A DNA stretch of 64,000 nucleotides from NCBI GenBank assembly GCA_026388185.1, contig JAPLKG010000004.1, positions 6,323-70,322 on the forward strand. Direction: 5' to 3'. Made by a program: the position numbers and the translations under genes. The DNA comes from Candidatus Eisenbacteria bacterium (lineage in GTDB: Bacteria > Eisenbacteria > RBG-16-71-46 > JAFGJU01). Below, in pieces: positions 1 to 64,000 of the stretch; the stretch's first letter is position 1, and each line of letters starts with the position of its first letter. The notes beneath the pieces are model-generated. The model saw only the letters and a list, made by a program, of their open reading frames with translations. It was not told the origin of the DNA and did no database searches.

Positions 1-1
1 C

Positions 2-130
2 GAGCGGAATCACGGCGCACTTTCTCATGGCAACCTCGTGGTTAAGATTGAAACGTCCAACTATCGTCGGCACCAGCAGCTGCTGGTCGGGATGATCCGC
101 GTGTTGGCAGGCCCACCAACCCCCGTCTAG
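2..130 (+). CDS. C-terminal fragment of an unidentified protein (partial at left edge)
   Basis: An open frame runs in from the left edge and ends with TAG at 128-130, giving 42 residues that finish in LLVGMIRVLAGPPTPV. The composition looks like protein (mixed charged and hydrophobic residues, no early stop), and no other frame is open over the same stretch. I do not recognise the family. The rest of the gene lies outside the window. From the stop to the 3' end of the SIR2-like gene (131-406) I see no convincing gene or RNA. Confidence 0.35.
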   Translation, partial: ERNHGALSHGNLVVKIETSNYRRHQQLLVGMIRVLAGPPTPV

Positions 131-406
131 TGCGATACTATGTGGAAACCAAGGAATCGGAAAACCGGTATTAGTTAAGTTCGCGTGCTACGGAGGGAAT
201 TATATCACCAAAATACCACCAACACAAGGGAAAACCTCTGGTGGCGTTCCATTAACTGGTGCTGTTTTGGCTTGCAAGGCTGGAAATCGGGGCATCGACG
301 AACTGAGGCTCTATCCGACAACTATCCTGCAATACTTCTTGCTATCTCGACCCTAATGGTTCGCAAATCGTACAACTTGAGGAGGCTCCGTCCGGTGCAA
401 GGCGGG

Positions 407-1444
407 CTACATCTTAACGACAGAACGAGTGTCATGGGAAATCACGCCGTCTGTCCAGCCGAACTTAGACTCAAAGAGTAGTTCGCGGAAATGCGACCCA
501 TACTTGCTGTTTTCATCCCTCAGCCTGCGAGCTATGGCATCAGCTTCAGGGTCCACTATCACTATTCTGCTAAGGCGAGGGTTATCGACCAACGCCGTGG
601 CAAGGAAGTACTTCATTTCCGTGTCAGACTGTGGAAAACTGTATCCGACAAACACAAGCATATCCGCCTCTCCCAGTACTTTCCTGGCACCCGTCCAGAC
701 TTGGCCCATCGGGCCTCGCAAATTAGGTTTTAGAAACGAAGGCGCAACTATCACTGGAGAGCCTGGGACGACATAATTCTGTGAGCACACGACTGGGATG
801 GGTCCAGTCTCCGCTGTGTTGCCTACCATCCACCGAATGCTGGTCATGCCCTCCTCCACATCGACGGTGTCTGGCTCGCCTGCTCGTTCAAACCAATTGA
901 CCGACCCATGCAGCTTGAAGACCGGTATCCCCTTTGGAGTATAGAAGTTCCCGGAACGTTGCGCTCTGCCAGCCGCGAAGTTGAAGCCTGGATTGGCGAA
1001 GACAAACATCTGACTTAGGGCACACTCTATATTCAAATCGTAGTTAGTGGTCACGAAGCATAGGCTATGAGGCGACTGCTGGAGGTCTAAGTTAAGGAAC
1101 TTCTTGAAGACTTCGTATCCAGACCAGTACTTGGAGCCTAATGGAATTTGGGTGTAAATCCTATGCAGAATCATCTTCATGAGCTCGCCTGGGCTCTCTG
1201 GACTCCCCTGAGCAGGGGTTAGGCGCTCCTTCATCAGAGCGAAGGAGAGAATATCCTCAAGATTAGTGGGCCTGCTTTGGAGAAAACTGTTCGCGCCTCG
1301 GGCTTCCAGGGTGAGGGCATCTAGAAACTTCTTCTGCTCTGGTGTGAGTCGTGGACTGGCGTTGGCAAAGCTGAGGAACTCGTTCATAACCGGCAACCCG
1401 AAGGCCGCCGAGAAGCCCGCGCCCAGAAAGAGCACGACTTTCAT
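407..1444 (-). CDS. SIR2-like NAD-binding domain protein
   Basis: This 345-residue protein has the signature of stand-alone SIR2-like domains: the nucleotide-binding loop LGAGFS at residues 7-12, TTNYD at 132-136, KLHG with the presumed catalytic His at 179, and VGYS near 266-269. The whole chain is one such domain with no extra effector or membrane segment. Start chosen at 1444 because GAGGTG lies 6 bases upstream; the frame could extend 11 codons further to 1477. Family knowledge: many SIR2-like domains of this kind consume NAD+ and serve in antiphage defence or toxin systems, while classical sirtuins are deacylases. The zinc-binding Cys pairs of true sirtuins are absent, which favours the SIR2-like group. 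A promoter-like element lies just upstream. Function in defence is inference; no recognisable partner gene is in the window. Confidence 0.8.
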   Translation of the reverse strand: MKVVLFLGAGFSAAFGLPVMNEFLSFANASPRLTPEQKKFLDALTLEARGANSFLQSRPTNLEDILSFALMKERLTPAQGSPESPGELMKMILHRIYTQIPLGSKYWSGYEVFKKFLNLDLQQSPHSLCFVTTNYDLNIECALSQMFVFANPGFNFAAGRAQRSGNFYTPKGIPVFKLHGSVNWFERAGEPDTVDVEEGMTSIRWMVGNTAETGPIPVVCSQNYVVPGSPVIVAPSFLKPNLRGPMGQVWTGARKVLGEADMLVFVGYSFPQSDTEMKYFLATALVDNPRLSRIVIVDPEADAIARRLRDENSKYGSHFRELLFESKFGWTDGVISHDTRSVVKM

Positions 1445-1498
1445 GATGCGTTCACCTCGCTCAACCGACCAAGACATCTAGCGTGAAGAACAAGGCTA

Positions 1499-1527
1499 AG
1501 GGTACAATGGTGATATTTGAATGTCAA
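1499..1527 (-). promoter_or_regulatory. Candidate sigma70 promoter for the SIR2-like gene
   Basis: Read on the minus strand, TTGACA (1522-1527) is followed after exactly 17 bases by TACCCT (1499-1504), about 55 bases before the chosen start. The -35 is perfect and the -10 weak (3 of 6). It fits transcription of the SIR2-like gene separately from the transporter gene upstream. Confidence 0.4.
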
Positions 1528-1830
1528 TGAGATCTCTCGGCGTAATTAGTATCAAGGGAAGACGGTGTCTGCCTTCCACTCACGAAGCCACTGTAGAGGT
1601 AAACCCGTCTGACTGTCATGCTGCCGCTGATATGTGATGTGGCCACGGCTGGTGCCCTCTGTGTGTAGACGACGCGGAAGCAAGAGGTGGTTTCCCGACT
1701 CTTTTCTGCGGTTCGAATACTGGCACATCTGGGGAGCCTGCCGCGGCGACGGATGTCGCTGCATCCATTTGCCGTAATATGTTGATATTACAGTAGTTAG
1801 TCCACAAATCCACAAAGGACCATTGAAACC
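1528..1830. other. Gene-free stretch between the SIR2-like and transporter genes
   Basis: Only short overlapping frames without family resemblance or ribosome-binding sites are present here on the minus strand. I see no RNA gene or repeat. The stretch could be a remnant of decayed sequence, but nothing recognisable is left. Confidence 0.4.
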
Positions 1831-2889
1831 TCAATGGTGCTCGTGTCGGTGATGAATGTCCGGCACATGCGCATGCTCATGTTGCAATGTTTCATGTTTG
1901 TGAGCGTGCGAATGTCTCTCGGAGGAGCGCTCAACGCTGTCGTCATGTGTATGACCATGATGTTCATCGTGGGTATGCGGATGCTCATGCAGAACATTGG
2001 TATGAAGATGCAGATGACCGTGGCTTTCCCTGAGAAGCAAGAATGCCCCCAGGAGCATCACTGGAACCGAAATAAGAAACTGCACAGAGGGCAGGTAGCG
2101 GAAAGTGATGAAGGACACAAGTGCACCCAGAAAAGGGGCCGTACCGAACAGTGCGCTTGCGCGCGATGAACCAAGGTCTCTGAGAGCGAGGATGAAGAGG
2201 AGAAGGCTTACACCGTAGCTGAGACAACCTAGTAACATGGCGAGAAAAGCAGTTGAGTACGACGTTAACGAGGAGCCAGTCCAGAAGGACAACGCCAACG
2301 CAAAGCTCCCAGCTCCTAACCCCTTGATGACAACGATCATGACCGGGTCTTTTCCCGATATATGTCTTGTCAAATTGTTGTCGATGCCCCAGAGAAAGCA
2401 CGCGGTGAGCACCCCCAATGAACCAAACGACAGTCCCAATGCTGCACCTCTATCAACCGTCAAGATCAAACTTCCGATTGTAATTACTGCAACGGCCAAC
2501 CACAGACGTCGGCCTGCCTGCTCCTTGAAGAAAACAGCAGCAATAAACGTTGTGCTCACAGCTTCAAAGTTTAGAAGGAGAGAGGCCACAGCGGCGGGCG
2601 TGCTTGATAGTGAATACATCAAGACGGCAGGTGCCAGCAAGCCCCCGCATATCACAGCTCCGACCAGCCAACCAACATCATCTCTTCTGAGAGCCGCTTG
2701 TCTGCGGTCCGGTCCGGCAAGAAACCGTTGTGACAGTCTGAAAAGGAGCAAGCCAAGACCGCTGCCAAGATACAGCAATCCTGACAACTGCAGAGGCTGA
2801 AGGCTTCTTAGCAGTAGTTTGGCAAACGGGGCACTGGCACCGAAGAGCGCCGCCGCCAACAAAGCATAGAGTTGTGCTTTCGTTCTCAT
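1831..2889 (-). CDS. EamA/DMT-family membrane transporter with histidine-rich C-terminal tail
   Basis: About ten hydrophobic segments spaced as in drug/metabolite (EamA) transporters cover the first ~285 residues, including the family-typical Ala- and Gly-rich helices (LLAAALFGASAPFAKLLL near the N-terminus). The last ~65 residues are hydrophilic and contain 24 histidines arranged as HxH and HH pairs (HEHPHTHDEHHGHTHDD, ending HHRHEHH), a likely cytosolic or periplasmic metal-binding tail. Such tails are seen in a subgroup of EamA proteins and suggest a link to nickel, cobalt or zinc; the substrate is not known. Start is uncertain: ATG at 2889 gives the usual EamA beginning (MRTKAQLY), while GTG at 2946 would add 19 residues with no better ribosome-binding site. 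Confidence 0.85.
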   Translation of the reverse strand: MRTKAQLYALLAAALFGASAPFAKLLLRSLQPLQLSGLLYLGSGLGLLLFRLSQRFLAGPDRRQAALRRDDVGWLVGAVICGGLLAPAVLMYSLSSTPAAVASLLLNFEAVSTTFIAAVFFKEQAGRRLWLAVAVITIGSLILTVDRGAALGLSFGSLGVLTACFLWGIDNNLTRHISGKDPVMIVVIKGLGAGSFALALSFWTGSSLTSYSTAFLAMLLGCLSYGVSLLLFILALRDLGSSRASALFGTAPFLGALVSFITFRYLPSVQFLISVPVMLLGAFLLLRESHGHLHLHTNVLHEHPHTHDEHHGHTHDDSVERSSERHSHAHKHETLQHEHAHVPDIHHRHEHH

Positions 2890-3059
2890 CAATGCGCCAT
2901 TCGTCTTGATAAACGCTGGGATTTGGCAGTCTCTAATCGGCACCACGCATAGGGCGCATCATATCATAGACTTCGAATTGATGTGCAGGGTTCTCTTTAC
3001 CGTCGGAAAAGGTGCAAGGTCAGTCTGCCTCGTAGGGCGATGCCCCCAATCTGTGCAAC

Positions 3060-3110
3060 AAAAAGGAACACCCCTTCCAGCTACGGTGCTAACCGAAGTT
3101 GGAAGGGGTG
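3060..3110 (-). terminator. Rho-independent terminator of the hypothetical gene
   Basis: On the minus strand an 11-bp perfect stem (arms 3100-3110 and 3069-3079, 20-base loop) is followed at once by TTCCTTTTTG. This is a classic intrinsic terminator about 40 bases after the stop of the gene ending at 3149. It separates that gene from the transporter gene further downstream. Confidence 0.75.
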
Positions 3111-3148
3111 GGGGGACCTCGGCCGGGGGTGAAGGGCCGTGAGGTCAG

Positions 3149-3925
3149 CTAGTCGCTCTTGTTGATGGTGAAGTCAAAGCTTGGATCCAGCGTCCTGATC
3201 TCCCCTGCAATCTGATCGAGCTTCTTCTGGAGGTGCTCAGCCCCGGTTTTCTTCCATTCCGAGTAAACGTCGAGAAGCAAGTTCTGCTTTTGCTTTATTA
3301 GTTCCTTCTTTCCCTCTGTGTCTACGGTCCTCTCAAGGTGGTAGACCTCTCCCTTGGAAAGTTTGTTCATGATGGAGGAGTATTCGCCCCTCAAGTGCGA
3401 GAGGATTCTTGCGTATCTGTCAAAGCCCACCGAAAGTTTCTCCAGCACTTCGGAGATTGGCGGGTTTTTCTTGTGTACTTGCTGACTGTAGGTGTACGCG
3501 AAATGGTAGTAGGCCTTTCCTCTGCCAATGGAGGCCTCTTCAGACGGTCGGGCCTTGTCTCGTGTTTTGCCCAGTATCAGTGCCGGATTGTCGAAAATTC
3601 CGACCGAGACGAGAAGAAAATCTGCGTTGGTCTTGTAGATCGTGTATTTCAGTCTCGCGTCCGTCGAGTTTGCCAGGCGCTGAAACACCTCGGTGTCGTA
3701 CTTGAGGAGAGAACTCTTCGCTCTCTCAACGTACTGTGGATTGATGAACGAGTTCAATAGCTGCGCGAGATAACCGCTGACGTCTTCATCGTAGCAATCA
3801 CGGTTGGGAAGAGGGCCTGTCTGTACTTTCGAGTAGAGGAGGCAGTGCATCATGAAAAGGTAAGTCGGCTGCAGTTTCCTGTTCCTGGTTGTGAGTTCTG
3901 TGTAACGTGTTCTTCTGGGTTCCAT
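3149..3925 (-). CDS. Hypothetical protein, 258 residues, helical, no recognised family
   Basis: Start at 3925 is supported by GGAGGA placed 6 bases upstream of the ATG; a longer frame to 3976 lacks this. The chain has no signal peptide or membrane span. It is rich in Lys, Glu and Leu with predicted long helices, notably a charged coiled-coil-like C-terminal third. Motif-like points are an early QPTYLFMMHCLLYSK segment and repeated Tyr residues in the middle (YYHFAYTYSQ), but I do not recognise a family. Its own ribosome-binding site and a strong intrinsic terminator indicate a single-gene transcription unit. It sits between an accessory transporter and a signalling operon, so neighbours give no functional hint. 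Confidence 0.65.
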   Translation of the reverse strand: MEPRRTRYTELTTRNRKLQPTYLFMMHCLLYSKVQTGPLPNRDCYDEDVSGYLAQLLNSFINPQYVERAKSSLLKYDTEVFQRLANSTDARLKYTIYKTNADFLLVSVGIFDNPALILGKTRDKARPSEEASIGRGKAYYHFAYTYSQQVHKKNPPISEVLEKLSVGFDRYARILSHLRGEYSSIMNKLSKGEVYHLERTVDTEGKKELIKQKQNLLLDVYSEWKKTGAEHLQKKLDQIAGEIRTLDPSFDFTINKSD

Positions 3926-4492
3926 CTGGTTCCTCCGGGCTCTGCTGCAGTCAACCTGCAGAATTCCAGATTCCAAATGGTAGGTAGAGCAACTAGCATG
4001 CCACGCGCCCTGCCCCTCCGCTTTCTACTTCCTTGTGTTGCAGCGAGTTAAGACGTCTGTATTTGGACGGAATCGGGTGCGCGCTCGAAAGAGAGGAGCA
4101 GAGCGGAACTTTCATCAATTCACTTGGAAAAATCCCGCAATGGGGTTCAGGCCGGCTTGGTTGTGATTCGTCCCGCCACGTGTGTCGAGGAAGTTGCTCG
4201 GTTCGAAACTCGACGGCGGTCCGGCACGAGCAAAGGGCTTCTCGCCCGCCACGCTAGGCCGCCGCCGGGCCGTAGCGTTTTATGCAATCAGGCTTGCGAA
4301 GTGCAACGGACGACTCTCTCCGCGATGCGGTCCCCATAGACTGCCGCTCAGTCACGTGCGCGTAGTGTGTTGCAGATCAATGCACTAGCTTTGTCGGTCG
4401 GCGTCGCGGTTGGTGGCATACTATCTGCTACTGGTTAGAGCGTACCATTGTGTCCAGCTGATCGAGCGAGGCTTAAGAGGGGTTTCTTAGCG
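3926..4492. other. Intergenic region before the chemosensory-like operon
   Basis: This stretch separates two divergently oriented genes and should hold a promoter for each. I find no convincing -35/-10 pair, RNA gene or terminator. The small overlapping frames at 4033-4388 on the plus strand have no ribosome-binding site and an Arg/Pro-rich composition typical of chance frames in GC-rich DNA. Confidence 0.4.
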
Positions 4493-5086
4493 ATGGCAAC
4501 TGACGCTAACGACGTAAGCTCCGGGACAAACTCGGGTGGGCGGGGCGGCCACGCTCCTGCTCGCACTACAATAGCACTCAGAATTCGAGTCAATCGTATC
4601 TTCGTCGACGTACAATCAGTCCACGGTTGCACTGAAATCGAGAGGTTGAGCAGAATCCCCGGCGCTCCCAAGAGCGTGACGGGCTTGATTCTTTTCATGG
4701 GTGAGGCCGTCCCCCTTATTGATCTCTTTGGAGGATCGACCGTGTGCTCGACTCCCGGCGGATTGACGCAACGGAGAAAGGCGGACGAGTACGTTGTGAT
4801 CTTTTCAATAAGAGGAATCAGGTTCGCCGTTAGAGTAGATGAGCCTCCCCAAATGTGCACGGACATGAGTGCGTTTGAGATTGCCGGAGGCAACGTCTGC
4901 CATATGCGAACACGGCATCTCGAGCGCCTGTTTGATCTCCGCCTTGCTCGAGTGAAGAACATGGCTCCTGCCGAGAGCGACTCTCGCACCGGAAACAACC
5001 CCGAAGCCAAAAGCGACTCTCACGGGATAGAACAGACGGAACAAACGGCGGCGAAGTCAATCACCGATCTCTGCTGCGCTACTTGA
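4493..5086 (+). CDS. CheW-like coupling protein
   Basis: A 197-residue protein whose middle (about residues 25-155) follows the CheW fold: a beta-strand start (IALRIRVNRIFVDVQSVHG), then the hallmark segment IPGAPKSVTGLILFMGEAVPLIDL, then VVIFSIRGIRFAVRVDEP. CheW proteins bridge receptors and the CheA kinase. The C-terminal ~40 residues are a polar, low-complexity tail. ATG at 4493 is preferred over a TTG at 4448 because AAGAGGGG lies about 10 bases upstream. It is the first gene of a four-gene run; the next gene starts 11 bases after its stop. A partner CheA is not encoded nearby. The link to a c-di-GMP-type output at the end of the operon is inference from context. Confidence 0.75.
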   Translation: MATDANDVSSGTNSGGRGGHAPARTTIALRIRVNRIFVDVQSVHGCTEIERLSRIPGAPKSVTGLILFMGEAVPLIDLFGGSTVCSTPGGLTQRRKADEYVVIFSIRGIRFAVRVDEPPQMCTDMSAFEIAGGNVCHMRTRHLERLFDLRLARVKNMAPAESDSRTGNNPEAKSDSHGIEQTEQTAAKSITDLCCAT

Positions 5087-5097
5087 GGAGTGATAAA

Positions 5098-6498
5098 ATG
5101 GAAGAGGCACTGAAGAAGAGACTGATTCTGTTTGCGTTCGTACCGCTTGTGATTGTGCCCCTCGTCTTGGTTGGCACTCTGTGGTTCGCCACCGGGTGGT
5201 ACCCTTCCTCGTTGTGGGTTGCGTCCAAGGGGTGGGAGACAAAAGTGGTGCTCGGAGCGCTTGCCGTTGCCGTGGCGTTTATCGTGGTCGAGCTCCTGGT
5301 GCTCCTTTACGTTGCGCGCGTCGCAGGCAGAGGAGTGAGGTGTCTTCTGAAGGTGGCGGAAAGTACGAAACTGCCCGAGAGCGGTCTGCCCGGCCCACTC
5401 AAGGAAGACGTCGAGTTCAACGTGCTTGCAAGGCGAGTTGAACAGCTCAGCAGAGGCAACAAGGATCAGGCCGCCGTCTCACGCAGACTCTCCCATCTCG
5501 AGGAAGAGCTTGCGAGGATAGGCAACTCAGTCGAAGAGGTCTTGATAGGTTCGCCGTTTGTGCCCCTTCCCGAATCGGAAGGTGCCACGGAAAGGCTTGT
5601 GTCTCTCATCAACAGGATGCTACCCGAGTTCTCCGAACTTCGCAAGGCGTCCGTGAAAGAGATGCGCACCGTCGAGAAAGACCTGGGCGAAACCAGAGAA
5701 GCCAGTCAACAACTGGCGGCTCACGCCGAAAGAAGTTTTCTCGAATCGACGGAAGTTCTCGTTGCGGCCAGAGAAGTATCGAGACTCGTTGCCGAGGCCA
5801 GGGAGAAGCTCCACGCAATCGCAGGCAAGTCCGAAGAGAAACCGGGGGCGAAGCTGCAGAAGGAGAGCATTCGCGATGCAGTGACAAGAGTCGTCGAAAC
5901 CGCCGCGAGGGGCATCGAGGAACTCAGCAAGGGACTCATGAAGGCGAGTGCCCTCTCGAGAAGCTCGGAGCGAATAGCGAACAGGGCCTCGGTTCTTGCA
6001 CTCAACGTTGCAGTTGAGGCGGCGAGGGCGTCGTTGCCGGGTATGAATGTTCTGGCCGAAGAAATACGTAGGCTGGCGGAGTTCGCAAGAGGTTGTAGCG
6101 ACGACAGCGCGGTTATTGTCAAGGAGATAGAAACGAAGGTTGACGCCGTGGTCCGCGCCATCCACATCTCTCAAGAAGAAGTGAGAATCAAGACGCGTAC
6201 CCTCGGCTTCGGACCAGACGAGCAGGCACAGGAGAGCGGGGAAGCCGACGCCGAGCTCGAACGGATAACGTCGAGGCTCGACGATACGGTGGGAAAGCTT
6301 CTTTCCAAAGTGCAGGAGCTCTCGAGGCTCACCGAAAAGGCTTCGCGCGAGGCCGAGCGCGTGAGTCGTAAGGCCGTGGCCGTACACGATCAGACGAAGG
6401 CTCTCGCGGAAGGGGAAAGTTGGAAGAGCCCCTCCACGATGGCGGAGCCGTCTCGCATTGAAACGCTCTCCAATGATGATTTCCTCATCGGAGATTGA
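5098..6498 (+). CDS. Membrane-anchored MCP-like signalling protein without a sensor domain
   Basis: Two hydrophobic helices (about residues 8-30 and 50-73) are joined by only ~20 residues, so there is practically no periplasmic sensor domain. The remaining ~390 residues are long coiled coil. Near residues 295-325 it carries a diverged version of the receptor signalling tip: IANRASVLALNVAVEAARAS followed by GMNVLAEEIRRLAEFARG, against the canonical NLLALNAAIEAARAGE...EVR.LA. This tip normally contacts CheW and CheA. Start at 5098 rests on GAGGAG 8 bases upstream. It lies between two CheW-like genes, which fits a receptor-like scaffold whose input is membrane state or another protein. Residues normally methylated by CheR are not obvious. 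Confidence 0.75.
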   Translation: MEEALKKRLILFAFVPLVIVPLVLVGTLWFATGWYPSSLWVASKGWETKVVLGALAVAVAFIVVELLVLLYVARVAGRGVRCLLKVAESTKLPESGLPGPLKEDVEFNVLARRVEQLSRGNKDQAAVSRRLSHLEEELARIGNSVEEVLIGSPFVPLPESEGATERLVSLINRMLPEFSELRKASVKEMRTVEKDLGETREASQQLAAHAERSFLESTEVLVAAREVSRLVAEAREKLHAIAGKSEEKPGAKLQKESIRDAVTRVVETAARGIEELSKGLMKASALSRSSERIANRASVLALNVAVEAARASLPGMNVLAEEIRRLAEFARGCSDDSAVIVKEIETKVDAVVRAIHISQEEVRIKTRTLGFGPDEQAQESGEADAELERITSRLDDTVGKLLSKVQELSRLTEKASREAERVSRKAVAVHDQTKALAEGESWKSPSTMAEPSRIETLSNDDFLIGD

Positions 6499-6527
6499 GC
6501 AGCAGAAGAACCGGAAGGAGAGTAATT

Positions 6528-7013
6528 GTGAACGATCGTGAGTCTCTCCGGCACGACGGTGACGACGCCAAGAGAGAGAATGAAACGTATCTCGTTCTCG
6601 AGACTCATGGAGAGCTTTATGCAGTGAGGTGGGCACTCGTGAGGCAAGTAGGTATGCTGCTACAGACCGAGATTGATGCTTCGCAGGTGCCGTCACAGGT
6701 TCAGAGGGATGGCCTCGCGCTTCCGGTCTACTATCTGTGGGAGCTCGTGGGACTGAAGCCGCCGGTGGAGAAAGCGATGGAGATTCCCGCGGTCTTTCTC
6801 GAAGAGGAAGACCGGCGGGCAGTTCTTGTTCCAGAAAGAATCCTTTGGAAACAGGAAGCAACCCTTCAGGAACTGCCGCAGTGGCTGGACAGAGCCCCCA
6901 TCGTCGTGGGAGCGATAGTGCTTGGGAGCGGCGTTGTCGTCATCGTACTGGGACCAATTGGAAACAATTCTGTGTGCGAGAAGGCAGCGTGCACAACGGA
7001 GCGTAGTTCATAA
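6528..7013 (+). CDS. Second CheW-like protein, diverged
   Basis: About 161 residues with the beta-rich pattern of CheW or CheA regulatory domains: TYLVLETHGELYAVRWALVR at the start, LPVYYLWELVGL in the middle and APIVVGAIVLGSGVVVIVLG at the end, matching the usual ...G...LGDG.ValIlD pattern in shape. Sequence similarity is weak, so the call rests partly on position. GTG at 6528 is chosen because GGAGAG lies about 7 bases upstream; the upstream TTG at 6495 would overlap the previous stop and has no such site. With the first gene of the operon it gives two coupling-type proteins flanking one receptor-like protein. Confidence 0.55.
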   Translation: MNDRESLRHDGDDAKRENETYLVLETHGELYAVRWALVRQVGMLLQTEIDASQVPSQVQRDGLALPVYYLWELVGLKPPVEKAMEIPAVFLEEEDRRAVLVPERILWKQEATLQELPQWLDRAPIVVGAIVLGSGVVVIVLGPIGNNSVCEKAACTTERSS

Positions 7014-7037
7014 CCAATGACAGACGTGAAGGATAAC

Positions 7038-8609
7038 ATGGCAGTTTCCACCGGCGAGCGCTCCAAGAAGAAAAAGGTGCTCGTGGCCGACGACGACCCC
7101 AGGGTGGTCGAGCTTCTTCACATCACCCTTTCCCAGAACGGATACGATGTCCTGTCCGCGGTTGATGGGCGAGAGGCCCTGGAAGTCGCAGACAAACACA
7201 GGCCGGACGTGGTCATTCTTGACGTGAAGATGCCCAAGGCAGACGGGTATGAAGTCTGCGCGGCGCTCAAAGCAAGCAGCACCGGGTGCCGCCCGCCCGT
7301 GATACTGATCTCGGGTCAGTGCGACGCCACCTCGAGGCTCGAGGGCCTCTTGAAAGGTGCCGACGATTTTCTGATGAAACCCTTCTCGCCGAGAGAGCTT
7401 ATTGCAAAAATAGACAAGGCCTTGAAAGGCTTCGAAGACAGCAAAATCCTTACGGACGTCAGCGTCAAGCTGGAAAAGGAAATCAAGCGCGGCGAACAGG
7501 AACTCGAAAAGGTCAACAACGAGCTCAAGAGGCTGCTTTACAGCAAGGACACTCTCATAGGTCTCAGCCAGCAACTCAACAGTTGCCTCAGACTCGAGGC
7601 CCTTCTTGACACTTTTCTTCTCACCGTCGTCGGTCAGTTGCGCGTGGAAAGCGCGTGTTTTTTCATAGCAAAGGGTTGGGATTCCAGGGTGTTGGTCCAT
7701 TCTCTCTCCAAGGGTGTGAGGCCCGGGCTCGTCGAGCATCTCCAGATTCTCTTTGACAGTTCCCTCGGTTCCATACTCGCCTCGCACGAGAAGCCGCTCG
7801 GCATCGACGAGCTGGAGAGCTGTCCAGGCGCCGGCGATCAGGTGAAAGCGATTGCCGCGGCGGGCTTCATACTGTGCCATCCCATCCACGTGAGAGGACG
7901 CTTGATTGGAGCCCTTCTGCTCGGTGAAAGGGTGCACGGGAATGGTTTCACCGAGCTTGACATGGAGATGCTGGCAAGCCTTTCCAGTTCCGCCGGCATC
8001 GCCATCGAGAACGCGCGACTCTACAACGAGCTCCAGGAAACTTACGTCGCCACAATCAAAGCCTTCGTGAACACGATCGAGGCGAAGGACCCCTACACCC
8101 GCGGCCATACGGAACGGGTTGCCGAATATGCAACGGCGATCGCGGAAGGCATGGGTCTTGGCCCCGACGAAATAGAGAACATAAGGTTCGGTGCGATTCT
8201 CCACGACATCGGCAAACTCGGAGTCTACGAACAGATTCTCTGGAAGCCCACGGCTCTGGATGAAGAGGAGTGGAAGATCGTGAAGAGTCACCCGGAGACG
8301 GGCGCCTCCATCCTGACCGGTATCAGGTTCCTTGAGAAAGCAATCGACATAGTGAGGCACCACCACGAACGTCTGGACGGAAAAGGTTATCCTGATGGGT
8401 TGAAAGGGGACGCGCTTTCTCTGTACGCGCGCATAGCATGCGTGGCGGACAGCTTCGATGCCATGACGAGCGATAGAGCGTACAGGGACGCGCTTTCCGT
8501 TGAGGAAGCTCTTGCTCAGATGGTGGAGAAATCCGGCACTCAGTTCGATCCAACAGTGACCAAGGCTTTCGCTAAACTCATCAAGGCAGGCAGCGTCAAG
8601 ATCGGATAG
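7038..8609 (+). CDS. Response regulator: REC-GAF-HD-GYP (probable c-di-GMP phosphodiesterase)
   Basis: The receiver domain (residues ~12-130) keeps the acidic pair in VADDDP, the phospho-acceptor Asp62 in ILDVKMP and Lys114 in MKPF. A short coiled coil leads to a GAF domain (about 180-330) and then a complete HD-GYP domain: GHTERV, HDIGK at 389-393, KSHPETG, HHERLDGKGYPDGL and VADSFDAM, so all expected metal ligands are present. HD-GYP proteins of this form hydrolyse cyclic di-GMP. ATG at 7038 has AAGGA 5-6 bases upstream; ATG at 7017, three bases after the previous stop, is possible but has no site. As last gene of the chemosensory-like operon it is the likely output, with phosphorylation of Asp62 by an unlinked CheA or kinase. 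Confidence 0.9.
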   Translation: MAVSTGERSKKKKVLVADDDPRVVELLHITLSQNGYDVLSAVDGREALEVADKHRPDVVILDVKMPKADGYEVCAALKASSTGCRPPVILISGQCDATSRLEGLLKGADDFLMKPFSPRELIAKIDKALKGFEDSKILTDVSVKLEKEIKRGEQELEKVNNELKRLLYSKDTLIGLSQQLNSCLRLEALLDTFLLTVVGQLRVESACFFIAKGWDSRVLVHSLSKGVRPGLVEHLQILFDSSLGSILASHEKPLGIDELESCPGAGDQVKAIAAAGFILCHPIHVRGRLIGALLLGERVHGNGFTELDMEMLASLSSSAGIAIENARLYNELQETYVATIKAFVNTIEAKDPYTRGHTERVAEYATAIAEGMGLGPDEIENIRFGAILHDIGKLGVYEQILWKPTALDEEEWKIVKSHPETGASILTGIRFLEKAIDIVRHHHERLDGKGYPDGLKGDALSLYARIACVADSFDAMTSDRAYRDALSVEEALAQMVEKSGTQFDPTVTKAFAKLIKAGSVKIG

Positions 8610-9022
8610 CGCTCACGTGTCCGATGGCCTCCATTCGGGAGCGTCCGCCTGCGCCAGGATCCCGAATCGAGAACAGCGTTGATACTCTTTGTGAACTCCG
8701 TTCACCGTTCAGATTCTCGACCCGCCCGCCCCGATCAGACGAGTTCCCACCCAAGGTCTCTCTTCTCAACCGTAATCCGCTGCAACTGCATTAACTAGAG
8801 AATCCACGTCCGACCCTCCACAATCGCGCCGCGCCGTTAATTTGCGCCGGAGAAAGGCACGTTTGTTGCCTTAAGGGTATTTGTTCTTGAGGGGGCCAGG
8901 TTATCCTCTGGCAGGGTGGTTGCTGTGAACGTGGTTGGGTAGTGCTTCAGGCACGGGACGGCCTGCGCCCCCACTCTCAGAAGCTGGGGCCAAGCAAGTG
9001 GCGGATTTCTCCCAAAAACATA
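8610..9022. other. Gene-free stretch before the ATP synthase operon
   Basis: About 410 bases without a credible reading frame. A few short inverted repeats are present but none forms a long stem followed by a T-run, so I cannot place a terminator for the signalling operon. No RNA gene is recognised. The last part leads into the ATP synthase promoter at 9023. Confidence 0.4.
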
Positions 9023-9051
9023 TTGACTTTGAGACTCTTGGCGTGTATCAA
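9023..9051 (+). promoter_or_regulatory. Candidate promoter of the ATP synthase operon
   Basis: TTGACT (9023-9028), a 17-base spacer and TATCAA (9046-9051) lie about 80 bases upstream of the first ATP synthase gene. The match is 5/6 and 4/6, in a locally AT-rich patch after a long gene-free stretch, which makes it the best candidate start of the operon. Confidence 0.5.
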
Positions 9052-9130
9052 TGACTTCTTTGGAATGGAACCCATTTCATCCCTGTTGCCGTACTCCAAG
9101 AAAATCTCACGCCAACGCTAACATGCGGGG

Positions 9131-9385
9131 ATGCAAACAGTTATGGGGAAGAAGCCAGACGAGCGATATGCCATGCTTCGGCAGGCAGGGCTAGTCACGC
9201 TGATACCCTTTCTTCTCCTGGTCTCTCCTGTTGTGGGCTACTACATAGGGCGGTTTCTCGACAAGAGATTCCACACCTCTTTTCTGTGGATTGCGTTCCT
9301 CGTGCTGGGCTTTGTCGCCGGCGCGAGGGAGGTTTACAGAGTCATTGTGAGGGTCGGCAGAGAAACCGAGTCCGGTGATCAATGA
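9131..9385 (+). CDS. AtpZ/AtpI-family small membrane protein of the ATP synthase operon
   Basis: An 84-residue protein with two membrane helices (about 20-40 and 50-68) separated by the family motif GYYIGRFLDKRF, followed by a short charged tail. AtpZ/AtpI-family proteins sit at the head of F-ATPase operons and have been linked to c-ring assembly and magnesium or calcium supply. The pattern (helix, G..lDr, helix, R.vYr..) fits AtpZ best. ATG at 9131 is used; ATG at 9143 is equally possible. The next gene begins about 30 bases downstream. Confidence 0.7.
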   Translation: MQTVMGKKPDERYAMLRQAGLVTLIPFLLLVSPVVGYYIGRFLDKRFHTSFLWIAFLVLGFVAGAREVYRVIVRVGRETESGDQ

Positions 9386-9415
9386 ACCTGCCCGTGGATC
9401 GCGGAGCTTCCCGAT

Positions 9416-9808
9416 TTGGATTCTGAGTTTTTGACAAGGGTCGTCAGAACAAGCGCGCTGGTTGCACCCCTGGTTGCTCTTTTCCTTGCGACCTACGTTT
9501 CTCCAGCAAGCGGATCAGGTTTTCTCCTGGGGGCGCTCTGGGGCATGCTCAATCTTCTCGTCACCGTCTCTCTGGTCGAAACCCTGTTTGGCAGCGAGAA
9601 CCCCGGCACGGCCAGGGTCGCAGGGATCGCGCTTGTCAAGTTTCCGGTCCTCTATTCTTCAGGTTTTCTCCTCATGAGAGTCGGGGTTTTCCCGGTCGGG
9701 AGCCTCGTCTCGGGCTTTTCTCTGGTGTTGTCGATTATTCTCCTCAAGGCTTTAGGCACTCTTGCAGCCGAGCGAGTTGGCGCGAGGAGACGGCGAACGT
9801 ACGCCTGA
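9416..9808 (+). CDS. AtpI-like membrane protein (ATP synthase assembly)
   Basis: A 130-residue hydrophobic protein with four predicted membrane helices, lying between the AtpZ-like gene and atpB. Its position and topology match AtpI (UncI) subunits, which help c-ring formation; primary sequence similarity is too weak to be certain. The start is TTG at 9416 with GGAG about 9 bases upstream, and no in-frame ATG or GTG is available. The C-terminal end is basic (GARRRRTYA), consistent with a cytoplasmic tail. Confidence 0.6.
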   Translation: MDSEFLTRVVRTSALVAPLVALFLATYVSPASGSGFLLGALWGMLNLLVTVSLVETLFGSENPGTARVAGIALVKFPVLYSSGFLLMRVGVFPVGSLVSGFSLVLSIILLKALGTLAAERVGARRRRTYA

Positions 9809-9818
9809 ATGTTCAGGC

Positions 9819-10652
9819 ATGGTCCTGCTCTGTGACGGAGGAACGGTGCCTCTTCTCGACATAGTCGCGGCTTCAGAGAAAACGGGAGCGGGTCCCCAGG
9901 GTCCGCCGGAGCTTCCGAACATAGTCACAATCATCTACGACAAGTTCGGTTCCGCGCCCTTTGCCCAGTTCCTTCACCACTGGGAAAACGTGGTCTTTTC
10001 GTTTCTCATCGCCGTTTTTCTCGGCGTGCTGTGCTTTCTTGCTTCCAGAAGGCCTCGAGTTGTCCCCGGGGGTCTCCAAAACCTCCTGGAAATGATCGTC
10101 GAAGGGATCAGCAATTTTGTGTGTGGCATACTCGGAGAGGAAGGGAAAAAGTACGTTCCCTTCCTGGGGACCTTGTTCATTTACATTTTCTGCATGAACA
10201 TGTTTGGACTCATCCCGGGAATGAAATCGCCCTCTTCGAGCATCAACACGACCGCGGCGCTGGCCATCACAGTTTTCATCTACGTTCAGTACACGGGAAT
10301 AAGGAATCTTGGCGTTCTGGGGTACATCGATCATTTTGCGGGACGTCCGCGCGACGTTGCCGGCATCTTGCTTGTTCCGCTGATGTTGCCTATGCACGTA
10401 ATCACGGAGCTGGCGAAGCCGCTCAGCCTTTCGGTGCGACTTTTCGGCAACATTCTGGGAGAAGACGTTCTCATCGCCGTTTTCGTGGGGTTGGGAATCA
10501 GTATCATGGCATTTCTGAATCTGCCCGTCGGAATCCCGCTTCATTTGCCGTTCGTGTTTCTTGCCATGTTGACGGGCGCCATCCAAGCGCTTGTGTTTTC
10601 TGTTTTGAGCACTATATACTTCCTCATGATGTTTCCTCACGACGAGCACTAG
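9819..10652 (+). CDS. atpB: F-type ATP synthase subunit a
   Basis: Membrane subunit of the F0 proton channel. The essential arginine lies in AKPLSLSVRLFGNILGED, equivalent to the catalytic Arg210 region of E. coli, and the downstream PVGIPLHLPFVFLAMLTGAI and QALVFSVLSTIYF helices are typical. About five to six membrane helices follow a ~35-residue polar N-terminus. ATG at 9819 avoids overlap with the preceding gene; a longer frame from 9762 would overlap it by 47 bases. The rest of the operon follows in the canonical order. Confidence 0.93.
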   Translation: MVLLCDGGTVPLLDIVAASEKTGAGPQGPPELPNIVTIIYDKFGSAPFAQFLHHWENVVFSFLIAVFLGVLCFLASRRPRVVPGGLQNLLEMIVEGISNFVCGILGEEGKKYVPFLGTLFIYIFCMNMFGLIPGMKSPSSSINTTAALAITVFIYVQYTGIRNLGVLGYIDHFAGRPRDVAGILLVPLMLPMHVITELAKPLSLSVRLFGNILGEDVLIAVFVGLGISIMAFLNLPVGIPLHLPFVFLAMLTGAIQALVFSVLSTIYFLMMFPHDEH

Positions 10653-10669
10653 CGAAGGGAGGTTGGAAA

Positions 10670-10903
10670 ATGACTTTTCAGAGTGCGCTCGGCTTTTCAG
10701 TTCCGCTGGCTGTCTCTATAGCCGCGTTGGGTTCCGGACTGGCGCTCGGGAAGATGGGTGCGGCGGCGATGGAAGCCATAGGAAGGCAACCCGAGGCTGC
10801 CGGGAAGATCCAGCTCGGCATGATCATCGGTTTCGCCTTCATCGAGGCTCTCACGATCTACGCGCTTGTGACGATGTTCGTTCTTCAAGGCAGGATCGGT
10901 TAG
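10670..10903 (+). CDS. atpE: F-type ATP synthase subunit c
   Basis: A 77-residue hairpin of two membrane helices joined by the conserved polar loop RQPEA. The ion-binding Glu is in GFAFIEALTIYAL. The sodium-type ligands seen in Na+-driven c subunits (Gln in helix 1 and Ser/Thr after the Glu) are replaced here by Leu and Ala-Leu, which predicts proton coupling. ATG at 10670 has GGGAGG upstream; the long frame starting at 10031 is a shadow of atpB. A 104-base gap follows, with a small CAGGG-CTTG-CCCTG hairpin at 10982-10995 just before atpF. Confidence 0.95.
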   Translation: MTFQSALGFSVPLAVSIAALGSGLALGKMGAAAMEAIGRQPEAAGKIQLGMIIGFAFIEALTIYALVTMFVLQGRIG

Positions 10904-11007
10904 AGCATTTCGATCGACGCGTCTGGACGTGCTTCCTACGCGATGTTCGGCGACGTTGGCGCCATTCTAACAGAAAGGCGGCAGGGCTTGCCCTGTTGAA
11001 GTGATTC

Positions 11008-11511
11008 ATGCAACTTGAGTATGGTCAGATAGTGACCCAGATCCTCGGCTTCTTGATTGTCCTCTGGATAATGAAGCGATTCGCCTGGAAACCTCTGCTG
11101 CGAATGCTTGAAGATAGGAAAGAAAGGATTCGCTCGGAGCTGGAAGAGGCGGAACGGCGAAAGGAGGACGCGGGAAAACTCCGGCAGCAATACGAGGACA
11201 AGCTCAAGTCAATCGATGCGGAAGCCAGGGCAAGACTCCAGGAAGCCGTGAAGAATGCGCAGAAGGTCGCTTCCGAGATAAAGGAGGAAGCACGCGCCGA
11301 CGTCAAGGAGATGCTTGGTCGCGCGCGCGATGAAATCGAACGAGACCGTGCCCAGGCGCTCGCGGAGTTGAGAAACGAAGTCGTGAACATGGCCGTCAGA
11401 GCCTCCGAGAAGATTCTGCGAGAGACTCTGGATGTCGAGAAACACAGAAAGATGATTGCTGATTTCATAGAGAATCTGGAACAAGTAGATGCAAAGTCGA
11501 AGCGCTTCTAG
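11008..11511 (+). CDS. atpF: F-type ATP synthase subunit b
   Basis: A 167-residue protein with one N-terminal membrane helix (IVTQILGFLIVLWIMKRF) followed by a long highly charged helix rich in Glu, Arg, Lys and Ala, the peripheral stalk. Length is normal for bacterial subunit b. Its 3' end overlaps the start of atpH by 23 bases, which suggests translational coupling. No strong ribosome-binding site is visible; the short hairpin at 10982-10995 lies a dozen bases ahead of the start and could tune its translation relative to atpE. Confidence 0.93.
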   Translation: MQLEYGQIVTQILGFLIVLWIMKRFAWKPLLRMLEDRKERIRSELEEAERRKEDAGKLRQQYEDKLKSIDAEARARLQEAVKNAQKVASEIKEEARADVKEMLGRARDEIERDRAQALAELRNEVVNMAVRASEKILRETLDVEKHRKMIADFIENLEQVDAKSKRF

Positions 11512-12037
11512 GAAATACGCGGAGGCACTGTTTCGCTTCGCCGACGATACAGACGACATCGACGCGGTGCGAGCGGACCTGGAGAGTCTTGCCGGCCTGC
11601 TCCGTCGCACGCCCGCGCTGCACTTGTTCGTCGAGTCTCCGGACGTTAAGGACGCGGAGAAGGTGGCCCTCTTTGAGAGCACATTCCAGGGGAGAGTGAA
11701 GAACTCGACGTGGCTATTTTTGCTGCTGCTCCTCAGGCGAAAGAGGATTGCCTTGCTTCCCGAGATTCTTTCAGAGTACACGCGGATGGACGAAGAAAGA
11801 AAGGGCATCAAGAAAGTCTTGATTGTGTCCGCCGTGCCTCTGGAAAAGAAGGAGACGGAGCTTCTGACCTCGAGGCTACAGACCTTGACCGGCCAGACCA
11901 TACTGATCGACACAAAGGTGGATCGCTCCATAATCGGTGGCATCGTTGTTTATCTGGACGGAAAAGTCATAGACGGAAGCATGCGCACAGAACTGGAAGA
12001 GTTGAAGGGTAAGCTTCTTGCCGCGTCAATGAACTGA
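11489..12037 (+). CDS. atpH: F-type ATP synthase subunit delta
   Basis: A 182-residue soluble stalk protein with the family beginning ASRKYAEALFRFADD and the typical C-terminal segment GGIVVYLDGKVIDGSMRTELEELK. Delta connects the alpha/beta head to subunit b. It starts inside the end of atpF (23-base overlap) and is followed by a 118-base gap before atpA. Confidence 0.93.
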   Translation: MQSRSASRKYAEALFRFADDTDDIDAVRADLESLAGLLRRTPALHLFVESPDVKDAEKVALFESTFQGRVKNSTWLFLLLLLRRKRIALLPEILSEYTRMDEERKGIKKVLIVSAVPLEKKETELLTSRLQTLTGQTILIDTKVDRSIIGGIVVYLDGKVIDGSMRTELEELKGKLLAASMN

Positions 12038-12155
12038 AGGGACCGACGCGGGGAGAGAGATTGCGGTTGCGCGGACACAGTGAAATTACAATTGCGTGGG
12101 TACCCCGAGCTTACAGTTGCAGACGAGTTGAAGAAGATAACTCCAAGGAGAGTCC

Positions 12156-13721
12156 ATGGCGTTTAGACCCGAAGAGGTAAGCACGGTCATCCGGCAGGAG
12201 CTCGACAAGTACAGAGGCAAGCTCGAAATGAAAAGCGTCGGCACCGTCGTTCAGGTGGGCGACGGCATAGCCAGAGTCTGGGGCTTGGACGACGTCATGA
12301 TGGGAGAGCTTGTCAAGTTCTCGGATGGCACGATGGGGATGGTGCTCAACCTTGAAATAGACACCGTCGGGCTCATCCTGTTCGGCTCGAACGAGAAGAT
12401 CAGGGAAGGCGACATCGCCACAAGGACCGGCACCGTCGCTCAGGTTCCCGTCGGTGAAGAACTGTTGGGAAGGGTCGTGAACGCGCTCGGCCAGCCGATC
12501 GACGGAAAGCGACCCCTGGCGACCAAGAAATTCCGGCCGCTCGAATTCAGGGCTCCCAACGTGATCGAACGAAGACCCGTCCAGCAGCCGGTCCAGACGG
12601 GAATCAAAGCAATAGACTCTATGATTCCGATCGGACGGGGGCAGAGGGAGCTTATGATAGGTGACAGGCAGACCGGGAAGAGCGCGATCGCCATAGACGC
12701 CATCATCAATCAAAAAGGGCAGAATCTCTATTGCATCTATGTGGCCATCGGCCAGAAAGAATCCAACGTCGCCCGAATAGTCAAGATTTTGGAAGACCGC
12801 GGGGCGATGGAGTACACGATCGTGGTCGTGGCCACGGCCAGTGAACCCGCTCCGATGCTTTACATTGCGCCTTACGCCGGTTGCGCGATGGGAGAAGAAT
12901 TTCTTTACACCGGCAGGGATGCCTTGATCATATACGACGACCTCTCCAAGCACGCACAGGCCTACAGACAACTCTCCCTGCTCTTGAGAAGGCCGCCGGG
13001 AAGAGAGGCATACCCCGGTGACATTTTCAATCTGCACGCGAGACTCCTTGAACGTTCTGCGAAACTGAGCGACGAACTTGGAGGAGGTTCCCTGACCGCC
13101 ATTCCCTTTATCGAAACCCAGGCGGGTGATATCTCTGCATACATTCCCACCAATGTCATCTCGATAACCGATGGACAAATATATCTTGAGAACGACCTTT
13201 TCTATTCTGGTGTAAGACCTGCCATCAACGTCGGAATATCCGTATCGAGAGTCGGAGGCAAGGCTCAGACCAAGGCCATGAGAAAGGTGGCCGGCAGGTT
13301 GAAGCTCGACCTCGCCCAATACTACGAACTCGCAGCCTTCGCGCAATTCGGCGCAGACCTGGACAGAGTGACGCTTTCGCAGCTTGGGAGAGGGCAGCGA
13401 GTGGTCGAAATACTGAAGCAGCCGCAGTACGAACTAATGTCGCTCGAGAGGCAGGTGGCGATAATTTACGCCGTCGCGGGGGGGCACCTCGATGAACTGC
13501 CGGTTGATTCCGTGAGGCAATTCGAGAAAGAGTTCCTGGCCTTTCTGGACAACGAATTTCCCGACGTACCACACGAAATAAGAAGATCGAAGGATCTGAC
13601 CGAGGAAGTGGAGACAAAACTCAAGAAGGCTCTCGTCGAATTCACTGCGAAATTCAAGGCGAACCTCCAATTCGCGGCCCAGGCGGAAAAGGCGTCTGAA
13701 GAAGGTACGGTACGTGCCTGA
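12156..13721 (+). CDS. atpA: F-type ATP synthase subunit alpha
   Basis: Full-length 521-residue alpha subunit. It has the nucleotide-binding P-loop [15 protein letters not shown], the conserved [15 protein letters not shown] lead-in and [20 protein letters not shown] with the arginine finger following in the [12 protein letters not shown] region. ATG at 12156 is preceded by AAGGAGAG. Alpha forms the non-catalytic sites of the F1 head. Confidence 0.97.
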
Positions 13722-13773
13722 TAGATAGACGACTCCAGATTCCGAGTTTCAACAAAGAGGACGGGCAGAAAAC

Positions 13774-14673
13774 GTGCAGTCTCTGCGCGACATACGAAGA
13801 CGCATCAAGAGCATAAGTAGTACGCGCCAGATCGCCAGGGCCATGGAGATGGTTTCCGCGGCAAGGTTCAGACGCGCGCAGGAACGCCTTCTCTCGGCGC
13901 GACCCTACGCGGAAGGTCTGGAGGCCATGGTGAAACGAGTGTGCGCGAAGTCTGCCGACGCGACTCATCCGCTTCTTGTCCGGAGAGACAAGAAATCTGT
14001 CGGGATTTGCGTCGTCGCCTCGGACAGAGGGCTGTGTGGCGCGTTCAATGTAAATGTGATTCGCGAGGCGGAGCGGCTCGCGCGCCAGATCGTGAGAGAT
14101 GCGGTCCGGGAGGGAACTAACGCAGGAGACAAGCAGCCCACGCAAGTTCGCTTCCTGCCGGTTGGGAGGAAGGCCCTGCTGCATTTCAGACGAAAGGAAG
14201 CGAGACTGTTGCACTCCGTCCCAGAGATCGGTGCTTTCGCGGATGGAAGTCTGGCGACCACGTTCACGAGCAAGTTGATCGACTTCTACGTGGGAGGAAT
14301 GCTCGACGAAATATGGCTTGTGTTCACACATTTCATTTCCTCCGGTTCGAGGCAGGTCATTACGTCCCGGCTCCTTCCTCTCGACCTCGCAGGCAGCGAA
14401 ACCGCCGGCGGCGGGTATGAATATATCTACGAGCCGGACGCCCGGATGCTTCTGCAAGCGCTTCTGCCGAAGTACGTAACAACGAAAGTGTTTACGACGT
14501 TTGCCGAGTCTTGTGCTTCCGAGCATTCGGCGCGCATGGTGGCGATGAGCTTTGCGACCAAGAACGCCGACGACATGGTCGACACTCTGACGCTTCTTGC
14601 CAACAGAGCTCGACAGAGTTCGATCACGAGAGAGATAGCAGACATCGTCGGAGGGGCGGAACTGCTGAGATAG
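13774..14673 (+). CDS. atpG: F-type ATP synthase subunit gamma
   Basis: A 299-residue central-stalk subunit starting with a GTG codon. The N-terminal helix carries the family signature IRRRIKSISSTRQIARAMEM and the C-terminal helix the NADDMVDTLTLLANRARQ pattern. The middle contains the conserved SDRGLCGAFN segment. Length is slightly longer than the usual ~285-290 residues because of a middle insertion near AGDKQPTQVRF. It sits between atpA and atpD as expected. Confidence 0.95.
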   Translation: MQSLRDIRRRIKSISSTRQIARAMEMVSAARFRRAQERLLSARPYAEGLEAMVKRVCAKSADATHPLLVRRDKKSVGICVVASDRGLCGAFNVNVIREAERLARQIVRDAVREGTNAGDKQPTQVRFLPVGRKALLHFRRKEARLLHSVPEIGAFADGSLATTFTSKLIDFYVGGMLDEIWLVFTHFISSGSRQVITSRLLPLDLAGSETAGGGYEYIYEPDARMLLQALLPKYVTTKVFTTFAESCASEHSARMVAMSFATKNADDMVDTLTLLANRARQSSITREIADIVGGAELLR

Positions 14674-14702
14674 ACTGACAACGTAAAAAGAACTCATTGT
14701 GA

Positions 14703-16163
<1,461 letters not shown>

Positions 16164-16212
16164 TCGGTCGGACGGGAACGCTAGTTTTTGGGCCGGCGGC
16201 ACGAGACACACG

Positions 16213-16488
16213 ATGAGTGATGTTTTTCACCTAAGAATGCTCACGCTCGAAAAAGTGATCTACGAAGGCAACATCATTTCTCTTGTCGCGCCTGGCTTGG
16301 ATGGCTACTTCGGAGTCCTGGCGCATCATGCCCCTCTTATCGCGGCCCTCAAACCAGGCAAGCTAAGCCTGAAGGCCGACGAACGAAGCGCCGAAAGAGT
16401 CTACGCCGTGAGCGGCGGTTTTGTCGAAGTGTCGGCAAACTCGGCCGTCCTGCTCGCCGATGCGATTGAAGAAATTCGTGACATCTGA
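16213..16488 (+). CDS. atpC: F-type ATP synthase subunit epsilon, short form
   Basis: A 91-residue protein covering only the N-terminal beta-sandwich of epsilon (FHLRMLTLEKVIYEGN ... GYFGVLAHHAPLIAALKPG ... VSGGFVEVSANSAVLLADA). The C-terminal helical hairpin, which in E. coli and Bacillus gives a ~135-residue protein and can inhibit ATP hydrolysis, is absent. Short epsilons like this are known in Bacteroidetes and relatives. The reading frame ends cleanly, so this is not an obvious frameshift. It closes the ATP synthase operon. Confidence 0.93.
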   Translation: MSDVFHLRMLTLEKVIYEGNIISLVAPGLDGYFGVLAHHAPLIAALKPGKLSLKADERSAERVYAVSGGFVEVSANSAVLLADAIEEIRDI

Positions 16489-16514
16489 GCACGTTCCGAA
16501 AGTGTGGGTCACCC

Positions 16515-17531
16515 TTGCTCGTCCTGGGAATCGAAACCTCGTGTGACGATACCGCTGCGGCTGTAGTGCGCGACGCCCGACACGTACTTTCAAGCGTGGT
16601 TTCCTCGCAGTCGATACACAGGCTCTACGGTGGAGTTGTCCCGGAGATTGCCTCGAGACAGCACGTGAGACTCATTGTTCCCACGGTGAGGACGGCTCTT
16701 GCCGAAGCAGGTGTGGAGCTTGAGAACGTCGATGCCATCGCCGTCACCAAGGGTCCCGGCCTCATTGGTTCCCTCTTGGTGGGACTTTGTTTTGCAAAAA
16801 CCCTGTCCTTTGCACAGGGGAAACCCTACATTGGTATCAATCACATTGAAGCTCATCTCTTTGCTCCGTTGGTGGAAACAGATCAGCTTGAGCCGCCTTT
16901 CGTCGGTCTTTGCGTTTCAGGTGGTCACACAGAGCTCATGTACGTCAGAGGATTCGGCGACTATGAACTACTCGGTTCCACCGTGGACGATGCTGCCGGT
17001 GAGGCAATAGACAAGGTCGCCAAGATGCTCGGACTCGGTTTTCCCGGAGGGCCCGAGATTGAGGCTCTTTCGTCTTGTGGCGATCCCGACCGGATAGCTT
17101 TTCCCAAAGCCAGGCTCAAGCGCAAGGGATTCGACATGAGTTTCAGCGGCATCAAGACCGCCGTCAAGTACTTCATCGAGCGTGAGGCGCCGCTTGACGA
17201 AAAACTGAAGGCGGACGTGGCCGCCTCGTTTGAGAAAGCCATAGTTGGTGCTCTCGTCGAGAAGCTCGTCGAAGCGTGTCGTTCAAGAAACGCGACACGA
17301 GCAGTGGTCGCCGGAGGTGTGGCCCGCAACCGTGCTCTCAGAGAGGCGGCACAGAGGGCCTGCGCGGCCCTCGGCGTGCGATTGATAGTGCCTTCGCGCG
17401 AGCTTTGCTCTGACAACGGCGTCATGGTGGCAGTCGCCGGCACTCTCAGACTGTGTCGGGGAGAAACCTCCTCTCTTGCTCTCGCAGCCTCTTCCACCTT
17501 CGAGGAACTTCTTGAAATAGAACGAAGTTAG
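16515..17531 (+). CDS. tsaD: tRNA N6-adenosine threonylcarbamoyltransferase TsaD
   Basis: A 338-residue ASKHA-fold enzyme that transfers the threonylcarbamoyl group to A37 of ANN-decoding tRNAs. Diagnostic segments are LGIETSCDDTAAAVV at the start, NHIEAHLFAPL with the metal-binding histidines, CVSGGHTELM, and GGVARNRALR near the C-terminus. The start is TTG at 16515; no ATG or GTG in frame is available. It follows atpC by 26 bases and may be read from the same transcript. Confidence 0.95.
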   Translation: MLVLGIETSCDDTAAAVVRDARHVLSSVVSSQSIHRLYGGVVPEIASRQHVRLIVPTVRTALAEAGVELENVDAIAVTKGPGLIGSLLVGLCFAKTLSFAQGKPYIGINHIEAHLFAPLVETDQLEPPFVGLCVSGGHTELMYVRGFGDYELLGSTVDDAAGEAIDKVAKMLGLGFPGGPEIEALSSCGDPDRIAFPKARLKRKGFDMSFSGIKTAVKYFIEREAPLDEKLKADVAASFEKAIVGALVEKLVEACRSRNATRAVVAGGVARNRALREAAQRACAALGVRLIVPSRELCSDNGVMVAVAGTLRLCRGETSSLALAASSTFEELLEIERS

Positions 17532-17603
17532 CCTCCCGCGTTGCGTCATGCGATGTGACTTGCAACCTGCAACACCTACCTCGCCAAAACGGCCTTCCGG
17601 TTC

Positions 17604-17632
17604 TCACAAATCCCGTTCTAGTATCTTATAAT
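17604..17632 (+). promoter_or_regulatory. Candidate promoter of the second signalling operon
   Basis: A perfect TATAAT lies at 17627-17632 in a locally AT-rich patch. The hexamer 17 bases upstream (TCACAA) is poor, so activation by a regulator is possible. It is about 145 bases ahead of the REC-GGDEF-like gene in an otherwise gene-free interval. Confidence 0.4.
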
Positions 17633-17779
17633 TCGTTGTTAATGAAATAGATACGTCGGGTCGCCAGCAAAGACACCGGAGACTGCGGCTGGCACGGATA
17701 TTGCGTTCCCAAAACTACGGCGCTAAGACAAAATCTATACAGCGATCATATGGGGACTTCCGTTTTTGGAGGATACGTT

Positions 17780-18742
17780 GTGGCCCAGAGAATACTTGTG
17801 GTCGAGGATGACCCGAACATCCGCCAAGTGCTAAAGCTACAGCTCGAAGGCGCGGGCTACGATGTCGGAGCCGTTGAGGACGGCCTGAAGGCCATCGAAG
17901 AAGTCTCACGCCTCGTTCCCGAATTGATACTGCTGGACGTCATGATGCCCAAGATGGACGGCTACGAGGTGTGCAGGAGGCTCAAGGCCAAGTTCGAGAC
18001 GAGCCGTATTCCGGTCATAATGCTCACGGCCAAGTCTACACCGATCGAGAAGGTAGAAGGCTTTGAGTCCGGAGCCAACGACTACGTGACCAAACCGTAC
18101 GCCGTGAAGGAACTGCTGGCTCGCGTCAAGGCCGTACTACACTGGAGCAAATTACAGCGCGAGGCGAATCCGCTCACCGGTCTTCCGGGAAACTTCTCGA
18201 TTGAGAACGAGGCCAACGCGAGAATCAATTCCGGAGCACCTTTTGCGTTCGCAGTCTGTGACATAGATTCCTTCAAGGCCTTCAACGACTTCTACGGCTA
18301 CCACAGGGGCGACGATGCCCTGAAGATGACGGCCGCCATCTTGCTGAAGGCCGTGGAGGAAAAGGGCACCGGCAAGGATTTTGTCGGTCAAATCGGCGGT
18401 GACGATTTTGTTTACATAACGTCGCCGCACAACGCCGAACTGATAGGTGAGCAAGTAACGGCTGAATTCGACCAGAGGGTTCAGTTCCTGTACAACAGCG
18501 AGGATCGTAGGAAAGGTTACCTCGAAGTCAGAAACCGTCGCGGTGAAATAGAACGCTTTCCGATCATTTCGATAACAATCGCCGTGGTCAAGAGTGATCG
18601 CTACGTCATAGAGCACGTTGCAAAGCTCAGCGACATTGCCTCGGAACTCAAGACCTACGGGAAGTCTCTGCCCGGTAGTGTAGTCGTAAGCGAGAGAAGA
18701 ACCGAACAACAGAAGGCACCTGCCTCGAAGACTGGAACATAG
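17780..18742 (+). CDS. Response regulator with degenerate GGDEF (diguanylate-cyclase-like) domain
   Basis: The receiver domain (residues 1-120) keeps the acidic residues in VVEDDPN, phospho-acceptor Asp53 in LLDVMMPKMDG and Lys105 in VTKPYA. It is followed by a GGDEF-type domain with PLTGLPGN and CDIDSFKAFNDFYGYHRGDDAL. Its active-site signature is GGDDF (206-210), where the usual fourth-position Glu is Asp, and the RxxD inhibitory site is missing. Such GGDDF variants occur in a known subgroup; enzymatic activity is doubtful. GTG at 17780 is chosen because GGAGGA lies 6 bases upstream and gives the family-typical start MAQRILVVED; ATG at 17750 is less likely. First gene of a three-gene operon with a kinase and a receiver. 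Confidence 0.85.
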   Translation: MAQRILVVEDDPNIRQVLKLQLEGAGYDVGAVEDGLKAIEEVSRLVPELILLDVMMPKMDGYEVCRRLKAKFETSRIPVIMLTAKSTPIEKVEGFESGANDYVTKPYAVKELLARVKAVLHWSKLQREANPLTGLPGNFSIENEANARINSGAPFAFAVCDIDSFKAFNDFYGYHRGDDALKMTAAILLKAVEEKGTGKDFVGQIGGDDFVYITSPHNAELIGEQVTAEFDQRVQFLYNSEDRRKGYLEVRNRRGEIERFPIISITIAVVKSDRYVIEHVAKLSDIASELKTYGKSLPGSVVVSERRTEQQKAPASKTGT

Positions 18743-18754
18743 GAAGGTAACGAG

Positions 18755-21490
18755 ATGTTCGCGCACGCGCCCTTCGGTCTTACATCAGGACTGGTCCCTT
18801 CGCTGCTATTGCTGTTCGATATAGTCCCGGGCGGTCGCTCTCCCCTGGCGTCTACTACATTAGCGGGTGTTGCTCTTGTTCCGATAGTCGTCATGCTCGC
18901 CGTCTGGGTCGCGATAGTGCAGGGCAAGAACAGAAGGCTCATCGTCACGAAGTCCGGGCTTGACGAGAGATGTATGAAGCTTCTGCACCTCACTGACGAG
19001 CTCGAGCTTGCGAGAGAAAGAATCGCGGAGCTTTACAAGTACCAACTGAGCGGGAGCAGGAAACGGGCCGAGAAGCTGACGGGCATCATAGAGGTGGCCT
19101 CGACAATAAATTCCAACCTGGATCTCGAGACCGTGCTTCAGGCAATCGTGTCCGCCGTGCGCGAGACACTTGGCTTCAAGATAGTGCTCCTTCGAACACT
19201 GAACCCGCAGGAGAATTGCCTTGAGGCAAAGGCGTTCGCGGGACTTGGGTTGGACGCGATGAGAAAGCTCGAGAGCCATCCCGTCAAGACTGAGGAGTTC
19301 GAAAGTTGGCTAAGGCCCGAGTTCAGAATAAGTCACTCCTACTTCATCAGCCACAAGTGCAATTTCTGGGACGGCAAGAACGACACGGGCGGGTACGTAC
19401 CGGACCTGGGCCCGAGAGAAGAAGGTGAATGGCACGAAGAGGACGTTCTCTTCGTCCCCCTCGTCACGAGAGACGATCACCTCATCGCCTATCTTTCCGT
19501 TGACGACCCGGCCGACCGAAGGATTCCGTCCATAGAGACGATCGAAATGCTGGAGATCTTCGGTTCTCAGGCGGTCACAGCGATTGAAAACGCCAGACTC
19601 TACAGAGAGCTCGAGGAACACGCGAAGCGCGTGGAAGAGGCGGCTCAGAGGATGAAAGAGCTCAACGAGCTCAAATCCAATTTCGTTTCAACGGTCTCGC
19701 ATGAGCTGAGGACGCCGCTCACGTCGATAAAGGCATACGTTGAGACTCTCATCGAGAACGTTGGTGCCAAGAACGCAACGATGCAGCGCGAATTCTTGGG
19801 GATAATCAACGAAGAGACTGAGAGGCTGGCGAGGCTGATCGACGCGATTCTGGATCTTTCGCAACTGGAATCCGGCACGTTCCGGATTCGCAAAGAAGTG
19901 TTTGACGTCAACAAAGTCGTAAAGGAAGTGGCAGACATACTTCATTCGATCGTTCAGAAGAGAAACATCACACTGAACGTCGAGTTGCCCGAGAAGGCGG
20001 TTCTGCTGGAAGCCGACAGAGACCTGGTGAAACAGGTGATCATCAACCTCTCTGGAAACGCGACCAAGTTCACGCCCGAAGGTGGCAACGTGTATCTGGC
20101 AGTGCATTCGGAAGGTCCGATGGTGCGCGTCGTCGTGCAGGACACCGGCGTGGGCATACCGGTGGAGCATCTGGGCAAGATATTCGACCGTTTCTATCAA
20201 GTCGACAGCTCCATGGCGAGGGAATACGGCGGGGCGGGGTTGGGCCTCACGATCTGCAAGAGCATCATGGAATGGCACGGAGGCTCGATAGAGGTTGAAA
20301 GTCAAGAGGGACAAGGCTCGAAATTCATCGCCGTCTTCCCGCAAAAGGCTTCCGAATCAAAAGCGGTAGCCAACGTTACCGACGATGAAGACCGTACCTC
20401 GGAAAGCATAGTGAAACTCACGGTCGAGATGATTGCGGAGGTCATGAACGCCAAGACGGCATCTCTGATGCTGGTCGACGAGGACCTGCAGGAGCTCACG
20501 ATAAAGGCCGCCCTCGGTCTGGACGACCACGTAGTCAAGAACGCGAGGATAAAGATCGGGGAAAGCATATCGGGTTGGGTTGCCAAGAACGGGAAACCGC
20601 TCCTTATCACAAATATCGAGGAAGACCGGAGGTTCGGCAAGGCCAATCATCCGCAGTACGAGACGAAGTCGCTTCTGAGTGTACCGGTTAGCCACGACGG
20701 CAAAGTGATCGGAGTACTCAACATAAACAACAAGGTATCGTGCGCGCCATTCACAACCGACGACTCGGTTTTGCTCTCTTGTTTGGCCGAGAGGGTCGGA
20801 CTCGTTTGCAGTAACATCGAGTCGTACAAGGCGATCAAGCAGCTCGCAGAGAACACGGGCCACGCCCTCAAGGCTCTCATAGTCAACATGCGCAGGAACC
20901 GCCTGAAGCTGTGCTCCGGCGCTTTCGTGAACTACGCGGTGGAAGTAGCGAGGCGCATGGGGATGCGCGGGCAAGAGCTGGGTGTGATGGCTTACGTTGC
21001 GAGCATACACGACGTGGGAATGGTCAAGATTGGGCGGCGACTCGTCGAAAGCTCGTCTCGGTTCGGTGAGAAGGAGCTGGAATTGCTTCGGAAACATCCG
21101 GAAGAAGGCATTGAAATCATGAAGCCCATAGAATTCATGGGACAGGTGAGCGAGCTCATCCTTTGCCACCATGAGAGGGTGGACGGTACCGGCTATCCAA
21201 GAGGGCTGCGCGCCTATCAGATTCCACTCGGCTCGAGAATCATGGCCGTCGTGGATGCTTTTGAATCCATGCGCATAGGTAGACCATATCGCGAGCCGCT
21301 TGATGAGCTGACCGCCATCGAAGAACTCCGCAAGTGCGCGGGCACCCAGTTTGATGAGGAAGTGGTGGAGACTCTGGCACAGGCTGTGGAAGAAGAGAAG
21401 ATTGCGGGTGCCGTGGGCATCAAAGTTGCAAGGCATCAAGAGGGTTCGCATGACCGCAAGACGGTTGAAAGCTTGACGGAAGGAGGTTGA
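18755..21490 (+). CDS. Hybrid membrane sensor: GAF-histidine kinase-GAF-HD-GYP
   Basis: A 911-residue protein. Order: hydrophobic N-terminus with a clear membrane helix at about 33-55, a coiled coil, GAF domain (~108-290), HisKA with phospho-accepting His316 in SHELRTPLTSIK, HATPase with NLSGNATKF, DTGVGIP (~463) and GGAGLGLTICKS (~492), a second GAF (~545-695), and an HD-GYP domain (~715-890). The kinase part looks intact. The HD-GYP part keeps HD (752-753), KHPEEG, CHHERVDGTGYPRGL and VVDAF, but the first metal-binding His of the usual GHSxRV segment is replaced (CSGAFV) and the Lys of HDIGK is Met. Joining a histidine kinase and an HD-GYP domain in one chain is uncommon. It is flanked by two receiver-domain proteins, its likely partners. 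Confidence 0.9.
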   Translation: MFAHAPFGLTSGLVPSLLLLFDIVPGGRSPLASTTLAGVALVPIVVMLAVWVAIVQGKNRRLIVTKSGLDERCMKLLHLTDELELARERIAELYKYQLSGSRKRAEKLTGIIEVASTINSNLDLETVLQAIVSAVRETLGFKIVLLRTLNPQENCLEAKAFAGLGLDAMRKLESHPVKTEEFESWLRPEFRISHSYFISHKCNFWDGKNDTGGYVPDLGPREEGEWHEEDVLFVPLVTRDDHLIAYLSVDDPADRRIPSIETIEMLEIFGSQAVTAIENARLYRELEEHAKRVEEAAQRMKELNELKSNFVSTVSHELRTPLTSIKAYVETLIENVGAKNATMQREFLGIINEETERLARLIDAILDLSQLESGTFRIRKEVFDVNKVVKEVADILHSIVQKRNITLNVELPEKAVLLEADRDLVKQVIINLSGNATKFTPEGGNVYLAVHSEGPMVRVVVQDTGVGIPVEHLGKIFDRFYQVDSSMAREYGGAGLGLTICKSIMEWHGGSIEVESQEGQGSKFIAVFPQKASESKAVANVTDDEDRTSESIVKLTVEMIAEVMNAKTASLMLVDEDLQELTIKAALGLDDHVVKNARIKIGESISGWVAKNGKPLLITNIEEDRRFGKANHPQYETKSLLSVPVSHDGKVIGVLNINNKVSCAPFTTDDSVLLSCLAERVGLVCSNIESYKAIKQLAENTGHALKALIVNMRRNRLKLCSGAFVNYAVEVARRMGMRGQELGVMAYVASIHDVGMVKIGRRLVESSSRFGEKELELLRKHPEEGIEIMKPIEFMGQVSELILCHHERVDGTGYPRGLRAYQIPLGSRIMAVVDAFESMRIGRPYREPLDELTAIEELRKCAGTQFDEEVVETLAQAVEEEKIAGAVGIKVARHQEGSHDRKTVESLTEGG

Positions 21491-21494
21491 GAAT

Positions 21495-21890
21495 ATGTCA
21501 AAGGGGAAGATTCTAGTAGTGGATGATGAAGTCTATATCGTCCACATACTGGACTTCAGCCTAGGCATGGAAGGTTATGAGGTTGTAACTGCGCTGGACG
21601 GCGAGCAAGCGCTCGGCAAGGTCAAGGCAGAAAGACCCGACCTCATAGTTCTAGACATCATGATGCCTAAGCTAGACGGATACGAAACGTGCAAGATACT
21701 CAAGGCTGACCCCGAGACAAAGCACATTCCGGTGATTCTTCTATCTGCGAAGGGAAGAAATGTTGACCAACAGATGGGCTTCCAGGTCGGGGCTGACGAC
21801 TACATCACCAAGCCATTCAGCCCGAGGAAGCTTGTCGAGAGAATAAGTCTGATCCTCGGTCAACCCACCGCGCAACAGGCTGCGAGTTAG
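21495..21890 (+). CDS. Single-domain response regulator
   Basis: A 131-residue receiver domain with the acidic cluster VVDDE, phospho-acceptor Asp in VLDIMMPKLDGYETC, Thr/Ser at LLSAKG and Lys in ITKPFSPRKL. There is no output domain, as in CheY or Spo0F-type relays. ATG at 21495 has GGAGG 8 bases upstream and starts 4 bases after the stop of the kinase gene, so the two are certainly co-transcribed. The receiver is very similar in style to the one at 17780. Confidence 0.92.
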   Translation: MSKGKILVVDDEVYIVHILDFSLGMEGYEVVTALDGEQALGKVKAERPDLIVLDIMMPKLDGYETCKILKADPETKHIPVILLSAKGRNVDQQMGFQVGADDYITKPFSPRKLVERISLILGQPTAQQAAS

Positions 21891-22053
21891 CCGGACAGGG
21901 GGCATTATGCAGGGACTGCGAACGAGAACCGCGGCTGTTTGGCCTGAAAGAGTCGGCCCGGCCATCAAGCACTTCATTGCGGATCTCGCTACTGCAAGAA
22001 TCCCAAACTTGGTCCTCTGTCCGGTTTCCGTCTGTCATTTCCTTCCGCCCGAG

Positions 22054-22123
22054 GGTCGCATAGATACTCGCGACCATCCAGAACCCAGTACTCTACGCTG
22101 AGAATCGCAGGGACACCTGCGAT
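22054..22123. repeat. Two intergenic stem-loops between the signalling operon and priA-like gene
   Basis: The first has arms GGTCGC (22054-22059) and GCGACC (22070-22075). The second has a perfect 8-bp stem, ATCGCAGG (22104-22111) and CCTGCGAT (22116-22123), with a 4-base loop. Sequence around both is similar (GCGACCATCC...ACCCAG versus GCGATCATCC...ACCCAG), so they may have arisen by local duplication. No T-run follows, so they are not typical intrinsic terminators. Confidence 0.5.
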
Positions 22124-22192
22124 CATCCCTCACCCAGTCTTTCGAAGCCGCTCTCCTCTCTATCCTCCCTGTACACAACTTCCTTGTGTTTG

Positions 22193-24316
22193 GTGAGACT
22201 CAACGATAAACTCGACTCCGTGGCAGAAAACGAGTACGTACAAGTAGCCTTTCCAATACCAATTCTCGACACCTTCACTTACATCGTGCCTGAGCACCTT
22301 AGGGGCAAGGTTGTGCCGGGTTCTCACATCACAGCCTTTCTCGGCAGGCGCAGGCTCTCCGGATTTGTCGTCGGCACCGAACCGCGCAGTGAGCTCAAAA
22401 GCGTGAGACCGATCGAATCGCTCGTAAGGCCGGAGCCCGCCATCGACGCTACCACGCTCGAGCTTGCAGGAAAGGTTGCGGACTACTATCTGTGCCCGTT
22501 GGGAGAGATTCTGGCCGCCGCGTATCCCGCCCACGCCGACAAGGGTTTGCGTACTCAGGCCAAAGGGGAAGGAGCGCCTGGCGACGAGACTGTCGCCGGG
22601 GCGATCAGCGGGATCGAGGTGGGGCGCAGGATGGGGACAGTCAGCGGGACGACAGTCGGGCGTAGGGTCGCGGTTTCCTCCAAAGACTTCCCGCGCGACC
22701 ACGATATGGAATCGGATTTGGCGACATATTTTAAGCCACTCCTCGACGCCTCCGGACGAGGAGCACATCGCGTCTTTCTCCTCACTTTGCCAGACCGAGT
22801 TCGAGAGAGAATGTATCCCTTCTTAGTCAGTCAGGTCAGACAGGCCGGTGGAAGTGTGATCTTTCTGGTACCGGAGATCTCTGCCTCCGGTGACCTGGTG
22901 GAGCTCTTGAAAGAGCGCTTCGGGGACGAAGTGGCGCTCTTCCACAGTAGGCTCAAAATCTCGGAGAGAAAGGCAATCTGGGAGAATACTCGCTCCGGCA
23001 TGCTGAGAGTTCTAATCGGAACACGCTCGGCAGTCTTTCTTCCCGCTCAAGACCTCAGGCTTATTGTTGTTGAAGACGAGCATGCTGAGCCGTTCAAGCA
23101 GGAAGAAACGCCGCGCTACAACGCGAGAGACGTGGCCATTATGAGAAGCCGCCTCGCCGGAATACCTCTGTTGCTGGCTTCCGCCACGCCTTCCGTTGAG
23201 AGTTTCTGGGCCGTCAGGCAAGGCGAGTTTGAGCTTCTCGGCGGTGCACCTCTCAAGGCGACCCAGCCAGGAATCAACGTCGTTGACATGAGGAACAGGG
23301 AGAACGTGATTCCCCAATCGGAGGAGCTTTCCGTGCCTCTCATTTCGGCAATGGAGAAAGCGCTCGAAGCCCGCAAGCGAGTCCTGCTTTTCTTGAATCG
23401 GCGGGGGTTCCACAGGTGGGTGCAGTGCCAGGAATGCGGATTCCTGGAAGTCTGTCCGCGTTGCGAGCTTCCTCTCATCTTTCACTCTGACACCAAGAAG
23501 ATGGCTTGCCACCACTGCTCCCACGAGATGGAAGCACCGTCCTCTTGCGGAAAATGCGGCGGCACCCGCTTTCGATACGTCGGGGCAGGCGTGGAAAAAG
23601 TGCAGACCAGACTCAAGAGATTCTTCCCCGACGCCAAAGTGGCGAGGATCGATCTTGACTCTGCAAGAACCAGAGCCGAAGCAGTTCGGATCGCCGGGAA
23701 TTTCTCGGGAGGCGAGCTCGACATTCTCATCGGAACGACGATGGTGACCAAGGGGCTGGATCTGGGCGAGATCTCTCTTGCGGGGGTGATTCACGCGGAG
23801 GCGCAGCTCAACTTGCCCGATTTCAGGTCGGGAGAAAGGGCCTTTCAGCTTCTCTCGGACGTTGTGTCTTTGGTAGGAGACACATCCGGCGAGGTCATCA
23901 TCCAGACTTTCAACCCCGACCATCACAGTGTGCGGGCGATATCGCAGCACGAGCCCGGCCTTTTCTACGAACAAGAGTTGAAAGAGCGAGAAGAGCTTGG
24001 CTACCCCCCCTTCTCCACGTTGATTGATTTCCACGTGAGTGGTCCCAAGGAGCCGCAAGTCGTGAAAGTAGTGAAGCAGATGAGCACTCGCGTCGCGTCT
24101 GTCTGCGACAAGGCCGGGGAGGCGATTCACGTCTTGGGGCCGTCTCCTGCAGTTCCCGCCAGGCTCAAGGGACGCTTCCGCTGGCACATGAGTATGAGGG
24201 GCCAAGCGCGGGATGACGTCGTCGATGCGGCGAAGGAAATCCTGTCGGAGTTCGGTGGAAAGCATGAGGTAGCAGGAGTTACCATAAGTGTAGACGTGGA
24301 CCCGGTGGGGAGTTAG
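22193..24316 (+). CDS. priA: PriA-like primosomal protein N' lacking helicase ATPase motifs
   Basis: About 707 residues with the PriA layout: N-terminal 3'-DNA-binding domain (VAFPIPILDTFTYIVP), a low-complexity linker, two helicase lobes, an eight-cysteine zinc region (CQECG...CPRC...CHHCS...CGKCGG) and the C-terminal domain ending VDVDPVGS. Key ATPase motifs are altered: motif I (normally GVTGSGKTEVY) reads LTLPDRVRERMY at ~198-208, motif II DEEH is EDEH at 294-297, and motif VI (QVAGRAGR) reads DVVSLVGD at 556-563. The protein should therefore not hydrolyse ATP but may still bind forks and load partners. Actinobacteria are known to have comparable helicase-dead PriA proteins. The frame is continuous, so this is not a frameshift. 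Start is uncertain among TTG 22184, GTG 22193 and GTG 22220; none has a good ribosome-binding site. Confidence 0.88.
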   Translation: MRLNDKLDSVAENEYVQVAFPIPILDTFTYIVPEHLRGKVVPGSHITAFLGRRRLSGFVVGTEPRSELKSVRPIESLVRPEPAIDATTLELAGKVADYYLCPLGEILAAAYPAHADKGLRTQAKGEGAPGDETVAGAISGIEVGRRMGTVSGTTVGRRVAVSSKDFPRDHDMESDLATYFKPLLDASGRGAHRVFLLTLPDRVRERMYPFLVSQVRQAGGSVIFLVPEISASGDLVELLKERFGDEVALFHSRLKISERKAIWENTRSGMLRVLIGTRSAVFLPAQDLRLIVVEDEHAEPFKQEETPRYNARDVAIMRSRLAGIPLLLASATPSVESFWAVRQGEFELLGGAPLKATQPGINVVDMRNRENVIPQSEELSVPLISAMEKALEARKRVLLFLNRRGFHRWVQCQECGFLEVCPRCELPLIFHSDTKKMACHHCSHEMEAPSSCGKCGGTRFRYVGAGVEKVQTRLKRFFPDAKVARIDLDSARTRAEAVRIAGNFSGGELDILIGTTMVTKGLDLGEISLAGVIHAEAQLNLPDFRSGERAFQLLSDVVSLVGDTSGEVIIQTFNPDHHSVRAISQHEPGLFYEQELKEREELGYPPFSTLIDFHVSGPKEPQVVKVVKQMSTRVASVCDKAGEAIHVLGPSPAVPARLKGRFRWHMSMRGQARDDVVDAAKEILSEFGGKHEVAGVTISVDVDPVGS

Positions 24317-24321
24317 TCCGC

Positions 24322-24350
24322 TTGACAGTCTGCCCGGCCGGGTGTAGGCT
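24322..24350 (+). promoter_or_regulatory. Weak promoter candidate ahead of the HD-domain gene
   Basis: A perfect TTGACA (24322-24327) is followed after 17 bases by TAGGCT (24345-24350), which matches the -10 consensus poorly. It lies directly behind the priA-like stop and 46 bases before the next start, so it could drive the HD-domain gene independently. Confidence 0.3.
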
Positions 24351-24396
24351 ATAGCGATTTCTTTTCGTGCATCACCCTTGCGGCTGGCGCCGCCGG

Positions 24397-25101
24397 ATGA
24401 GCTTTAGAGAGTGGCTTCCCTGGGTCAGGTGGTCAAGAAAATTGGTTACGCTTGAACAAGTCAGGCTATATCCCACAGTGAGGGCCTTGATCGAGAAGGC
24501 CGACAAGCAACTGGGTGTAATAGGTTACACCGAGCACGGCGAACGGCATGCAGGCCTCGTTGCCAATATCTCGTCCAACATTCTCAAGCGACTGGGACGG
24601 CCTGAGCGCGTGGCAGAACTCGCTTCCGTCGCCGGTTATCTGCACGACATCGGCAACGTCATCAATCGGCAATATCACGCCCAATCAGGTGCAGTCATAG
24701 CGTTTACTGTCCTGAGAGAACTCGACATGCCCATCGACGAAGTGGCGGAGATCATCGCGGCGATAGGCAACCACCACGAGGAGCAGGGCGAATCGGTCAG
24801 CGACATAAGTGCCGCGATCATCCTCGCAGACAAGAGCGACGTCCACCGGACGCGGGTGCGAGCCCCCGGAACGATCCTACTTGATATCCACGACAGGGTG
24901 AATTACGCCGCGAAGAACTCTTTTTTGAGGGTTCATGAAAACAAGAAGCTGATTTCTCTCGAGGTCACGATTGACACCTCGATTTCCCAGGTGATGGAGT
25001 ATTTCGAAATTTTCCTTTCCCGTATGTTGGTGTCTCGAAAAGCCGCCAATTTTCTCTCTTGCTCTTTCGAGCTCATCATTAACGACAACAAGATGTTGTA
25101 G
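24397..25101 (+). CDS. HD-domain metal-dependent phosphohydrolase
   Basis: A 234-residue protein with an HD fold: HGERHAGLVANI supplies the first His, YLHDIGN the HD pair (83-84), and NHHEEQG and ILADKSDVHR the remaining ligands. The C-terminal ~70 residues form a separate alpha/beta part. Proteins of this family occur in many bacteria and archaea; the substrate is unknown, with nucleotides or cyclic nucleotides as candidates. ATG at 24397 is preferred because the product then begins at the conserved SFREWLPWVRW segment; GTG at 24367 would add ten residues. Confidence 0.8.
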   Translation: MSFREWLPWVRWSRKLVTLEQVRLYPTVRALIEKADKQLGVIGYTEHGERHAGLVANISSNILKRLGRPERVAELASVAGYLHDIGNVINRQYHAQSGAVIAFTVLRELDMPIDEVAEIIAAIGNHHEEQGESVSDISAAIILADKSDVHRTRVRAPGTILLDIHDRVNYAAKNSFLRVHENKKLISLEVTIDTSISQVMEYFEIFLSRMLVSRKAANFLSCSFELIINDNKML

Positions 25102-25152
25102 GCGCCGGTCTCGGCCTTCTTGATTCCTTGTTGGAGCGGCATCAGCGTTGAA

Positions 25153-25179
25153 GAGGCTTCGAGGCGTTTGCGAAGCCTC
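25153..25179 (+). terminator. Strong stem-loop after the HD-domain gene
   Basis: Arms GAGGCTTCG (25153-25161) and CGAAGCCTC (25171-25179) pair perfectly over 9 bp around a 9-base loop, 52 bases after the HD-domain stop and 36 bases before the lipoprotein start. There is no T-run, so it is either a Rho-assisted terminator, an mRNA-stabilising hairpin or an operator. Confidence 0.4.
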
Positions 25180-25215
25180 CTGACATAGACCTTAACCCTA
25201 TCTTGGAGGAGAAGG

Positions 25216-26577
25216 ATGAAAGCGATTCTCAAATCCATCGTGGCGGTAATTGCCTTTTCTCTTGCGGCGACCGGGACTCTGATCCTGAGCGGGTGTGGGC
25301 AGAATCCTCATCTCTCGGGAGGCAGGCTTTACCTGAGTCAAAAGATTTACCCGAAGGCCGTAAGAGAGCTGGAACTGGCGGTGCAGGAAGAACCGAAGAA
25401 CGGACTTGCTCATCTCGAGTTGGCAAGGGCCTACGCCGAGCTCGACTCGACAAAGAAGGCCGGACTGCACTTCGACGAAGCCGCTCAAGTTGAGCCCAAG
25501 CGCAAGAAGGACTCAGACATCAACAGGAAGCACTACGCGATTCTGCATTTCAATGAAGGCTTGAGGCTGTCCCAACAGGAACAGAAGTTCGACGAGGCCG
25601 CGGTGGAGTTCGAAAAGGCGATAGATCTTGACGCAAGCGATGCGGGCACTTACATGAATCTGGGTTTCGCTTACGGTCAAATTGGCAGGCGCGAGGACGC
25701 TCATGCTGCGTACGAGAAGGCCATCGTGCTGTACGAGAAGGTGATACAACTGAACGCCGCCGATCCGATCGCTTACAAGAATCTGGGTCTGGCATATGCA
25801 CAACTCGGCCGGCACGATGAAGCCAGTGCCATGTTCGAGAAGGCCGCCGCCCTTGCACCGACAGACGAAAAAGTGAAGAAGAACCTCGCGACAGTCTACA
25901 TAGAGCGCGGCAACGACAACTTCAAGAAGGAGAACTACGCGGAGGCTATCAAGTCCTACGAGAAGGCCCTGGGACTCGGAAGTGACAGCGTCAACGTCAT
26001 GTTCCAGCTCGGGAACTGCTATTTCCAGCAAGCTGCTGCAGAGACGAGCGCGGCTACCGCAAATGCCCTGTTTGAGAAATCCGGGAGCTTCTACGAGAAC
26101 GTGCTGAGAAAGTCACCCGATGACATCGACGCCATGACCAATCTGGGCATGGTCGAATTCAGACTTGACAGAATGGCTGAGGCGATTCAGTTGTTGCGCA
26201 ACGTTGAAGAGCGAGACCCAAAGGCTCACGAAGTCCACAAGATACTGGGGGGCGCCTACGCCAGGACCGGAGAGAAGGAAATGGCGGTGACCGAGATTGT
26301 CTTCTCGAAAGCCCTTGATCCCAACAGGGGAAAGCGCACGAGCGATTTGGACAGCTGGCTTTCTCCGGATGGTTTGAAGGCGAGGTATGGCGACACCTCA
26401 GAGGTCGCGAAAGTCATTCAGGAGAGAGGTGTTCCCCAAGAGGTTTATGTTTACGAGGAGTCGGGCAGCCTGGTGGAAACCTGGTTCTATTGGTCACAGG
26501 GGAAGGCCATGTATTTTGTGAACGGCAGGATTCCTCCCAAGAGCGAGTTCACTTTCTTTCCCATTGTAGAGAAGTGA
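25216..26577 (+). CDS. TPR-repeat lipoprotein
   Basis: A 453-residue exported protein with a type II signal peptide (lipobox LSGC, lipidated Cys27) and multiple tetratricopeptide repeats recognisable by the W/Y-L-G-Y...A..A/YEKAI spacing, for example YMNLGFAYGQIGRREDAHAAYEK... and AYKNLGLAYAQLGRHDEAS. Repeats extend to about residue 380. The last ~70 residues are different: a small beta-rich end (EVYVYEESGSLVETWFYWSQG) as in outer-membrane assembly-type lipoproteins. GGAGGAG lies just upstream of the ATG. The KARI-like gene starts one base after its stop, so both share one transcript. Likely a scaffold at the envelope; partner unknown. Confidence 0.88.
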   Translation: MKAILKSIVAVIAFSLAATGTLILSGCGQNPHLSGGRLYLSQKIYPKAVRELELAVQEEPKNGLAHLELARAYAELDSTKKAGLHFDEAAQVEPKRKKDSDINRKHYAILHFNEGLRLSQQEQKFDEAAVEFEKAIDLDASDAGTYMNLGFAYGQIGRREDAHAAYEKAIVLYEKVIQLNAADPIAYKNLGLAYAQLGRHDEASAMFEKAAALAPTDEKVKKNLATVYIERGNDNFKKENYAEAIKSYEKALGLGSDSVNVMFQLGNCYFQQAAAETSAATANALFEKSGSFYENVLRKSPDDIDAMTNLGMVEFRLDRMAEAIQLLRNVEERDPKAHEVHKILGGAYARTGEKEMAVTEIVFSKALDPNRGKRTSDLDSWLSPDGLKARYGDTSEVAKVIQERGVPQEVYVYEESGSLVETWFYWSQGKAMYFVNGRIPPKSEFTFFPIVEK

Positions 26578-26578
26578 C

Positions 26579-27562
26579 GTGGCCAAGTTCTACCTAGACG
26601 CTGACTGCGATAGATCCCTGCTCGAGGGCAAGACGGTCGCGGTTGTCGGTTACGGCAGCCAGGGGCGCGCTCAGACGCTGAATCTTCGTGACAGCGGGCA
26701 GACGGTGAGAGTGGGGCTGAGAGAAGGGAGCGCTTCTCGCGCGAAAGCAAGAAGCGAGAGTGTCGATGTAGCGACTATCGAAGAGGCCGTCAGGGACGCG
26801 GATGTGGTCTCCCTCCTCATCCCGGATGAGGTGCACGGACCGTCTTTTAAAGAGCGCATAGCGCCGCACATGAAGGAAGGCGCCGCCCTGTGTCTGGCCC
26901 ACGGGCTCAGCGTTCACTTCGGGCTTTTCGAACCCACGAAGAACATAGACGTAATCATGGTTGCGCCTTTGGGAGCAGGAAATCTCCTCAGGCGCCTTTA
27001 CCAAGAAAACAAGGGTCTCCCCAGCTACGTCGCTGTACACCAGGACCGCAGCGGAGAAGCTCTCAAGATTGCCCTCGCTTATGCATCCTTGGCGGGTTGT
27101 GCAAGACCGGGGATGATCGAGACGACCTTCAAGGAAGAAACCGAGGTGGATCTTTTTGGCGAGCAGGCGGTTCTCTGCGGTGGGTTGAGCTTCCTGTTGC
27201 TTCGCGCATTTGACACCCTGGTGCACGCCGGTTATCAGCCTGAAGTGGCATACCTGGAGTGCATCAACCAGCTTAAGGCTTCGGCGGACTTGATGAGCCT
27301 TGTGGGGCTGGAAGGTCTCCCTGACAGCATAAGCAGCCCCGCACTCTACGGTATGCTGACCCGAGGAAAGCGCGTCATAGGGGAAGAGGCAAAGCAGGCA
27401 ATGGGGGAGTTGCTGCGCGAGATTCAATCGGGACAGTTTGTCAGGGAATGGATGAGAGAAGGAACGAGAGACAATCCCGGAATTCTGAAGTTGATCGAGG
27501 GATGGAAATCTCTCAAGATGCACGAGGTGGGTCGCAATCTCAGAAAGTTTACGAGACTCTGA
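26579..27562 (+). CDS. ilvC: Ketol-acid reductoisomerase-like protein with altered active site
   Basis: A 327-residue protein matching class I ketol-acid reductoisomerase (IlvC) over its whole length. The nucleotide-binding loop GYGSQGRAQTLNLRDSG, REGSASRAKA, HG at 108-109, metal ligands Asp191 and Glu195 in EETEVDLFGEQ, and Glu227 are kept. Three residues held nearly invariant in the family are changed: the catalytic Lys of APKGPGH is Leu131 and its His is Asn135 (APLGAGN), and the last metal-binding Glu is Gln231 (LECINQLK). It stands alone, with no ilvB, ilvD or leu genes around it. True branched-chain synthesis is thus doubtful; a reductase or altered-substrate role is possible. GTG start at 26579, one base after the lipoprotein stop. 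Confidence 0.85.
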   Translation: MAKFYLDADCDRSLLEGKTVAVVGYGSQGRAQTLNLRDSGQTVRVGLREGSASRAKARSESVDVATIEEAVRDADVVSLLIPDEVHGPSFKERIAPHMKEGAALCLAHGLSVHFGLFEPTKNIDVIMVAPLGAGNLLRRLYQENKGLPSYVAVHQDRSGEALKIALAYASLAGCARPGMIETTFKEETEVDLFGEQAVLCGGLSFLLLRAFDTLVHAGYQPEVAYLECINQLKASADLMSLVGLEGLPDSISSPALYGMLTRGKRVIGEEAKQAMGELLREIQSGQFVREWMREGTRDNPGILKLIEGWKSLKMHEVGRNLRKFTRL

Positions 27563-27575
27563 AGCCGACAGTGCG

Positions 27576-27597
27576 GCATGTTCGCGAGCGAACATGC
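27576..27597 (+). terminator. Stem-loop behind the KARI-like gene
   Basis: GCATGTTCG (27576-27584) and CGAACATGC (27589-27597) form a perfect 9-bp stem with a 4-base loop, 14 bases after the stop codon. No T-run follows. Its place between the stop and the rho promoter suggests transcript end protection or Rho-assisted termination. Confidence 0.5.
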
Positions 27598-27633
27598 TCA
27601 GGCAAGGCATGCGCCGTGGCCAAAAATAGTATC

Positions 27634-27662
27634 TTGACAAGTCCATGTTTTCGCCTTAATAT
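27634..27662 (+). promoter_or_regulatory. Strong sigma70-type promoter of rho
   Basis: TTGACA (27634-27639), a 17-base spacer and TAATAT (27657-27662) give a near-consensus promoter. It is the best promoter in the window. It starts the long leader of rho and probably the whole rho-to-ispG block. Confidence 0.75.
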
Positions 27663-27669
27663 AGTCGGC

Positions 27670-27934
27670 GACGATCTGGCAATAAACCTGTCCGGAGTTT
27701 TTCTTGCCTGTCGGCCTCGTTACTGTCTCTCGTGAGTGGCATCATTTGTGCTTAATTTGTGGTGGGGGCTGTGTCCCAGTTCCAAGATCCTCATGGCTTA
27801 CTCTTAGTGCAATGAACCCCTTCGAGATAACTCATTATTTTCTTCACCAGAAGGTTTCTTAGACCCATCAGTATGTGACACCAATTACTTTTTCCATCTT
27901 GTCTTGTGCGGTCCGAAAGTGAGGAGTATGACGT
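27670..27934 (+). promoter_or_regulatory. Long untranslated leader of rho
   Basis: About 265 bases separate the promoter from the rho ATG and hold no convincing reading frame. The second half is rich in C and T and poor in G, as in Rho-loading (rut) sequences. In E. coli and others rho is autoregulated by Rho-dependent termination in its leader, so the same is likely here. That is inference from composition and place, not a recognised motif. Confidence 0.5.
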
Positions 27935-29182
27935 ATGGGCATCGCGGAAATGAAGGGCAAAACGGTTCCTGAGCTGGTCCAAGCAGCACAGGAGCTAAAC
28001 ATCGCTGGCGCCAGCGGAATGCGCAAGCAGGAACTCATGTTCAAGATTCTGGAGGCTCAGACCCAGAAGAACGGCTTGATTTTTGCCGAAGGCGTGCTTG
28101 AGATTCTGTCAGAAGGATACGGCTTCCTTAGGTCGCCAGACTACAACTACCTGCCTGGACCGGATGACATTTATGTCTCACCCTCACAGATAAAGAGGTT
28201 TGACTTGAGGACGGGTGACACCGTCTCCGGTCAGGTCAGACCTCCCAAGGATGGGGAGAGGTACTTTGCGTTGCTGCGCGTAGAGGCGGTGAATTTCGAG
28301 AGCCCCGAAGTTGCAAAGGAGAAGATTCTCTTTGACAACCTGACCCCTCTTTATCCTCAGGAGAAAATCCGGCTTGAGAACAAGAGCCGGGACATTTCAA
28401 CCAGGATAATGGACCTCTTGGCGCCGATAGGCAAAGGGCAGAGAGGTCTAATCGTTTCCCCGCCCAGAGCCGGGAAGACCATCCTTCTTCAAAAAATCGC
28501 CAACAGCGTTACCGAGAATCATCCCGAGATTATTCTCATCGTCCTGTTGATAGACGAGCGGCCCGAGGAAGTCACCGACATGGAACGTTCGGTGAACGGA
28601 GAGGTCGTCAGTTCGACGTTTGACGAACCGGCGGAACGTCACGTTCAAGTTGCGGAGATGGTTCTCGAGAAGGCGAAGCGTCTCGTCGAACACAAGAGAG
28701 ACGTCGTCGTTCTTCTGGACAGCATAACCAGACTGGCCAGGGCGCACAACACCGTGGTTCCTCACAGCGGAAAGATCTTGTCCGGTGGAGTCGATGCAAA
28801 CGCTCTGCAAAAACCCAAGAGATTTTTCGGCGCCGCGCGCAACATAGAAGACGGAGGGAGCCTCACAATTGTCGCCACGGCCCTGGTCGAAACGGGAAGC
28901 CGCATGGACGAGGTCATCTTCGAAGAATTCAAGGGCACGGGCAACATGGAACTCGTGCTCGACAGGCGTCTGAGCGACAAGAGAATATTCCCCGCCCTGG
29001 ATATCAACAAGTCCGGGACGAGGCACGAAGAGTTGCTGCTGTCACCGGAGGAACTGAACAAGATCTGGATATTGAGGAAGTTCCTCAACGAGCTTAACTC
29101 CGTTGAAGCGATGGAATTCCTCGTGGACAAGATGGGCCAGACAAAAACCAACAAGAAATTCCTTGAATCCATGAACACTTAG
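27935..29182 (+). CDS. rho: Transcription termination factor Rho
   Basis: A 415-residue hexameric RNA helicase. It has the N-terminal Rho-N helix bundle ([20 protein letters not shown]), the cold-shock-like RNA-binding domain ([20 protein letters not shown]), the P-loop [14 protein letters not shown], Walker [15 protein letters not shown] and the Q-loop and R-loop segments ([20 protein letters not shown]). Length is typical without the large insertions found in some phyla. GAGGAG lies about 10 bases upstream of the ATG. It is the first gene behind the strong promoter at 27634. Confidence 0.97.
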
Positions 29183-29255
29183 CTTCAAGATAGATGGTTC
29201 TTGCGCGCGGCCTATTGAGACCGCGGAAGAGAGAGTTTCACTAGGGAGACGCTGA

Positions 29256-29486
29256 ATGAAAAAGGGAATTCACCCACCGTATCATGACACGAAGATCGTC
29301 TGCGTTTGCGGGAACGTCATAGAAACCCGCTCAACGGTAAAGGACATCCGCATAGAAATCTGCTCAAACTGCCACCCATTCTTTACGGGCAAGCAGAAGC
29401 TTGTTGACACTGCCGGCAGGGTTGAGAGATTCAGGAAGAAATATGCCCGAGGTGCCAAGTCAGGGGAGAGCAGCAAGGCTAGTTAG
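29256..29486 (+). CDS. rpmE: 50S ribosomal protein L31
   Basis: A 76-residue ribosomal protein of the zinc-containing type: cysteines in CVCGN near the start and [10 protein letters not shown] in the middle, followed by the basic [11 protein letters not shown] segment. The rho-rpmE-yqhQ-prfA-prmC order is common in bacteria. The ATG has GGGAG upstream. The following gene begins inside its 3' end. Confidence 0.95.
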
Positions 29487-30516
29487 TCCGAGAGCTCGCC
29501 GGCCTGAAAAAAAGTCCATTCCGTTATCCCTGCCGTGCCCTTTCCTGCCAGCTTTAGCTCGTGAGAAAACAGCCGTTGGTGGCCAGGCAGTCATAGAGGG
29601 CGTGATGATGCGCTCGCCGACTGTCGTGGCAACGGCGGTGCGCCGACCCGACGGGGAAATAGCAGTCAGAAAGACAGGCTTTGTTTCCATTTCCAAGAGA
29701 AGAAAGCTACTGGGATTTCCTGTGATCAGGGGAGCCGTCGTCCTGATCGAAACCTTGTCCCTCGGGATAAGTGCGCTCACGTACTCGGCCGAGGAGGCCA
29801 TGCGAGAAGAGGGGACGGGTGGCAGGAAGGCGGCCGGTAGAGATGAGGGCGTCGTGGACAAGGAAGGGAGCGACGGCAAGGGGGGGGCCGCAGAAAAGAA
29901 GCCGGCGAACGAAAAAAGGGCAAGCGTGATGACGAACGCCGGTATAGTCGTGACGGTCATCATCTCCCTCGGGCTAGGCTTTCTCCTCTTTTTCTACCTG
30001 CCCCTTTTCATCGCCGAAAGATTGGGTGTGAAGAGCGGTTTTTGGTTCAATCTCGTCGACGGTGCAGTGAGGCTGGTGGTGTTCGTCCTTTACATCGCGC
30101 TCGTCGGGCTCTGGGGGGAAATGAGAAAGCTCTATCAATATCATGGAGCAGAGCACAAGTCCATATACACCTTCGAGGCCGGAGAGGAACTGACCGTGGA
30201 GAACGCGATGAAGCACAGTACTCTCCACCCCAGGTGTGGGACCAGCTTTCTTCTCGTCGTTGTGGTCGTAAGTCTTGTCGTGTTCATCGCGCTTGGCAAG
30301 CCGGAGAGCTGGGGCGAGCGAGCCGTGCGCTTTCTTTTCGTGCCCGTCATAGCGGGCGTGGCCTTTGAGTTCACCAAGCTTTCCGGGAAGTACGCAGATA
30401 ATCCAGTGGCTTCCGTGCTGATCAAGCCGGGATTGTGGCTGCAGAAAATGACTACCAGAGAGCCTGCACCAGAGCAAATCGAAGTAGCTCTCAGGGCGCT
30501 TCGAGAGGTTCTCTGA
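29443..30516 (+). CDS. YqhQ/DUF1385-family membrane protein
   Basis: About 357 residues with the DUF1385 hallmark [16 protein letters not shown], the [17 protein letters not shown] helix, [13 protein letters not shown] and [11 protein letters not shown], and several membrane helices. The function of this family is unknown; it is widely found beside prfA and rpmE. ATG at 29443 with AGGA 8 bases upstream is chosen, overlapping rpmE by 44 bases, because no later in-frame start precedes the conserved core; the N-terminus is therefore a ~50-residue basic extension. A Gly/Lys/Glu-rich loop of about 35 residues sits between the first conserved helix and the second membrane segment. Its stop overlaps the prfA start (TGATG). 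Confidence 0.88.
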
Positions 30517-31583
30517 TGGCCATCTTTGAAGACATTCAAAACATAAAAGCCAGGTTCGATGAGCTCACGCATAAGCTTGCCGACCCTGCCGTGCTTTCCG
30601 ATTCCAATCGGCTCAGAGAGGTGGCGAAGGAACGGGGTGGACTGGAGCCGATTGTGCAAAAATGGAACGAGTACAGCGCGCTGGCGCAGAGCATCGCGGA
30701 CGACAAGCAAATCATAGAGAGCTCGAAGGACCAAGAGCTGGTCGCGATAGCAAGGGGAGAAGTGGAAGAGCTTCGGGCGAGGCTCGAAGCTCTCGACAGG
30801 GAGCTCAGAGAACTTCTTGTGCCGAAGGATCCCAACGACGAACGCAACGTGATTGTTGAGATAAGAGCCGGTACGGGAGGAGAAGAAGCGGCCCTTTTTG
30901 CCGCAGACCTCTCCAGAATGTACATGAAATACGCCGAGTCAAAGGGTTGGAAGATTGAGATAATGGACACGAGCCCTACCGGCGTGGGCGGTCTCAAGGA
31001 GATCATATTCCTCGTGGAAGGCAAGGGAGCCTTCAGCCACCTAAAATACGAGAGCGGCGTTCACAGGGTCCAGCGCGTGCCCGCCACCGAGGCGAGCGGG
31101 CGTATCCATACCTCTGCGGTTACCGTGGCCATATTGCCTGAAGCCAAGGAGGTAGAAGTGGAAATAGACCCGAAGGATCTCGAGACCGACGTCTTTCGTT
31201 CCTCCGGGCCCGGCGGACAGAGCGTGAATACGGCCGATTCGGCCGTGAGGATACGACACCTACCGACAGGCCTTGTCGTTCAGTGCCAGGACGAGAGATC
31301 TCAACTCAAGAACAAAGCCAAAGCGCTGAAAGTCTTGAGAGCAAGACTCCTTGCGATGAAACAGCAGGAACAGGAACTGGAAATCGCGAAATCCAGGCGA
31401 GCTCAGGTCTCTTCCGGAGATCGAAGTGCCAAGATACGGACTTACAATTTCCCTCAGGGACGGGTGACCGACCACAGGATAGGTCTGACTCTCTACAGGT
31501 TGGCCGACATGTTGGAAGGCCACCTGGATGAGCTCATGGAAGCCCTCAGGGCGGCGAGGGACAAACTCCAGCCGGCGGCGTAG
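30516..31583 (+). CDS. prfA: Peptide chain release factor 1
   Basis: A 355-residue class I release factor. The tripeptide that reads UAA/UAG is PAT in RVPATEASGR (about residues 189-191), which identifies RF1 rather than RF2. The peptidyl-transferase motif GGQ is in SSGPGGQSVNTADSAVR (~233-235). ATG at 30516 overlaps the upstream stop by one base and has GAGAGG upstream; the longer frame to 30435 lies inside the previous gene. The methyltransferase that modifies the GGQ glutamine follows. Confidence 0.96.
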   Translation: MAIFEDIQNIKARFDELTHKLADPAVLSDSNRLREVAKERGGLEPIVQKWNEYSALAQSIADDKQIIESSKDQELVAIARGEVEELRARLEALDRELRELLVPKDPNDERNVIVEIRAGTGGEEAALFAADLSRMYMKYAESKGWKIEIMDTSPTGVGGLKEIIFLVEGKGAFSHLKYESGVHRVQRVPATEASGRIHTSAVTVAILPEAKEVEVEIDPKDLETDVFRSSGPGGQSVNTADSAVRIRHLPTGLVVQCQDERSQLKNKAKALKVLRARLLAMKQQEQELEIAKSRRAQVSSGDRSAKIRTYNFPQGRVTDHRIGLTLYRLADMLEGHLDELMEALRAARDKLQPAA

Positions 31584-31674
31584 CGCAAGACCCAAGGTAG
31601 TCTCGCAGAGCAAGCGCTGGAATCCATCTTCCGCGACTGCGCGTCTCTAAGATCACCTTCGAGGCCAACGAAGC

Positions 31675-32532
31675 TTGCGAATATCCGAATTCCTATCCAC
31701 CGCAGCGCAGATCCTTCGGCAAGCCGGCGTCGACAGCCCCCGATTGGAAGCAGAGCTTCTCCTTGCGACGGCGCTTGGTATCGAGAGGAAGAGACTTTTT
31801 CTTGAGGCGAACGCTCTGCTCACAAACGCCGAGGTCACAAAAGCGAACGAACTCGTCGAGCTCAGAGCCGCGCGTTTTCCTCTGCAATACATAACCGGGA
31901 AAATCGAGTTCCTCGGCCTTGAGTTTTCGGTGAGGCCCGGTGTCTTTATTCCGCGGCCCGAGACGGAGCTTCTCGTAGTCGAGGCCGGGGCGCTCCTGTC
32001 CGGACTTGTTTCACCCGTCGTTTTGGACGTGGGCACTGGGAGCGGAGTGATCGCGATCGCTCTTGCGGTCGGCAGTCCGACGGCGCAAGTTCATGCCCTC
32101 GACGTTTCGGCCAGGGCAATCGAGGTTGCCGGGACCAACGCCGTCAAGCACGGTGTGGCCGACAGGGTCTCTCTTCGCCTCGGGGATTTCTCTTCCGTAA
32201 TCGGGCCGGAATTTACTCCGGGTACCGCGGACCTCATAGTGTCAAACCCTCCCTACGTACCGAGTTCTCAGATTCCCTCCCTCGCCCCGGAGATCAGTAA
32301 GCACGAACCGATCGAGGCACTCGACGGGGGACCGGACGGGCTCTTGTTTGTCCGCGCAATCCTCGGGTGGGCCGCGACTTTGCTGAAGCCGGGACGTTGG
32401 GTATTACTCGAGATGGGGGCGGGCCAAGCGGAAGCTGCAAGAGAAATCGCCACTTCAGTGGGTCTCGCAAACGTGCGAACAGTCAGGGATCTGGCGGGAA
32501 TCGATAGGGTGCTTGTCGCACGAAGGGTGTAG
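31675..32532 (+). CDS. prmC: Release-factor glutamine methyltransferase
   Basis: A 285-residue SAM-dependent enzyme that methylates the Gln of GGQ in release factors. It has the N-terminal helical domain (SPRLEAELLLATALG), FIPRPETELLVV, the SAM-binding LDVGTGSGVIAIALA and the catalytic NPPY motif in IVSNPPYVPSSQ. The start is TTG at 31675. It lies 92 bases after prfA, a classic pairing with its substrate gene. Confidence 0.95.
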   Translation: MRISEFLSTAAQILRQAGVDSPRLEAELLLATALGIERKRLFLEANALLTNAEVTKANELVELRAARFPLQYITGKIEFLGLEFSVRPGVFIPRPETELLVVEAGALLSGLVSPVVLDVGTGSGVIAIALAVGSPTAQVHALDVSARAIEVAGTNAVKHGVADRVSLRLGDFSSVIGPEFTPGTADLIVSNPPYVPSSQIPSLAPEISKHEPIEALDGGPDGLLFVRAILGWAATLLKPGRWVLLEMGAGQAEAAREIATSVGLANVRTVRDLAGIDRVLVARRV

Positions 32533-32639
32533 GTCGAAGCCCGCAATTGCGGCCCCACAAGCGTTGTGCTAACATCGTGAGCCTATGACAGCCTGAATGC
32601 CCCGTTAGGATTTCGTTCTCAATCCGCGGAGAAATTGAA

Positions 32640-33893
32640 ATGCAGAAAATAGTCGTCGAGGGAGGCAACAGACTCAGAGGAAAGGTCGAAATAGCAGGAT
32701 CGAAGAACGCCACTCTGCCCATCATGGCCGCCACCCTTCTGGCTTCTGGAACAAGCGTCCTCACTAACGTTCCCTCGCTCAAAGACGTGACGACGATGAA
32801 AGAAATGCTGGAAACACTCGGGAGTAAGGTGTCTCTCAAGGACAAGAGGCTCGCGATCGACTCCAGCGGATGCGATTCGTACGACGCGCCGTACGAACTC
32901 GTGAAGACGATGCGCGCCTCCATCTACGTTCTCGGCCCGTTGCTTGCGCGTTTCAAGAGAGCCCGAGTCTCGTTGCCGGGCGGATGCGCGTGGGGCCCGA
33001 GACCCGTGGATCTTCACATAAAGGCGATGCAAGAGCTTGGCGCGCGCATAAGCATAGAGCACGGCTACATCGTGGCTGAAGCGAAGCAATTGAAAGGAAA
33101 AGAGATTCACTTCGAGATTTCCAGCGTGGGCGCGACCGGCAACGCCATGATGGCGGCGTGCCTCGCCAAGGGCAAAACGGTCCTTCACAACGCGGCGTGT
33201 GAGCCCGAGATAGAGGCCCTGGGTCTTTTTCTCAGCAAGATGGGTGCGGAGATTTCGGGGGCGGGGACCAAGATAGTCGAAATCGAGGGAGTCAAATCCC
33301 TGAGGCCCGCCCAGGCGGCGATTATTCCCGACAGGATTGAGGCGGGGACCTACATGGTTGCGGCGGCGATCACGAAAGGTACCGTGCGCATCGAAAACTG
33401 CAATCCCGCTCACTGTGCGTCTGTGATTTCCAAGTTGACCGAATGCGGCGCCGCTGTCATGCACGAGGATTCGGAGCTAGTCGTGTCCGCAAGCAGAAGG
33501 CCCGAGTGCCTGTCGGTAACGACGGCGCCTTACCCTGGATTCCCTACCGACATGCAGGCTCAGATGATGGCGCTCATGTGCGTGGCTCGGGGGACCAGCG
33601 TCTTTGTCGACAGCATCTACAAGGATCGCTTCACTCACGTGCCCGAGTTGAGGAGAATGAGCGCCGTTATAGAGGTCGAAGGAAACGTGGCCACCGTGAA
33701 GGGAATGCGCAAATTGAGCGCCGCACAGGTCATGGCCACTGACCTGAGGGCCAGCGCCGCGCTCGTGCTTACGGGGCTCGTGGCGGAAGGAAGAACGGAA
33801 ATCTCCAGGATCTACCATATCGACAGAGGCTACGAGGCAGTCGAAAAGAAGCTTTCCAGCCTGGGTGCCAAGATCTGGCGCGAGGAGGAATGA
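32640..33893 (+). CDS. murA: UDP-N-acetylglucosamine 1-carboxyvinyltransferase
   Basis: First committed enzyme of peptidoglycan synthesis. The 417-residue chain begins MQKIVVEGGNRLRGKVEIAGSK in family style; the catalytic Cys116 is in LPGGCAWGPRPVDLH, so the usual fosfomycin target residue is present. The GYPTDMQAQ-like segment reads PGFPTDMQAQMMAL and the closing RGYEAVEKKLSSLGA is typical. It belongs to the block running from rho; about 107 bases separate it from prmC. Confidence 0.96.
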   Translation: MQKIVVEGGNRLRGKVEIAGSKNATLPIMAATLLASGTSVLTNVPSLKDVTTMKEMLETLGSKVSLKDKRLAIDSSGCDSYDAPYELVKTMRASIYVLGPLLARFKRARVSLPGGCAWGPRPVDLHIKAMQELGARISIEHGYIVAEAKQLKGKEIHFEISSVGATGNAMMAACLAKGKTVLHNAACEPEIEALGLFLSKMGAEISGAGTKIVEIEGVKSLRPAQAAIIPDRIEAGTYMVAAAITKGTVRIENCNPAHCASVISKLTECGAAVMHEDSELVVSASRRPECLSVTTAPYPGFPTDMQAQMMALMCVARGTSVFVDSIYKDRFTHVPELRRMSAVIEVEGNVATVKGMRKLSAAQVMATDLRASAALVLTGLVAEGRTEISRIYHIDRGYEAVEKKLSSLGAKIWREEE

Positions 33894-33937
33894 CGGGGGC
33901 CGACGGCCGATCGTGCGCCTCCGCCTGGTAACACTTG

Positions 33938-35854
33938 ATGTCCAGAAAAAGCGTAGTCATAGGGACTGCAGGTCACATCGATCACGGGAAAACGGCCCTC
34001 GTGAGGCTGCTCACCGGTATTGATACGGACCGATTGAAAGAAGAGAAAGAAAGAGGCATTTCAATCGACCTCGGTTTTGCGCATCTTTCCCTTCCCTCCG
34101 GCATAGAGGCCGGGATAGTGGACGTGCCGGGGCATGAACGTTTCGTGCGAAACATGCTGGCCGGAGCCGGCGGCATCGACATCGTTCTATTCATCGTGGC
34201 TGCGGACGAAGGCGTGATGCCGCAGACTCTAGAGCATCTCAACATAGTCAATATACTTCGCGTCCACGGCGGCGTAGTTGCCCTCACCAAGATTGACCTC
34301 GTCGACGCCGCCTGGGTGGAGATGGTTCGTGCGGACGTGGCGTCGCTTGTCGCAGGCACGGTGCTCGAAAATGCACCCATTGTTTCCGTCTCTTCCACCT
34401 CGGGAGAGGGAAAAGAGCAGATTGTGAAGGCTCTCGATGCGGCTGCCGGCAAGGTCCCGGAAGTTTCGACTGCCGACTTTGTTCGGCTGCCGATTGATAG
34501 GGTCTTCACCGTCGAGGGGTTCGGGACGGTGGTCACCGGCACGCTCTGGAGCGGTCGAATCAAGGTCGGAGACAATCTGGAAGTAATTCCCCGGGACAAG
34601 AAGGTCAGAGTCAGAAACGTTCAGGTTTTTGGAAGAGACGTACCAGACGTGCTCGCGGGTCAGAGAGTGGCGCTCGCCCTGCATCCGATCTCTCGTGAAG
34701 AGCTGGTACGCGGAGACTGGCTTGTGACACCGGGGGCCGCGAGTCCCACGTCTATGGTTGACGTGAGATTCGAGTTTCTCAAAGATGCTCCCAGGCCCCT
34801 CAGGACCAAGAGCAGACTCAGGTTTCATCTGGGGGCGAGCGAAGTCATCGGCAGAATCTATTTTCTCGATAGGGAAGAGCTGAGATCCGGAGAGAGTTCG
34901 TTTGCGCAGTTGAGACTCGAATCTCCAGTTCTGACGGCGGAAAGCGACCGATTTGTGATTCGTTCCTACTCTCCACAGATCACCATCGGCGGAGGCAATG
35001 TCCTTGTCTCTCACAGTTCGAAGCACAAGAGTGGCGACACGGGCGCGGTCGATACCCTCACGCTCATCGAGCGCGGTTCTCCTCTGGAAAGAGTGGAGCA
35101 CGCGGTCAGGGTTTCGGCAGAGAAGGGAGTGGACATTTCTGCACTTCCACGCCTGGCCGGCGTCGAGGCTTCGCGAGTGGACGAAGCCCTGCGGATGCTG
35201 AGCGAAGAAGGGAGACTGCACGCGGCCGGAAACGTCTTTCTGCATCGTGATTCTCTCCACGCGCTCATGGATGAGGTCGCCGGCTGCCTCAGGGAATATC
35301 AAGAACAACATAGGTCCAGGTGGGGAATGACGAAGGGAGAGCTCAGGAACAGATTCGGAAGAATCTCCGGCGACGTTTTTTCGAGCGTTCTTGATGGCCT
35401 GGTGGCAGAGAGGAAGCTCTTCGTCAAGGAAGACAAATTCAGAATGGACTCCCCCGGCTTCAGTCTTTCCGAGGAAGAGACTCGGCTCAAGAACCAGATC
35501 GAACAGAGGCTCGCGCAAGCCGGCTTCAACGTACCTTCCGTGAAGGAACTCGCGCCTCCCGAGAGGCAGCGTGAGGCCGGCGATCTCCTGCAGATTCTCG
35601 TCGAGGAGGGGAAGGTCGTCAAGGTGACGGCGGAGCTGTTTTTCCATTCGGCGGCGCTGACGGAAGCGGAAAAGCGCGTCAGAGAATTCCTCTCGAAGAA
35701 CGAAAAACTCCAGGTCGCCGACTTCAAGGATTTGATAGGCGTGACGAGGAAGTTCGCGGTCCCGATTCTCGAACATTTTGACAGGAAGGGCATAACGAGG
35801 AGACAGGGAGACGTGAGGGTCGCCGCGGATGCTAGAGCGACGGGTCGAGGGTAG
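33938..35854 (+). CDS. selB: Selenocysteine-specific elongation factor SelB
   Basis: A 638-residue translational GTPase. G1 is GHIDHGKT, followed by [21 protein letters not shown] with the SelB-typical effector loop, DVPGHERFV (G3) and TKIDL (G4). Domains II and III follow, then about 250 residues of winged-helix repeats that in SelB bind the SECIS hairpin of selenoprotein mRNA. The organism should therefore decode some UGA codons as selenocysteine. No selA, selD or tRNA-Sec is in the window, nor any evident selenoprotein. ATG at 33938 follows directly after an in-frame TTG. The ispG start abuts its stop. Confidence 0.93.
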
Positions 35855-37015
35855 ATGGTCGTGAAGAAAGAAGGGTCAACGCACCGTGGTGGGAGGCCGC
35901 TCCGCGGCGGGAAACCACTCCTGGAGCGCAGAAAATCGTTGCCCGTGAGAGTCGGCAACGTCATCGTTGGTGGGGGCGCCCCCATTGTTGTTGAATCAAT
36001 GACAAAGACGGACACGCGCGACGTTGCCGCAACGGTAAGACAGATTCGCGCGCTTGAGCGGGCAGGTTGCGAGCTCGTGAGGGTGGCGGTGCCCGACCGG
36101 AGAGCCGCGAGCAGTCTGGGGAAGATAGTGTCGCGCTCGAGAATACCAATAGTCGCAGATATTCATTTTGATCACAGGCTGGCGCTCATTTCGCTTGAGG
36201 AAGGCGTGGCGGGAATAAGATTGAATCCGGGCAATATCACGAATCGAAAACGAATCGAAGAAGTGGTCCGTTCCGCCGCTTCCAAGAGAGTCTCCATCAG
36301 GATTGGCGTGAATGCCGGCTCACTTCCGAGGAGGCTCATCGCCCGCCCCGGTGGTGACGCCGTCCACGAGGCCATGGTAGAGAGCGCCGTGGAGCACATC
36401 GGCATCTTGGAGGACGTTGGTTTCAGAAGCATCATTGTGTCGGTCAAATCGGCCGACGTTGCCACCACGATACTGGCTAACAGGGAACTGGCATCTCGTG
36501 TCGATTACCCTCTTCACATCGGTATCACGGAATCCGGCACAATGCTTAGAGGTTCCGTCGTCTCCGCGGCGGGGATCGCGATTCTTCTTTCGGAAGGTAT
36601 CGGCGATGCCGTGAGAGTGTCACTCGCGGCGAATCCCGGTAGGGAGGTCGAAGTCGCCTTTCACGTGTTGAAAGGCCTTGGGTTGCGGGCGGCGGGCCCA
36701 ACGGTGATATGCTGTCCAACTTGCGGTAGATGCGAGATAGACATACAGAAAATCGCGGCGGCGGTTGAGAGAAAAGTGAAGGGTCTCAAGCATCCGGTCA
36801 GGATTGCCGTGATGGGGTGTGCCGTCAACGGACCCGGCGAAGCGAGGGACGCCGACGTGGGTGTGGCAGGGGGAAAGGGTGAGGGGCTTCTTTTCAGGAG
36901 GGGAGTGATCGTGGGCAAGGTCAAAGAGAAGGGGGTCGTCGAGGCCCTCATTGCGCTCGTGAGGCTTTTTGTAGAGGAGGAAACGCCTGGCGGGACAAGG
37001 GGTTGGAATCAATGA
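35855..37015 (+). CDS. ispG: 4-hydroxy-3-methylbut-2-en-1-yl diphosphate synthase
   Basis: A 386-residue iron-sulfur enzyme of the MEP isoprenoid pathway. The TIM-barrel part contains VGNVIVGGGAPIVVESMTKTDT and IVADIHFDHRLAL, then GIRLNPGNI. The [4Fe-4S] ligands are in CCPTCGR and MGCAVNGPGEARDADVG. ATG directly follows the selB stop (TAGATG), so the two are translationally adjacent. ispD and ispF lie at 55-56 kb, consistent with a full MEP route. Confidence 0.95.
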   Translation: MVVKKEGSTHRGGRPLRGGKPLLERRKSLPVRVGNVIVGGGAPIVVESMTKTDTRDVAATVRQIRALERAGCELVRVAVPDRRAASSLGKIVSRSRIPIVADIHFDHRLALISLEEGVAGIRLNPGNITNRKRIEEVVRSAASKRVSIRIGVNAGSLPRRLIARPGGDAVHEAMVESAVEHIGILEDVGFRSIIVSVKSADVATTILANRELASRVDYPLHIGITESGTMLRGSVVSAAGIAILLSEGIGDAVRVSLAANPGREVEVAFHVLKGLGLRAAGPTVICCPTCGRCEIDIQKIAAAVERKVKGLKHPVRIAVMGCAVNGPGEARDADVGVAGGKGEGLLFRRGVIVGKVKEKGVVEALIALVRLFVEEETPGGTRGWNQ

Positions 37016-37338
37016 CACTAGCGTCAATAGTCAGCCTGTTGCCGAACTCATCATTTTAGGCGTTGCATCTCTTGGTTTCTGTTATCATCTGGATTGTGGA
37101 ACAGCAAAGTAGAAATAGGAAGCAGCTCATGGGTACCCTGGGAAGAGAGTTGGGTCTGATGATTCAGGGTAGTTTGGTGAAGATCAGGGCGCTGTGGCAA
37201 GCCGACTTGTGCGTGCGCACACGACCGCAGGCGTGGACACCGACGAAGTGCTCCTGCTGCAGGTATTCCAGGGAGTACTACGAACCGGCGAGTCTGGATT
37301 TATAGACGATCGTATGGTATTCTTTGCGGGGGTGCTTT
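37016..37338. other. Gene-free stretch before the surface-polysaccharide island
   Basis: About 320 bases with only unsupported short frames (one at 37063-37305 lacks a ribosome-binding site and any family resemblance). It should contain the end of the rho-ispG transcript and a promoter for the next genes, but I cannot place either with confidence. Confidence 0.35.
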
Positions 37339-38385
37339 TTGCAGGACACAAACTTCGATGTCTCAGGTCTTTCGTTAGTCTCAGCGCATTCCCTAGACGA
37401 GAAGCTGTTGCTCGACTTCTACGACAGGATGTACGGCGAACGAGGTCGTGCTCTTGCGCGCGTCTGGAAGTGGCTCAGTCGGCCCGGATTTCGCGATTGG
37501 GCTGGGCCTATAGTCGCCTTGCAGAACGGTCGGATAGTGGCGCACCTCGCGCTTGTGCCTTTCCGTCTTTCCTTTGATGGACAGCTTCGCGTTGTGATCC
37601 GGGGCGGTGATTTAGCTGTGTTACCGGAAATGCGAGGACAGGGCCTCGCGATTCGCCTCCTTAGGAAACGGATGGAGATCCCGACCTTGCACGTAGGGTG
37701 GCCGAACAAGAAAGCAATAGGCATATATTGGAAAACACAATGGAGTGAATCGCGAGATTCATATCTGCATTTCTATCTCTTGAGGCCGTTCGACCATCCG
37801 AGATTCATCGGTTCCATTTCCCCTGCGCTGCGCGGAATGCTTAATGCTCCGAGCAAACAGTTCTTAAGATTGCTCTATCGCCCGTACGCTTCCTCCGTCA
37901 AGGGCTTAAGCCCTGTGAACCCAACACTCGCTTCCGTGGCACGCTTGGTGACGAATTCCCCCGTCCCGAACGGGCTTCTGCAGTCGGTTCACGATGAAGA
38001 ATATCTGAGATGGCGGTTGATAGAATCGCCAGAGGCCTCCAGGTACAAGATCTTCAACGTCGGTGACCTTGCTATGGCGGTGAAACTGTGCGAGAAGCGT
38101 GGCCACAAGTACATCGACCTCCTGTGTGTGCCCTCCGGCTGCAGCGGGCGCGACACAAGACTTCTCATTTCAACACTCGCAATCTGGGGCATGAAAGAAG
38201 GCTACTCGTACCTTCGCTATTATACCAACAGCAGAAGCGTCACGGAGTACTTGCGCCGGTCACTGTGGGGCATAGTGAAGCGTAGCGATTTTGTATTTCA
38301 CTCTCCTGACCGAAGTCTCGCGGAGAAGCTGAGGAAGTCGCAATGGCATCTAGAGCTCATAGAAGGTGACTTCGAGGAGTTCTGA
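37339..38385 (+). CDS. GNAT-family acyltransferase-like protein
   Basis: About 348 residues with the GNAT core near the N-terminus: GPIVALQNGRIVAHLALVPF then GGDLAVLPEMRGQGLAIRLL, the last being the acetyl-CoA-binding R/Q-x-x-G-x-G/A loop. A second, diverged half (about 200-340) could be another GNAT-like fold, as in Fem-type proteins. TTG at 37339 has GGGGGTG about 6 bases upstream; TTG at 37324 is possible. The next gene starts two bases after its stop and encodes a polysaccharide deacetylase, so a role in modifying surface sugars is likely, the acceptor being unknown. Confidence 0.75.
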   Translation: MQDTNFDVSGLSLVSAHSLDEKLLLDFYDRMYGERGRALARVWKWLSRPGFRDWAGPIVALQNGRIVAHLALVPFRLSFDGQLRVVIRGGDLAVLPEMRGQGLAIRLLRKRMEIPTLHVGWPNKKAIGIYWKTQWSESRDSYLHFYLLRPFDHPRFIGSISPALRGMLNAPSKQFLRLLYRPYASSVKGLSPVNPTLASVARLVTNSPVPNGLLQSVHDEEYLRWRLIESPEASRYKIFNVGDLAMAVKLCEKRGHKYIDLLCVPSGCSGRDTRLLISTLAIWGMKEGYSYLRYYTNSRSVTEYLRRSLWGIVKRSDFVFHSPDRSLAEKLRKSQWHLELIEGDFEEF

Positions 38386-38387
38386 AC

Positions 38388-39380
38388 TTGCATCCACTGA
38401 GTCTATTTGCCTCAACCAACCTGATACTTCTCTTCCACGCAGTGCCTTCAAAGGACTGGTTTGCCGACACTCTTCGCCGCGTCAGGCAGTTCTACAACTT
38501 CGTATCTGCTGAGGACATCGAGTTGTATTACTACGGTGGAGGGATCCTTGGCAACTCGTGTCACGTCACCTTTGACGACGGCAAGCGCACTGTCTACGAG
38601 AATGCGTTGCCAGTACTCAAGGACATGAACATCCCTGCGACAGTGTTTGTCTCACCGAGGGTCGTTACCGAGGGTCGAAACTACTGGTTTCAGGAACTAA
38701 GGATAATCAGATCCATCATAGGAGATGCGGAAGTCAAGGAGGCGATATGTGACTCGATAGGGTGCAGTCTCGCGGATATTCAGAAGTACCGTGTTCTTTC
38801 GATACTGAAGTGCATGAAGCTCGCTGATATAGCGAGCACGATCGACTCTCTCAAGGCAAGGCATGACATTAGGATTAAGGAACGGTTCAACATCAGCGTG
38901 GCCGAACTGCATGAGATGATTGATTCGGGCGTGTTTGCAGTCGGCGGCCACACGATGAACCACGCCATATTGAGCAACGAAAGCGAGGAAACCGCGGAGA
39001 AGGAGATACGCGAATCCCTCGAAGGACTCTCTCGAATGACCTCCTCGCGCACCAGGTACTTCTCTTACCCCAATGGTTCGAAGCTGGACTATGGAGAGAG
39101 AGAAATTGCTATTCTCGGACGCAATGATATCAAGCTTACCTTCGCGTACAACACGGAATTCTTTGGCAAGAAGAGCAATCCGATGTCCCTACCCCGAGCA
39201 GCGTTCGCAATATCAGGCAGCGGCGAGAACCCCGCGATAGTGCCCAAGATCTTGCTTGTGCCGATCTGGGAAGGAGTCCGGAGTCTTGTGAGACTTGGTC
39301 GGACCGAGGAACGGGAGAGGACTGAAATCAGAAGACATCTCCTGCTGCCCAGACACGGCTCGTCCTCTCACAGTGAATGA
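38388..39380 (+). CDS. Polysaccharide deacetylase family protein
   Basis: A 330-residue NodB-type (carbohydrate esterase 4) protein. VTFDDG carries the metal-binding and catalytic aspartates, GGHTMNH the HxxxxH ligands, and FSYPNGS the third conserved motif. No signal peptide is evident, which fits a cytoplasmic or membrane-facing role in sugar modification. TTG start at 38388 with GAGGAG 9 bases upstream. Family members remove N- or O-acetyl groups from polysaccharide or lipid-linked sugars. Pairs with the preceding GNAT-like gene, an acyl group adder beside an acyl group remover. Confidence 0.85.
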   Translation: MHPLSLFASTNLILLFHAVPSKDWFADTLRRVRQFYNFVSAEDIELYYYGGGILGNSCHVTFDDGKRTVYENALPVLKDMNIPATVFVSPRVVTEGRNYWFQELRIIRSIIGDAEVKEAICDSIGCSLADIQKYRVLSILKCMKLADIASTIDSLKARHDIRIKERFNISVAELHEMIDSGVFAVGGHTMNHAILSNESEETAEKEIRESLEGLSRMTSSRTRYFSYPNGSKLDYGEREIAILGRNDIKLTFAYNTEFFGKKSNPMSLPRAAFAISGSGENPAIVPKILLVPIWEGVRSLVRLGRTEERERTEIRRHLLLPRHGSSSHSE

Positions 39381-39710
39381 TAGTTAGATGAGGATACACC
39401 CAGCTTGTTTCTGCTCAAGCCCCCGATTTCCCCACAATACCGTACACAATTCCATCCTGATTTGGTGTTGCTTCTTGGCCAAAGACGTGATATCATTATG
39501 TTGGTTTGGGGTCGGTACGTGTTGACGGCGGATAGTATTATTAATTAGTTCACTCACGACGCCGGCGGAAAAACCAGAAGGTCGCCCACGACGGGTGATT
39601 CTGTATACTTTTCTTGACCGCATTCTGATGCGAAGACGATTTTTGTTACTCTGCCTGGGTAACAACAGCGTAAGGCGACGTTGACGGTGGCAGGTCTCCG
39701 GAGGTTCATG
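39381..39710. other. Gene-free stretch with a stem-loop before the large secreted protein
   Basis: About 330 bases of lower GC than the surroundings. TTGTTAC (39643-39649) and GTAACAA (39659-39665) form a 7-bp stem with a 9-base loop about 45 bases before the start of the next gene. I compared the stretch with cyclic-di-GMP and other riboswitch consensus shapes and saw no match. A promoter is expected but not clear. Confidence 0.4.
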
Positions 39711-42700
39711 ATGCGTCTTTCAAGCGCGCGTGGCAGGCGTACGCCTGTGTTCTCGCGGCTGGCGAGACTTCTCTCTCCTCTCGTTTCCCCTCTTGTCTTG
39801 TCCTGGATTTCCCTCCTCCTGCTCATCCTTGTCGCCTCTCAGCCAAGGGAGGTCAGGGCAGATAGCGCGACCTGGTGGAACTACTCGTATGGGTACCGAC
39901 AGCAGCTGACTATTTCCAACAATAGTACCTCTGTCCTGCCGGCCGGCTATTCGGTTTCTTTGTCTTTGGATCATTTCTCGCTGGTCGAAGCAGGCAAGTC
40001 CTTGGCCAATGGTAACGATGTCAGAATAGTCTATTGGAATGGCTCAACTCATACGGAGCTGGACCGAGTCAATGAGCTAGGCTGGAACACGGCAGGAACC
40101 AATGCTCAAATCTGGTTCAGGATCCAGGCCGACATTGTGGGAAGTGGCACGGATGACGGCTATTTTCTCTACTACGGGAACAGAGATGCAGGTGCGCCGC
40201 CAGCGGACAGGAAAAACGTCTACGAGTTCTTTGACAATTTCTCAGACTATGACACAAGACAATACGACACCTCGGTGCCCGGAACCACCGACGTGATAGG
40301 AAACGGAGACGAACAGGCTTGGAAGGTTCAGTCAGGGACCTGGAACATCGAGAACGATGCGCAAGCTGACGGGACAACGGGCAAAGTCCTCAGTAGCGAT
40401 TGTGTCTCCGGGCTTTACGACTACGCTTACGTGCTGAACAAAAACTACGACAACGTCCTGGTCGAAGTGAAGATGAGAACTAAGAGTGGGGAGAATGGCG
40501 GGTATTGGCCCTTCGGCGCCCGTCTTGATACGTTGACTGGAGCCAACTACACCGCTTGGAGCTATGCCACTTACAGCAAGATGTTCCGGTACTCAAGTTG
40601 GTCGTCACCCACCGCTTTGGTTACGGGTACGACACGGTCGGGTATGAGCAACAATTGGCACACTCTTAGATTCACGCTGGACGGGACAAAACTCAATCTG
40701 TACTTCGATGGCGTCAGCTACGGCTGTTATGTGGAGGACGCGACTTTAACTTCGGGCACCATCTTTGCCGTGGGGTCTGCCAGCCGGAAGATGCACTTCG
40801 ACGACTTCAAGGTGAGGAAATACGTGACCGACGAGCCAAGCGTTTTGGCCGCCGCGGAAGAGGAGGGCTTGGCAAGACCGATAGTCTCCTTGAACAAGAA
40901 ATGGCGCCTGAAGGGCGATCTTCACACACCCACCGATCAATACGTCAGTTTCAGTGTCAGCTTCCCCGAAGGTGAAGGAATGACAGAGGCGCAGGGAAGC
41001 TACGAAATTCTCGAAGCAGACCTGAGCGGCGCACTCTCACGCACCGGTCCAACGAGCTGGGAAGGCCAGGCAGACATTTCGGGTCTGGAGACGGGGACTT
41101 TTCATCTGGTGGTCACAATAGGCGACGCGACCCAACAATCCAGCTCGGACCCGGCCGTTTTTCGTATCTCCTATCCCTTCTACCACGTCTGGACGATTGA
41201 CTGGGAAGGGGGATACGTGCCCACGTTTCCCTATCTGGACAGCCTGGCTGCGCTGGCGGACGAGCACGAGATGCCTGTGTGTCAGTTTTTCAATCCGCGC
41301 ATCTATGTGTATCCATATCTGGCTGAGTGGCAGAGGGCTCAGATGACGCAGTGGGTCTTGCAGAGGGCGCAGACCAGGGGAGACGAGATCGGCCTCCACC
41401 TGCACATGTACGCCGACTACGTGGAAGCCGTGGGCATCACACCGATCATGTCTCCTCACTGGGCTAATCATTCTGACGGGTACGACGTTCCTTTCGCCGC
41501 CTACGATTACGAGCAAAGCCTTGCTCTTCTTGACTTGGCTGTGTCGCTGTTTCAGGCAAAGGGTCTTGGTACGCCTTCGTCTTTCAGAGCCGGCGGCTGG
41601 TTTGCCGACGAAGAGAATCTGCAGGCGCTCTGCGAGCGGGAGTTCCTCATAGATGCCTCCGGGTGTATTTCCAGTACGACGGGCAGCCTTCCCAATTTAT
41701 GGAGCCTTGGCGTCACGTCCCAGCCGTACCATCCCTGCCCGGAAGACAAGAACACGTCAAGCTGCCAGCCGGAAGACGCTAATCTTGTGCTCTTGGAGAC
41801 ACCGAACAATCTCGGCGTAACTAGCGGCACAGTGGACCGAAGACCGTACTTTAACGCGAATTATTCCGGCGCCCCTCTTGCCTCCGTGCGCGTCGGAGTG
41901 CTCCTCAGTCACGCCACGTCAGCCACCGGGGCCGAGGGGGCGATGATCGAGCAGTACTTCGCTCATGTTGATAGCTTCCTCTACGCCGCCGACAAGGGCG
42001 CCGTAGTATATGTCACACTAGCCGACGTGAGGGAGGCGCTTTCGGTTTTGCCTCTCGAGCCGCCAGATTTCCTGGGGCCGCCGGATCTTGTCTCGGGCGA
42101 ACTCATCCAGCAGATCGGCGAGTCGTTCACTTTTCGGATTTACGAACCTGACTCTCTCGAGTTGGTGAAGTATCGAATCCAGATATCGCAGGCTCCCGAC
42201 TATGACTACGACACTGGCATGGTTGTGGATTACGTGAGCGGACTCGACCCGCAAGGGACCTTCGGCTTTGCAGTGGGCCAGTCCGAGTCGACCGGCACCT
42301 ATCATCGCGGGGCCGAGTGGCAGAGTCTCTCCCCTGGGTCTTACTATTGGAGAGTGATGGCGATTGATTCCGAAGGACACTACTCGCGGTGGAGTCTGGC
42401 CCGCGATGGCAACGTGGCATTCATGATCGAACAGCCGGAAGGTGTTGAAGGCGGACAGAATGCAAGCCCGGTTCCACTCGCTGTCAGTTTCTGTAACCCA
42501 TCCGGACCGAGTGTATTCTTGAAAGCCCAAGTTCCCGTCGCGGGTAAAGCAACCTTGAGAATTTTCAACTGCTCGGGCAGACTAGTACGCACGCTGCCTC
42601 TGGACGGCCTTTCTGCCGGTGCGTCCGGTCACTACTGGGATGGGAAGAACTCCGAAGGGCTGTCGGTCTCGTCGGGCGTTTATCTCGTTGAACTGAGTCA

Positions 42701-42743
42701 GAGCGGACGGGCGGTGACCAAGAAGCTCGTGCTGGTGAAGTAA
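39711..42743 (+). CDS. Large secreted multidomain protein: DUF2341, deacetylase-like domain, FlgD-like C-terminus
   Basis: A 1010-residue protein with an N-terminal hydrophobic signal segment (about 20-45). Next comes a DUF2341 domain (WWNYSYGYRQQLTISN ... FLYYGN, ~50-165), a beta-sandwich LamG-like region (~175-370), a further beta domain, and an alpha/beta region (~490-760) with WTIDWEGGYVPTFPYLD and EIGLHLHMYADYVE that resembles polysaccharide-deacetylase metal motifs. A fibronectin-like stretch and a C-terminal ~85-residue FlgD Ig-like module follow (ATLRIFNCSGRLVRTL, HYWDGKNSEG, SSGVYLVEL, ending KKLVLVK), the type often acting as a sorting signal in FCB bacteria. GGAGG lies 6 bases before ATG 39711 (ATG 39708 also possible). 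It is probably a cell-surface carbohydrate-active or binding protein. Confidence 0.8.
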   Translation: MRLSSARGRRTPVFSRLARLLSPLVSPLVLSWISLLLLILVASQPREVRADSATWWNYSYGYRQQLTISNNSTSVLPAGYSVSLSLDHFSLVEAGKSLANGNDVRIVYWNGSTHTELDRVNELGWNTAGTNAQIWFRIQADIVGSGTDDGYFLYYGNRDAGAPPADRKNVYEFFDNFSDYDTRQYDTSVPGTTDVIGNGDEQAWKVQSGTWNIENDAQADGTTGKVLSSDCVSGLYDYAYVLNKNYDNVLVEVKMRTKSGENGGYWPFGARLDTLTGANYTAWSYATYSKMFRYSSWSSPTALVTGTTRSGMSNNWHTLRFTLDGTKLNLYFDGVSYGCYVEDATLTSGTIFAVGSASRKMHFDDFKVRKYVTDEPSVLAAAEEEGLARPIVSLNKKWRLKGDLHTPTDQYVSFSVSFPEGEGMTEAQGSYEILEADLSGALSRTGPTSWEGQADISGLETGTFHLVVTIGDATQQSSSDPAVFRISYPFYHVWTIDWEGGYVPTFPYLDSLAALADEHEMPVCQFFNPRIYVYPYLAEWQRAQMTQWVLQRAQTRGDEIGLHLHMYADYVEAVGITPIMSPHWANHSDGYDVPFAAYDYEQSLALLDLAVSLFQAKGLGTPSSFRAGGWFADEENLQALCEREFLIDASGCISSTTGSLPNLWSLGVTSQPYHPCPEDKNTSSCQPEDANLVLLETPNNLGVTSGTVDRRPYFNANYSGAPLASVRVGVLLSHATSATGAEGAMIEQYFAHVDSFLYAADKGAVVYVTLADVREALSVLPLEPPDFLGPPDLVSGELIQQIGESFTFRIYEPDSLELVKYRIQISQAPDYDYDTGMVVDYVSGLDPQGTFGFAVGQSESTGTYHRGAEWQSLSPGSYYWRVMAIDSEGHYSRWSLARDGNVAFMIEQPEGVEGGQNASPVPLAVSFCNPSGPSVFLKAQVPVAGKATLRIFNCSGRLVRTLPLDGLSAGASGHYWDGKNSEGLSVSSGVYLVELSQSGRAVTKKLVLVK

Positions 42744-42791
42744 AGGTTTCTGCGTCGATCCCGACTGCGGGTCGGTTCCAATGAATAAACC

Positions 42792-43637
42792 ATGCCTGTG
42801 AAGGTGCCGCGAGACGAGAAAAGAACACCCGAGCAACTCCGAGAGCATTATGTAATAGAGAAGGAGTTGGCACGTAGGCTGCGCAGCGCCGCGAAAGAGG
42901 AGAGGAAGCATCTATATACCGCGCTCTACGATGAGCTCTATCGGCGCGTGCCGCTGCATCCTCAGTTGACTCAGAAAGCTGACGCCCAGTCTCGGCTCCA
43001 GGCAGTATCGACACAGATGAGGCTGCTTGGACGTTACCTGCACCCCGATTCCATATTCCTTGAAATCGGAGCCGGCGACTGCAGTTTGTCGCGCGAAGTG
43101 TCCAGGCGTGTGCGCAAAGCCTATGCAGTTGACGTCTCAGAAGAAATCACCAAGGGCGAGAGCTTTCCCCAGAACTTCGAGCTGATCATATCCGACGGTT
43201 CCTCGATTCCTGTCCCCCGGGGTAGCGCGACTCTCGCTTACAGTCGCAGGCTGATGGAGCACTTGCATCCGGATGACGCCGTCGATCAACTCAAGAACGT
43301 TTACGTGGCGCTGGCTGAGGGAGGGAAGTACATCTGTATAACGCCCAATTCGCTCTCGGGCCCGTACGATATTTCAAGGTATTTCGATGAAGTGGCGACA
43401 GGATTTCACCTCAAGGAATATACTTTCACCGAACTCGACGAGCTCTTCCGGAAGGTTGGATTCTCCAGGATAGACGCCTATGCCGGAGGGCAGGGCACGT
43501 ACGTCAGGATCCCGCCATCCGTGATTCTGCGGTGCGAGAGGATTCTTCGGAGGTTGCCGCCTTCACTGCGAAGAACGATAGCCAGTACGCTGCCTCTGAG
43601 GGCCTTGCTCGGTATAACAATGGTCGGCACGAAATAG
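42792..43637 (+). CDS. Class I SAM-dependent methyltransferase
   Basis: A 281-residue enzyme. The SAM-binding motif I is FLEIGAGDCSLSREVSRRV, with AVDVSEE as motif II and a diverged motif IV around LAYSRRLMEHLHPDDA, as in Methyltransf_11 proteins. The N-terminal ~85 residues are helical and charged. A C-terminal part with basic residues (RCERILRRLPPSLRRTI) may contact membrane or sugar. Its position directly behind the secreted protein and near a deacetylase suggests polysaccharide or lipid methylation; substrate unknown. Confidence 0.82.
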   Translation: MPVKVPRDEKRTPEQLREHYVIEKELARRLRSAAKEERKHLYTALYDELYRRVPLHPQLTQKADAQSRLQAVSTQMRLLGRYLHPDSIFLEIGAGDCSLSREVSRRVRKAYAVDVSEEITKGESFPQNFELIISDGSSIPVPRGSATLAYSRRLMEHLHPDDAVDQLKNVYVALAEGGKYICITPNSLSGPYDISRYFDEVATGFHLKEYTFTELDELFRKVGFSRIDAYAGGQGTYVRIPPSVILRCERILRRLPPSLRRTIASTLPLRALLGITMVGTK

Positions 43638-43690
43638 TGCGTGGGCAGGTGAGCAAGGCTTGTCGGGAAAGGTCCGGGAGTGTTGAGCCA

Positions 43691-45559
43691 TCAGGGTGGG
43701 GTCGATTTCGGTTTTCGCGGCGTGACCATCAGAAACCTCTCGCGAGCACAAGTGGCGAGGCCCGGGCGCGCGCCTCTTGGCTTGTGCACATATTTCTTCT
43801 CGGTGTAGATGACCGGCACACCCGAGGAGGTCCTTCCCTTGCTGAAATAGGCCGCAACGGAGGCGGCCTCTTCTATTGCCCTGCGCGACGGCGCGGACTT
43901 TCCCTTCTTCTTCAGCACCACGTGCGAACCCGGCATGGCCGATGCGTGAAACCAGAGGTCTTCGGGCTTTGCCAGATGGTGGGTGACGTAGTCGTTTTCC
44001 TTGTTGTTCCTTCCAACAATTATGGTCATGCCGTCTGAAGTCTCGAAGGTGCGAGGGTTGAACGTGGCCCCGGATTTCACCTCGGCTCCGGGTTTTCGCG
44101 CAGCCGTTGAACCGCGCACTCGCCCGGAGAGTCGGTCCAATTCGCGAGAGACTCTTTCGGACTCCTCTGCGTCAACCTGTTCGGGAATGTCTTCGCTGAA
44201 TTCCTCAATTACCTGGAGCGAGCGCTCCACGGAGGCAGCTCTCTTCTTCAAGAGAGCGAGCGCCCTCTCTGCCTTTCTGGCCTTCTTGAAGTACCGCTCG
44301 GCGTTATCCGTGAGAGAAAGCGCGGGGTCGAGCTTGACCTTGACCAGAGACTGTCCGTCCACGTGAATGTCCTTGAGTTCGACAAGAGTGCTCCCTCGTC
44401 TCAAGGTTCCAAGATTGGCAAGGATCAGTTCTCCCGTCCTTCTGAACTCGTGAGCTTGCTCGGCTGACGAGAGATCTTCCAGAAGTGAGGCCCTCAGCCT
44501 GCCCAGTTTGTCTGAGAGAGCTGCTGCATGCTCCTTGAGTCGCGCGGCAGAAAGGCCCCTGTACCAGCGGCACAGCCCGAAGAACGAGAAACGCACGGCC
44601 TCCGACGCCGCCGGAAAGCACTTGAGAACACTTGTGGCTGCCGGCGTTGTGTCAGTGCTCCCCGGTTCTGTCTCTGTGAGCGAGGGTCTTGTCTTGACAT
44701 ACACGGGCAGCAACGAAGGGGGTTCAATCAGGCCTGACGCGGCAATCTTGCCTGAGCGCCGAGAATGTTCGTCCGGCCGAGCAGCGGTTTCCATGACCGC
44801 GGGGCAGAAATGCCTGTCTGGTTCGGCAAGAGCTTCCCCGAGCCCTTTACGTAAGTCTTCCGGCGTGAGGCGTCCGCATGAATGAAGATATTCGATGACA
44901 CCCTCGGCAGCGTGCGGACTAAGCCCCTTGAGTCGCCGCGAAAGGGCGAGACACAACTCTCTGCGGCCCGCCTCCGAATCAGCTCCTTCCATCAGTGTGT
45001 GCAGGGCGTTGAGTGAGAGTTCTCCAATGCTAAGTTTGTGTTCTTGCGAAGGAGGCGCGTACTTCTCTCCGGGCCGTAGAAGAATGCCGGCCGAAGACGT
45101 TGTCCCCTCGCGGCTACAGGCTTCTATCGCATTTCCATCACTCCTTACAAGAACTGCGCTGGGCCTTCGGCCGAAAAGTTCAAGCCAGAGCGAGAAGAGG
45201 GGCCGGTCCTTGTTTGAAGCCGCGGCAAACTCTATCTTCACCACTCTGTCTGCGTCGTGTTGCTCCAGGGCGTGGAGAACGGTTCCGCGCAGTCTCTCCG
45301 ACGCCGACTGGACGAAGCCCTCGGGCAGAGTCTCGGCGGGCGTACTCAATACGAGTCCGAGTGCCGGCGCCTCGAGGGAAAACAGTGCGGGAAAGCGCGA
45401 GGCGAGACAAATCACCAGCAACGAAGAGGTGTCGTGCCCCTTCTTTTCTAGCTCGACGGCGAAACTCATGGGCGCCAGACCGGTGACGGCCTTCACGGTC
45501 GAGCCCAACAATTCGTTCGAGAGTTCCTTCACGAGCAAGGCCAGGATCAGGTTTTCCAT
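43691..45559 (-). CDS. rqcH: Rqc2-homologue RqcH (NFACT protein, ribosome quality control)
   Basis: A 622-residue protein with NFACT-N domain, a middle coiled coil (about 355-505) and the NFACT-R domain containing FETSDGMTIIVGRNNKENDY and DLWFHASAMPGSHVVLK. RqcH binds obstructed 50S subunits and adds C-terminal alanine tails. The functionally required Asp-Arg pair is present in DADRVVKIEF (104-105). ATG at 45559 is chosen since the product then begins with the domain; a longer frame to 45646 lacks support. The middle carries a ~60-residue insertion rich in Pro, Ser and Thr. It is transcribed opposite to both neighbours. Confidence 0.9.
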   Translation of the reverse strand: MENLILALLVKELSNELLGSTVKAVTGLAPMSFAVELEKKGHDTSSLLVICLASRFPALFSLEAPALGLVLSTPAETLPEGFVQSASERLRGTVLHALEQHDADRVVKIEFAAASNKDRPLFSLWLELFGRRPSAVLVRSDGNAIEACSREGTTSSAGILLRPGEKYAPPSQEHKLSIGELSLNALHTLMEGADSEAGRRELCLALSRRLKGLSPHAAEGVIEYLHSCGRLTPEDLRKGLGEALAEPDRHFCPAVMETAARPDEHSRRSGKIAASGLIEPPSLLPVYVKTRPSLTETEPGSTDTTPAATSVLKCFPAASEAVRFSFFGLCRWYRGLSAARLKEHAAALSDKLGRLRASLLEDLSSAEQAHEFRRTGELILANLGTLRRGSTLVELKDIHVDGQSLVKVKLDPALSLTDNAERYFKKARKAERALALLKKRAASVERSLQVIEEFSEDIPEQVDAEESERVSRELDRLSGRVRGSTAARKPGAEVKSGATFNPRTFETSDGMTIIVGRNNKENDYVTHHLAKPEDLWFHASAMPGSHVVLKKKGKSAPSRRAIEEAASVAAYFSKGRTSSGVPVIYTEKKYVHKPRGARPGLATCARERFLMVTPRKPKSTPP

Positions 45560-45774
45560 TCGGTCTCTCTTCTCGGCGAAGCAATGTCGCAAATCTTCAG
45601 GCCGTGGAATCAAGCGACCCGGGTACGCCGCCGCTTGGTTTACCAAAGCAGTCTATCAAAGCCGCGGTTCGGTGACTAGTCCCTGTCTCAAGATTGCGCG
45701 CGAGCCGAGCCGTTCACGTGGCAGTCTGACACGGACTCCGAAACCACGCGGGAACTCCACGGCCAACTTTCGGA
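45560..45774. other. Divergent intergenic region between rqcH and yicC
   Basis: Together with the stretch to 46004 this is a 445-base gap. It should carry a minus-strand promoter for rqcH, but I find no clear hexamer pair. The plus-strand promoter at 45775 is described separately. No reading frame or RNA gene is supported here. Confidence 0.4.
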
Positions 45775-45803
45775 TTGACACGTGGCTCCACGTCTCTTAC
45801 AGT
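45775..45803 (+). promoter_or_regulatory. Promoter with embedded palindrome upstream of yicC-gmk-rpoZ
   Basis: TTGACA (45775-45780), a 17-base spacer and TACAGT (45798-45803; 4 of 6 matches). The palindrome ACGTGG-CT-CCACGT (45780-45793) lies inside the spacer, a place where a bound dimeric repressor would block RNA polymerase. About 200 bases separate it from the yicC start. Confidence 0.5.
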
Positions 45804-46004
45804 AAGTAGGTCGACGCTTTGCGAGAAGTTGCCGCCGCGTGCGAAGTGGGTGCGTTCCCGGCTCTCCTCGTGAGGCCCACGTTTTCTGCTATCATAGGCC
45901 TCTCCTTGGAGTTAACCTCCGATTGCGGGTGCGACGGTACAGGAGTCTTCGGCTCAAGTCTTCCAGTCTGAGGGAGCACGACGAGCCCGGGGAGGAAAGC
46001 TTCT

Positions 46005-46880
46005 GTGATTAGAAGCATGACTGGTTTTGGCAGGAGCGAGATTCAACGCCAAGGCGTTCTTCTCGTGACCGAAATCCGTAGCGTGAACAACAAGTTCTGC
46101 GACGTTTCCTTGAGGTTGCCGAAGTGGCTCGCGCACTTTGAGCCCAAGGTGCGCGCCCTCGTTCAACAGAGGATACTGAGAGGAAAGCTTGCCGTCTTCG
46201 TCACTTGGAACGGAGACGACGGCGATCTTACTCTCGGCCTCGACGCTAACGCGGCTGACAGGTACTTTGGCCTGCTAAAAGCACTCAAGGAACGATATAA
46301 CCTTTCCGGAGAGATAACCCTCCAGATGCTCATGAGTTTTCCGGACCTCTTGTCCCCCGAAAAGGGACCGGCCGCAGACGAAATGGGCTGGAAGCTTGTG
46401 GAAGAAGGAGTGACGAAAGCCATCGATGACGTCGTCTCCATGAAAGAGGCGGAAGGGAAGAGTCTGTCCGAAGACCTGAGGGCTCGGGTGAACGTTCTTT
46501 TGGAGTACGTGGCCAGGGTAGAAAAGAGAGCACCCGTTCGCGTCGGAGAGGCCAAGGAGAAACTTCGAACCAGGCTTTCCGAATTGCTAGGTCGGGGAGA
46601 GATACCGGAAGATCGGTTGGCCCTCGAGGTGGTTATCTTCACCGACAAGCTGGATTGCACCGAAGAATGCGTCAGACTCAGGGCGCACGCGAAGCAGTTC
46701 GTCGCACTGATCGATGGACCCGAGTTCGCGGGGCGCAAGCTACATTTCCTGCTTCAGGAAATGAACCGTGAGGCCAACACCATCGGCGCCAAGGCGGCGG
46801 ACGTCGAAATCGTCAACGAAATTGTAAGCATCAAGGACGAGATAGAGAAACTCAGAGAACAGGTGCAGAACGTAGAGTGA
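46005..46880 (+). CDS. YicC-family endoribonuclease
   Basis: A 291-residue protein beginning IRSMTGFGRSE, the family signature, with EIRSVNNKFCDVSLRLP and the C-terminal LHFLLQEMNREANTIGAKA. YicC proteins have been shown to be RNA-degrading enzymes in E. coli and relatives. GTG start at 46005 with GGAGG about 9 bases upstream. First gene of the common yicC-gmk-rpoZ-coaBC string. Confidence 0.93.
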   Translation: MIRSMTGFGRSEIQRQGVLLVTEIRSVNNKFCDVSLRLPKWLAHFEPKVRALVQQRILRGKLAVFVTWNGDDGDLTLGLDANAADRYFGLLKALKERYNLSGEITLQMLMSFPDLLSPEKGPAADEMGWKLVEEGVTKAIDDVVSMKEAEGKSLSEDLRARVNVLLEYVARVEKRAPVRVGEAKEKLRTRLSELLGRGEIPEDRLALEVVIFTDKLDCTEECVRLRAHAKQFVALIDGPEFAGRKLHFLLQEMNREANTIGAKAADVEIVNEIVSIKDEIEKLREQVQNVE

Positions 46881-46903
46881 GAGCCCAGGCATAACAAGGG
46901 CCG

Positions 46904-47581
46904 TTGGAACGGGAGCCCGGGCCTCCCGGACGCTTGAGTCAAGTGGGTAGAAGTATTATCCTTCCTGAAGGGAAAAGTAAGAACGTTGCGTTTCCCGTGG
47001 TCGTCTCCGGTCCCTCGGGAGTCGGCAAGACCTGCCTTTGCCGTGGGGTCCTTGCGGATTGCGACGACGTGGCGTACTCGGTTTCTGCCACGACCAGGAA
47101 CAGAAGGGACAACGAAGTGAACGGCAGGGACTATCACTTCGTCGAACCCGATCGCTTCAGGGCAATGGCTCAGGCAGGCGAACTCCTTGAATGGGCGGAA
47201 GTGCACGGCGACCTTTACGGAACTCCTCGCCATTCCGTGCTGCCCTTTCTTGCCCAGGGCAAACTTGTGATAATGGACCTGGACGTTCAGGGAGGACTCA
47301 GTATGAGGAAAGTGTTCCCTGGCGGTGTGTTCGTGTTCGTTGTGCCTCCCTCATTCGAAATTTTGGAGGAGAGGCTGAGGACGAGGAGGACGGAATCAGA
47401 GGACGCGCTTGAAACCAGGCTACGAAACGCGCGCGAGGAAATGAAGTTCAGAAAGCATTATGACTACATGGTAGTGAATGACGATCTCGATGACGCGCTC
47501 AGCCGACTGAAGAGCATCATCGCAGCAGAGAAGTGCTCGATGCAGAGGCTTTTCCCTTGCGACGGGGAAGGCGTGGCGTGA
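46904..47581 (+). CDS. gmk: Guanylate kinase
   Basis: A 225-residue kinase converting GMP to GDP. P-loop is SGPSGVGKTCL; the GMP-binding region holds SVSATTRNRRDNEVNGRDYHFV and LEWAEVHGDLYGTP. The chosen TTG start at 46904 gives a ~28-residue extension before the core; GTG at 46943 is an equally plausible start. Family members begin close to the P-loop, so the shorter form may be correct. Confidence 0.93.
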   Translation: MEREPGPPGRLSQVGRSIILPEGKSKNVAFPVVVSGPSGVGKTCLCRGVLADCDDVAYSVSATTRNRRDNEVNGRDYHFVEPDRFRAMAQAGELLEWAEVHGDLYGTPRHSVLPFLAQGKLVIMDLDVQGGLSMRKVFPGGVFVFVVPPSFEILEERLRTRRTESEDALETRLRNAREEMKFRKHYDYMVVNDDLDDALSRLKSIIAAEKCSMQRLFPCDGEGVA

Positions 47582-47627
47582 GAGACGTTTGGTCGAAGGG
47601 CGGGATGGTTTCTCGGAGTGAGACGTT

Positions 47628-47885
47628 ATGAAGGACAAGAGAAGCAAGGATAAGGCACGCAAGAAGGAGGAAGATCGGATGGAAGCTTCCGGCGGGAACA
47701 CGGTCAGTTCCTTTCCGAACAAGTACGAGGCGGCAATAATCGCGGCAAAAGAGGCCAAGCGCATAAATGAGATCATGAAGATCTCCGGAGAAGACCCGAA
47801 GGTAAAGGTCACACTTACGGCCATCGACAGAGTGGCGAAAGGAAAAGTCAAGTTCGCGTACGGAGAACCGGAGGGAAGGCGCTAA
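47628..47885 (+). CDS. rpoZ: RNA polymerase omega subunit
   Basis: An 85-residue protein with the omega core NKYEAAIIAAKEAKRINE and KVTLTAIDRVAKGKVKF. The first ~25 residues are a Lys/Glu-rich extension (KDKRSKDKARKKEEDR) beyond the usual start. Its stop overlaps the coaBC start (TAATG). Omega stabilises RNA polymerase assembly; the place after gmk is standard. Confidence 0.9.
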   Translation: MKDKRSKDKARKKEEDRMEASGGNTVSSFPNKYEAAIIAAKEAKRINEIMKISGEDPKVKVTLTAIDRVAKGKVKFAYGEPEGRR

Positions 47886-49138
47886 TGAGCCCGGCCGACC
47901 AGTCGGTGTTGAAGGGGAAACGAGTATTACTCGGAATAACCGGCAGCATTGCGGCTTACAAGGGAGTCGAGCTCCTGAGAGAGCTTACCAAGCGCGGGGC
48001 GACGGTCACCGTGTGTATGACCAGGGCGGCGAGGGAGTTTGTCACCCCTCTCACGTTCGAGGTTCTTTCCGGGGGGAGGGTTCTTACCGACCTCTTCGGA
48101 GGTTCCGTGGAGAATACCGCGGGCCTCGGCCCGGAGGGAGCGCCTTCGGCGGTTCAGCACATCGAAGCGGCCGCAGGCTCCGACCTGATTCTCGTGGCTC
48201 CCGCGACGGCCAACATCATCGGAAAGGTTGCCGCCGGAATCGCGGACGATCTTCTCAGTTCTATTGTCATGGCGGCCGGGGGCAAAGTCCTTCTTGCCCC
48301 GGCGATGAACGTGCGCATGTGGGAAAACGAGGTGGTTCGGCAGAACGTAGCGAGGCTCCGCTCGCTCGGTTACAAGTTTGTGGAACCCGAGAGCGGAGCT
48401 CTGGCGTGCGGCGAGAAGGCGAAGGGTAGGCTGGCTTCAGTCGAGACCATTCTTAGAGAGGTCGAGCTTGTCCTTGGAGGAACGAAGCCTCTTTCCAACG
48501 TCAACGTGCTGGTTACGACGGGAAGAACCGAGGAGCCGATCGACGACGTGAGGTATATCTCAAACAGATCGAGCGGAAAGATGGGTCACGCGATTGCCTC
48601 CGCAGCGAGAGACATGGGAGCGAGGGTAACTTTGATAAGCGGCCGTGTCTCGGTGGAATCTCCCCGCGGAGTCAGGCTCGTGAATGTCAGAACCTCCGCC
48701 GAAATGAGAAAGGCGGTGCTGTCGAGCGTTCGCAATGCCGACCTTGTGATTATGGCGGCGGCGGTGAGTGATTTTGCTCCTGCGAGTGTGGAGAGAGGCA
48801 AGATACCGCGAAGCGCCGAAGGTTTCACTCTCAAGCTTCGAGGGACCAGAGACATCCTCGGCGAGTTGGGACAGAAGAGGGGGAAGGAAGTTCTAGTAGG
48901 TTTTGCGGTCGAAGTGAAGGATGAGCTCGAGAGGGGCAAAGCAAAACTCAGGAAGAAGAATCTGGATCTCATAGTCGTCAATAATCCTCTCCTGAAGGGA
49001 GCGGGCTTCGAAGAAGACACAAACATCGTCACGATGATCGATCGAAGGGGAAGCGTAGAGAGACTCCCTCTTCTCCCCAAGTACGAGGTGGCGAGAGAGA
49101 TTCTCAAGAAGGCGCTGGCGCTCAGAAAGAAGAGATGA
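47885..49138 (+). CDS. coaBC: Phosphopantothenoylcysteine decarboxylase/phosphopantothenate-cysteine ligase
   Basis: A 417-residue bifunctional enzyme of coenzyme A synthesis. The FMN-dependent decarboxylase part has LLGITGSIAAYKGVELL, the active-site His in VQHIEAA and the PAMNVRMW substrate loop. The ligase part has VTTGRTEEPIDDVRYISNRSSG and the nucleotide-binding AAAVSDFAP. Starts one base before the rpoZ stop finishes. Confidence 0.96.
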   Translation: MSPADQSVLKGKRVLLGITGSIAAYKGVELLRELTKRGATVTVCMTRAAREFVTPLTFEVLSGGRVLTDLFGGSVENTAGLGPEGAPSAVQHIEAAAGSDLILVAPATANIIGKVAAGIADDLLSSIVMAAGGKVLLAPAMNVRMWENEVVRQNVARLRSLGYKFVEPESGALACGEKAKGRLASVETILREVELVLGGTKPLSNVNVLVTTGRTEEPIDDVRYISNRSSGKMGHAIASAARDMGARVTLISGRVSVESPRGVRLVNVRTSAEMRKAVLSSVRNADLVIMAAAVSDFAPASVERGKIPRSAEGFTLKLRGTRDILGELGQKRGKEVLVGFAVEVKDELERGKAKLRKKNLDLIVVNNPLLKGAGFEEDTNIVTMIDRRGSVERLPLLPKYEVAREILKKALALRKKR

Positions 49139-49168
49139 GGTTGCACTGAGAGAAGAAGGGGCGGTCGC

Positions 49169-49855
49169 GTGAAGGAGCTTGATGGGTTCACAAACGTTGT
49201 TTCTGCAGCAAGAAGCTACTTCCAAACGCGTCTCGCCGCGGGAGAAGACTCCATCGTGTTGAGCTTGGCGAAGGGACGCCTGCGGAACGCAGTCAGATCG
49301 CCCGAAGAGGCGTTGGTTAAACTTCAGAAAAAAGTCGCGGCGTGCAAGAAATGCCCGCTTCACAGAACAAGAACAAACGTGGTTTTTGGAACGGGAAGTG
49401 GGAAGACGGGCCTCGTATTTGTGGGCGAGGCGCCCGGCAGGGACGAAGATCTTCAAGGAAAACCCTTCGTCGGCAGAGCGGGGCAGCTTCTCACGCGGAT
49501 AATAGAAGCCGTCAAGCTTGATCGCGAAGACGTCTACATAACGAACGTCATCAAGTGCCGGCCGGAGGGTAACAGGGACCCCTTGCCTCAGGAAATAGAA
49601 CTCTGCTCCGTCTACCTCGCGGAGCAGCTTGAAATCCTGAAGCCAAAGGCCATCTGCGCACTGGGACGCTTCGCCGCCCAGGCCATGAGCGGACTCAAAC
49701 TCTCAATGGCAGATTACAGGAACGAGAGTCTTTTTTACGGGGGGACTAGAGTCATTGCAACGTATCACCCGGCTGCCTGCCTGCGAAACCCCTCTCTCAA
49801 ACGGCCTGTTTGGGAGGACGTCCAGAAGCTCATGGAAGTGTGTAAGAACGCGTGA
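49169..49855 (+). CDS. Type 4/5-family uracil-DNA glycosylase with iron-sulfur cluster
   Basis: A 228-residue DNA repair enzyme. Cluster cysteines are in CKKCPLHRTR and in KCRPEGNRDPLPQEIELC. Catalytic motif A is VGEAPGRDEDLQGKPFVGRAGQLL and motif B is ATYHPAACLRNPS. The first ~50 residues are an extra helical segment. GTG start at 49169. It belongs to the family often named uracil-DNA glycosylase family 4 and removes uracil from deaminated DNA. Confidence 0.93.
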   Translation: MKELDGFTNVVSAARSYFQTRLAAGEDSIVLSLAKGRLRNAVRSPEEALVKLQKKVAACKKCPLHRTRTNVVFGTGSGKTGLVFVGEAPGRDEDLQGKPFVGRAGQLLTRIIEAVKLDREDVYITNVIKCRPEGNRDPLPQEIELCSVYLAEQLEILKPKAICALGRFAAQAMSGLKLSMADYRNESLFYGGTRVIATYHPAACLRNPSLKRPVWEDVQKLMEVCKNA

Positions 49856-49945
49856 GAACGGTCCGTGACCCTCGGGCAACGTGCGTTACAGGGAACATGC
49901 TCTGAACACTGATCACGAAACGAATTCGCAAGCGGAGAAAGCACG

Positions 49946-51310
49946 ATGAAAGCTCAGGAACTCGACACAACGCTGGGTAGGGTGCCGCCGCAATCCATAG
50001 AGGCCGAGCAGAGTGTACTCGGTGCGATGCTCATCGATGCAAATGCCGTGGGCAAGTGTCTCGAGCTCATCAAGGAAGACGGTTGTTTCTACCGCGAAAG
50101 CCACAGAAGGATCTTCCGCGCCATCACCACCATCCATGACAGGGGAGAACCGGTAGACCTAATCACGCTCGGGGAAGAGCTCAAGAAGAAGGGAGAGCTT
50201 GAGCAAGTGGGCGGCGCTTCGTATCTGGCCTCACTCTTTGAAGAGGTGGGCACCGCCGCAAACGTCGAGTACTACTGCCGCATAGTCTTGGAAAAGGCCA
50301 CTCTCAGAAAACTCATTGACGCCGGAACGACAATCGCGACCGACGCTTACAGCTCGAAAGAAGAGTCGGTTTCGATTCTCGACAGAGCCGAGCAATTGAT
50401 ATTCGGGATATCCGATACCAAGATGAGGCGCGGCTTCGTGGCCCTTCGCGACATCCTGGGACACAGTTTCGAAGTGATCCAGGAACTTTACGACAAGAAG
50501 AAACATGTCACAGGAGTGGAGTCAGGCTACATCGAGCTCGATTCGATGACGGCCGGCTTTCAGTCCTGTGATTTCGTGGTCGTCGCGGGGCGGCCTTCAA
50601 TGGGCAAGACCAGCCTTTGCATGAACATAGCCGAGCACGCCGCGATCAGGTCCAAGGTGCCGGTGGGAATATTCAGTCTGGAAATGTCCAGAGAGCAGGT
50701 GGTCTTGAGGATGCTCTGCTCCGAGGCGCGCGTGGATGCGCACAGACTGAGAACCGGATATCTCAAGGAAGCAGAGTGGCCTCTTCTGACTACCGCCGCG
50801 GGCCAACTTGCAAAAGCCCCCATTTACATTGACGATACACCCGCCATGAGCGTGCTCGAGATGCGCTCTAAATCCCGCAGATTGAAGACGGAAGCGGACG
50901 TGGGACTCATAATCATCGACTATCTCCAGCTCGTCAGAGGTTTCGGCGGCGCCGAGAATAGACAACAGGAGATCTCGCAGATTTCGAGGGCGCTGAAAGC
51001 TCTTGCCAAGGAGTTGGAGGTGCCGGTGATTGCTCTTTCGCAGCTTTCGAGAGCAGTCGAGTCGAGAGGCGGAGACAGAAGACCCGTGCTCTCCGACTTG
51101 AGAGAATCGGGTGCGATCGAACAGGATGCGGACGTTGTGATCTTTATCTACAGACCGGAGGTCTACGAGCGTACGGACGAAAACAGGGGTAGAGCGGAGC
51201 TCATCATCGGCAAGCAGAGGAACGGCCCGATAGGCACCGTAGGCCTCACGTTCATAAGTGAGTACACGCGATTTGAAAGCATGTCCAGGCTTCCCGAGGA
51301 GCCCTTCTAG
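49946..51310 (+). CDS. dnaB: Replicative DNA helicase
   Basis: A 454-residue hexameric helicase. The N-terminal domain begins PPQSIEAEQSVLGAMLID, and the RecA-like domain has the P-loop VAGRPSMGKTSLCMN (~213), IIIDYLQLVRG (Walker B) and LSQLSRAVE and R-finger segment DLRESGAIEQDADVV. Length is normal with no intein. Starts after a ~90-base gap behind the glycosylase gene. Confidence 0.97.
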   Translation: MKAQELDTTLGRVPPQSIEAEQSVLGAMLIDANAVGKCLELIKEDGCFYRESHRRIFRAITTIHDRGEPVDLITLGEELKKKGELEQVGGASYLASLFEEVGTAANVEYYCRIVLEKATLRKLIDAGTTIATDAYSSKEESVSILDRAEQLIFGISDTKMRRGFVALRDILGHSFEVIQELYDKKKHVTGVESGYIELDSMTAGFQSCDFVVVAGRPSMGKTSLCMNIAEHAAIRSKVPVGIFSLEMSREQVVLRMLCSEARVDAHRLRTGYLKEAEWPLLTTAAGQLAKAPIYIDDTPAMSVLEMRSKSRRLKTEADVGLIIIDYLQLVRGFGGAENRQQEISQISRALKALAKELEVPVIALSQLSRAVESRGGDRRPVLSDLRESGAIEQDADVVIFIYRPEVYERTDENRGRAELIIGKQRNGPIGTVGLTFISEYTRFESMSRLPEEPF

Positions 51311-51354
51311 TTGCACCAGACGCACGCCGGCAATCAACCGGAGGTCGGCAATCC

Positions 51355-52155
51355 TTGAACGGTAATCACACGCTTGTTGGGGCCGAGGCTCTCGGCAAGA
51401 AAATGGTAGGAGGCGTGGAGGAGATCGGCAAGGTCTTTCTTTTTCTGCTCACCATACTGAGAGCCACACCGGGTTTCTGGAAGAAGGGACACTTGGTTGT
51501 CGAGCAGATGATGGCAATGGGCATAGAGTCTTTGCCGCTTGTCCTCGTCACCTCGTTGTTCACGGGAGGCGTCGCGGCAGTGCAGGCGGCGTACCAGTTC
51601 CAGGATTACGTACCGATGAGATACCTCGGCTCGGTCATCGGTAAGAGTGTTGTGATCGAGCTCGGCCCCGTTCTCACCGCACTCGTAGTGGCGGGCAGGG
51701 TGGGAGCCTCCATCGCGGCCGAGCTGGGCACGATGAAAGTGACGGAGCAGATAGACGCTCTGGAGACGATAGGCATAAGTCCCATAAGATACCTGGCGGT
51801 CCCCAGATTCATCGCAGGAATGGTAATGCTCCCGGTGGTGACGATTTTCTCTGATTTTCTCGCCATCGCCGGAGCATACGCGGTCGCGTACTTCTCTCTC
51901 AACGTGAGCTCGAACGTTTTCATGGAGGGTCTGCGACTATTCTTTCACCTGCAGGACGTGTTCGGTGGACTCGTGAAGAGTCTCTTTTTTGGCGTCGTAA
52001 TAGCCACGATGGGTTGCTACTTTGGGTTTAACGCCGAGGGTGGTGCGGAAGGCGTTGGGCGGGCCACGACGAAGGCCGTCGTGGGATCCTGCCTGCTCAT
52101 ACTTGTGCTCGACTACTTACTTGCCTCATTACTCTTCAGAGTAATATTCGCGTGA
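51355..52155 (+). CDS. mlaE: MlaE-family ABC transporter permease
   Basis: A 266-residue permease with about five membrane helices and the family motifs LPLVLVTSLFTGGVAAVQ, VIELGPVLTALVVAGRVGASIAAELGTM (conserved E-x-x-P... and GRVG) and EQIDALETIGISPIRYL. It works with the ATPase and MCE proteins next to it to move phospholipids between outer and inner membranes. TTG start at 51355 with GGAGG about 10 bases upstream. Confidence 0.93.
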   Translation: MNGNHTLVGAEALGKKMVGGVEEIGKVFLFLLTILRATPGFWKKGHLVVEQMMAMGIESLPLVLVTSLFTGGVAAVQAAYQFQDYVPMRYLGSVIGKSVVIELGPVLTALVVAGRVGASIAAELGTMKVTEQIDALETIGISPIRYLAVPRFIAGMVMLPVVTIFSDFLAIAGAYAVAYFSLNVSSNVFMEGLRLFFHLQDVFGGLVKSLFFGVVIATMGCYFGFNAEGGAEGVGRATTKAVVGSCLLILVLDYLLASLLFRVIFA

Positions 52156-52162
52156 CAGTGAC

Positions 52163-52945
52163 ATGATAGTAATTGAGAAATTGGAAAAGAGTTTCAACGG
52201 GCAGCGCGTACTGAGAGAGCTCGACCTGACGATCCAGTCTCGAGAATCGCTCGTCGTCATAGGCAGGAGCGGATGCGGCAAGAGTGTTCTTCTCAAGCAC
52301 GTCATAGGGCTCATGCGGCCGGACAGCGGGCACGTCTACATCGATTCTGATGATGTGACGGCGATGAGCGAAACCGAGCTTAACGTACTCCGAAAACGAT
52401 TCGGCATGGTCTTTCAGGGTGCGGCCCTCTTTGATTCTCTCACGGTGGGGGAAAACATTGCTCTGCCTCTTCGAGAACACACTACTCTTTCGGAAGACGA
52501 GATCCTGGACCGCGTGAGGGGAAAGCTCCGATTGGTGGGGCTGGAGGGCATCGAGGCAGCAAGTCCGGCCAGCCTGAGCGGCGGCATGAAAAAGAGGGTC
52601 GGCCTCGCGAGAGCCATAGCCATGGATCCTGAGTTCGTCCTTTACGATGAACCGACTACGGGGTTGGACCCGATAATGGCAGACGCAATAAACAGTTTGA
52701 TAAGGACCCTGCAGAAGCAGCTTTCTATCACGTCAGTGGCAGTGACGCACGACATGAGAAGTGCCTACAGGATCGGAGACACGATCGCAATGCTGCACGA
52801 CGGGAAGATAATATACAAGGGCACACCCGACGAGATCCGCAAGTGCGAAGATCCCATAGTGTGCCAATTCATTACGGGGAACGCATCCGGTCCGATGTCT
52901 CAGTCACAGGAGACGAAAAATTCCATGGGTAACAGGAGGAGTTGA
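52163..52945 (+). CDS. mlaF: MlaF-type ABC transporter ATP-binding protein
   Basis: A 260-residue ATPase: Walker A GRSGCGKSVLLKHV, Q-loop MVFQGAALFDSLTV, signature LSGGMKKRVGLARAIA, Walker B VLYDEPTTGLDP and His switch VTHDM. The sequence matches the Mla rather than importer class by these motifs and by context. It ends on the start codon of the following MCE gene (TGATG). Confidence 0.95.
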   Translation: MIVIEKLEKSFNGQRVLRELDLTIQSRESLVVIGRSGCGKSVLLKHVIGLMRPDSGHVYIDSDDVTAMSETELNVLRKRFGMVFQGAALFDSLTVGENIALPLREHTTLSEDEILDRVRGKLRLVGLEGIEAASPASLSGGMKKRVGLARAIAMDPEFVLYDEPTTGLDPIMADAINSLIRTLQKQLSITSVAVTHDMRSAYRIGDTIAMLHDGKIIYKGTPDEIRKCEDPIVCQFITGNASGPMSQSQETKNSMGNRRS

Positions 52946-53841
52946 TGGACAGAAGAGGAGCAGAGCTTAAGGTCGGGATAGCCGTGATATTTGCTCTCGT
53001 TGTCCTTGTCGGCGGGATCATCTGGATAAAGGGTTTCAAGATTGCCAGCCAGAGCTATCCCGTCAGGATAGCTTTTGACGAGGTGGGTGGCCTCGGTACG
53101 GGTGACCCCGTGACAGTGCAGGGTGTGACCAAGGGCTCCGTCAAGAACATAGAACTTGGGAGGGCACTGGTGTACGTGGACATTTCCATGGACAAGAGCA
53201 TCGTAATAACCAACGACACACAGTTTGTCATCAGGAACATCGGCCTCATGGGCGAGAAGTACGTGGCGGTCAAGCTCGGGAAGTCTCAGCAGAAGGTTCG
53301 AGAAGGCCAGATTCTTCGCGGCGCGTATGAGAGTGGAATCCCCGAGGTGGTCGGCGAACTCGGCGTGGCGCTCAAAGAATTCGAACGGACCGTGAGCACG
53401 GTACGCAACGCGGTGGAAGAAATCGAGACGGAGGGGGAAGTCAAAGCAACCTTTGGAGATCTGAGAGCCTTCAGTTCTGAGATGAGAGGTACGATCGAGG
53501 AGAATCGAGACAATCTTCGCGCCGCCATAGAAGACATGAGATACGCAAGCGGAAAGCTCAAGGAGTTTGCTCAAGTGAGAGGGCCCGAGATTGACAACAT
53601 GGTTTCGAGACTGACCACGACGTCGGAGAGCATAGAGGAGCTCGTCGGGCAACTCGAGAAGTTGAGCAACTCGATGGAGCTTGTCCTCAGGAAAGTAGAA
53701 AGGGGCGAAGGCTCGCTCGGGAAACTTGTGAACGACGAGTCGTTGCACAGAGAGATGACGGCCACGCTGGAGGACACGAGAGCTCTCATAGCCGACATAA
53801 AGCTGCATCCGAAGCGCTATTTGAAAGTCAGTATTTTCTAA
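52945..53841 (+). CDS. mlaD: MCE-domain lipid-binding protein (MlaD type)
   Basis: A 298-residue protein with one N-terminal membrane helix (VGIAVIFALVVLVGGIIWI) and an MCE domain with FDEVGGLGTGDPVTVQGVTKGSVKNIEL and FVIRNIGLMGEKYVAV. The C-terminal ~160 residues are a long coiled coil, longer than in E. coli MlaD, which could reach across the periplasm. GGAGGA precedes ATG 52945. Completes a three-gene lipid transport set without mlaB or mlaC in this window. Confidence 0.92.
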   Translation: MDRRGAELKVGIAVIFALVVLVGGIIWIKGFKIASQSYPVRIAFDEVGGLGTGDPVTVQGVTKGSVKNIELGRALVYVDISMDKSIVITNDTQFVIRNIGLMGEKYVAVKLGKSQQKVREGQILRGAYESGIPEVVGELGVALKEFERTVSTVRNAVEEIETEGEVKATFGDLRAFSSEMRGTIEENRDNLRAAIEDMRYASGKLKEFAQVRGPEIDNMVSRLTTTSESIEELVGQLEKLSNSMELVLRKVERGEGSLGKLVNDESLHREMTATLEDTRALIADIKLHPKRYLKVSIF

Positions 53842-53880
53842 AGAGGGCCCGCGCCCTCTCGCGGCAGGATATTTAGAGAG

Positions 53881-55269
53881 ATGAAAGTCCAGAAGAAGAT
53901 AGTCTTTGTTTGCCAGAATTGCGGTTACGAAAGCGGGAAGTGGTTCGGGAAATGCCCCACCTGCGGCGAGTGGAACTCCTCCATCGAGGAGGAGAGAAGA
54001 AAGACTAGAGAAAAGTGGGTGGAGGGCGGCATCGCCCTGAAGCAACCCAGGCGTCTCGAAGACATTTCTGACTCGGAAGTCGAGAGAATTGCCACTGGGA
54101 TCGACGAGTTCGACCGGGTACTGGGCGGTGGCCTTGTGCACGGCGAGCTCGTGCTGGTTGGTGGTGACCCCGGCATCGGAAAATCCACGCTCTTGCTGCA
54201 GGCGCTAAGCAAGCTGGTCGAGAACGGACAGGCCGGCTTCTATGTTTCCGGCGAAGAGAGCGAAGCGCAGACGAGGATGAGAGCTCGAAGGCTCGGCGCG
54301 CTTGCCAAGGATCTGTACGTAAGTTGCGAGACTGACGTTAGCGTGATCCTGAACCAGCTTTCCGAGCTCAAGGTGGCTGCTGCGGTCATCGATTCCGTCC
54401 AAACGGTATACGATCCCGACCTCGACGGCTCTCCTGGGAGCGTGGGCCAGATCAGGGAATGCGGCCTCAAGTTTCTGAATTTCGCAAAGGCCCATTCCAC
54501 CGCCATTTTTCTCGTAGGACACGTGACGAAGGAAGGCGCCGTGGCGGGCCCGAGAGTGCTCGAGCACATGGTGGACGCGGTGCTCTATCTCGAAGGAGAA
54601 AGGTATCAGAACTATCGGGTATTGCGGGCGGCCAAGAACAGATTTGGCTCGACAAACGAGATAGGCGTTTTCGAAATGGACCAACGCGGACTCAGGGAGG
54701 TGACAAATCCCTCCCGGGTCTTTCTTTCCGAGAGAGACTCGGGTGTTTCCGGTTCCGTCGTGGTTAGCAGCATAGAGGGAACAAGGCCTTTGCTGGTCGA
54801 GCTTCAGGCTCTGGTGTCGCGCTCTGGATATGGTTTTCCTCAAAGAGCGGCCACGGGCTACGATGCCAGGAGGCTTTCGGTACTCCTGGCGGTGCTCGAG
54901 AAAAGAATGGGGCTCAGGTTGGGTTCCATGGATGTTTTCATAAACGTGGCCGGCGGGATAAGGCTTGACGAGCCAGGCAGCGATCTCGGACTTGTTGTCG
55001 CAGTCGCTTCCAGCTACAAGGACACACCAGTCAAGGCTCACACGGCGATGGCCGGGGAAGTCGGGCTCGGCGGTGAAGTAAGAAGAGTGTCACAGATCGA
55101 GCAGAGGGTCAAGGAGGCCGCAAAGCTTGGATTCGAGAGAATAATCGTTCCCTCCGGCAATGTTTCCGACGTCAGTTCGATCAAGGAAATCGAAATCGTG
55201 GGTGTGGACGACGTGAGAGGTGCAATCAACCGGACTTTGGAGAAATCGAAAGTTGAAAAGAAATCCTGA
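53881..55269 (+). CDS. radA: DNA repair protein RadA
   Basis: A 462-residue recombination helper: N-terminal zinc finger CQNCGYESGKWFGKCPTCGEW region (four Cys), P-loop GGDPGIGKSTLLLQ, the RadA-specific KNRFGS, and a C-terminal Lon-like domain (INVAGGIRLDEPGSDLGLVVA). RadA drives branch migration of recombination intermediates. ATG start at 53881; 40 bases after the MCE gene. Confidence 0.96.
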   Translation: MKVQKKIVFVCQNCGYESGKWFGKCPTCGEWNSSIEEERRKTREKWVEGGIALKQPRRLEDISDSEVERIATGIDEFDRVLGGGLVHGELVLVGGDPGIGKSTLLLQALSKLVENGQAGFYVSGEESEAQTRMRARRLGALAKDLYVSCETDVSVILNQLSELKVAAAVIDSVQTVYDPDLDGSPGSVGQIRECGLKFLNFAKAHSTAIFLVGHVTKEGAVAGPRVLEHMVDAVLYLEGERYQNYRVLRAAKNRFGSTNEIGVFEMDQRGLREVTNPSRVFLSERDSGVSGSVVVSSIEGTRPLLVELQALVSRSGYGFPQRAATGYDARRLSVLLAVLEKRMGLRLGSMDVFINVAGGIRLDEPGSDLGLVVAVASSYKDTPVKAHTAMAGEVGLGGEVRRVSQIEQRVKEAAKLGFERIIVPSGNVSDVSSIKEIEIVGVDDVRGAINRTLEKSKVEKKS

Positions 55270-55315
55270 AGTTGCCGCATCTTTGAGACGTCGAGAGCTG
55301 AAAGACCGTTCCGGA

Positions 55316-55999
55316 GTGGCTGCGATTGTGGTGGCCGCCGGCGCCGGGCGAAGGATGGGTACAAAGCGCGAGAAGGTCTTTGTAACGCTCGGCGGGAAGC
55401 CTCTCCTCTTCTACAGTCTCAAGGCGCTCGAAGTCTCGCCGGAGATAGAGCGGGTAGTGATAGTCGTGAGGAAGGAGTCTCTTGAGGAATGTCGCGAATT
55501 CGTCAGGCGTTTCCGCTTCAAGAAAGTGCAAGCCATCGTGGCTGGAGGCAAGAGAAGGCAGGACTCGGTGGAGAATGGTCTGAGATTCGTCGGAGAGTCC
55601 AGATTTGTCCTCGTCCACGACGGAGCGAGACCATTCCTCAGCAGGCGGCTCGTGTCGAGAACTGTCGCGGCGTGCAAGAGGGCAGGCGCCGCGATTGCTG
55701 CGCTCCCCGTAACGGACACCCTGAACAGGGTGAGCGGAGGCGCGATAGAGAGAACACTCCCCAGAGAAAACCTGTGGTTGGTCCAGACACCTCAGGTTTT
55801 CGGAAAGAAGATCATCGAAGATGCCTTTCGGCGCTGGCCTCGACGCGTGACCGCCACGGACGACGCTTCCATGGTGAAGAAGAGTGGGAAGCGGGTCACC
55901 GTCGTGGAGGGGGATTCGTTCAACATCAAGGTCACGTTCCCCGGCGATCTTGCGCTTGCCGAATCGTTGCTTCGACTGAACAGGAGGCCGTGGGACTAG
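55316..55999 (+). CDS. ispD: 2-C-methyl-D-erythritol 4-phosphate cytidylyltransferase
   Basis: Third step of the MEP pathway. The CTP-binding AAGAGRRMGTKREKVFVTLGGKPLL region, HDGARPFL, TDTLNR and QTPQVF, ATDDASM and GDSFNIKVTFPGDLALAE are all present. GTG at 55316 gives a normal 227-residue enzyme; the frame is open upstream to 55220 within the end of radA, so up to 32 more residues (starts TTG 55283 or GTG 55220) cannot be excluded. No good ribosome-binding site supports any of them. Confidence 0.9.
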   Translation: MAAIVVAAGAGRRMGTKREKVFVTLGGKPLLFYSLKALEVSPEIERVVIVVRKESLEECREFVRRFRFKKVQAIVAGGKRRQDSVENGLRFVGESRFVLVHDGARPFLSRRLVSRTVAACKRAGAAIAALPVTDTLNRVSGGAIERTLPRENLWLVQTPQVFGKKIIEDAFRRWPRRVTATDDASMVKKSGKRVTVVEGDSFNIKVTFPGDLALAESLLRLNRRPWD

Positions 56000-56061
56000 C
56001 CTTGAGCGATCCCGGTAGCGGTCTCAATAAGAGCTGCGAACCTTAGGGCGGGTTATTCCAC

Positions 56062-56562
56062 ATGGAAGTTGGTCACAAAATTGGCCTAGGCTACGATGCT
56101 CATCCCTTTGCAGATGCGCGCGCCCTGGTTTTGGGCGGTGTCACGATACCGTATTCGAAGGGGCTATCGGGTCACTCGGACGCCGACGTTCTCTGCCACG
56201 CAATCGCGGATGCCATTCTCGGAGCAATGGCCGCGGGGGACATAGGCCAGCTATTTCCGGACACCGACGCGAAATACAAGGGCATATCCAGCCTCGCACT
56301 TCTCTCCAGTGTCGCAGAGTTGTTGAAGTCCAAGGGCGGGCGGATAGTCAATCTGGACGCGACGATAATTCTGGAAGAACCTTGCGTTTCCCCCCATTTC
56401 GGCGAGATGAAAGAGAACATCGGCAGAGCCCTGGGCATTGACGCTCATACGGTTTCAATCAAGGCCACGCGAAACGAAGGCATGGGTTTCGTCGGCCGAG
56501 GAGAAGGTGCCGCCGCACTCGCCGTGGCGCTGGTGACGTGGAAAGTGAGGCCCCAATCTTGA
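56062..56562 (+). CDS. ispF: 2-C-methyl-D-erythritol 2,4-cyclodiphosphate synthase
   Basis: A 166-residue MEP-pathway enzyme. GYDAHPF, the GGVTIPYSKGLSGHSDADVL segment with zinc-binding Asp and His, and DIGQLFPDTD are diagnostic; the end ATRNEGMGFVGRGEGAAALA fits. It follows ispD by 62 bases, the usual pairing, and overlaps gltX by 4 bases. Confidence 0.96.
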   Translation: MEVGHKIGLGYDAHPFADARALVLGGVTIPYSKGLSGHSDADVLCHAIADAILGAMAAGDIGQLFPDTDAKYKGISSLALLSSVAELLKSKGGRIVNLDATIILEEPCVSPHFGEMKENIGRALGIDAHTVSIKATRNEGMGFVGRGEGAAALAVALVTWKVRPQS

Positions 56563-57998
56563 GCGAGACTCGCGTTCGCTTTGCACCCAGCCCCACTGGA
56601 AGCCTTCACGTCGGAGGCGCGAGGACCGCTCTCTACAACTGGTTCTTCGCAAGGGGTAGGCGCGGGAGCTTCGTTCTCAGGATGGAAGACACGGACGTTA
56701 CCAGGTCTTCGCCGGAGTCGGAGGCCGGCGTCATCGAGGACCTGAAGTGGCTCGGCGTCGAATGGGAAGAAGGACCCGATTGCGGAGGGAACTACGGCCC
56801 TTACAGACAGTCGGAGCGGAAGGATCTGTACAAGGATTTCGCGCAAAGACTCGTTGATTCAGGAAGAGCGTATCGCTGCTACTGCACTCCGGAGGAACTG
56901 GAACAGAGGAAGCAGAGCCGCCTTTCCGAGGGCCGGTCTGCACACTACGACGGCCACTGCCTCGATCTTTCCGGCGAGAAGCTCTCTCAATTCGAGAACG
57001 AAGGCAGACGTTCGAGCATCAGGTTCAAGGCGCCCGACAGGGAGTTTGTCCTCGATGACGTCGTGAGGGGAGAAGTGCGATTCCCCAAGGAAATGGTCGG
57101 GGACTTCATCATTCTTCGCTCTGACGGAATGCCGACCTACAATTTCTCGTGCGTCGTCGATGACCATCTCATGAAGATAACTCACGTCATAAGAGGCGAG
57201 GAGCACCTCTCCAACACGTTGAGGCAGCTCATGCTTTACGAGACCCTCCGGATCGAGCCTCCGACGTTCGCGCATCTTTCGATTCTTCTCAATCGCGCCA
57301 GGGCCAAGCTCAGCAAGAGAGAAGGCGCCGCGTCGATTTCGGAGTTCAGAAAGATGGGCTACGTTCCGGAAGCCATCGTCAACTACCTGGCCCTTCTCGG
57401 CTGGTCGCCCGGCCACGACAAAGAGATTATGAACAGAGAAGAGATGATCAGGGATTTCTCTCTCGAGAGGGCCGCGAAGTCGGCCGCCGTCTTTGACGTC
57501 GAAAAACTGGACTGGATGAACTGTCACTACATCAGGACACTCGATTTGGACTACGTCTTTGGTCTGAGCGCTCCTTTTTTCGCGCAGAGTTCACTCAAGG
57601 ACGCCGGCAGAGAGACGCTCAAGAAGATTCTGGCTGCCACGAGAAGAGGTCTGGTAAAACTCTCGGACTTGCAGTACCATGTTTCCGTATTCGAGGGCGA
57701 GATTCCACGATATGAACCCGATGTGCTCGGTCTGTTGAAAGAAACTTCGTCCGTGGACGTAATTTCAAGTGCGTTCAAACTCCTCGAGGCGTCGAATGTT
57801 TCGTCTCAGGGCGAAGCAAAAGCCTGGCTTGCGGCCGTGGGCCGCGAGACCGGGAAAAAAGGCAAAGAGCTTTTTGTGCCTGTGCGAGCGGCCCTTACCG
57901 GGAAGATTCACGGACCCGAGCTGCCCGAGGTCATAGAAATTCTGGGCAGAGAAGTTTGCCTCAGAAGATTGAAGCACGCGATTGGAGGACAACTATGA
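56559..57998 (+). CDS. gltX: Glutamyl-tRNA synthetase
   Basis: A 479-residue class I synthetase. HIGH-type motif is APSPTGSLHVGGARTALYNW and the KMSKS-type motif is AKLSKREG. A cysteine cluster CYCTPEELEQRKQ resembles the zinc-site region of this family. TTG at 56559 is chosen (GTGAGG about 9 bases upstream, product begins MSETRVRFAPSPTG); GTG at 56538 is the alternative. Whether it charges only tRNA-Glu or also tRNA-Gln cannot be read here. Confidence 0.95.
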   Translation: MSETRVRFAPSPTGSLHVGGARTALYNWFFARGRRGSFVLRMEDTDVTRSSPESEAGVIEDLKWLGVEWEEGPDCGGNYGPYRQSERKDLYKDFAQRLVDSGRAYRCYCTPEELEQRKQSRLSEGRSAHYDGHCLDLSGEKLSQFENEGRRSSIRFKAPDREFVLDDVVRGEVRFPKEMVGDFIILRSDGMPTYNFSCVVDDHLMKITHVIRGEEHLSNTLRQLMLYETLRIEPPTFAHLSILLNRARAKLSKREGAASISEFRKMGYVPEAIVNYLALLGWSPGHDKEIMNREEMIRDFSLERAAKSAAVFDVEKLDWMNCHYIRTLDLDYVFGLSAPFFAQSSLKDAGRETLKKILAATRRGLVKLSDLQYHVSVFEGEIPRYEPDVLGLLKETSSVDVISSAFKLLEASNVSSQGEAKAWLAAVGRETGKKGKELFVPVRAALTGKIHGPELPEVIEILGREVCLRRLKHAIGGQL

Positions 57999-59005
57999 GG
58001 ATTGCGGTCCTGATGGGCGGCGTTTCGAGCGAGCGAGAGGTCTCTCTGGCTTCAGGCAAAGAAGTCGCGAGAGCCCTGCGGGAAGTGGGGCACGAGGTAG
58101 CGGAAATAGACGTTAAGGACGAGCTCGACACTTCTCATCTGAGCTCCTCTTCGGGCAACAACAAAGCGCTGATTGATTTTGTTTCGAATCCCGACGTTGT
58201 CTCGAGCGAAGTCGTTTTCATCGCTCTGCACGGAGGGGCGGGAGAGGACGGTACCGTGCAAGCTCTCCTCGACATCATGTGCAAACCCTACACAGGCTCG
58301 GGCATGCTGGCCTCCGCTCTCTCGATGGACAAGGTTCTCTCCAAGAGGATCTTTGAGCAGGCCGGTATTCCCACTCCGGATTGGAGGAACGTGGAAGACG
58401 CAAACTCGAACAGCATCGAGGCCGCCGTATCGAGTCTGGGCGGTCTGCCGGTCGTTACGAAACCTAGAAATCAGGGCTCCACAATCGGGATCAGCATAGT
58501 GAAGGAAGAGGCTCAAGTGGTTCCCGCGGTGGAGAGCGCACTCAAGTACTCGAGCGACATCCTCGTCGAAAAGTACATCGTTGGCAGGGAGCTGACGGTG
58601 GGAATACTGGGAGACGGCGCTCTGCCTGTGATAGAAGTGGCGCCCGAGAAAGGATTCTACAACTACGAATGCAAGTACACGAGAGGCAAGAGCAAGTACA
58701 TCGTCCCGGCGAAGATCGCCGCGAGTAAATCCCAGGAGGCCCAAGAGCTTGCGCTCAAGGCTTATCGGGTTCTCGGTTGCGAGGATTTCGCGAGAGTTGA
58801 CTTCCGCCTCTCACACGAAGGACAGTTGCAGTGCCTTGAAGTGAATACCATTCCCGGGATGACCGGGACAAGCCTTGTGCCGATGGCTGCCAGGGCAAGT
58901 GGACGAGCATTTCCACAACTGGTGGACAAAATCTGCAGGCTTGCACTTTCCCGTCGAGGAATAGCGATTCCGGCAGGAGCAATCCAGGAGGAGCCACATG
59001 GATGA
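57995..59005 (+). CDS. ddl: D-alanine-D-alanine ligase
   Basis: A 336-residue ATP-grasp enzyme of peptidoglycan synthesis. VLMGGVSSEREVSL, ALHGGAGEDGTVQALLD, TKPRNQGSTIGISIV and the C-terminal FARVDFRL...CLEVNTIPGMTGTSLVP are characteristic. ATG at 57995 overlaps the gltX stop and has GGAGG upstream. The omega-loop region lies around YNYECKYTRGKSKYIVPA; the Tyr here is typical of D-Ala rather than D-lactate ligases, which is inference. Confidence 0.95.
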   Translation: MRIAVLMGGVSSEREVSLASGKEVARALREVGHEVAEIDVKDELDTSHLSSSSGNNKALIDFVSNPDVVSSEVVFIALHGGAGEDGTVQALLDIMCKPYTGSGMLASALSMDKVLSKRIFEQAGIPTPDWRNVEDANSNSIEAAVSSLGGLPVVTKPRNQGSTIGISIVKEEAQVVPAVESALKYSSDILVEKYIVGRELTVGILGDGALPVIEVAPEKGFYNYECKYTRGKSKYIVPAKIAASKSQEAQELALKAYRVLGCEDFARVDFRLSHEGQLQCLEVNTIPGMTGTSLVPMAARASGRAFPQLVDKICRLALSRRGIAIPAGAIQEEPHG

Positions 59006-60068
59006 CGTAGAACTGATGCTGAAAGAGCTAACTGAAGCGGTTGGCGTTTCGGGGCACGAAGAGGAAGTGTCGCGTGCAATGCAAAAATACCTGGTCGGGC
59101 TGGGACAAGTCTCCCACGACAGGCTTGGCAGCCTCATATGCAAGAAGACGGGCAAGGAAAATGGACCCTCCATAATGCTGGCCGCGCACATGGACGAAGT
59201 GGGCTTCATGGTGAAGCAGGTCACAAAAGAGGGATTCATCAAGTTCCTTCCTCTCGGAGGATGGTGGGGACACGTGGCCCTGGCCCAGCGCGTTATGGTG
59301 TGCACGTCGAAGGGGCAGTTCATCGGCATAGTCGGCTCAAAGCCTCCTCACGAGCTTCAGGACGAAGAGAAGAAAAAAGTGATGGACTTCAAGGAGATGT
59401 TCATCGACGTAGGAGCCGCAACCTACTTTGACGTTAAGAAGAAGCTGGGCGTGAAGCCTGGAGACCCGATAGTTCCTTACAGCCCCTTCACCGTCATGGG
59501 TAACAATCGACTCTACATGTCGAAGGCGTGGGACGACAGGGTCGGCTGCGCCGTCATCATTGATGTCCTGCGGAGGCTCAAGAACGTTCGCCATCCCAAC
59601 GTTGTGTACGGCGTAGGTACCGTTCAGGAGGAGGTCGGACTGAGGGGCGCACAGACCAGCGTGTCGGCCGTGAAGCCCGACGTGGGTCTTGCACTGGACG
59701 TCAGCATTGCTCATGACGTGCCTGGAGGCGCCGATGGAAGAGAAGAGAAGATCGGAGCAGGCGCGGCCATACTCGTTTACGACGGTTCGATGATTCCCAA
59801 CACAAAACTGCGCGATCTCGTCGTCAGGGTGGCCGAAGCCAACCGCATCGCGCATCACTTCGCTTACGTCGAGAGGGGTGGGACCGACGGCGGAAAGATA
59901 CATCTGCACAACGCCGGAGTTCCTACTCTGTCCATAGGAATACCGACGAGGTACATACACAGTCACACCGGAGTACTTGACAGGAAAGATTTCGAAGCCG
60001 TTGTGTTCCTCGTCACGGAGGTCGTGAAGAGCCTCGACGCCAAGACAGTCGCAGGGCTCACGCGATAG
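58998..60068 (+). CDS. M42-family metallo-aminopeptidase
   Basis: A 356-residue peptidase of the TET/glutamyl-aminopeptidase family. Metal ligands and catalytic residues sit in AAHMDEVGFMV, KAWDDRVGC, VQEEVGLRGAQTS and the final YIHSHTG. Members form tetrahedral oligomers that trim short peptides. Its start overlaps the ddl stop (8-base overlap), and AGGAGG precedes the ATG. Confidence 0.92.
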   Translation: MDDVELMLKELTEAVGVSGHEEEVSRAMQKYLVGLGQVSHDRLGSLICKKTGKENGPSIMLAAHMDEVGFMVKQVTKEGFIKFLPLGGWWGHVALAQRVMVCTSKGQFIGIVGSKPPHELQDEEKKKVMDFKEMFIDVGAATYFDVKKKLGVKPGDPIVPYSPFTVMGNNRLYMSKAWDDRVGCAVIIDVLRRLKNVRHPNVVYGVGTVQEEVGLRGAQTSVSAVKPDVGLALDVSIAHDVPGGADGREEKIGAGAAILVYDGSMIPNTKLRDLVVRVAEANRIAHHFAYVERGGTDGGKIHLHNAGVPTLSIGIPTRYIHSHTGVLDRKDFEAVVFLVTEVVKSLDAKTVAGLTR

Positions 60069-60075
60069 GAGAACG

Positions 60076-60816
60076 ATGAGTTTCCTTCTCGATGATCTTC
60101 GCGCTGCCATGGATAGAGACCCTGCTGCGACCAACGCGGTCGAGGTTCTTTTCACTTATTCCGGCTTTCACGCCGTTTGTTGGTACAGAATCGCACACAG
60201 GCTCTATCACTGGCGCGTGCCCTTGCTTCCAAAGCTGATATCTCACACCGCGCGTTTCTGGACTGGGATAGAGATTCATCCCGCGGCGGAGATTGGAAGC
60301 GGCTTCTTTATTGATCATGGCACCGGGGTCGTCATCGGAGAGACTTCGATAATCGGAAATGACGTGACACTCTTCCAGGGTGTCACGCTGGGAGGCACAG
60401 GGAAGGAGCGGGGTAAGAGGCATCCTACGCTGGGCGACAGGGTCGTGGTGGGCGCCGGAGCAAAGATACTGGGAGACATCACAATCGGAGACGACGTGTA
60501 CGTCGGGGCCAACGCCGTCGTTCTGCGAGACGTCCCCGGGAATTCCACGGTCGTCGGCATTCCCGGGAGAATGGCGAAGAGAGAAGGGAGAAGAGTGCCT
60601 TCTGTTACGCTCGATCACGTCCATTTGCCGGATCCGATTACCAGAGACCTCGAGAGTCTTCACAGGGAAATCAGGAGAATCGAGGACTATCTCAAAAAAT
60701 GGGAAGGCGGCCCGCAGGTCTCCTTTCTGTCGGAAGAGCACAAACCGGGAGCAGAACGCACGGGAGAGAACGAAGACAGTGAAGGGGCAGAACACAACGA
60801 GGGGGAAGAGCACTAG
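60076..60816 (+). CDS. cysE: Serine O-acetyltransferase
   Basis: A 246-residue hexapeptide-repeat transferase for cysteine synthesis: HRLYHWRVPLLP, IEIHPAAEIGSGFFIDHGTGVVIGE, and then the left-handed beta-helix repeats to IVGIPGRMAKR. The tail beyond residue ~200 is charged and unlike typical CysE, so feedback by cysteine may differ. It directly precedes cysS (2 bases), linking cysteine supply and charging. Confidence 0.94.
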   Translation: MSFLLDDLRAAMDRDPAATNAVEVLFTYSGFHAVCWYRIAHRLYHWRVPLLPKLISHTARFWTGIEIHPAAEIGSGFFIDHGTGVVIGETSIIGNDVTLFQGVTLGGTGKERGKRHPTLGDRVVVGAGAKILGDITIGDDVYVGANAVVLRDVPGNSTVVGIPGRMAKREGRRVPSVTLDHVHLPDPITRDLESLHREIRRIEDYLKKWEGGPQVSFLSEEHKPGAERTGENEDSEGAEHNEGEEH

Positions 60817-60818
60817 AG

Positions 60819-62243
60819 ATGGCCATCCACATTCACGACAATCTGAGGCGGAAGAAGGTAGAATTCGTTCCTCTCAATAGTGATTACGTGGGAATGTACG
60901 TCTGCGGCATGACGGTTCAGGACAAACCGCACATCGGGCACATGTACTCGTCCATCGCGGGAGACACGGTCAGGCGCTACCTCGAATACAAGGGCTACAA
61001 CGTCAGATACGTCTACAACTTCACGGACGTGGACGACAAGATAATCCAGAAATCGAACGAAGAAAACGTGCCCTGGCAGGACATAGCGCAACGGAACATC
61101 GACACGTACTTCAAATACGCGCGGCTTCTCGGAATAAAACCGGCGACGGTCTACCCCAAGGCCAGCGAGCACATGTCAGACATAATCGAGTTGATCAGGA
61201 AGATCGAAGAGAAGGGTTGCGCCTACGAGAGTGGAGGCGACGTCTACTTTGCCGTGGAAGCCTGGCCGGGTTACGGCAAGCTTTCCGGCAGGAGACTCGA
61301 CGAACTGCGCGCCGGGGCCAGAGTCGACCCTGGCGACAAGAAGAGAAATCCCTTGGACTTCGCATTGTGGAAGGCGGCGAAAGAAGGTGAACCCTCGTGG
61401 AAGAGTCCGTGGGGACAGGGAAGGCCGGGCTGGCACATAGAGTGCTCCGCGATGTCCATGAAATACCTCGGAGAATCGTTTGACTTGCACGGCGGAGGGC
61501 AGGACCTCATCTTTCCGCATCACGAAAACGAGATTGCTCAGTCTGAGACTGCCACGGGGAAACCCTTCGTGAACTTCTGGATCGAAAACGGATTGATGAA
61601 CCTTACCGGCGAGAAGATGTCGAAATCCACGAAACACTTCTTCTCGGTGGAAGACGTATGCGCCGAGGTCAATCCCGACACGCTCAAGTTCTATCTTCTC
61701 TCGTCGCATTACAGCAGTCCGGTCGAGTTTTCCAGAGAGAGACTAGTTGAGGCCGAAGCTGCTCTCGGGCGACTTACGAACGTGATTAGAAACGCCGCGA
61801 TTCTGAGCAAGGACGTGGACTCTACCCTCCGCCCGGCTGAGGGAGAATTGTCTCAGGCATCGAGAGAGACCGAGTCGCGCTTTGTCGAGGCCATGGATGA
61901 CGACTTTAACAGTGCAAGAGCCGTTGGACATCTCTTCGATCTGGCGAAGGCCGTCAACAAGGAGATAGAGGCAGGGATCATGTCCGCCGCTCAGAGGGCC
62001 GCCATACGCGGGGCCTCCGAGAAACTGAAGGAACTTGGACAGGTCCTCGGTATCTTCTGGAAGGACGAACTCTTCGCCGAGGAGTTTCCTCAAGAGTTAA
62101 AGGACCTTGTCGGAGAGCGAGAGACGGCCAGGAAGAACAAAGAATGGAGTAGGGCCGACGAGATGAGAGCCAAAATCGAAGCCGCAGGCTTCGTGGTAGA
62201 GGATAGAGCCGAGGGACCAGTCCTTAGAAAGAAGGATAGCTAA
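60819..62243 (+). CDS. cysS: Cysteinyl-tRNA synthetase
   Basis: A 474-residue class I synthetase. The zinc Cys and HIGH-type motif are in VCGMTVQDKPHIGHMYSS, further zinc ligands in WHIECSAMSM and PHHENEIAQSE, and the KMSKS motif in TGEKMSKSTKHF. The end shows the usual helical anticodon domain (EWSRADEMRAKIEAAGFVVED). ATG at 60819, two bases after cysE. Confidence 0.97.
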   Translation: MAIHIHDNLRRKKVEFVPLNSDYVGMYVCGMTVQDKPHIGHMYSSIAGDTVRRYLEYKGYNVRYVYNFTDVDDKIIQKSNEENVPWQDIAQRNIDTYFKYARLLGIKPATVYPKASEHMSDIIELIRKIEEKGCAYESGGDVYFAVEAWPGYGKLSGRRLDELRAGARVDPGDKKRNPLDFALWKAAKEGEPSWKSPWGQGRPGWHIECSAMSMKYLGESFDLHGGGQDLIFPHHENEIAQSETATGKPFVNFWIENGLMNLTGEKMSKSTKHFFSVEDVCAEVNPDTLKFYLLSSHYSSPVEFSRERLVEAEAALGRLTNVIRNAAILSKDVDSTLRPAEGELSQASRETESRFVEAMDDDFNSARAVGHLFDLAKAVNKEIEAGIMSAAQRAAIRGASEKLKELGQVLGIFWKDELFAEEFPQELKDLVGERETARKNKEWSRADEMRAKIEAAGFVVEDRAEGPVLRKKDS

Positions 62244-62354
62244 CCGCATAGTATCCTCAGAAGAAAGATCGACGAACAGCGGGACAGAAAAAAGGCCGCG
62301 AAATTCTAGTGCTAGATCATTTGTTCTTTGGTATCCACCAGCGTGTCTGAATGA

Positions 62355-62429
62355 GCTGGCGTAGCTCAACGGTAGAGCTCCTCACTTGTAATGAGGGGGT
62401 TGGGGGTTCAATTCCCTTCGCCAGCTCCA
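62355..62429 (+). tRNA. tRNA-Thr (anticodon UGU)
   Basis: A full cloverleaf: acceptor arms GCTGGCG/CGCCAGC, D stem GCTC/GAGC, anticodon stem CCTCA/TGAGG with loop CTTGTAA (anticodon TGT at 62387-62389), T loop TTCAATT, and an encoded CCA end. It starts the tRNA-Thr/Tyr/Gly/Thr-tuf cluster. Confidence 0.95.
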
Positions 62430-62547
62430 CACGACTCCGATTCCGGCAACGTACGACAGGGTTCCGATTGCGGGCAGAGGACCCGGCCGAATTGGAGTTG
62501 AACAGGCAGGAGACTTCTGGCACAATTACTGATTGCCACGTTAGCGT

Positions 62548-62632
62548 GGAGAGGTTCCCAAGAGGTCAAAGGGAGCAGACTGTAAATCTGCCGGCAATGC
62601 CTTCGGAGGTTCGAATCCTCCCCTCTCCACCA
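62548..62632 (+). tRNA. tRNA-Tyr (anticodon GUA)
   Basis: Class II tRNA: acceptor arms GGAGAGG/CCTCTCC, anticodon stem GCAGA/TCTGC with loop CTGTAAA (anticodon GTA at 62582-62584), a long variable arm, T loop TTCGAAT and encoded CCA. Confidence 0.95.
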
Positions 62633-62685
62633 GCGCTGTCAGAACGTTTCTCATCTTTTGTGTTTGCCCGCGGGAGGATTCTAAG

Positions 62686-63117
62686 TTGAGCAGGGTACCG
62701 GTGAACCCATTTGCTCTCGGTGCCGCATTCGTAGAGCGTGCGGTGGAGTTAGGATGGGTCGAAGTCGATGCTGACGGCAGGCGAACCTCGTACTACGTGA
62801 CCGATTCCGGAAACGAAGGTCTGGAGAAATTCGGCGTGAAAATCGAGAAAGCCATGCATTTCACGATCATTCCGGAGAGGGACGATTCTGCCCCGAAGAG
62901 AAGAGCTTCTTCCTCCATGTCCGGCATGTCCAATCACTCCATGCAGCCGCACAGGGGCCCCATGCCGTCGCAAAGGGGTCCTATGGGGGGACCGCCGGGA
63001 CACGGAATCAGGCACGACGGGAGACAGGGCGGATCTTACAAGGGGCACGAGCGTAGCCTGGGGCCCGGACGGCACGACCGTCGCGAGCGACGTCCCGGGG
63101 CGAGCAAGAGAGGGTAA
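62686..63117 (+). CDS. Small hypothetical protein with basic, Gly/Arg/His-rich tail
   Basis: A 143-residue protein within the tRNA cluster. The first ~65 residues look like a small folded domain (VERAVELGWVEVDADGRR then SYYVTDSGNEGLEKFGVKI), reminiscent of the wing and last helix of winged-helix regulators, but not enough for a family call. The remainder is low-complexity, rich in Pro, Gly, Arg, His and Met (RGPMPSQRGPMGGPPGHG), as in nucleic-acid-binding tails. TTG start at 62686 with GGGAGG about 9 bases upstream. A link to translation is only suggested by the neighbours. Confidence 0.6.
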   Translation: MSRVPVNPFALGAAFVERAVELGWVEVDADGRRTSYYVTDSGNEGLEKFGVKIEKAMHFTIIPERDDSAPKRRASSSMSGMSNHSMQPHRGPMPSQRGPMGGPPGHGIRHDGRQGGSYKGHERSLGPGRHDRRERRPGASKRG

Positions 63118-63271
63118 CGGCACCTCGTGGGGTGCATGCGGTGGCGTCCGATCGGGCTTTCAGTGCTCCTCGCCGTCATGAGCTAATCGCGTCCTGGCGT
63201 TAGCCTTGGAGGTGTGGGGCCATCACTCTTGACGGCCAGGAAGGGTTGCCATTGCTTGAGATAGACTGGGG

Positions 63272-63347
63272 GCGGGAGTAGCTCAGTGGCTAGAGCGTCA
63301 GCCTTCCAAGCTGAGGGTCGCGGGTTCGAATCCCGTTTCCCGCTCCA
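63272..63347 (+). tRNA. tRNA-Gly (anticodon UCC)
   Basis: Acceptor arms GCGGGAG/TTCCCGC, D stem GCTC/GAGC, anticodon stem TCAGC/GCTGA with loop CTTCCAA (anticodon TCC at 63305-63307), T loop TTCGAAT and encoded CCA. Confidence 0.95.
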
Positions 63348-63384
63348 TTACGGGAAAGAATTTTCGCAAAACAGAAAAAACCTC

Positions 63385-63413
63385 TTGACAGCATGTCGTC
63401 AGTTTGCAATTAT
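63385..63413 (+). promoter_or_regulatory. Candidate promoter between tRNA-Gly and tRNA-Thr
   Basis: TTGACA (63385-63390), a 17-base spacer and AATTAT (63408-63413). The -35 is perfect and the -10 matches 4 of 6. It could drive tRNA-Thr(GGU) and tuf, whose genes follow with no further clear promoter. The surrounding 63348-63567 has no gene. Confidence 0.5.
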
Positions 63414-63567
63414 TGAGGTCTCCATACTTCCGAGTGTGGCTTTTTGGAGGGAAAAGCCGAAGGGTAGAGTTTATACTTTTCTTTTTGTCTCAGACCCACC
63501 TCACAGCCACGCCGGCTAATTCCCCAATCGCGCGCATCTAAAAAAAGGGGAATGCTTTTGTCTCGAT

Positions 63568-63640
63568 GCCCGCGTAGCTCAGTCGGTAGAGCATTTGCAT
63601 GGTAAGCAAAAGGTCATCGGTTCGATTCCGATCGTGGGCT
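63568..63640 (+). tRNA. tRNA-Thr (anticodon GGU)
   Basis: Acceptor arms GCCCGCG/CGTGGGC, D stem GCTC/GAGC, anticodon stem TTTGC/GCAAA with loop ATGGTAA (anticodon GGT at 63601-63603), T loop TTCGATT. No CCA is encoded (the acceptor is followed by TCACTA), unlike the other three tRNAs here. It stands directly before tuf. Confidence 0.95.
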
Positions 63641-63873
63641 CACTAGAGAGAAGAGCTGGCGCATTGCCTGTACACAACCATCTGTGTCTTCAGCGCGCAT
63701 TATCTAGCGGACTCCTTGTATTTGATGCGACTTTGTCTTCAATTACGCAGGGGTTTGCCGGAGAGGGATATGTTTGTTTCCCGTTCGGGAATTTCTTGTT
63801 TGTGAGCTTTGGTGACCTGTGGGTAAGCGCCTGAGAGCGGTCTCAGTCGCTAAGGTGCCAGGAGGTAGAGCTG

Positions 63874-64000
63874 ATGTCAAAGGCTCGGTTTGAGCGGAAG
63901 AAGCCGCACGTTAATGTTGGGACGATAGGGCACGTGGATCATGGGAAGACGACGTTGACAAGTGCGATAACGATGTATTTGGCGAAGCGGGGGTTGGCGA
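63874..64000 (+). CDS. tuf: Elongation factor Tu (5' part, runs off the window)
   Basis: The first 42 codons give [28 protein letters not shown]..., the EF-Tu N-terminus with the G1 loop [14 protein letters not shown] lies about 8 bases upstream of the ATG. EF-Tu carries aminoacyl-tRNA to the ribosome, and tRNA genes in front of tuf are common. Codon use is striking: all four Gly codons are GGG, all three Leu TTG, all three Arg CGG and four of five Thr ACG, unlike the AGA/AGG, CTC and GGC/GGA use of neighbouring genes. Confidence 0.95.

Follow-up and report, generated by a model that had tools for sequence, protein, structure and literature searches.

The active-site lysine of ketol-acid reductoisomerase (KARI, IlvC) serves the isomerase step of the enzyme, ketopantoate is similar to its natural 2-keto intermediate, and pyrroline-5-carboxylate is a side substrate of Streptomyces KARIs. 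KARI catalyzes a Mg-dependent alkyl shift followed by reduction with NAD(P)H; each activity can be assayed on its own, and the reductase takes various 2-keto acids (PMC5940873; PMC4353338). In class I KARIs, D191 and E195 are the Mg(I) ligands and D191, E227, and E231 the Mg(II) ligands (PMC5940873). That IlvC can double as ketopantoate reductase is already known from Buchnera (PMC4306246), from B. subtilis (PMC11487621), and, as cited in a later paper, from C. glutamicum (Merkamm 2003, cited in PMC5414155). Streptomyces viridifaciens has a KARI paralogue, Svi2, that acts selectively on the valine precursor during valanimycin synthesis (PMC4353338). The open-licence papers searched contained no description of an isomerase-dead KARI that is fixed in a lineage lacking branched-chain amino acid (BCAA) synthesis.

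The window analyzed here, a stretch of 64,000 nucleotides from a Candidatus Eisenbacteria genome, contains a KARI homologue with the following features:

26579 to 27562, plus strand: class I KARI homologue lacking the active-site lysine, predicted ketopantoate reductase (Pfam and NCBIfam matches, residue analysis, AlphaFold2)
26963 to 26980, plus strand: APLGAG, residues 129-134, the counterpart of canonical PKGPG, with Leu for Lys131 (alignments)
27269 to 27271, plus strand: Gln231 codon; canonical KARIs have the Mg(II) ligand Glu here (Gln in all 23 aligned relatives)

The reading frame is intact, starts with GTG, and encodes 327 amino acids. Both KARI domains were matched over their full length in Pfam (KARI_N, 1.1e-59; KARI_C, 5.5e-42), and the protein scored above both NCBIfam ilvC cut-offs (NF004017, 407 bits with a cut-off of 336; TIGR00465, 348.5 with a cut-off of 226), so that standard pipelines would label it ilvC. 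TIGR00745 (PanE/ApbA) was not found among the NCBIfam matches at E <= 0.001. The closest PDB sequences were class I KARIs (E to 1e-115). An AlphaFold2 model (pLDDT 94) likewise had class I KARIs as its top PDB structure matches (TM up to 0.95), with identities of 41-49% among the matches listed. By sequence and by its full-length domains, the protein belongs to the class I KARI family.

The residue numbering of the window KARI equals the class I numbering of PMC5940873, and all Mg ligands are kept except E231. The lysine motif reads VAPLGAGN: besides Leu for Lys131, it has Ala for Pro and Asn for His. The C-terminal motif reads PEVAYLECINQLK, with Gln for Glu231, and the canonical TAEYG is replaced by SPALYG. 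Asp191, Glu195, Glu227, Ser252, His108, and the Rossmann motif are retained; Mg site I is complete and site II is altered by Gln231. An earlier note on this DNA had described PLGAGN in place of PKGPGH, a Gln for the last metal-binding Glu, and otherwise preserved metal ligands and nucleotide loop, and the alignments bore out this description throughout. The substitutions are not chance events, since they are shared by the closest relatives (L003, 66% identical to the window KARI, has PLGAG and Q231; the L004 fragment, 59% identical, has Q231) and by the whole phylum. Across 23 aligned rows of the phylum Q231, H108, D191, E195, E227, and S252 were invariant, and the phylum KARI alignment contained 39 invariant columns. 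Compared with class I IlvC (EC 1.1.1.86), the protein thus has the same fold, length, Rossmann motif, and D191/E195/E227/S252, but it lacks both the PKGPG lysine (Leu131) and a second complete Mg site, and its genome lacks the pathway context of ilvB and ilvD.

No second KARI or canonical ilvC was detected elsewhere in the window's genome, which is 97.86% complete, and no match to acetolactate synthase (TIGR00118, ilvB) was found there. In the phylum as a whole TIGR00118 exceeded its cut-off in 0/47 genomes, as opposed to 14/14 control genomes. Divergent AHAS-like TPP enzymes were found in G004, G013, and G016, all scoring below the AHAS cut-off. Dihydroxyacid dehydratase (ilvD) was absent from all eight phylum genomes tested, including the window's, and present in all 14 control genomes as well as in genome G194, which has a canonical KARI. 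The whole lineage appears to have lost valine/isoleucine synthesis yet kept one enzyme of the pathway. These data support the suggestion in the earlier note that the protein has changed chemistry or substrate, and the canonical ilvC that the note had proposed to look for was not found. They refute its description as a KARI paralogue, because the protein is the sole KARI of its genome and of nearly every related genome.

The KARI gene lies in a conserved string of genes, in which priA was used to locate the locus in relatives:

22184 to 24316, plus strand: priA (primosomal helicase), first gene of the conserved string (named from sequence; cluster across relatives)
24367 to 25101, plus strand: HD-domain-like protein, member of the conserved string (HD name by sequence inspection; clusters across relatives; relative in another phylum)
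25216 to 26577, plus strand: TPR lipoprotein, conserved upstream neighbor (clusters; beside rho in KARI-less relatives too)
27935 to 29182, plus strand: rho (transcription terminator), conserved downstream neighbor (named from sequence; cluster across relatives)

In the relatives examined, the gene order was priA, HD protein, TPR lipoprotein, and KARI, followed by rho in many. The operonic fusion of KARI to the lipoprotein claimed earlier turned out to be two separate, tightly coupled genes: the lipoprotein frame ends at 26577, 1 nt before the KARI start at 26579. The question whether the lipoprotein is always next door had a divided answer. It adjoins KARI in almost all relatives examined, and it also persists where KARI is missing, between priA and rho in G009 and in the f11 family genomes that have no KARI. 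The lipoprotein is therefore a syntenic neighbor and probably not a partner of KARI; an obligate partnership is ruled out by the KARI-less relatives that retain it at the locus. Many relatives share a WFYW-like segment at the C-terminus of the TPR lipoprotein (25216-26577), and the gene is kept at the priA-rho locus phylum-wide.

A convincing KARI was present in 32/47 phylum genomes, one in each apart from split fragments. Besides the window's genome, 31 phylum genomes thus had a KARI of the type without the lysine as their sole KARI, which rules out its restriction to the window's family. In a 33rd genome, G005, the contig breaks off within the gene, leaving its start downstream of priA and the TPR gene. 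The lysine was absent from every phylum KARI in which the site was covered, its place being taken by Leu, Thr, Ser, Ala, Val, Cys, or Tyr, and reading frames were intact in about 30 genomes from nine families. Outside the phylum, a domain-wide sample yielded KARIs from many other lineages, and the lysine was kept in 86/87 of those sampled (phylum member L169 is excluded from this count). A contig scan with the window protein as query returned lysine-bearing KARIs only. The single exception outside the phylum was G115, a 100% complete genome of a different phylum without ilvD, which has Met at this site. Its gene order (HD-TPR-KARI-rho-DUF1385-prfA) is that of the window, with a rho 77% identical, so loss of the lysine is not limited to one phylum. 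The 29 phylum KARIs and G115 were split from the other 86 sequences of a 116-sequence tree by a branch with 100/97 support; some members of the group are on long branches, among them G115, whose position inside the group is weakly placed. The G115 KARI (L205 / L265, G115:C8) has kept Glu231 and has the metal-site motifs DLFAEQ and PTLAY.

The phylum genomes have retained the pantothenate (vitamin B5) genes panB and panC. In the window's genome, the two adjoin each other (G000:C11), a gene resembling type III pantothenate kinase lies near them, and the KARI gene is not close to either. No panE above the curated cut-off was found in this genome, in families f1, f2, f3, and f4, or in nearly all of f10. 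In the KARI-less family f11, 6/9 genomes had panE and a seventh had a partial, lower-scoring match. For the 46 genomes compared, 26 had KARI only, six had both KARI and panE, 11 had panE only, and three had neither; hence 26/32 KARI carriers were without panE and most KARI-less genomes had it (the panE-positive calls of G011, G014, and G042 score under the family cut-off). Fisher's test gave p = 2e-4 with relatedness among the 46 genomes ignored, and a pairwise test on the tree was non-significant, as it has to be with just 4-5 independent KARI losses, a number at which an independent-pairs test cannot attain significance. All 26 high-quality genomes (>=90% complete, <=5% contaminated) had KARI or panE; the genomes with neither were G034 (89% complete), G043 (81%), and G045 (78%). 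The mutual exclusion is not strict, because six genomes carry both KARI and a panE-family protein. The f10 genome G034 (L259, G034:C86) has panB and panC but no detected panE, and at its locus the TPR gene is followed by the HU gene with no KARI between them. G016 has both a KARI without the lysine and a panB-panC pair; elsewhere in this genome (L269, G016:C128:1-4410), a second panB neighbors a panE and a gene for an AHAS-like TPP enzyme.

We propose that the window protein is a reductase-only KARI that acts as ketopantoate reductase in place of the missing PanE, a reading to which we assign a probability of roughly 0.75 and which the earlier note had not put forward. The isomerase (alkyl-shift) half of KARI would have been lost and the NADPH-dependent 2-keto-acid reductase half kept. 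The residue pattern (lysine and one Mg(II) ligand gone, Mg(I) and cofactor sites intact) fits an enzyme confined to reduction, and the absence of Lys131 and Glu231 would abolish isomerization. The predicted substrate is ketopantoate: 2-ketopantoate from PanB would be reduced by KARI to pantoate, which would pass to PanC, and the ketoisovalerate used by PanB would stem from imported or degraded valine, not from de novo synthesis. Like the IlvCs of C. glutamicum, Buchnera, and B. subtilis, the protein would belong to the KARI family and supply pantoate in cells that lack PanE or in which PanE is redundant; unlike these bifunctional enzymes, which also serve BCAA synthesis, it is proposed to perform the reduction only. 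With PanE/ApbA (EC 1.1.1.169) it would share reaction and pathway position, and both belong to the 6PGDH superfamily, but it is of a different family, and its genome has no PanE. It would resemble Svi2 in being a KARI with a specialized role, but Svi2 has not been reported as isomerase-dead. As to its history, we lean towards an ancient, separate KARI subfamily spanning at least two phyla, which would have dropped the isomerase half after the loss of BCAA synthesis and become a dedicated ketopantoate reductase. If true, our proposal describes a half-enzyme occurring in nature, in which the two KARI steps are separated, and it supplies the step that coenzyme A synthesis lacks in a little-known lineage. 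The annotation is corrected as well: the profile models call the protein ilvC, and on a KARI without the lysine this label would wrongly attribute to the organisms one step in making valine and isoleucine.

A substrate other than ketopantoate is possible, and the protein could be a reductase for a different 2-keto acid or for pyrroline-5-carboxylate. Substrate preference is not readable from sequence, the KARI reductase is promiscuous (PMC4353338), and the six genomes with both KARI and a panE-family protein fit such a role. We nevertheless consider it unlikely, given the retention of panB and panC without panE and the presence of panE in most KARI-less genomes. Much less probable still is a working KARI that isomerizes without Lys131 in a valine/isoleucine pathway of otherwise unrecognized enzymes. 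The ilvC equivalog cut-offs are passed, and the divergent AHAS-like enzymes of three genomes, all below the AHAS cut-off, could belong to such a pathway; against this, sensitive profiles found no ilvB in the window's genome and no ilvD in eight phylum genomes, Lys131 and Glu231 are both gone, and many unrelated residues occupy position 131.

A non-catalytic or regulatory NADPH-binding protein acting with the TPR lipoprotein, a role the earlier note had entertained, is very unlikely. The lipoprotein adjoins KARI in nearly all carriers, including one in another phylum, but it stays between priA and rho in KARI-less genomes. The strict conservation of NADPH and Mg(I) residues, and the invariance of Glu227 and Ser252, disfavor a protein without catalysis, and the lipoprotein is predicted to be exported whereas KARIs would be cytosolic. 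That the gene is a decaying ilvC remnant in auxotrophs hardly deserves credence: the tested remainder of the BCAA pathway is gone and some members have long branches, but about 30 intact frames in nine families, the 39 invariant columns, and a well-formed predicted fold all argue against decay.

The interval between KARI and rho contains a promoter-like match:

27634 to 27662, plus strand: sigma-70-like promoter match, TTGACA-17-TAATAT (weak)

One sigma-70-like match was found, with 1.6 expected by chance. Right after the KARI stop codon, a perfect inverted repeat, GCATGTTCGC-GA-GCGAACATGC, was read by eye at 27576-27597; no T run accompanies it. In f10 genomes (L118 and equivalents), a gene for an HU-like DNA-binding protein follows KARI and replaces rho.
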